Shown here one piece after another: positions 1-24,001 of a stretch of DNA of 24,001 bases. The notes beneath the pieces are model-generated. The model had not been told where the DNA came from, did no database searches, and saw only the letters and a program-made list of their open reading frames with translations. The DNA is taken from positions 1-24,001 of IMG/VR virus record IMGVR_UViG_3300029319_000507. One strand, given 5' to 3'. This DNA comes from a virus. Positions within the stretch are counted from its first letter, which is position 1. The number at the start of each line of letters is the position of its first letter. Position numbers and translations under genes: made by a program.

Positions 1-237
1 TTCACCTTTTTGTCCTTTCGTTCCAGTCGCATTGTTTCCATCTGCACCAACTTCACCTTTTTGACCTTTATTTCCTTTTGCTTCTACGTCTCCTATATTT
101 CCTTTTTGTCCTATCTCACCCTTCTGACCCTTATCACCTTTTTGACCTTTTTCTCCCTTCTGACCCTTATCACCTTTTTGACCCTTCTGTCCTTTTTCGC
201 CAATCTCACCCTTTTGTCCTTTTTGACCTGTATCACC
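1..237 (-). repeat. Gly-X-Y coding repeat block with direct DNA repeats
   Basis: DNA encoding the collagen-like part of the first fibre. A 29-base segment at 119-147 recurs at 155-183 (36-base offset). Spacing is a multiple of three, so gain or loss of a unit would keep the frame. Confidence 0.8.
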
Positions 238-1194
238 TGCAAGTTTGATATGTGCAGTATCACCATTTACTGTAATAGAGTTACCTGTACCAACAAATCT
301 TAAATTTGTTATACCAGTTCCAACAACTAGTCCTTCAGATTGAATACCTACAGCGGAAACAAAATTATTACTTACACCTGTTAATCCTTGTCCACTTCCT
401 CTAAATGTTCCACCAGAAGCATGGAATCCAGCACGACCAGTAACAACACCTATCGCATCTACGTTTGCTACATCTTCATATGTTAATTTACCAGCAACAG
501 TCATGTCACCAGAAATATTAACTGAATTAAAATCAGCAGTTAGAGGTAATCTTGCAGCATCAAGTCTTCCTGATGTAATTAATTGTGCTGGTATTTTTAA
601 TCCTGACTTCGCATTTCTATTTGAGTCAAGTACTCGATTACCACCAATATATAATTCGTTTGCTCTTATACCCTTTCTAGTTCCTGACTTATCTACAACT
701 TCTAAGTCACCACTACTACTATCTCTCTTAAATTTTGTTTCTCCAAGACTTAATGAATCATCAGAAGGATCAATTGTAATTGAACCCGTACCAATTGTTA
801 ATATACCCGTTACTCTTGCATCGCCAGTTACAACTAAATCTTCTCCAAAAGTCGTAGCACCACCAACATGTAACTTAGATACTGTTGTAATACCAGCTGA
901 AAGATCACTTACACCTGCTCCTGCGACAATTGGACCGCTGAAGGTAGATGCTGTAACTACACCAGCAAATACTGCTGCACCTGAATTATAAATTGTCGCA
1001 CCATGACCTATTGGTGTATCTGCACCTAAAACATTTATTCCTGCAATTTCAATACCAACATTATGTACGTTACTTGTTCCCGTTTTAAAATTTGATGCAG
1101 TCGCTATTCCAGTTAGAGTGATATCTTCACTAACTATATGTGACTCTGTATGAATACCAGGACCATTAACTTGTGATATATCGTTCAACGACAT
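1..1194 (-). CDS. Collagen-like tail fibre / adhesin (C-terminus cut by window edge)
   Basis: Probable fibre or adhesin on the virion surface. The frame is open for 398 codons from ATG at 1194 to the window edge, so the C-terminal receptor-binding part is missing. Residues 1-319 are repetitive, beta-rich, Gly/Thr/Val-rich sequence with phrases such as TYEDVANVDAIGVVTGRAGF, which recur in fibres of marine T4-like phages. From residue 320 the chain becomes Gly-X-Y collagen-like repeat, dominated by GQK, GEK and GDK, so lysine often fills the Y position. The repeat is broken at GDV-EAK and at GNNAT. A perfect TATAAATA late promoter lies 26 bases before the start. There is no clear Shine-Dalgarno sequence. 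The downstream end cannot be judged. Fibre role is inferred from composition; attachment site on the virion is unknown. Confidence 0.85.
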   Translation of the reverse strand, partial: MSLNDISQVNGPGIHTESHIVSEDITLTGIATASNFKTGTSNVHNVGIEIAGINVLGADTPIGHGATIYNSGAAVFAGVVTASTFSGPIVAGAGVSDLSAGITTVSKLHVGGATTFGEDLVVTGDARVTGILTIGTGSITIDPSDDSLSLGETKFKRDSSSGDLEVVDKSGTRKGIRANELYIGGNRVLDSNRNAKSGLKIPAQLITSGRLDAARLPLTADFNSVNISGDMTVAGKLTYEDVANVDAIGVVTGRAGFHASGGTFRGSGQGLTGVSNNFVSAVGIQSEGLVVGTGITNLRFVGTGNSITVNGDTAHIKLAGDTGQKGQKGEIGEKGQKGQKGDKGQKGEKGQKGDKGQKGEIGQKGNIGDVEAKGNKGQKGEVGADGNNATGTKGQKGE

Positions 1195-1219
1195 TTGTTA
1201 CGAATTATGCAATATAATA

Positions 1220-1227
1220 TATTTATA
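1220..1227 (-). promoter_or_regulatory. T4-type late promoter TATAAATA before the partial fibre gene
   Basis: Exact match to the T4 late consensus on the minus strand, ending 26 bases before the fibre start codon. It lies in the short gap after the tail-fibre-chaperone gene. By T4 geometry transcription would start about six bases downstream, near 1214. Confidence 0.75.
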
Positions 1228-1234
1228 TATCTAT

Positions 1235-1468
1235 CTAAGATGGTTTTGTTGGAAAGGTTGCATTTTCTGGATCAGACTCATTTGCAGGTAAATCTCTAAG
1301 ACTCTGACGATATGTTTTCCACTCATTCTTTTTGGAATCTGAGAGAGGAGAGTCTGTGAATTGTGTCCAGTCACTCTCTCTTAAGAGTATGTCTCGTAAA
1401 TGTCGAAGAGCTCCTATGTAATCAGTACCAAACCAAGTTTTTACTGTAGCGTAATCAGTCTCTTCCAT
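1235..1468 (-). CDS. Tail-fibre assembly chaperone-like protein (Phage_tail_APC type)
   Basis: Short 77-residue protein. The central part carries LLRESDWTQFTDSPLSD (about residues 28-44) followed by K-x-x-W-x-x-Y-R-Q-x-L-R-D-L-P. That R-D-x-L-L-x-x-S-D-W-T-Q pattern is the hallmark of the small Phage_tail_APC family, which is found beside tail-fibre genes and thought to help fibres fold or assemble. Its place here, between an oxygenase gene and a collagen-like fibre gene, fits that role. It has its own TATAAATA promoter 19 bases upstream of the ATG. No strong Shine-Dalgarno is seen. The family match is confident; the chaperone role is inferred from the family and neighbours. Confidence 0.8.
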   Translation of the reverse strand: MEETDYATVKTWFGTDYIGALRHLRDILLRESDWTQFTDSPLSDSKKNEWKTYRQSLRDLPANESDPENATFPTKPS

Positions 1469-1486
1469 GTTATCAATATTTCTAGA

Positions 1487-1494
1487 TATTTATA
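1487..1494 (-). promoter_or_regulatory. T4-type late promoter TATAAATA before the fibre-chaperone gene
   Basis: Exact T4 late consensus on the minus strand, 19 bases before the ATG at 1468. It overlaps the last codons and stop of the upstream oxygenase gene, so the chaperone and fibre can be transcribed separately from the oxygenase. Confidence 0.75.
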
Positions 1495-2077
1495 TTATAA
1501 GATTAGTTTCCCCAAAGTTATTACTCGCTAACCAACCAGTCGCAATATATTTTGCACTATAAGGTGGATTACCTCTATGCAAATGTGTGAATGAACCAGG
1601 AAATATAATTACTCTACCTGCTTTTGGTTTAATTTTTTGTTTCTGATATAAAAATTCTGTCTCTCCACCCTCTTCTACATCGTTAAAATACACTGACCAA
1701 ACTAATGTTCTATGAGCACAGGCAATATTATTTGATTCTGAATGCCAATCATGATATCCCTCAGTTGGTATCGTTTTTTGTAATAAGCAAGTTGTACTAT
1801 GATAATTAAAATTTTTAAGAAATGGAAACCATTCAAAATAAATTTCTAAACAAGCTCTTACTCCTGTCATGATATGATCAGAAATAAGTGGATTAAACGC
1901 AGCGATATCTAATTGAGAGTCTTTTACACTAGTATTACTTCTTGGAACAATTTGAGTTGACTCATCTAACATTTTAATCACATGATTATTAAAATCATCT
2001 AATATAACATTATCCCACACACCTATAAAGTCTTCTTTTAAAAAGACTTGAGGTGGATTAACAGTTTGTTCAAACAT
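1490..2077 (-). CDS. 2OG-Fe(II) oxygenase, prolyl/lysyl hydroxylase-like
   Basis: A 195-residue 2-oxoglutarate- and Fe(II)-dependent dioxygenase. The visible metal motif is H112-S-E114 in YHDWHSESNN. The distal ligand is probably H167 in THLHRGNPP (H165 is the alternative), and K176 in SAKYIATGW is placed to bind 2-oxoglutarate. Between them VYFNDVEEGGETEF is the typical core strand of the prolyl-4-hydroxylase-like fold. The family hydroxylates protein side chains or small molecules. It sits between two collagen-like fibre genes, two bases after the small Cys-rich gene. Hydroxylation of Lys or Pro in those Gly-X-Y repeats is an attractive inference but not shown by the sequence. The first ligand motif is HxE rather than the commoner HxD. 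Confidence 0.88.
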   Translation of the reverse strand: MFEQTVNPPQVFLKEDFIGVWDNVILDDFNNHVIKMLDESTQIVPRSNTSVKDSQLDIAAFNPLISDHIMTGVRACLEIYFEWFPFLKNFNYHSTTCLLQKTIPTEGYHDWHSESNNIACAHRTLVWSVYFNDVEEGGETEFLYQKQKIKPKAGRVIIFPGSFTHLHRGNPPYSAKYIATGWLASNNFGETNLII

Positions 2078-2079
2078 AA

Positions 2080-2379
2080 TTAAAGATCAATGTCTCCTTC
2101 TAATTTTTTTATTGGTTCCTCGATTGTTCTCATATTAATTGTTTGTGACAATCTATTCAATGTTTCATTTCTAAATGATTCGACAGCAGCACCAGTTTGC
2201 CTTTGTTGTTGAGAATTTTCAAGCATTAACAAAGGCATCCATGTTACAGCACACCCCCATTCATCAACGGGTTCACCAGTCTGAGGATGAGTTCCTCTTA
2301 TCTGAGTAAACCATGAACATTGAAGTCCAATACAATCTTTACCAATTAAAGGGCAAAATTTTCCCTGTTCAAGTTTCAT
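2080..2379 (-). CDS. Small four-cysteine protein of unknown function
   Basis: A 99-residue protein whose first half has four cysteines, C9, C16, C21 and C43, spaced CX6CX4CX21C, with aromatic and Trp-rich surroundings (CSWFTQ, EWGCAVTWMP). The second half is a charged, probably helical tail (QQQRQTGAAVESFRNETLNR). The Cys spacing could hold a metal ion or iron-sulphur cluster, but I do not recognise a named domain. From memory, similar proteins are common in marine phages. It is one base downstream of the collagen-like fibre stop and two bases upstream of the oxygenase, so the three genes are likely one translational unit. Confidence 0.7.
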   Translation of the reverse strand: MKLEQGKFCPLIGKDCIGLQCSWFTQIRGTHPQTGEPVDEWGCAVTWMPLLMLENSQQQRQTGAAVESFRNETLNRLSQTINMRTIEEPIKKLEGDIDL

Positions 2380-2380
2380 A

Positions 2381-4729
2381 TTAATTCTTTGTTGCTATTA
2401 TAACATCAGTATAGTTAACATTCAAGTTAAAGTTAGGATTTGTAAACCCGTGACTGTGACCCGAATTACTACCCACGGATGAAGTTCTACCAACATTTGG
2501 TACAGAGTTACTGCGACTAATATTATAAGATTCATATAAATTACCTGCACCAGATCCAGAACCAGGATAATTATTAGCACTCATATTAGTTCCGTTTCGT
2601 AACTGTCCATGATTACCTGACCTAAATGCAAGGTGATAGTGTGATGGAATTTGACTTGTCGTTAGTGTGTGACTAGCTACTGAACCATTACCAGTGGTTA
2701 CTGTGCTATTTAAAACTCCTGTAAATGAATTACCACCACCATTACTAACGTTTCCACTTACAAGTCTTAATGCACGATTATTCAGAGATGTTTCTTTTGT
2801 CCATCCTGATGGTGCTGATGATTGTTGAAATAACATTCTTGTTCCAGCAGGTATAGCTGCTAAAGCTCCAGATATAGTTCCCGAAACACTCAAGTCTCCA
2901 GTTACTACTAAAGTTGAACCATTAAAAGTTAAATTTTGTTCAGCATTTAAAGCACCAGCAGTATTAGAACCAGTTATAACACGATCATTTGCATTATTAA
3001 ATATGGAAGCTGTTCCCGATGGACCAGGAGGACCTGGTACACCTTGAGGACCTGTTGGTCCTTGTGCACCTTGAGGACCTTGTGCACCTTGAGGACCTTG
3101 TGCACCTTGAGGACCTTGTGCACCTGTGTTACCTTTATCTCCACCACCACCTTGAGAACCTTGAGGACCAGTTGGTCCTTGAGCTCCTTGTGGACCTGTT
3201 GCACCCTTATCTCCTTGGGGACCTTGAGCACCTTGAGGTCCAGTGTTACCTTGAGCACCTTGAGTGCCTTGAGGTCCTTGAGCACCAGTAGCACCTTTAT
3301 CTCCTTGAGGACCTTGAGCACCTTGAGCACCTTGAGCACCTTGGTCTCCTTTCTGACCTTTCTGACCTTTCTGACCTTTTTCTCCTTTCTGTCCTTGAGA
3401 ACCTTGAGGTCCTGAAGTCGCTGCAACCCAATTTAATTCTGTCCCTGTCGAAGATAAAACCTGTCCAGATGTTCCTAGTTCACCATCCTTATCTTGTAAT
3501 CCACCGTAAATTTTAACACCGTCTGAAGTAGTTTGAAAACGGTCTGTATTATTATGTTTAAGTAATACCCTATCTTGATGTTTATATGATACTCCAACAT
3601 CACCATTAGAATTACTTAAAATAACCTCACCACTAACAGTTTGTAAATTAAGATTTCCCTCACTGCTCTTTATAATACTCGTTTGACCATCATGATATAC
3701 CTGTAATTCATTTTTATTATTTCCAAGTTGTATCCTGTCATTATCAAGTAAATGAACATTAGAATTAAATGTAGAAACACCAACGACATTTAGAGTTTCC
3801 GCAATATTTACATTGTCTAGCTCAGTAAATCCATCGACATCAAGATCTCCATCAACATTTAAGTCGCTAGTAAAAGTTGATATACCAGTTGAATTAATAC
3901 GAAATCTCTCTGTACCCTCAGTTGTAACTTTGAAATGTCCATCTGATCCTGTATCAACTACTTCTGCTTCAGTATTTCCTTCAAATATTTTATCTGCAAA
4001 TCCATCTCCTTTTAAACCCTTGATACCATCCGCACCATCATCACCAGCAAGACCTTTCTGACCTTTAGCACCTGTAGCTCCTGTGTCACCTTTTTGTCCT
4101 TTATTACCTTGTGCTTCGACTGCACCTTTTTCACCTTTCTGACCTACCTCACCTTTTTGACCAGTACTTCCAGTTAAACCTTGAGGTCCAATATCACCCT
4201 TAGTGCCTTTTTCACCAGTGTCACCTCTACCACCAGCATTTGCTAAAACCCATTGTGCACTATCAGCATCAACATAATAAACAAATAAATCACCACTGTC
4301 ACTTTCCCACCACAGTTCACCATTTCTAGCACCTGTAGGTGGGGTGTCACTTATAGTTACTGGATTGACTGTTATTGTAGCAGCAATACCAGGATGTCCT
4401 GATGGATTTTGAACACTTACATTTGCGGTAACAGCAGCACCAACAAAATTTAATTGAGTTACACTACTCGCTGCTGATACTGGATTATCTTCATCAAATA
4501 TCGTAATTGCACCTGGTACAAGACCACCACCTACAGGCACCCAAAATCTTTTACCAGGAAAACCTGGCACTGCTACTAATTGATATTGTGAACCAGATGG
4601 AACAGAAGGACCAACTAGAGGATCAGAAAGATTTGGTTCAGCTTGATCTAATCCAAGATATTGAAACCTGTCATCAGTTAATTTATCTTGTGGTCTTCTT
4701 TTTTGTCTTCCACTTAAATACTTTGGCAT
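2381..4729 (-). CDS. Collagen-like tail fibre with HxH receptor-binding tip
   Basis: A 782-residue modular fibre. Residues 1-165 are an N-terminal beta-rich region. A first Gly-X-Y block starts near residue 169 (DNA 4001-4225). Residues about 245-435 are a beta-rich shaft with phrases such as LGNNKNELQVYHDGQ and DGELGTSGQVLSSTG, seen in cyanophage fibres. A second, 44-triplet Gly-X-Y block (DNA 3014-3412) is rich in GPQ and GAQ. The last ~140 residues form a tip with PAGTRMLFQQSSAPSGWTK, H697-Y-H699 and H758-S-H760; HxH motifs bind iron in trimeric T4 fibre tips. The start abuts the upstream stop (TAATATG). Trimerisation and host recognition are inferred. Confidence 0.88.
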   Translation of the reverse strand: MPKYLSGRQKRRPQDKLTDDRFQYLGLDQAEPNLSDPLVGPSVPSGSQYQLVAVPGFPGKRFWVPVGGGLVPGAITIFDEDNPVSAASSVTQLNFVGAAVTANVSVQNPSGHPGIAATITVNPVTISDTPPTGARNGELWWESDSGDLFVYYVDADSAQWVLANAGGRGDTGEKGTKGDIGPQGLTGSTGQKGEVGQKGEKGAVEAQGNKGQKGDTGATGAKGQKGLAGDDGADGIKGLKGDGFADKIFEGNTEAEVVDTGSDGHFKVTTEGTERFRINSTGISTFTSDLNVDGDLDVDGFTELDNVNIAETLNVVGVSTFNSNVHLLDNDRIQLGNNKNELQVYHDGQTSIIKSSEGNLNLQTVSGEVILSNSNGDVGVSYKHQDRVLLKHNNTDRFQTTSDGVKIYGGLQDKDGELGTSGQVLSSTGTELNWVAATSGPQGSQGQKGEKGQKGQKGQKGDQGAQGAQGAQGPQGDKGATGAQGPQGTQGAQGNTGPQGAQGPQGDKGATGPQGAQGPTGPQGSQGGGGDKGNTGAQGPQGAQGPQGAQGPQGAQGPTGPQGVPGPPGPSGTASIFNNANDRVITGSNTAGALNAEQNLTFNGSTLVVTGDLSVSGTISGALAAIPAGTRMLFQQSSAPSGWTKETSLNNRALRLVSGNVSNGGGNSFTGVLNSTVTTGNGSVASHTLTTSQIPSHYHLAFRSGNHGQLRNGTNMSANNYPGSGSGAGNLYESYNISRSNSVPNVGRTSSVGSNSGHSHGFTNPNFNLNVNYTDVIIATKN
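3014..3412 (-). repeat. 44-triplet Gly-X-Y block with 9- and 18-base tandem repeats
   Basis: Tandem repeats inside the second fibre gene: an 18-base unit (plus-strand CCTTGTGCACCTTGAGGA, coding Gly-Ala-Gln and Gly-Pro-Gln triplets) occurs three times plus 11 bases at 3060-3124. A 9-base unit ACCTTGAGC runs three times from 3311, and TTTCTGACC three times at 3350-3376. All periods are multiples of three. Confidence 0.85.
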
Positions 4730-4730
4730 A

Positions 4731-5774
4731 TTACGATGTACTGTTCTCTAGAATACTTGCAATTAGTTCCATTTGAAGTGGTGCGAAGAAACCACCAGAT
4801 AAACTTGGTCCAACATTAACACGTATTCCATTTAAACCAGCAGTACTTACACTAAGAACACCATTATTTAAATTAGATGTATTAGTAGATGCAGGATCAG
4901 TTGATCTAGGATATGCGTGTTCAGTTGCACGATTATCCATTGTGCAAGTAAATATTAATGAATTATCTGCGATTGATATTGTATCATTATCCTGTAAATT
5001 ATGATTTGTATTTAAAGTAAGGACTATTTCACCTGCATTTAGTAAGACTCCATGAATAGTTTTTGCACCAGGTCCGCCATTATAAACTGCATTTATAACA
5101 TTAAATTTGGTACCATTTGAGGGATTACCATCTTGACTGTTTACGACTGTTACAGCATTATCTCTTGCTCTTTCAAAATAATGTATCGCTGAATTATAAA
5201 AATGTGGATATCCTTTACTACTTCCTACGACTGTAGAAAATTCTTTTACACCTGCGACTGTATCTACTGTATATGATTGTTGTGGATCTGGAAATATAGT
5301 CGTAGTGATACCTGTGCTTCCTGAACAAGTAAACGCAATACCACTCAGAGTGATAGGATCAGTTACGCTAAAGTTATGATTTGTTTTAGTAAATACTGTA
5401 GCAATACCAGACGGCTCATCGTAAGTAACATTTGTTATAATTCCAACTCCATCTTGATTTCCTCGAACATATATCTGATCTAATATCAAGGGTGTTTTTT
5501 CTAATACTAATCTACCATCAATCAAAATAACTGCATCATTAGGAGGTATCTCTGCGTCTTTTATAACTCTAATATCTCTTGTATTGCCTGTACTTCTTGA
5601 TGTTCTCTTCTGAATGAATGTAACAGTCGGATACGTTGTACCAATACCTACATTTGATACTTGTGTATACAACAATAATGCAGATGTACCAGTAGGAACC
5701 TCATAAAGTTTTTGCAGACCTGGTGAAACAGGAACTGCAATAGATACAAATTTATTGACTGGTGCGATTGCCAT
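4731..5774 (-). CDS. Virion structural protein, unrecognised
   Basis: A 347-residue protein between the large fibre-like gene and the collagen-like fibre gene, one base from each neighbour. It is rich in Gly, Thr, Val and Asn and predicted beta-strands, with few charged stretches and no membrane segment. Phrases such as LLYTQVSNVGIGTTYPTVTF, TKTNHNFSVTDPITLSG and LNTNHNLQDNDTISI point to two related beta-domains (the N-H-N-[FL] pattern occurs twice). This composition and context suggest a baseplate-peripheral or fibre-connector protein. I cannot assign a T4 counterpart; gp9/gp10/gp11-like connectors are possible but not supported by a motif. Confidence 0.7.
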   Translation of the reverse strand: MAIAPVNKFVSIAVPVSPGLQKLYEVPTGTSALLLYTQVSNVGIGTTYPTVTFIQKRTSRSTGNTRDIRVIKDAEIPPNDAVILIDGRLVLEKTPLILDQIYVRGNQDGVGIITNVTYDEPSGIATVFTKTNHNFSVTDPITLSGIAFTCSGSTGITTTIFPDPQQSYTVDTVAGVKEFSTVVGSSKGYPHFYNSAIHYFERARDNAVTVVNSQDGNPSNGTKFNVINAVYNGGPGAKTIHGVLLNAGEIVLTLNTNHNLQDNDTISIADNSLIFTCTMDNRATEHAYPRSTDPASTNTSNLNNGVLSVSTAGLNGIRVNVGPSLSGGFFAPLQMELIASILENSTS

Positions 5775-5775
5775 A

Positions 5776-8700
5776 TTATCTCAATGCTAATATCAGTGGT
5801 GTAAGTTGTGCTTGGATTGCCCTGTTGAAGTCTCTACCTCGAATTGTTGATGTTGTCTGATCTATTGTCAATCCATCACCAATTCTAAAGTTACCTTTTT
5901 GATCTGTGCTAGTGAATGGAACTTGACCTCCATTAATAGCAATTACTTCATTCTCAGGTATCGGTTTTCCACCTTGGAATGGGTTCGATGTATTTATGTC
6001 TGTACCAGCACCGATGTATTCAAATGAGTGAGAACTGGTGATGATACGACTCAATCTTACCATCTTAACTTGAGTGTCATTAAATATTGGATATGGTATA
6101 AACTCATTAAAAGTTATCGTTGAAATTCCTGTTACTGCTGCTGATTCAGTTGCCTCACTAACAGTAAATAAAATTGGATCTGTATTTACTTTAAAGGTTG
6201 CATTACCACTTGATATCACTGCAGATAAGTTTTGTGTTGGTAAAAAATTACGACCACTATTTAAAACATCAACAGAAGTTATTGTTCCAGCAGCACTTAC
6301 ATTTGGTGAAAATTCTGGGAGAATTGATTCAGGACCTAAAGGACCTTCATTCAAGGTAATGATAGGAGGAGCTCCAACTGAGTAATCACCATCATTTCCA
6401 CCATTTAAAACCTCAATTGATCTAATAACTTGTAAAGGATCTGAAATAGTGTCTGTAGATACAGTATCATCATAGTCATTCATATTAAGAACGAAATATA
6501 CACCTTGTCCATCAAAAGGTATTCTTATATTACCATCAACATCTTTAGTATTTGCGGTTACAATAGTATCTACCTGTGCGTCTGTTGGACCGTTAGTTGT
6601 AATTCCAGTAAATTCAATATCTCCAAAACCATCAGCCACTAAACCTTTTATACCAAAAGAACTATTAGAGTTTGTTAAATCACACTGTCCTCCAGAAGAA
6701 ACTCCAATTCCTATTTCACATCCAATTGTGAAAATAGAGACTAACTGAGCATATCCATTATTAGATATTGAAACACCAATACCAGCTTCATTATATTGTG
6801 TAAAAGAATCACACACCATTGATTTTAAATCTTGACCACCATTGTTAGTTCCTGTAAATGCAGCGTTAGCATGGTCTCCATTTATTTTCATACCAATACT
6901 ACCAGTCATAAAGTTAGTACAGTTTCTTACATATGGAGATCTCCATCTACCATCTTTTCCCTCATCAGCAGGTCCTAGTGGTGTAAAACCTGAAGCTGCC
7001 TGAAAATCTAAACCAGCATCTACACTCGCTTGTATTGGTGGAAACGCAACAGCACCACATCGAGGATGATTAGTTGTTATTGTGGCTCCAGCAAAACTTA
7101 AATTCTCAATTAAACAACCTCTTCTTACATGAAATACATCTCTATTTGTATTAGTAGGAACAACTGTTACTAATCTTAAATCTTCACCTGTAATTGCAAC
7201 ATCAGTCCTCAGACCAATTGGATTGTTTTCTATGTAAACTCCTGACCTGACTTTAATAGTATCTCCTTCTTGTGCAATCGCAGCTGCAGCAGCTATAGTG
7301 TATTTTGAATCTCCCTCTAATAAACCACTATTAGAATCTCTACCATTCTTAGATACCCATAATGTTCTCTTAGTCTGAACTCCAGATGGTCTCCATGATA
7401 CTCCAACTCCCACACCAGATACGTTAAATGAAGATAAACGATAATCAGTCCTACCTGAACCAACTCCTTGACTGTTAAAGAAATCAGTAAGTTGTGCATC
7501 TAATTCAAGATTACCTTCTATTTTTACATTTTGTCCAACATTTAAATTTTTCAATATTCCTACACCACCATCAATTACAGCAGCACCCGTAGATGTATCG
7601 GTTGATTGTGTCTGATCGTCTACATCTAATCTACCAGCAAACGTACCATTACCACCAGAATGTAAATTGCCAGCTAATCCAAGTCCACCATCAATAACAG
7701 CAGATCCAGTGGTGACGCTTGTTGATTCTGTCTGATCATCTACATCTAATCTACCTGCTATAACTGCAGCACCACCAATATTAATATTTTTTTCTACACC
7801 AACTCCACCATCTACTATTAAGGAACCAGTATCTTTACTTGTACTTTCAGTTTGACCTAAAATAGCTGTGTCACCACCAACAAATAGTTTTTTACCAACT
7901 CCTAAACCACCAGCTATACGAACTGCACCTGTGCTTGAGTTACTTGCATCAGAAAGATCATTAAAAACAGTTGTACCGTCTACATCTAATACTGAGTTAA
8001 ATGTAACACCACCATCTACATTTAAAGAGGAGTCAAAATCAACAGCACCAGTAGCATGAACAGTTCCCGATACATCTAAATCAAATGATGGATTTGAATT
8101 TCTAATTCCAACTCTCGATAGTCTATAAACCGCTGCATCTATTCCTGTTCCATTATGACCCCATAAATCTTCAACGAATATCGTTGCAACACCAGTTACA
8201 GAGTTAGGATTTTGTGCGGTAGCTTCTAACGTATCAGTGCCTTGTCCATTACTATTTCTTTGGGAAAAATTTAATACTGTAAAAGATTGTGCTGCTCCAA
8301 CAGCAGGGACAAAAGTTCCTTCATTTTGTAAAAATACACCCTCAGTTTCAACAGGAGTAAATGAGACCCATCTGATTCCAAGTTCATCACGACTCATAAA
8401 GTTTGCGTTTGCACCTACAGAACCAGCTGAGTCGTAAATATTTCTTGCAATTCTTATACTTCCATCAAAATCCGCTCTTAATGTACCATATCCAGCATTA
8501 TTAACTGTAAACGTTCCACCTGGATTAGTAGTACCAATTCCTAATGTGCCTACACCAGATATTACAAGAGATTGAGTTCCTATTCCAAGTTGAAATTTAG
8601 CATCAGGTTGAGTTGTGCCAATACCTACTAACCCTAAATCATTTACAATGAAAGATGTATCACCAACACCGACTTGAAATCTAGCATCTGGTTGTGTGCT

Positions 8701-9048
8701 TCCAATACCAACTCGACCACCAACTTGTCCATCTAAATCTGATGTTGATGAAATTGCTACTAGTACAGTTCCTCCAGCACCAACATTATGTCTTTGATAA
8801 ACTGTGAGATAATCAATATCAACTGGACCTATAAAAGTTGAAAAACCACTTACAAAAAAGTTATCATTTATTGTTATACTTTTAAATGGTTGATTGTCTT
8901 CAAATGTTATATCTCCTGCATCAATTTCAGTATATAATTTTCCATAGATGAATACATCATCAGTAAACTCAACCTTACGATTAAAATTATCTACATCAGC
9001 AGCATCGTAATCTGGATATGGAACATTACCTGATTCAAATCTAGACAT
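5776..9048 (-). CDS. Large modular fibre-like protein with beta-helix segment
   Basis: A 1,090-residue structural protein. The N-terminal third has repeated VGIGTTQPDAKFQ-type segments. The middle (about DNA 7500-7950) carries modules of the form TG-x-x-x-[VI]-x-GG-x-G-[VL], two of them exactly 40 residues long and both ending in RLDVDDQT-[EQ]-ST. From about residue 557 (RTLWVSKNGRDSNSGLLEGD, then AAAAAIAQEGDTIKVRSGVY) comes a pectate-lyase-like right-handed beta-helix, a fold common in fibre and tailspike proteins. The C-terminus is DFNRAIQAQLTPLILALR. A TTG at 9060 could extend the frame by four codons, but the ATG at 9048 has GGGGTG just upstream and overlaps the previous stop (TAATG), so I prefer it. 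No catalytic depolymerase residues were identified. Confidence 0.82.
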   Translation of the reverse strand: MSRFESGNVPYPDYDAADVDNFNRKVEFTDDVFIYGKLYTEIDAGDITFEDNQPFKSITINDNFFVSGFSTFIGPVDIDYLTVYQRHNVGAGGTVLVAISSTSDLDGQVGGRVGIGSTQPDARFQVGVGDTSFIVNDLGLVGIGTTQPDAKFQLGIGTQSLVISGVGTLGIGTTNPGGTFTVNNAGYGTLRADFDGSIRIARNIYDSAGSVGANANFMSRDELGIRWVSFTPVETEGVFLQNEGTFVPAVGAAQSFTVLNFSQRNSNGQGTDTLEATAQNPNSVTGVATIFVEDLWGHNGTGIDAAVYRLSRVGIRNSNPSFDLDVSGTVHATGAVDFDSSLNVDGGVTFNSVLDVDGTTVFNDLSDASNSSTGAVRIAGGLGVGKKLFVGGDTAILGQTESTSKDTGSLIVDGGVGVEKNINIGGAAVIAGRLDVDDQTESTSVTTGSAVIDGGLGLAGNLHSGGNGTFAGRLDVDDQTQSTDTSTGAAVIDGGVGILKNLNVGQNVKIEGNLELDAQLTDFFNSQGVGSGRTDYRLSSFNVSGVGVGVSWRPSGVQTKRTLWVSKNGRDSNSGLLEGDSKYTIAAAAAIAQEGDTIKVRSGVYIENNPIGLRTDVAITGEDLRLVTVVPTNTNRDVFHVRRGCLIENLSFAGATITTNHPRCGAVAFPPIQASVDAGLDFQAASGFTPLGPADEGKDGRWRSPYVRNCTNFMTGSIGMKINGDHANAAFTGTNNGGQDLKSMVCDSFTQYNEAGIGVSISNNGYAQLVSIFTIGCEIGIGVSSGGQCDLTNSNSSFGIKGLVADGFGDIEFTGITTNGPTDAQVDTIVTANTKDVDGNIRIPFDGQGVYFVLNMNDYDDTVSTDTISDPLQVIRSIEVLNGGNDGDYSVGAPPIITLNEGPLGPESILPEFSPNVSAAGTITSVDVLNSGRNFLPTQNLSAVISSGNATFKVNTDPILFTVSEATESAAVTGISTITFNEFIPYPIFNDTQVKMVRLSRIITSSHSFEYIGAGTDINTSNPFQGGKPIPENEVIAINGGQVPFTSTDQKGNFRIGDGLTIDQTTSTIRGRDFNRAIQAQLTPLILALR
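7500..7950 (-). repeat. 40-residue (120-base) coding modules in the large fibre-like protein
   Basis: Two adjacent units are exactly 120 bases; for example the plus-strand TCTACATCTAATCTACC stretch near 7619 recurs 120 bases later near 7739. Two flanking units are more diverged. This looks like module duplication along a fibre shaft. Confidence 0.7.
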
Positions 9049-9578
9049 TATGCACCCCAAACACTTTCGGAAACACTTGTTCCCTTAAATACTCCTCCCA
9101 TCCAACCAACTTCACGTACTCTTATCTTACCATATGGAGCTTTAATATAACATGTATTTGAACTCATGTTTATTGAGTTTGAAGCATTTACTCTAAAATC
9201 TCCACCAGCTTTTATTTCTACATTCTTATCAGCATCTAGAATTATATTTCTACCAGTTACCTTGACATCGCCACTACTCATGGCAGTTATGGTAACATCA
9301 CCAGAAGAACCAACAATATTGACACATACTCCACCACCATCTACTCTTTGTCCACCAACTATTTCTATGCATTGATCATTGTAAATATGATACAATCCTC
9401 CATTAGTCATTCCAACAGAACTACTATTCCCATCACTTCCAGATCCTAGTAAATCATAAACAACTGTTCCATTATATCCAGTTTGTGGATTTCCAGTATC
9501 AATCCTGAAATGAGGACCAAAAGACTCATATTCTCTATTCTGCCAATTTCCTTTTTCTGCTGCGTTCGGAGTTGCCAT
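9048..9578 (-). CDS. Baseplate central spike, gp5 C-terminal-like beta-helix
   Basis: A 176-residue protein. Its C-terminal half is a run of alternating short strands (GDVTITAMSSGDVKVTGR, then NIILDADKNVEIKAGGDFRV), the pattern of the triple-stranded beta-helix that forms the membrane-piercing needle in T4 gp5 and in VgrG/gpV spikes. The N-terminal half is Gly/Asp-rich and may form the adaptor. It lies directly downstream of the gp5-like OB-fold gene, which itself ends in a flexible tail instead of a needle, so the two genes together probably supply what one gp5 does in T4. It has a GATAAATA late promoter 20 bases upstream. No PAAR tip motif was seen. Confidence 0.7.
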   Translation of the reverse strand: MATPNAAEKGNWQNREYESFGPHFRIDTGNPQTGYNGTVVYDLLGSGSDGNSSSVGMTNGGLYHIYNDQCIEIVGGQRVDGGGVCVNIVGSSGDVTITAMSSGDVKVTGRNIILDADKNVEIKAGGDFRVNASNSINMSSNTCYIKAPYGKIRVREVGWMGGVFKGTSVSESVWGA

Positions 9579-9597
9579 AGTTCTCGTATCCTATTAA

Positions 9598-9605
9598 TAT
9601 TTATC
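9598..9605 (-). promoter_or_regulatory. Late promoter GATAAATA before the spike gene
   Basis: Matches the NATAAATA form of the T4-like late promoter, 20 bases before the spike start codon. It overlaps the stop codon of the gp5-like gene. Confidence 0.6.
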
Positions 9606-12060
9606 AGTAACCTGAGTATCCTGAGCCTCCCCCATTCGCTCCCGAAGACCCGCCACCACCAGAATTGTTATTATTAGGAGGAGTGTAACTCTGTCCAGTC
9701 TCTTGTTGACTTGATGTATCAGTCGTTCCAGTTTGAGAAGGAGCACTTGTTGTAGTTTGACTTGGTGTAGTGGTGTTGGAAACATTTCTTGGTACCCGTG
9801 GTGAAAAAACAGTTGTCATTGGAGTAGTTGATGACATTGACAACGTTGCTGATAAAGTTTTACTTTCTTGTGGAGTATCATATATTATAGGGTGTGGTGC
9901 AGTTGTGTGTGCTATACCAACCATTTTAACTCCTGTAGACGGATGAACGTGGAAAGGTCCGTAATATGGTTCACCATTTACATATCCAACAATACCGTCA
10001 CGAGGAGATACACAGTCTATCACTTGTTTAATTTCTCCTTGATATTCTGGTCTTGGTGCTATCTGTGCTTTTAATACTGCACCAAATCCAGTTTCAGATT
10101 CAATATTTAATTCTGGTAATTCTGTGACAGATTCTACATTTGTAGTTTCTGGATTAGGTGGAATCACATTTAATATACGTCCACTCTCATCAAGGAATTT
10201 TTCATAAACATTACCTTTATCATCTGTAATTACATCGTCCTGAACATAATCCACACCAGGATTTACAACCACAACATGATCGACAGTATAATCACCACCT
10301 TCATCTGGTTCAATTATAGGATAGTATTCACCTGGACTTACTACATAAATGTCAGTAACTTGTTGATATGTCGGTGATTTAGGATCATAATCAACAACCG
10401 CTCTTGCTACTGCACCAAATCCTTGATCACAATTATCAACTATCTCTACAAAAGGAGGAGTTCGATAACCAGATCCACCATTGGTCATTTTAATTCCTAG
10501 TAGACTTCCAGTTTGCTCTGCAAATGTATCACCAACAATCGCTCCTAACAATGCCTTACCAGTAGCACCTTCTCCTCCACCACCAAAGATGTTGACTTGT
10601 ATTCCTGAACAATTTAGTGGTGGTCCTGTGTAACAATCACTAAGTTGACTACTAAAACCTGGTGTGCTTACATCGGGTCTCATAAAATCAAATATACCAA
10701 GATTACCTAATATTCCACCAGGACTCGCAGCTGCCTCTTGAAGTGATTGTGCTGCATTAGCAGTTGCAAGTATAGTCTCTGCAACCGATTCAAGATTAAA
10801 TGTTTTACTACCTTTAGGTCCTTTACCTAATACCCACTGATTTGTTTTTGAACCTAAATCTGCAATTGGTAAATCACAATTAAAAGCATTAGCGATTCCG
10901 AGTATACCCTCTGCCTTAGATCTTAACATTCCAACTAAATCACCGTCAAATATTTTTGATACCCCTTTCATCAAACCACCAAGTTGATCATTAATTTTAC
11001 CTATAATATCATTGAATATTGCACCTACAAATTGATCACCAATACAATCAGTAAAGTTTTTAACATTATCTAAAAAACTTGTAAGTATATTACGAATTGA
11101 TCCAAATAAATTATCTGTAATATTCTTGGCAGCACAAGGTAAAAAATTCTGAAGAGCCCTGACAGGACCCACCATAGCGGTTTGAGCTAAATTAGCAGCC
11201 TTCTTTGCAATTGCACCATTTTGAGTTGCTAGTAGTATTTTACCATATACGTCTTTATATAATTTATGTAAACCCTTATTTAAATCTGGTGCCAAGTCTG
11301 CAAATGTTTTATTTAAAATACTTCCTGAAATACCAGAAGATACATCCGATATTTTTCTAGCAGCATTTTCAATTAAACCCATTTTTTCTTTAGCTGTTGC
11401 TACATCAAATCCCTGAACAGCGTTTTCCAATTCACTTTTTATTTTATTAACTGGCGTATTTTGATTATTACCAGCAAAGTTTACAACTTTTCCAAGTGCG
11501 GTGCTTGCAGCTCTTTCAATCTTACCTGTTTTTTCTTGTAGTTGTTTTGCTTGTTTACTACTAATATGTCTAACTGACTTTTGAGCCTCGATTCCTGATT
11601 GATCACCAACTTCATTTTTTATCATGAAGTCACTTTTCTTTATTTTACTTGTATAACCTGTAAAAGGAGCAAAAGGTTGTTGATATTCTCCACTGATGAT
11701 ACTTGCTGCCTGTTTAGTATTTCCAAAAACACCAATGATTACAGGTTGTTGAGCATCATCACCATCCATGAAAAAACCAAATACGTTATCACCAGGTAAT
11801 AATCTTACAGTTTTACTTTTATTTCCTCTACCTGAACCAGATTCGGGAGAAAGTAATACATGTGCCCAAGGTAACTGTTCATTTGTTAATTCTACATCAT
11901 TGTCAGGATGATATCCGAGTATGCGAACTTTGGCACGATTACCCCAACCAGCACCATTTATCTGTTTTCCTTGAGCAGACTCAGGTGCAATCTGACCAAC
12001 CCACCATCTAAATCCATCTCGTCCTAAAAAATTACTTTTTAAAATATTATTTTCTATCAT
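9604..12060 (-). CDS. 5: gp5-like baseplate hub OB-fold protein, no lysozyme domain seen
   Basis: An 818-residue protein. Residues about 18-114 match the T4 gp5 OB-fold: FRWWVGQI, then NRAKVRILGY, LPWAHVLLSP, and PGDNVFGFFMDGDDAQQPVI, which ends in the typical GVFGN. In T4 a lysozyme and a beta-helical needle follow. Here residues about 130-420 are instead mostly helical, then come Gly/Pro/Tyr beta-segments with GGSGYRTPPFVEIV and GPFHVHPSTGVKMVG, and the last ~80 residues are Ser/Thr/Gln/Gly-rich low complexity. I see no lysozyme motif. The start overlaps the gp27-like stop (ATGA), matching the partnership of gp27 and gp5 in the hub. The OB-fold assignment is firm; the function of the long extension is unknown. 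Confidence 0.78.
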   Translation of the reverse strand: MIENNILKSNFLGRDGFRWWVGQIAPESAQGKQINGAGWGNRAKVRILGYHPDNDVELTNEQLPWAHVLLSPESGSGRGNKSKTVRLLPGDNVFGFFMDGDDAQQPVIIGVFGNTKQAASIISGEYQQPFAPFTGYTSKIKKSDFMIKNEVGDQSGIEAQKSVRHISSKQAKQLQEKTGKIERAASTALGKVVNFAGNNQNTPVNKIKSELENAVQGFDVATAKEKMGLIENAARKISDVSSGISGSILNKTFADLAPDLNKGLHKLYKDVYGKILLATQNGAIAKKAANLAQTAMVGPVRALQNFLPCAAKNITDNLFGSIRNILTSFLDNVKNFTDCIGDQFVGAIFNDIIGKINDQLGGLMKGVSKIFDGDLVGMLRSKAEGILGIANAFNCDLPIADLGSKTNQWVLGKGPKGSKTFNLESVAETILATANAAQSLQEAAASPGGILGNLGIFDFMRPDVSTPGFSSQLSDCYTGPPLNCSGIQVNIFGGGGEGATGKALLGAIVGDTFAEQTGSLLGIKMTNGGSGYRTPPFVEIVDNCDQGFGAVARAVVDYDPKSPTYQQVTDIYVVSPGEYYPIIEPDEGGDYTVDHVVVVNPGVDYVQDDVITDDKGNVYEKFLDESGRILNVIPPNPETTNVESVTELPELNIESETGFGAVLKAQIAPRPEYQGEIKQVIDCVSPRDGIVGYVNGEPYYGPFHVHPSTGVKMVGIAHTTAPHPIIYDTPQESKTLSATLSMSSTTPMTTVFSPRVPRNVSNTTTPSQTTTSAPSQTGTTDTSSQQETGQSYTPPNNNNSGGGGSSGANGGGSGYSGY

Positions 12061-13385
12061 TTGTCTCTAACTCCAAAAGTATCTCTTACTAATTTAAGTT
12101 TTGTATAAGACCCTGTAGCATCAAAATAATGCACTACTTCCTTAATCATATATAGCCCACTTTGATGACGGTCAATATCTTTTCTCTTTTCACTATCTAA
12201 TCTAGGAAAAACACAATCAATTACATCACCAGCTACTAAGTTAGTATTTAATGGTATAGTCATTACTAACAACTGCGTAAATAAAATATTGTACCTCATC
12301 ATAGCCTGAGAATGTATTTTTGTTGGGTCTGCATTCTCATCTGTTGATACATCGTTTTCTAATGTACCAATATCTAAAATACCAGTAATATATCTACTTG
12401 GTACAGAGGCTAACGTACGATTATCTTTATCATTTAAACTAGGTAAAGTAACATCAATATCTCCCCCTAAATTTTTTATTTTTCCAGAATAATCCTCTAG
12501 TTTAAATACTGTTTGTGGTGCTGGTGTGTACTCGAAGGTCAAAGGATTTAAATATTTTCGATGACTGCAATAAGCACCTCTCTCTAAATTTTCTAATAAA
12601 TTTTGATTTTTAGATGTAGAATACTCTAATATTTTAAAATCATTTTCTTTTCCTTTATAATCTACCACGCCTGGTGTAAACACATATTTTTCTTGAAATG
12701 GTGTTTGATCTATTAATTGATCTATAGATTTAAATCTAAATCCCTTTTGCGTTTCAAAAAAGAAATATCCTGCAGTTGAATCCTCCTTTGATGCAGATGC
12801 GGGAACAGATTTTGAAGCTAACCAAGTCATTAATGTAAAAGGTTTTTTCATGTTTCCGATAAATCCATAGGGATTTTGGGTTTCATCAACGTCATATAGT
12901 TTCTCAGAATTCAAATAATTTTTACATATATCCTCCACACTATCAGATATTTTTTGTGATGATGGAAATCTCTTTCCCACCCTTACTGTTTCATTTGTAA
13001 TAGCCTCTCTTGATACTAAATTTAAAGTGAATGTTTCTTTACCTGATTGTATAATAACATTAGTTATCGAACCAACATATAGATATTTACTTGGAGTTTC
13101 TGAAAAGTCAAGTCCTTTATTATTTTTTGAATTACCTGATATTTTTATGACAACTCTTTCACCTCCTCGAAGTGGAAATCCATTATATAAAGATTCCATT
13201 TTGCCATCTTTACCTTTGATACTATTACCTGTATTAACAACAATTGCTTTTGCAGTAATCATGGGAGAAAATAAATTTTCGTAATAATTAAAACTAACAA
13301 CACCTGAAGAGATGTCAGCAGTTCTTTCTCCATCTACAGATTCGATAATAAATTTTTCGTATACTGATTTATCTATTGCTGCCAT
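12057..13385 (-). CDS. 27: Baseplate hub protein, gp27-like
   Basis: A 442-residue protein of the gp27/gpD/Mu gp44 type, the trimeric ring that joins the tail tube to the gp5 spike. N-terminal features are FIIESVDGERTADISSGVV and SPMITAKAIVVNTG, followed by GGERVVIKISG and a central FTLNLVSREAITNE segment. The C-terminal part has QLLVMTIPLNTNLVAGDVID and the closing GLYMIKEVVHYFDATGSYTK, a typical ending of hub proteins. T4 gp27 is 391 residues. It overlaps its neighbours by one base (TAATG upstream) and four bases (ATGA downstream to the gp5-like gene). Assignment rests on pattern and gene order. Confidence 0.8.
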   Translation of the reverse strand: MAAIDKSVYEKFIIESVDGERTADISSGVVSFNYYENLFSPMITAKAIVVNTGNSIKGKDGKMESLYNGFPLRGGERVVIKISGNSKNNKGLDFSETPSKYLYVGSITNVIIQSGKETFTLNLVSREAITNETVRVGKRFPSSQKISDSVEDICKNYLNSEKLYDVDETQNPYGFIGNMKKPFTLMTWLASKSVPASASKEDSTAGYFFFETQKGFRFKSIDQLIDQTPFQEKYVFTPGVVDYKGKENDFKILEYSTSKNQNLLENLERGAYCSHRKYLNPLTFEYTPAPQTVFKLEDYSGKIKNLGGDIDVTLPSLNDKDNRTLASVPSRYITGILDIGTLENDVSTDENADPTKIHSQAMMRYNILFTQLLVMTIPLNTNLVAGDVIDCVFPRLDSEKRKDIDRHQSGLYMIKEVVHYFDATGSYTKLKLVRDTFGVRDK

Positions 13386-14845
13386 TACGTGTACTTAAGA
13401 GTGGATACGCTTTGAAGATTCATTAATGTTTGCTCAAGTTGAACTTCTTTTTGAGCGTTAAATTTTTTACTACCTAAACCAGCACTGGCCATCGTTGACG
13501 AACCAGATGATTGCATTGGTTTTTCAACTATAAAGACAGTTTTTCCTTTTTTCTTTTTAGATTTTACATTTACATCTTTTTTTGTTGGTTTTAAAAGAGA
13601 GGATAAATTAACTTTTCTCCTACCACCTTCACCACCCTCAAAATCAGTATCATACTCACCAGTTACTTTAGCAACTTCTTCATTTACATTTTTTTTGATG
13701 TTAATTAATTGATTTTTTGTATCTGTAAGTTTTGGAGCACTGACTGTAGATGAAGTATCAGGTGCAACTTCAGGAGTGTCAGTCTTGGTTCCTTCTACTC
13801 TTTTTGAAGATTCTTCATCAAGTGCTTTTTTCGTATCAACTTTAGATGTGTCAAGATTTTTATCAATTACCTTATTAATTTCATCTTCAGGTGGTTTAAT
13901 TTCCACTTCTGGCATCTCTTCAGTCTTTTGAACTGGTTTTATATTTTTTGTTGGATCGATTTGTTCATCTTCACTTGACTCTGATTTAGCAGGTGTCATA
14001 ACATTTCCTGCTTGATCTATTTCACCTTGATCTGAATCTGTTTTTTTAATTTTTGTTTCTAATTTATCAACACCAAAAGATATCTTTTCTTGTTGAGCCT
14101 TTATGCCTTCCTCTTCACTTTGATTATCCTGTAGATTATCTTGTTGATTATTTGTATTTCCTTCTTCATTATTTTCATTTTTATCTTCATATTCCTTTTG
14201 CAATTCTTCCATCTCATCACCAAAACTAGTGTATTCGTTCGATGTTTGAACTAATTGCCCATCTAATTTCGCTAATCCTCCACCTGCTCTATTAAGATTC
14301 TCCTCAATTCCTTTTTTATTTTTTTGATAGTCAAACGAAGGAATTTTTGAAAGTGCATCAGATATAACTTGACCTATTCCAACAACTATATTTTTTATTG
14401 TGTTTATAAAAGCACCTAGAATACCCGCAACTCTTCTTATTAATTTAATTACTCCTGATAAAGCTGCTATAATTTTAGGTAAGTTTGTAACTGCCCATCC
14501 AATTAATAATATTCCAACAAAATCTAATAATCTTCCTAAGAAACCTCTCGTGCTCTTAGCAAGAATGCTTCCTTTTTGTTTAGCAGGACCTTGAAGAGAC
14601 GCTGCTTCAATCTCATCCTCTCGTGCTTTTCTTCTTACATTCTCTCGTCTTATTCTAAAAAAATTATTATCTTTAGATATGAGTGATTTTTTAAATAAAT
14701 TTGATTCTTTTGTATTTTTAACTATCTCAGCTGCATTCTTTTTTGCTCGCTCTAATCCCTTATTAAATTTTTGTACAGAATCTCTGATAGATTTTATACT
14801 GATTGATGATTTAAGTAGTGCATCCCTTCTAGATTTTAAAGACAT
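13385..14845 (-). CDS. Tape-measure-region structural protein (second of a related pair)
   Basis: A 486-residue protein. Residues 1-95 are Lys/Arg/Glu-rich and probably helical. Residues 97-117 carry KSTRGFLGRLLDFVGILLIG-W, followed by a hydrophobic stretch to about residue 155. Residues about 200-400 are very acidic, Gln/Asn/Glu/Lys-rich and probably disordered or coiled. The C-terminus is short and basic, then ends LMNLQSVSTLKYT. The motif around residue 100 is shared with the upstream 534-residue protein, so the two look like paralogues. They lie where T4 has gp28 and gp29, between gp51 and gp27. A role in the hub or as part of a tape measure is inferred. Confidence 0.65.
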   Translation of the reverse strand: MSLKSRRDALLKSSISIKSIRDSVQKFNKGLERAKKNAAEIVKNTKESNLFKKSLISKDNNFFRIRRENVRRKAREDEIEAASLQGPAKQKGSILAKSTRGFLGRLLDFVGILLIGWAVTNLPKIIAALSGVIKLIRRVAGILGAFINTIKNIVVGIGQVISDALSKIPSFDYQKNKKGIEENLNRAGGGLAKLDGQLVQTSNEYTSFGDEMEELQKEYEDKNENNEEGNTNNQQDNLQDNQSEEEGIKAQQEKISFGVDKLETKIKKTDSDQGEIDQAGNVMTPAKSESSEDEQIDPTKNIKPVQKTEEMPEVEIKPPEDEINKVIDKNLDTSKVDTKKALDEESSKRVEGTKTDTPEVAPDTSSTVSAPKLTDTKNQLINIKKNVNEEVAKVTGEYDTDFEGGEGGRRKVNLSSLLKPTKKDVNVKSKKKKGKTVFIVEKPMQSSGSSTMASAGLGSKKFNAQKEVQLEQTLMNLQSVSTLKYT

Positions 14846-16449
14846 TATGCAAAGGCTCCAAACGTAGAAACAGCAAAGCTGGTGTGTATATTGTTATTAT
14901 CAAAAGCTATGAATGGAAGTTTACTAGATGGTTCCTCCACCTGTCCTGAAGGAGCAGCACCACCTCCACCTCCTCCACTATCACCACCTACTATTGGTAT
15001 ATTCACCACTGATGGTTGACCTTCCTCTACGTTTGATATATTTTCAGCGACATTCAATTCTTTTTTGGAATTAATGGGAGTAATAGAATCAGATTGATCT
15101 GTATTTGAAGCAATCATAGTATTATCAACTGAATCAGACCCTGATTGACTATTCATTCCAAACGCCAATGTATTCGTTTCGGACTCTATTGCCGACACTT
15201 CAGTTTCAGTTTCTTCTTCCTTTTTCTTTCCAAATCCAGGTATTTTTATTTTTGAAGCTAATGCTTTACCTATTCCAAATGGTATTGTACTTAATATAAA
15301 TGTTATTATTTTAGTTGCTATTAAACCTACTCCTAAAGCTGCAGCAATTTTTCCAGCAGCAAATATTACAAGTGGAGCAGCTATCGCAGCGACTATAATA
15401 CCACCAAGATTATTTTTGATTGCCTCAACAGGGTTTACACCATCAACAAATATATCAAACAAAGTACCTATGGCAAAAGTGCTTTTTACACCACCAAATA
15501 TTTTTCTAAACGGACCAAGTGCTTTGCTTAGTAATCCTGTTTTTGCAGCTCCAGCAGTCGCACCAGCAGTCGCACCAGCAGCGGTGCCAGAGGCAGATGG
15601 TTTCATTCCAAATGCCTCGCCTAATTTTTTAAATTGTCTTTCAAAAAAAGAATATACTCCACCAACAAGAGGAAGAGAAGCTATCGCACCACCTATCCCT
15701 AACGCTGTTCCACCCTTGATGCCAGCTTTCGCCAAAACTTTTCCAACTTGTCCAGTTAGTAATTTAATTATTGCTGAAAAGGGTCTTCTTAATATATTAT
15801 TAAAACCAAACCTAAATGCCCTTGATGCCAGCATTGCGGTCAATCCAAATATTTTCTTCAATCCAAGCGTGACAGCTGTTAGAGTCGCTCCTATAACAAT
15901 CAGACCTGTCGTCAACTTACCTTTTAACTTATTAAGTAAATCTATATTTCCATCTGCATTAGCATTTATCATATCTATGATGGTGCTTGTCAACCATCCT
16001 CCTGCTAATATAAAGAAGAAATTAGTAAGTCTCGATAATATTCCTTGAGTTTTTGATGCGATTCTACGAACAGGAGAAAGTAAGGCAAATTGAATTCTCT
16101 TTTCAATATCACTTTCTTTTCCCTCTCTCAGTCCCTGCTCTGCTAATATTCTCTCTCTATTTTGCTTTGCTGCTTCTCTTTGTCTTGCTAATGAATCACT
16201 TACCGCTAAATTGTCCTTAATATTACCTAATGAAAAATTTAACGAACTTAAACTAACTGATATATTTTGTAATTGTTGTGATACTGAGGTTAAAGTTAAA
16301 GAATTTTGGTTAAGTAAACTTGTTGTCTGTGGGTCAGGTTGAGCTGGTGGTGGAACAGCACGACCAGTGAAGATACTAGAAGATACCGTATTTCTTACGG
16401 CTCTAATACCTCCTGCTATCGGTGAACTTAAACCTTGTTCCTCATCCAT
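14845..16449 (-). CDS. Probable tape-measure-like protein (first of a related pair)
   Basis: A 534-residue protein directly after the gp26/gp51-like chaperone pair, the standard place for a tape measure. Residues 45-115 are heptad-like and charged. Residues 132-152 carry SKTQGILSRLTNFFFILAGG-W, the motif shared with the next gene. Hydrophobic, membrane-like segments follow (LIVIGATLTAVTLGL near 183-197; GGIIVAAIAAPLVIFAAG and onward in roughly 345-395), as is usual for tape measures that enter the host membrane. A Ser/Asp/Gly-rich C-terminal region follows. The start overlaps the gp51-like gene by eight bases. T4 gp29 is 590 residues, so size fits, but I see no decisive family motif. Confidence 0.65.
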   Translation of the reverse strand: MDEEQGLSSPIAGGIRAVRNTVSSSIFTGRAVPPPAQPDPQTTSLLNQNSLTLTSVSQQLQNISVSLSSLNFSLGNIKDNLAVSDSLARQREAAKQNRERILAEQGLREGKESDIEKRIQFALLSPVRRIASKTQGILSRLTNFFFILAGGWLTSTIIDMINANADGNIDLLNKLKGKLTTGLIVIGATLTAVTLGLKKIFGLTAMLASRAFRFGFNNILRRPFSAIIKLLTGQVGKVLAKAGIKGGTALGIGGAIASLPLVGGVYSFFERQFKKLGEAFGMKPSASGTAAGATAGATAGAAKTGLLSKALGPFRKIFGGVKSTFAIGTLFDIFVDGVNPVEAIKNNLGGIIVAAIAAPLVIFAAGKIAAALGVGLIATKIITFILSTIPFGIGKALASKIKIPGFGKKKEEETETEVSAIESETNTLAFGMNSQSGSDSVDNTMIASNTDQSDSITPINSKKELNVAENISNVEEGQPSVVNIPIVGGDSGGGGGGAAPSGQVEEPSSKLPFIAFDNNNIHTSFAVSTFGAFA

Positions 16450-16621
16450 TTGCTTCTTGTTTTGCCTTTAGATTTTCTTCTTCAACATGTTGTTGTAATA
16501 ATGATACGTAAATCTCCCTTTCCCAAGGAATCATATTTTCAAGCTCAGTCAAGCTATATTTATGGTGCTGCATCAATGCAAAATTCAATTTATAGTATGA
16601 CTCAAGATCTTCGTGTGCCAT
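16442..16621 (-). CDS. 51: gp51-like tail/baseplate assembly protein (T-domain-like)
   Basis: A 59-residue protein; the pattern YYKLNFALMQHHKYSLTELE, then N-M-I-P-W-E-R-E-I-Y, resembles the second (T) domain of tail-assembly chaperones, with its hydrophobic start and Met-Pro-x-x-E motif. In T4-like marine phages the small gene after gp26 is usually called gp51, the hub assembly catalyst, although T4 gp51 itself is 249 residues. I choose the ATG at 16621, which has GGTGAG just before it; a GTG at 16627 would add two residues. It could be made alone or by -1 frameshift from gp26 (see slippery site). It leads straight into the tape-measure-like gene. Confidence 0.65.
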   Translation of the reverse strand: MAHEDLESYYKLNFALMQHHKYSLTELENMIPWEREIYVSLLQQHVEEENLKAKQEANG

Positions 16622-16623
16622 AC

Positions 16624-17340
16624 TCACCCGAAAAAATTCTGTAGCCCCTCTAAAACAATTTCACTTTCAACATTAGTATTTGGATTTGTTACCTTAACTT
16701 TATGAGATAACTTTGGCATTGTTTCAAAGAATTTTTCTATTTCTTTGAATTGACTAGAATTCAATTGATCTAAGAATTGAGATAATTCTTTCTTAGTACA
16801 ATCTTCAGAAGTCCAAGACTCCTCTTCAGAGTAAACCTGTTCAATACAACTTGATATTAAATCAAAAGTATCATCAACACCCATCTCAGCAGAAGCAAAA
16901 TTATTTTTTATAAACTCCATTAGAGATGGATACTTCATCCTGAGAGTATAATTATCGTCCAATTTAATGTCTCTTGAATGATTTTCATCTGTAATAACTT
17001 TTATTGAATCAATATTAATTGACTTTGGAACTTGTGTTTTCCCATCATCAGGGCAAGTTACCATCACTTCAATTTCTTCTCCAACAGACTTACCACGAAT
17101 GTTTAAGAACAAATATTCAATATCAAATGTGGATAATTTGTCAACTTTTATACCTCTTGATATGATACAATGAGATATAACATCTTTGACTGCATTTGCA
17201 ATCTGTGTACTATCCTGTGACTCCATCGCAAGAATTAAAATTTTCTCCTCTTTGACAAGAAAAGGTCTATATTTTATTTTTCTATTTGACGAAGGTAATA
17301 CCAACTCATAAGTTGGGGTTGCAATTTTTGGTAAAGGCAT
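16624..17340 (-). CDS. 26: Baseplate hub protein gp26 / tail-assembly chaperone
   Basis: A 238-residue protein of the T4 gp26 family (T4 gp26 is 208). The N-terminal TPTYELVLPSSNRKIKYRPF followed by LVKEEKILILAMES is characteristic. Later features are FDIEYLFLNIRGKSVGEEI and a C-terminal LPKLSHK-type segment (MPKLSHKVKV). The middle has a C-P-D-D-G motif with a single Cys. It is placed exactly like the G protein of lambda: after tail-tube-type genes and before a second short chaperone frame and the tape measure. A perfect TATAAATA promoter lies 26 bases upstream. The last codons AAT TTT TTC GGG TGA include a -1 slippery heptamer. Confidence 0.8.
   Translation of the reverse strand: MPLPKIATPTYELVLPSSNRKIKYRPFLVKEEKILILAMESQDSTQIANAVKDVISHCIISRGIKVDKLSTFDIEYLFLNIRGKSVGEEIEVMVTCPDDGKTQVPKSINIDSIKVITDENHSRDIKLDDNYTLRMKYPSLMEFIKNNFASAEMGVDDTFDLISSCIEQVYSEEESWTSEDCTKKELSQFLDQLNSSQFKEIEKFFETMPKLSHKVKVTNPNTNVESEIVLEGLQNFFG
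16630..16636 (-). promoter_or_regulatory. Putative programmed -1 frameshift site TTTTTTC
   Basis: Minus-strand T-TTT-TTC in the gp26 frame (X-XXY-YYZ form), two codons before the gp26 TGA. A -1 slip here continues into CGG GTG AGT ATG and the whole gp51-like frame, giving a predicted 299-residue fusion. Confidence 0.5.
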
Positions 17341-17365
17341 AATATTCTAAGCACTTCAGTGTCAT

Positions 17366-17373
17366 TATTTATA
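17366..17373 (-). promoter_or_regulatory. T4-type late promoter TATAAATA before gp26
   Basis: Exact late consensus in the 41-base gap between gp54 and gp26, 26 bases before the gp26 ATG. It would drive the hub and tape-measure operon. Confidence 0.78.
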
Positions 17374-17381
17374 GGGGTTTT

Positions 17382-18218
17382 TTATGGATAAAATCCACGA
17401 CCAAGTTCTCCTCCTCCTAGATTTTGAACTGTTTGATTAATGGTTCCAGTCATAGATGAATTAAATGAAGAACCATCAAAATTCAACATAGTTCTACTCG
17501 TCTCTCTCATCAAACTATTAAATCTATCATTATCTCCATAAGATGTAGCACCATCCTTATTTGGGTTTCCAAATGCAGCACCAATATCATTAAAGGCTCT
17601 ACCTAAATCTCTTGATAATGATGATGATTCACCAGCGATGTATCGATCATAACTAAAAGATGCTGTTGCTTTAAGAACTTGGGAAGTACCATATTGAATT
17701 CTAGTTGAGTTTAATGATAGGGGAAATAATCCTACAAACCTATATTCTATGAATTGTGAATAATTTTTTTCAAATTTTACAACACGAGTATCATTTGATT
17801 TATATTCATCAGGATAATTTAATTGAAAGTAATATGTGTCTGCAGAAACATCCGTAGTGTTACCACCAGTTACATATTCCATCCAATGCTCTAAGAATTT
17901 AAGTGATTTATATTCATTATCAACATAGAACTCAAAATTTATTTGAGTAAAATTACGAGTATGTGCAAATCTCTCAACCATACCCTGATAATCACCAACA
18001 GTATTAACTGCTGCTAATGCACTGCCAGGTAAGACAGCATTATAACATAATAAACCTGCATCTTCAACTATAAATCTATCATTTACACCCTTCCTCCTCA
18101 TCATGGACTTAAGAGGACTATTAGGTAAAGCAAATTTAACAAGATAATTAGATGTCTGAGCTACATTCTGTATCTTTGGTAATATATCCGATATTCTTTT
18201 TGGTCTTGGTGCTGGCAC
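17382..18218 (-). CDS. 54: Baseplate tail-tube initiator gp54
   Basis: A 278-residue protein of the tail-tube-like fold. Recognisable segments are RISDILPKIQNVAQTSNYLV at the N-terminus, AGLLCYNAVLPGSALAAVNT, then DYQGMVERFAHTRNF and INFEFYVDNEYKSLKFLEHW, followed by YRFVGLFPLSLNST and KATASFSYDRY. This order is that of gp54/gp19 tube proteins, which nucleate tube polymerisation on the baseplate together with gp48. T4 gp54 is 320 residues. The start is GTG at 18218; the next in-frame ATG would cut into the conserved core. A CTAAATA late promoter lies 24 bases upstream. It is separated from gp48 by a strand switch, unlike T4 where 48 and 54 are adjacent and collinear. Confidence 0.8.
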   Translation of the reverse strand: MPAPRPKRISDILPKIQNVAQTSNYLVKFALPNSPLKSMMRRKGVNDRFIVEDAGLLCYNAVLPGSALAAVNTVGDYQGMVERFAHTRNFTQINFEFYVDNEYKSLKFLEHWMEYVTGGNTTDVSADTYYFQLNYPDEYKSNDTRVVKFEKNYSQFIEYRFVGLFPLSLNSTRIQYGTSQVLKATASFSYDRYIAGESSSLSRDLGRAFNDIGAAFGNPNKDGATSYGDNDRFNSLMRETSRTMLNFDGSSFNSSMTGTINQTVQNLGGGELGRGFYP

Positions 18219-18219
18219 T

Positions 18220-18226
18220 CTAAATA
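18220..18226 (+). promoter_or_regulatory. Late promoter CTAAATA for gp4 (plus strand)
   Basis: CTAAATA, one base from the NATAAATA core, 23 bases before the gp4 ATG. It lies next to the gp54 GTG start and inside the gp54 leader. It faces the minus-strand promoter at 18242-18248. Confidence 0.5.
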
Positions 18227-18227
18227 C

Positions 18228-18242
18228 AACTATAGTATAGTT
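18228..18242. repeat. Inverted repeat AACTATAGTATAGTT between facing promoters
   Basis: Perfect 7-base arms around a single G, lying exactly between the two CTAAATA boxes of the gp54/gp4 intergenic region. It may be a binding site or only the by-product of two symmetric initiation regions. Confidence 0.6.
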
Positions 18243-18248
18243 ATTTAG
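18242..18248 (-). promoter_or_regulatory. Late promoter CTAAATA for gp54 (minus strand)
   Basis: CTAAATA on the minus strand, 24 bases before the gp54 GTG start. It ends one base before the gp4 ATG, so it lies in the gp4 leader. Confidence 0.5.
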
Positions 18249-18683
18249 ATGTCTTATAAGGGAAAATACTATCCTTCATTTCCCAGAAAGTACAAAGGTG
18301 ATCCTACTAATATTATTTACAGGTCACTTTGGGAAAGAAAGTTTATGGTATATTGTGATAAAAATCAAAATATTTTAGAGTGGGCAAGTGAGGAAATAGC
18401 AATACCCTATCGTTCTCCGATTGATAATCGAGTGCATAGATACTTTCCAGACTTTTACATGAAGGTAAAAGAAACTAACGGGAAGATAAAAAATTATGTA
18501 ATTGAAGTTAAACCAGCAAAGCAAACAAAACCACCAGTGAAACCAAAAAGACAAACAAAAGGTTATATTCGTGAAGCATATGAATATGCAAAAAATCAAG
18601 CAAAATGGAAAATGGCAAAAGAGTTTTGTGCAGATCGTCAATGGGTATTTAAAGTAGTTACAGAAAAAGAATTAGGAATATGA
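18249..18683 (+). CDS. 4: Head completion protein gp4 (gp50), nuclease-like fold
   Basis: A 144-residue protein of the T4 gp4 family (T4 gp4 is 150 residues), needed to finish filled heads before tail joining. The N-terminal KYKGDPTNIIYRSLWERKFM is highly typical, as is WASEEIAIPYRSPIDNRVHR. The core also fits a PD-(D/E)XK nuclease: E29, P67-D68 in YFPDFYM and E86-V-K88 in YVIEVKP, the arrangement seen in TnsA-like enzymes. A basic C-terminal half follows. It is the first gene of the plus-strand block, has a CTAAATA promoter, and lacks a clear Shine-Dalgarno. Its stop overlaps the next gene (ATGA). Confidence 0.85.
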   Translation: MSYKGKYYPSFPRKYKGDPTNIIYRSLWERKFMVYCDKNQNILEWASEEIAIPYRSPIDNRVHRYFPDFYMKVKETNGKIKNYVIEVKPAKQTKPPVKPKRQTKGYIREAYEYAKNQAKWKMAKEFCADRQWVFKVVTEKELGI

Positions 18684-19027
18684 GTAGAATAGATCCTATA
18701 ATGAAAAATCTTATCGGCACTGAAAGTGCTGATGATTTAGCGACAGAAATATTAGGAGTGCTGACTGAAGGAAGTAATGTTCCATCAGTTGGTAATTATT
18801 ATGTGTTTGCTTATAGAGCTAAGACACCAGGTATACCTTACGATGTACATCCACTTGTCGCAGTCACAGGGGTATATAACTGGGGATTCAAAGGGTTAAA
18901 TTATCACTGGGGTGATGTAAGAAATTATACATATCAAGAAGTCATAGGAGGGTTATATCAAGTGGATGAAATGGAACTAAGGGATTTAAGAACAATTCCT
19001 TTTGTTAAAATCGTACTAAATAGTTAA
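18680..19027 (+). CDS. Conserved phage protein, unknown function
   Basis: A 115-residue protein between gp4 and gp48. Residues about 39-85 carry NYYVFAYRAKTPGIPYDVHP, L-V and later WGFKGLNYHWGDVR. I recall a recurrent phage pattern of the type Y-x-A-K...PY-x-x-x-P-L-V...GF-x-G-L-N-x-H, but know no function for it. The N-terminal 30 residues look helical. It starts by overlapping the gp4 stop, with AGGA spaced five bases before the ATG, so it is translated with gp4. The neighbours suggest a role in head or baseplate assembly, which remains a guess. Confidence 0.7.
   Translation: MSRIDPIMKNLIGTESADDLATEILGVLTEGSNVPSVGNYYVFAYRAKTPGIPYDVHPLVAVTGVYNWGFKGLNYHWGDVRNYTYQEVIGGLYQVDEMELRDLRTIPFVKIVLNS
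19016..19022 (+). promoter_or_regulatory. Late promoter CTAAATA before gp48
   Basis: CTAAATA overlaps the last codons of the upstream gene, 20 bases before the gp48 ATG, the same geometry as the other late promoter candidates here. Confidence 0.45.
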
Positions 19028-19041
19028 AAAATTAGGTCGAT

Positions 19042-20355
19042 ATGTCAAGTAATCGTAGAGCGAACGCATCAAGAAATAGAAGAGAGAGAAATGGACAGTT
19101 AACTAGAGCTGAGTTAAAGAAAAAATATGGTTCGTTCGGTTCTTTTCGTGAAGACCCTGAAGAAAATAGACAATATCAATTAGACAGTGGTGCTTTAAAA
19201 AGCAAGATGCAGGGTGATCCAAAAACAACTGCAAAATCAAAATTTTTAGGTAGCTCTGGCACCGTTGGAGATTATAAACAAAATCAAACTAATCAAACTA
19301 AACCTATTAAGAAAAGTCCTTCGTACTTAAGTTATCCAATAAAAAGAAATGCAAGTGAACAAACAGGAGATACTTTATTAATTAAGTGTTTAGAATATAC
19401 TCCACCTAAAGCAGGAATGGGATTAGGTGTATCATTTGATGAATTAAAATATGATAAGGGTCTAGGTTATGATGGAAGTCAAGGGGGAAGAGCGATTAAG
19501 GGAACAAGGAAAAAAGATGATATAGGAACAGCAGCGTATAAAGTAACTGATTTCAATGTAAATTATAGCAACGCTCATGATAGAATGACGAATGCGAATG
19601 GTTTGCCAGGACTTCAGCAAGATAAGATAACAAAATATTACATTGAATTACCCATTCCACAAGAAGTGAATGATTCCAATAGTGTAACTTGGGGAGAAGA
19701 TAGTTTGAATATATTTCAATTAGCTGGATTAGCTGCTGCTCAAAATATTATGAAAAATCCTGGCAGATCATTTCAAGCTGTAGCAGATGTTCTTCAAAAA
19801 GGAATCCCATTACCAGAATTAGATGAAGATACTAAAAATGCAGTATTAGCAGGTATTAGTGGTCAAGCAATAAATGCTCTTGGTGGTAATGTTAGTCCTG
19901 GCAGTGTTGTTGCTAGATCAACTGGTCAAATTTTAAATAATAATTTAGAATTATTATTTCAAGGAGTCAATTTAAGATCATTTCCTTTTAGTGTTACTTT
20001 CTCTCCAAGAAACTATGATGAAACTGAAAGAGTGAGACTTATAATAAGGTACTTAAAACAGACTATGGCACCTAAAACTGGAAATGAAGGTGGACAATTA
20101 GGCACATTTTTAAAATCACCTGATGTATTTTCACTACGATATTTACATAATGGTCAAGATCATCCATTCTTGAACAGTTTTAAATTATGTGCTTTGACAG
20201 GTCTAAGTGTAAACTATACAAATGCAGGAACATATGCAAGTTACTCAGATGGAACACCTGTTAATATCAGATTAAATATGTCATTCAAAGAATTAAATCC
20301 AATATACTCAGAGGATTATGATGGTGGCGATGCAGGTGGAGGAGTTGGTTACTAA
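19042..20355 (+). CDS. 48: Baseplate tail-tube cap gp48
   Basis: A 437-residue protein of the gp48 family (T4 gp48 is 364). gp48 sits on the hub and caps it where tube growth begins. The first ~110 residues are basic and low in conserved features. Recognisable parts are DTLLIKCLEYTPPKAGMGLG, YYIELPIPQEVNDSNSVTWG, FQGVNLRSFPFSVTFSPRNY (with the following DETERVRLIIRYLKQTMAPK) and the C-terminal INIRLNMSFKELNPIYSEDY-type ending. AGGT lies seven bases upstream of the ATG. The stop overlaps the gp53 start (TAATG). The longer N-terminus than in T4 is notable. Confidence 0.85.
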   Translation: MSSNRRANASRNRRERNGQLTRAELKKKYGSFGSFREDPEENRQYQLDSGALKSKMQGDPKTTAKSKFLGSSGTVGDYKQNQTNQTKPIKKSPSYLSYPIKRNASEQTGDTLLIKCLEYTPPKAGMGLGVSFDELKYDKGLGYDGSQGGRAIKGTRKKDDIGTAAYKVTDFNVNYSNAHDRMTNANGLPGLQQDKITKYYIELPIPQEVNDSNSVTWGEDSLNIFQLAGLAAAQNIMKNPGRSFQAVADVLQKGIPLPELDEDTKNAVLAGISGQAINALGGNVSPGSVVARSTGQILNNNLELLFQGVNLRSFPFSVTFSPRNYDETERVRLIIRYLKQTMAPKTGNEGGQLGTFLKSPDVFSLRYLHNGQDHPFLNSFKLCALTGLSVNYTNAGTYASYSDGTPVNIRLNMSFKELNPIYSEDYDGGDAGGGVGY

Positions 20356-21083
20356 TGGGTTACTTCAGAGAATTACCAGATATAGCGTATCAATCACCAT
20401 TATTACATAAAAATTCTTCGACTGATTATCTTATCATCAAGAATATATTTCGTAGATCAAAGTTGTTTGATTATTTAAAAGATAATGTATTATTGTTTAA
20501 CAAATTTGTTATAGGTGATGGAGATAGACCTGATACTGTAGCTGAATCATTGTATAATGATGCAGGTTTAGATTATGTTGTTGTATTAGTTGCAGGTATT
20601 ACTAATATTCATAATGAATGGCCACTTCAAGATTACCAAGTATATGAACATACACTTGAAAAATATGGTTCAGAAGCAAAGATGAACGAAATTCATCATT
20701 ACGAAACTTTTGAAATAAAAGATGAAAAGGGGAGATTAATATTACCATCAAATTTAATTGTAGATAAAGATTTTAAAATTGATGGTACATCATCGAAATA
20801 CCCAAACACTACAAGATATATTTTGAACTCTGACGCAGGGAATACACAACTAGATGACAAAGATGAATTTTCTGTAAAAACAGACAATATTGCATTCCCA
20901 ATTACTAATTTTCAATACGAAATTACTGAAAATGAAAAGAAAAGAGAGATAGATGTTTTAAAACCTTCTTACGTTGGCACTTTTGTGAATGATTTAAGAG
21001 ATGTTGTAAGATATTCTAAGAGTTCTAGTTATATAAATTCTACTCTTGCTGCAACAGAGAATACAAACGTAGTCAATCCTTAA
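20355..21083 (+). CDS. 53: Baseplate wedge protein gp53
   Basis: A 242-residue protein. FVIGDGDRPDTVAESLYNDA followed by LDYVVVLVAGITNIHNEWPL is the signature of the gp53 family (T4 gp53 is 196 residues), which clamps adjacent baseplate wedges. The N-terminus has FRELPDIAYQSP, also typical. The C-terminal half is longer than in T4 and contains a charged beta-rich segment and a TAATENTN end. It overlaps the stop of gp48 by one base, with GGAGGAG about a dozen bases upstream. Its 3' end overlaps the tail of the convergent oxygenase gene by 11 bases. Confidence 0.85.
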   Translation: MGYFRELPDIAYQSPLLHKNSSTDYLIIKNIFRRSKLFDYLKDNVLLFNKFVIGDGDRPDTVAESLYNDAGLDYVVVLVAGITNIHNEWPLQDYQVYEHTLEKYGSEAKMNEIHHYETFEIKDEKGRLILPSNLIVDKDFKIDGTSSKYPNTTRYILNSDAGNTQLDDKDEFSVKTDNIAFPITNFQYEITENEKKREIDVLKPSYVGTFVNDLRDVVRYSKSSSYINSTLAATENTNVVNP

Positions 21084-21576
21084 CTGTATAATTAAAGTTT
21101 ATTACTAATCTTAAGTGATTGTTGGTACATGTTGTACCCGTATGTCTCATAGTTGTAGGAAAAGTAACAAGTCTATTTTCTTTTGAATATACTTTAGTAC
21201 CATCTTCAAATTCAGTATATCCATCACAATTATTAATGTAAAGAATGGAAGTTCTATGATTAGGTTTAGCATCTAAATTATCTACATGGAATCCATGTTT
21301 GACAATTTTATCAGTTCTAGTCAATAGATTTGATTTGATTTTATTAATATCTACTATTTCCAACTTATTTAAAACTGGATTTAAAATGTCAAAAAAGACA
21401 GATGGTCCTTCATCAAAAAACATATGAACAAATTGAAAATTATATTTGTATGTTTGTGATATTTCATCATCTAATACCTGACGAAGAAACCACGGAAAAC
21501 TATTATGTAATAATGTATATTTTATTGTATTGAATTCTTCCTTATCTAAAAAATCATCTATAATTTTTATATCCAT
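21073..21576 (-). CDS. 2OG-Fe(II) oxygenase (second)
   Basis: A 167-residue dioxygenase with a complete facial triad: H97-V-D99 in HGFHVDN, distal H145 in MRHTGT and R156 in HLRLVINFNY, which should bind 2-oxoglutarate. The N-terminus (IKIIDDFLDKEEFNTIKYTL) is typical of compact phage and bacterial members of the prolyl-4-hydroxylase-like superfamily. Substrate unknown; this is not closely similar to the oxygenase at 1490-2077 outside the motifs. The gene starts three bases after an intrinsic terminator and converges with gp53. A weak late promoter (TTTAAATA) lies 26 bases upstream. No Shine-Dalgarno is visible because the leader is the terminator hairpin and its T-run. Confidence 0.85.
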   Translation of the reverse strand: MDIKIIDDFLDKEEFNTIKYTLLHNSFPWFLRQVLDDEISQTYKYNFQFVHMFFDEGPSVFFDILNPVLNKLEIVDINKIKSNLLTRTDKIVKHGFHVDNLDAKPNHRTSILYINNCDGYTEFEDGTKVYSKENRLVTFPTTMRHTGTTCTNNHLRLVINFNYTVKD

Positions 21577-21578
21577 AG

Positions 21579-21601
21579 AAAAAAGGGGGTCAAATGACCC
21601 C
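21579..21601 (-). terminator. Intrinsic terminator after gp32
   Basis: Minus strand GGGGTC-ATTT-GACCCC followed by CTTTTTTC: six-base-pair GC-rich stem, four-base loop and T-run. It ends the gp32 transcript. On the plus strand there is no T-run after the stem, so it is directional. Confidence 0.8.
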
Positions 21602-21669
21602 TATTTAAAAATTAAATTAATCCAAGCTGCGATTACAAGTAAAGTAAGACAGAGTTGATTATATTTCAT
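21601..21669 (-). CDS. Possible tiny membrane peptide after gp32
   Basis: A 22-codon open frame whose ATG overlaps the gp32 stop (TAATG) and whose TAG is the first base of the terminator region. The peptide starts MKYNQ, then has a hydrophobic core (LCLTLLVIAAWINLIF) and ends with Lys, so it could be a single-pass membrane peptide. It fills the whole gap between gp32 and the terminator. Very short frames arise by chance, and I know no named family, so this is a candidate only. Confidence 0.4.
   Translation of the reverse strand: MKYNQLCLTLLVIAAWINLIFK
21602..21609 (-). promoter_or_regulatory. Weak late-promoter candidate TTTAAATA before the second oxygenase
   Basis: One mismatch to TATAAATA, 26 bases before the oxygenase ATG, matching the spacing of the exact late promoters. 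Predicted initiation near 21596 lies at the end of the terminator 5' arm. Confidence 0.35.
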
Positions 21670-22556
21670 TACTCCTCTGCAAGTTTGGCGAAGTATGATA
21701 GTGCATCATCCTCCTCTTCTGCTACTGCAGGAGTAGGTTTTGAAACAGCAGCAGTTACTAATTCTTCTGCTTCTCCACGATCAACATCCTCCTCTTCAAA
21801 CTGTGGTGCAGCGGACTTCTTATTTCCAAGAACATAGTCTAGACGAGTCTTTAACTCATCGTAAGTTTTGAACTGGTCTGGTGCAACAATCTCAGAAAGA
21901 GAGAATTGTTTTTTCCAGAGTGCTTCCATTGCATCATCATCATTAAGTAGAGGACTTGGTGCTGCAAATTCAGAACTATCATAGTTTCTGTATCCTGCAA
22001 CGTTCTTTGCCTTTAACTTGAAGTTAGCACCTTGCCAGAAATCGAATGGGTCGATTGCTTCTTCATCCTCAAACTCAGGTTGCATCGCTGCAGTAAGTTT
22101 GTCAAAGATTTTCTTCCCATACTTGTATAGGAATACTTTACCTTCATTCTCAGGATTAGCAGGGTCTTTCACAACATAGATGTTAGAGATGTAAGTTAAC
22201 TTACGCTTCTGCTTTCTTGCAGTTTCTTTTCCTGCATCAGTGCCATTATTCCAGAGTAATGAGTTATACTCGGAAACTGGGTCTTTCTGTCCAAGTGTGG
22301 TAAGAGAGTTCTCAATGAACCATCCACCAGGACCTTGAAATGCGTGTGAATATAGTTTTACAAATGGTAAATCTTCACCTTCGGGTGCAGGTAGAAATCT
22401 GATAACAGCATAACCGTTACCGCTTTTGTCTACATCTAACTTCCAGATACGGTCATCAGTGTTACCGCCCGTGTTGTTCATCTTCTCAACTTCTTTTACT
22501 AACTTTGCAGTAAGTGAGCCAAGTTTAGACTGTTTTTTTAGGTCTTTAAAAGACAT
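21669..22556 (-). CDS. 32: Single-stranded DNA-binding protein gp32
   Basis: A 295-residue homologue of T4 gp32 (301 residues), which coats ssDNA during replication, recombination and repair. The basic N-terminus is for cooperativity. The core is recognised by NGYAVIRFLPAPEG, WFIENSLTTLGQKDPVSEYN and VVKDPANPENEGKVFLYKYG-KK, then WQGANFKLKAKNVAGYRNYD. The C-terminus is very acidic (FEEEDVDRGEAEEL and AEEEDD), as needed for contacts with partner proteins. The protein has no cysteine: the three zinc-binding Cys of T4 gp32 are missing, with H71 the only apparent ligand left. GAGG lies seven bases before the ATG. It follows the DUF1825-like gene and gp59, the usual replication cluster. Confidence 0.95.
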   Translation of the reverse strand: MSFKDLKKQSKLGSLTAKLVKEVEKMNNTGGNTDDRIWKLDVDKSGNGYAVIRFLPAPEGEDLPFVKLYSHAFQGPGGWFIENSLTTLGQKDPVSEYNSLLWNNGTDAGKETARKQKRKLTYISNIYVVKDPANPENEGKVFLYKYGKKIFDKLTAAMQPEFEDEEAIDPFDFWQGANFKLKAKNVAGYRNYDSSEFAAPSPLLNDDDAMEALWKKQFSLSEIVAPDQFKTYDELKTRLDYVLGNKKSAAPQFEEEDVDRGEAEELVTAAVSKPTPAVAEEEDDALSYFAKLAEE

Positions 22557-22595
22557 TTGGATACCTCGGATAAATTGGATATTTTAGATAATTGG

Positions 22596-22601
22596 ATTAT
22601 A
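22596..22601 (-). promoter_or_regulatory. Possible sigma70-type -10 box for gp32
   Basis: TATAAT on the minus strand, 40 bases before the gp32 ATG in the 50-base gap. No good -35 or MotA-like box lies at the right distance, so support is weak. Confidence 0.3.
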
Positions 22602-22606
22602 ACAGA

Positions 22607-22822
22607 TTAATAATCAACTGCTTCTGGATCATCAGATAAACTAATGCGAGTATACATCAGTTTTTGTTTTTCTAACAATTCAGTAAGTTTTTCAATGTGT
22701 TCAACTTTATCTTCACGACTAAAAGTTCCAAACTTCATTGCATTCTTGTAAATAGAAAGTTGCAAATCGTTTATCTCTTGTAGTTCTTCACGAACTATGT
22801 CGGAGTCAAAAAAATTACTCAT
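22607..22822 (-). CDS. DUF1825-like small protein
   Basis: A 71-residue, largely helical acidic protein. The start (NFFDSDIVREELQEINDLQ) and the middle (FSREDKVEHIEKLTELLEKQ) resemble the cyanobacterial DUF1825 family, whose members begin with an F-F-D-S-E-I-V pattern and carry a later F-x-R-E-x-K segment. Function is unknown in hosts and phage. It sits between gp59 and gp32, overlapping the gp59 stop by four bases (ATGA). Its position suggests a link with replication, but that is inference. The resemblance to a cyanobacterial family supports a cyanobacterial host for the phage. Confidence 0.7.
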   Translation of the reverse strand: MSNFFDSDIVREELQEINDLQLSIYKNAMKFGTFSREDKVEHIEKLTELLEKQKLMYTRISLSDDPEAVDY

Positions 22823-23409
22823 ACGATTTCCCGTAGTATTTTTTTAAAGTTGAATACATTAATATTTAGGAAAGGTTTATACTTCCTTATTTTCATACTT
22901 ACTGTCTCCCACACGGGATCAAATAATTTCTCATCAAACTTTTCTGAGAATGAAAATATTATATCATAGATGACAAAAGTTTCAAGTGAGATATCCCCAC
23001 CTAGAAATCTTTTCAATATAATAGGGTGTCCACTCTTACATTCAAACAAATTATCAAGTTCATTTTCTTCAAGTAATTTACTAGATTCTTCTCTAAAAAG
23101 ATACGAAATACTCTGTTGTCTTCTCATCCAATCTGCATATGTTCTTTCGCCAGAGTTGATAATCTCACCTATCCAAAGGTTTTTTGGATTATCTGTAGTC
23201 ACAAAGTTAGCGAGTAAAAAGTCAACTATCTGTTCATCAGAGTATTTTCTCGATGTTTTCTCGAACCAATACTTATCTTTCCTTTTATTGAAAGATGCCA
23301 TAGTTGCACGAGATTTACCACCATATCTAAAAAAGTCATACTTACGGTTTGTAAAATGACTTTTCATTGATAGGTATGACTGGTAGGTTTCAAATGGAGT
23401 CACTTTCAT
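22819..23409 (-). CDS. 59: Helicase loader gp59
   Basis: A 196-residue homologue of T4 gp59 (217 residues), which loads the gp41 helicase onto gp32-coated forks. Typical features are the N-terminal MKVTPFETYQSYLSMKSHFT, the basic FNKRKDKYWFEKTSRKYSDE and the segment DFLLANFVTTDNPKNLWIGE. The C-terminal half is helical. A GTG at 23424 and an ATG at 23412 are also in frame, but the ATG at 23409 has AGAGG six bases before it and gives the usual N-terminus, so I chose it. The gene overlaps the small acidic gene upstream by 20 bases. Confidence 0.9.
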   Translation of the reverse strand: MKVTPFETYQSYLSMKSHFTNRKYDFFRYGGKSRATMASFNKRKDKYWFEKTSRKYSDEQIVDFLLANFVTTDNPKNLWIGEIINSGERTYADWMRRQQSISYLFREESSKLLEENELDNLFECKSGHPIILKRFLGGDISLETFVIYDIIFSFSEKFDEKLFDPVWETVSMKIRKYKPFLNINVFNFKKILREIV

Positions 23410-23593
23410 CATCTTCCTCTTCACTATCTAATTCTGTAATTGCATCAACGGGAACTTCTGCTTCTCCGATACGATACCAATGTTGATCCATACCAATACT
23501 ATCAGGTCTGACACCTAAGTACTGTAAGTCACGGAAAGAATGCTCACGAAGCATCGCTTGCAATCTCCAATGAATTAATTCTGATTTTTTCAT
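23390..23593 (-). CDS. Small acidic-tailed protein between gp33 and gp59
   Basis: A 67-residue protein starting MKKSELIHWRLQAMLREHSF, with LGVRPDSIGMDQHWYRIG in the middle and a strongly acidic tail (ELDSEEEDDESDSI). I do not recognise a named family. It is joined to gp33 by a one-base overlap (TAATG) and overlaps the gp59 start by 20 bases. Its position among replication and late-transcription genes suggests it belongs to that functional group. The acidic tail could contact a DNA-binding partner, which is speculation. Confidence 0.7.
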   Translation of the reverse strand: MKKSELIHWRLQAMLREHSFRDLQYLGVRPDSIGMDQHWYRIGEAEVPVDAITELDSEEEDDESDSI

Positions 23594-23856
23594 TATAAAG
23601 GCAGTTTTGCTCTTGATGTAGGTTTCATAAAGTTAAGACGGGTTGCATCCCATTTTAATCTTTCTTTTAAAGGTTTGGATATTAACTTCGATACTGATTC
23701 TACCTCAATATTGTTAGTTTCGCAATAGTAACAGATTGCATCAATATAATTGAAGTCTTCTTCTTCAGCAACAATCTTTTCGATCTCGATTGCAAATTTT
23801 GAAGGTGTCAAGAATTTATTCTCGATTGCCTGTTCTAGTTCTTTATTCGGTTCCAT
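23593..23856 (-). CDS. 33: Late transcription co-activator gp33
   Basis: An 87-residue homologue of T4 gp33 (112 residues), the co-activator that links host RNA polymerase to the sliding clamp and works with the sigma-like gp55 on late promoters. The conserved part is NKFLTPSKFAIEIEKIVAEE, then FNYIDAICYYCETNNIEVES and LISKPLKERLKWDATRLNFM. The same frame is open back to a GTG at 23961, but that stretch overlaps the 3' end of the upstream gene by more than 100 bases and reads as low-complexity Asn/Ser/Thr. I therefore place the start at the ATG at 23856, with GGAA just upstream. The next gene overlaps by one base. Confidence 0.8.
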   Translation of the reverse strand: MEPNKELEQAIENKFLTPSKFAIEIEKIVAEEEDFNYIDAICYYCETNNIEVESVSKLISKPLKERLKWDATRLNFMKPTSRAKLPL

Positions 23857-24001
23857 AGAGTTCCAGTTTATCTTGAATAAATTTGTTAATGTATTCTCCG
23901 AGGAGTTTGATGTACTTTGCTTTGTTGTATTCTTCATAGACGATGCATTCTCCATTTTCACAGGACATAATAATTACTAGTTTTTTGACAGGAATACCTG
24001 T
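23843..24001 (-). CDS. C-terminal end of an upstream protein, possibly a PD-(D/E)XK nuclease
   Basis: An open frame enters the window at 24001 and ends with TAA at 23843, coding at least 52 residues: TGIPVKKLVIIMSCENGECI and then VYEEYNKAKYIKLLGEYINK. The sequence has the strand-then-helix look of the end of RecB/Cas4-like PD-(D/E)XK nucleases, a family that marine T4-like phages often carry near gp33. The diagnostic residues would lie outside the window, so the family is a guess. An internal ATG at 23968 would give a 41-residue protein, but the frame continues upstream with sensible sequence. It overlaps gp33 by 14 bases. Confidence 0.55.
   Translation of the reverse strand, partial: TGIPVKKLVIIMSCENGECIVYEEYNKAKYIKLLGEYINKFIQDKLELYGTE

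Follow-up and report, generated by a model that had tools for sequence, protein, structure and literature searches.

Are the gp26-like 'baseplate hub' gene and the gp51-like 'hub assembly catalyst' gene of this phage two genes, or one gene that is read in two frames? The DNA that we examined is a 24-kb virus record (IMGVR_UViG_3300029319_000507, positions 1 to 24,001), which we will call the window; its closest named relatives include P-SSM2-like phages. We propose, with a probability of roughly 93%, that this locus encodes the tail assembly chaperones (TACs) of a T4-like (P-SSM2-related) marine phage: a short product, TAC-N, and a longer one, TAC-NC, which would be made by a -1 frameshift with the aid of a hairpin. 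The features of the window that we discuss are:

16624..17340, minus strand: putative TAC-N, the zero-frame product (238 amino acids), annotated as gp26-like 'baseplate hub'
16630..16636, minus strand: slippery heptamer T_TTT_TTC, in X_XXY_YYZ phase
16442..16630, minus strand: putative TAC-C, 62 codons and a stop in the -1 frame that follows the slip; annotated as gp51-like 'hub assembly catalyst'
16594..16624, minus strand: predicted stimulatory hairpin (5' arm 16624..16615, 11-nt loop, 3' arm 16603..16594)
16619..16621, minus strand: ATG at which gp51 is usually annotated to start; it falls in the hairpin's 5' arm (alignment A1, columns 16-18)
14845..16449, minus strand: tape-measure candidate (534 amino acids), the next gene downstream, assigned by position
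17382..18218, minus strand: tail tube-like protein, upstream of TAC-N (phrog_45 'tail tube', E = 3.3e-36)
1490-2077 and 2381-4729, minus strand: 2OG-Fe(II) oxygenase (PF13640, E = 2.7e-10) and collagen-repeat tail protein (PF01391, E = 2.3e-28)

The zero-frame product is the one match to PF12322 (T4_baseplate) in the window (E = 2.8e-75, 253 bits, with a curated cut-off of 24.5), and it also matches phrog_150 (gp26; E = 1.2e-82). For the -1 frame, the match is to phrog_634 (gp51, 'baseplate hub assembly catalyst'; E = 1e-29, 104 bits); TAC-C domains that were searched against Pfam did not match a TAC family. The upstream flank, the tail tube gene, is identified by its match to phrog_45, and the downstream flank, the tape measure, by synteny only: the 534-residue protein has no significant match in Pfam or PHROG, and annotated tape measures share its neighbourhood in RHph_I1_18, HTVC008M, and Cr30. 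The N-terminal stretch of this protein is shared with the product of the minus-strand gene that follows, at 13385-14845 (26% identity over 149 amino acids; E = 3e-5 as a single comparison, over a region that includes a similar hydrophobic segment). The pair may have arisen as tandem paralogues, or a single tape measure may have been split or duplicated. Elsewhere in the window, the 2OG-Fe(II) oxygenase lies close downstream of the long collagen-repeat tail protein, and it could be a prolyl or lysyl hydroxylase that acts on the collagen-like fibre. Beside the tail tube gene, and divergent from it, is a gene on the plus strand (18249-18683) for a protein with the N-terminal domain of a TnsA-like endonuclease (PF08722, E = 1.4e-24).

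An earlier note on this DNA had claimed that the gp26-like frame ends with a slippery heptamer in the phase for -1 frameshifting, and this can be read directly from the sequence. The 3' end of the open reading frame (17340..16624 on the minus strand) is CTA CAG AAT TTT TTC GGG TGA, with TTTTTTC at 16636..16630 and a single sense codon (GGG) between the heptamer and the stop codon of TAC-N. A -1 slip at T_TTT_TTC would lead into CGG GTG AGT ATG GCA... and on to a stop codon at 16444..16442. The predicted fusion continues past the slip as FF-RVSMAHEDLESYYKLNFALMQHHKYSLTELENM... through to 16442, with LQNFFRVSMAHEDLESYY as the junction peptide (P-SSM2 has its own equivalent). Translation also reproduced the 299-residue length that the note had given for a fusion that enters the gp51-like frame without meeting a stop. 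A lone heptamer near the end of a gene is only mildly unusual, because other codon positions of these genes in relatives also carry in-frame T_TTT_TTN (32 of 72,395, or 0.00044), and 0.5% of them carry some X_XXY_YYZ.

To see whether the site is conserved, we considered 333 loci, from IMG/VR and from named phages, in which the end of TAC-N is complete. (A query of IMG/VR with the Rhizobium sequence yielded two relatives only.) In-frame T_TTT_TTN was present in 332 of the 333 loci, with C as the last base in 252, A in 54, T in 24, and G in 2, and in nearly all of the loci the stop codon is one codon past the heptamer or directly after it. We then counted substitutions on a FastTree tree of 282 distinct proteins. 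Ahead of TTT is a codon for Ser, Asn, Asp, Ala, or His, and it has changed 44 times at its first two bases and never at its third. The first Phe codon of the heptamer is TTT in all 282 sequences, with zero changes on the tree; at other columns of the gene where Phe is invariant, the third base has changed 40-59 times, and the median across all columns is 63. The codon after TTT alternates among TTC, TTA, TTT, and TTG, and since it stays within TTN, even a swap of Phe for Leu keeps the heptamer. The frozen third base and the invariant TTT imply that selection is acting on the nucleotides. The conservation of the heptamer is not due to chance, and the site is real.

The earlier note had proposed looking for the heptamer and the -1 relation in relatives. 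Both are kept in P-SSM2, S-PRM1, KVP40, Aeh1, HTVC008M, phiM9, and Cr30, and the heptamer-bearing relatives that we checked include both close and distant ones. Two TAC genes are without the canonical U6 heptamer although their frames are still in the -1 relation: those of Serratia phage 3M (Ackermannviridae) and of Vibrio phage K476. At the TAC junction of Serratia 3M is G_GTT_TTC (locus L343, 1440-1490), which we take to resemble the T7 gene 10 site; the junction in Vibrio K476 is at 3690-3723 of locus L090. We also noticed that the TAC-C frame is present in the -1 relation yet is not annotated in Aeh1 (L342), AS-szw (L088), S-PRM1 (L003), and ACG-2014j (L097).

We also examined the nucleotides that follow the heptamer. 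In the window's clade, AGTATGGCNC can pair with GNGTCATACT to form a stem that starts 5 nt past the heptamer. In an alignment of 89 sequences from this clade, 96.5% of the cells are paired, and the covariation score of the stem is above those of all 500 shuffles and all of the slid controls. One pair of the stem varies: it is U-A in 49 sequences, G-C in 16, and A-U in 13. This pair joins an Ala codon, at its silent third base, to the second base of a Glu, Val, or Ala codon. Folds of single sequences from the clade are good (for example, z = -4.0 for P-SSM2); that of the window is weaker (z = -1.5), with a single A.A mismatch in its hairpin, between 16616 and 16602.

The stem differs between clades. 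It is GCCCTC/GAGGGC in the MED4-213 group, of the GGCTCTC/GAGAGCC type in some members of the TTTTTTA group, and of the CTTCC/GGAAG type in the ACG-2014j group. We saw no clear hairpin in the Melnitz-like clade, beside its longer T run. RNAalifold did not give a useful consensus stem for the pooled TTTTTTA and TTTTTTT clades, and searching Rfam with the region did not identify a relevant family. Because pooling masks the differing hairpins of the other clades, our formal count of hairpins is limited to the window's clade. We think it likely, from these alignments, that T4-like marine phages have clade-specific stimulatory hairpins 5-6 nt past the heptamer. If so, then in the window's clade the covariation between a silent Ala base and the second position of a Glu/Val/Ala codon implies that RNA pairing partly sets the amino acids of the C-terminal domain, and the annotated start of gp51 would be just part of the stem. 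Given its position within the stem, this ATG is probably not a start codon.

The comparison with T4 is informative about what the two products are. T4 gp26 (208 amino acids) and T4 gp51 (249 amino acids) both match PF12322 (E = 8.8e-64 and E = 3.9e-52, respectively), so they are paralogues. T4 gp51 has about 48 additional residues at its C terminus, and the window's -1 frame is homologous to these. When the proteins are aligned, T4 gp51 spans the full window fusion, and T4 gp26 ends within three residues of the junction. Thus, T4 gp26 corresponds to TAC-N and T4 gp51 corresponds to the fused product, TAC-NC. T4 has the two forms as diverged genes on opposite strands and does not use a frameshift, whereas the window is predicted to make the same two forms by frameshifting. 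(The T4 background given in the earlier note needs correcting on these points: genes 26 and 51 are on opposite strands, and T4 gp51, at 249 amino acids, is not short.) T4 gp26 (L001, 3803-4429) also has a weak match to the gp28 family (phrog_1140, E = 9e-4), which hints that gp28 may be a further relative.

The predicted structure of TAC-N (AlphaFold 2, pLDDT of 90) points in the same direction. Among the Foldseek matches listed, the HK97 chaperone (2ob9) had the highest probability, with E = 1.2. The top four matches from VIA-align were 3fgx (Z = 8.0), 2ob9 (the HK97 TAC; 7.9), 3klu (YqbN; 7.2), and 5ir0 (5.4), followed by a match at 2.8; these structural matches cover about residues 1-90 only. 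We take YqbN (3klu) and 3fgx to be TAC-like as well. So the TAC fold is the best match for the short product, on a moderate score (residues ~1-90, Foldseek E = 1.2). The HK97 TAC and YqbN are at most 8% identical to the window's protein, which is about twice as long as they are, and searching the PDB with a sequence profile of TAC-N did not find anything credible. The paralogy of T4 gp26 and gp51 and the match to the HK97 chaperone fold both favor the earlier note's suggestion that gp26 and gp51 are a chaperone pair. Together with the collinearity, they support recasting 'gp26' as TAC-N and the 'gp51' frame as the putative C-terminal extension of TAC-NC.

Is the -1 frame translated as part of a fusion, or on its own? 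The -1 frame is open in all 318 complete loci, for 56-67 codons past the slip, and none of them has a premature stop. The first 12 codons of the frame lack an ATG in 126 of 257 distinct loci. Among the loci that lack an early ATG or GTG, the stretch just past the zero-frame stop has 977, 386, and 3980 differences at the first, second, and third positions of the -1 frame, which is how a protein that is translated in this frame would be expected to evolve. (Some of the loci that lack ATG and GTG have an early TTG, so a weak start is possible in those.) The simplest reading is that the -1 frame is entered from upstream.

If gp51 were instead a separate small protein, then ribosomes would terminate at the gp26 stop and reinitiate at gp51's own ATG (TGAGTATG), and the two frames would merely be adjacent. 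The window does have an ATG 2 nt past the stop, and a stand-alone gp51 is annotated in many records. But where the early ATG is missing, in nearly half of the distinct loci, the stretch is still conserved as protein, and in the window's clade the ATG lies within the stem of the hairpin. A separate gp51 also leaves both the third-base freeze at the heptamer and the full-length, fused gp51 of T4 without an explanation, so we consider it improbable.

Even less probable is that the -1 product arises from slippage of RNA polymerase on the T run rather than of the ribosome. Transcriptional slippage is plausible on runs of 8 T, and the Melnitz-like clade has such runs, but the window's run has only 6. 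Moreover, what is kept in several clades is a phased X_XXY_YYZ with a paired structure 5-6 nt downstream. Sites of ribosomal -1 frameshifting are built in this way, which counts against slippage by the polymerase.

A single gp26-51 gene that was broken by a sequencing error or a recent mutation could look alike at one isolated locus, but more than 330 loci, of both cultured phages and metagenomes, share the same break in frame, with the stop nearly always directly after the heptamer or one codon past it, which refutes this explanation for the family. Campylobacter phage CP21 (L344, 1400-1640) may be such a case: it has a TAC-C-like peptide in the +1 frame after a gp51-like open reading frame, and relatives at 95-99% identity match only up to residue 189. 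The +1 relation in CP21 is probably due to an indel (or a sequencing error) in a fused gp51.

We return to the frameshifted chaperone and how it would work. From these sequence comparisons, we infer that slipping occurs, that it is the less frequent outcome, and that the products act as chaperones. Most ribosomes would terminate after TAC-N ('gp26'). A minority, with tRNA-Phe in the P and A sites, would slip by -1 on U_UUU_UUC, helped by the hairpin, which starts 5 nt past the site, and would make TAC-NC, the 299-residue fusion with the 'gp51' domain. Lambda has a different heptamer, and its gpG and gpGT are a short form and a frameshifted long form, as is predicted for the window; the likeness is in this arrangement. 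In lambda, the tape measure is covered by gpG, tube protein is recruited through the T part of gpGT, and the virion contains neither form (PMC5009743). By analogy, the tape measure protein would carry a coat of many TAC-N copies and a few of TAC-NC, the C-terminal domain of TAC-NC would recruit tail-tube subunits, and both forms would then leave the tail. The same 2016 review describes T4 as an exception (PMC5009743), which is now explained if gp26 and gp51 serve as the two forms. T4 gp51 is needed for assembly and is not found in the particle, and a review lists both it and gp26 as hub assembly chaperones (PMC3004832). Genetic studies that this review cites place gp26 in the hub, so gp26 may be present in the particle.

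The abstract of a 2022 study reportedly describes frameshifting for several groups of T4-like phages. The earlier note did not recall frameshifting being described for T4-like gp26/gp51, and here it was mistaken: T4-like TAC genes were identified by Vladimirov, Gautam & Davidson (Virology 566:9-15, 2022), with some of them frameshifted and with separate genes in T4, according to the papers that cite this study (PMC10885494 and PMC12846349). PMC10885494 cites it for T4-like phages that have a short gene and a fused gene in place of frameshifting; in PMC12846349 (the Adele paper), it is the reference for poly-T slippery signals of T4-like TAC-N genes. As far as these citing papers describe it, that work concerns the same family (gp26/gp51), and we see no difference in mechanism. 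Because it precedes ours, the frameshifted chaperone gene of T4-like phages was already known, and our finding is a correct rediscovery. We did not find a published account of the clade-specific covarying hairpin, with Vladimirov et al. compared through the citing papers; to that extent, the covariation of the hairpin and the per-codon test may go beyond the 2022 study. As the principle has been published, the gain is confirmation at scale and a stimulatory structure that can be tested.

This reading also accounts for two puzzles in the annotation of cyanophages and their relatives. Sullivan et al. 2010 (PMC3037559) reported that the gp51 of cyanophages is about 20% of the length of T4's and is without the first ~200 residues, and that gp51 is 'missing' in Aeh1. 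Aeh1 has the heptamer and the unannotated -1 frame, and both the short gp51 and the 'missing' one are explained if gp51 is the -1-frame extension. Database records should carry a joined CDS for TAC-N and TAC-C. Across the marine and other exo-T4 phages that we sampled, the 'hub subunit' gp26 and the 'hub assembly catalyst' gp51, which have long been misnamed, would become one chaperone gene with two products.
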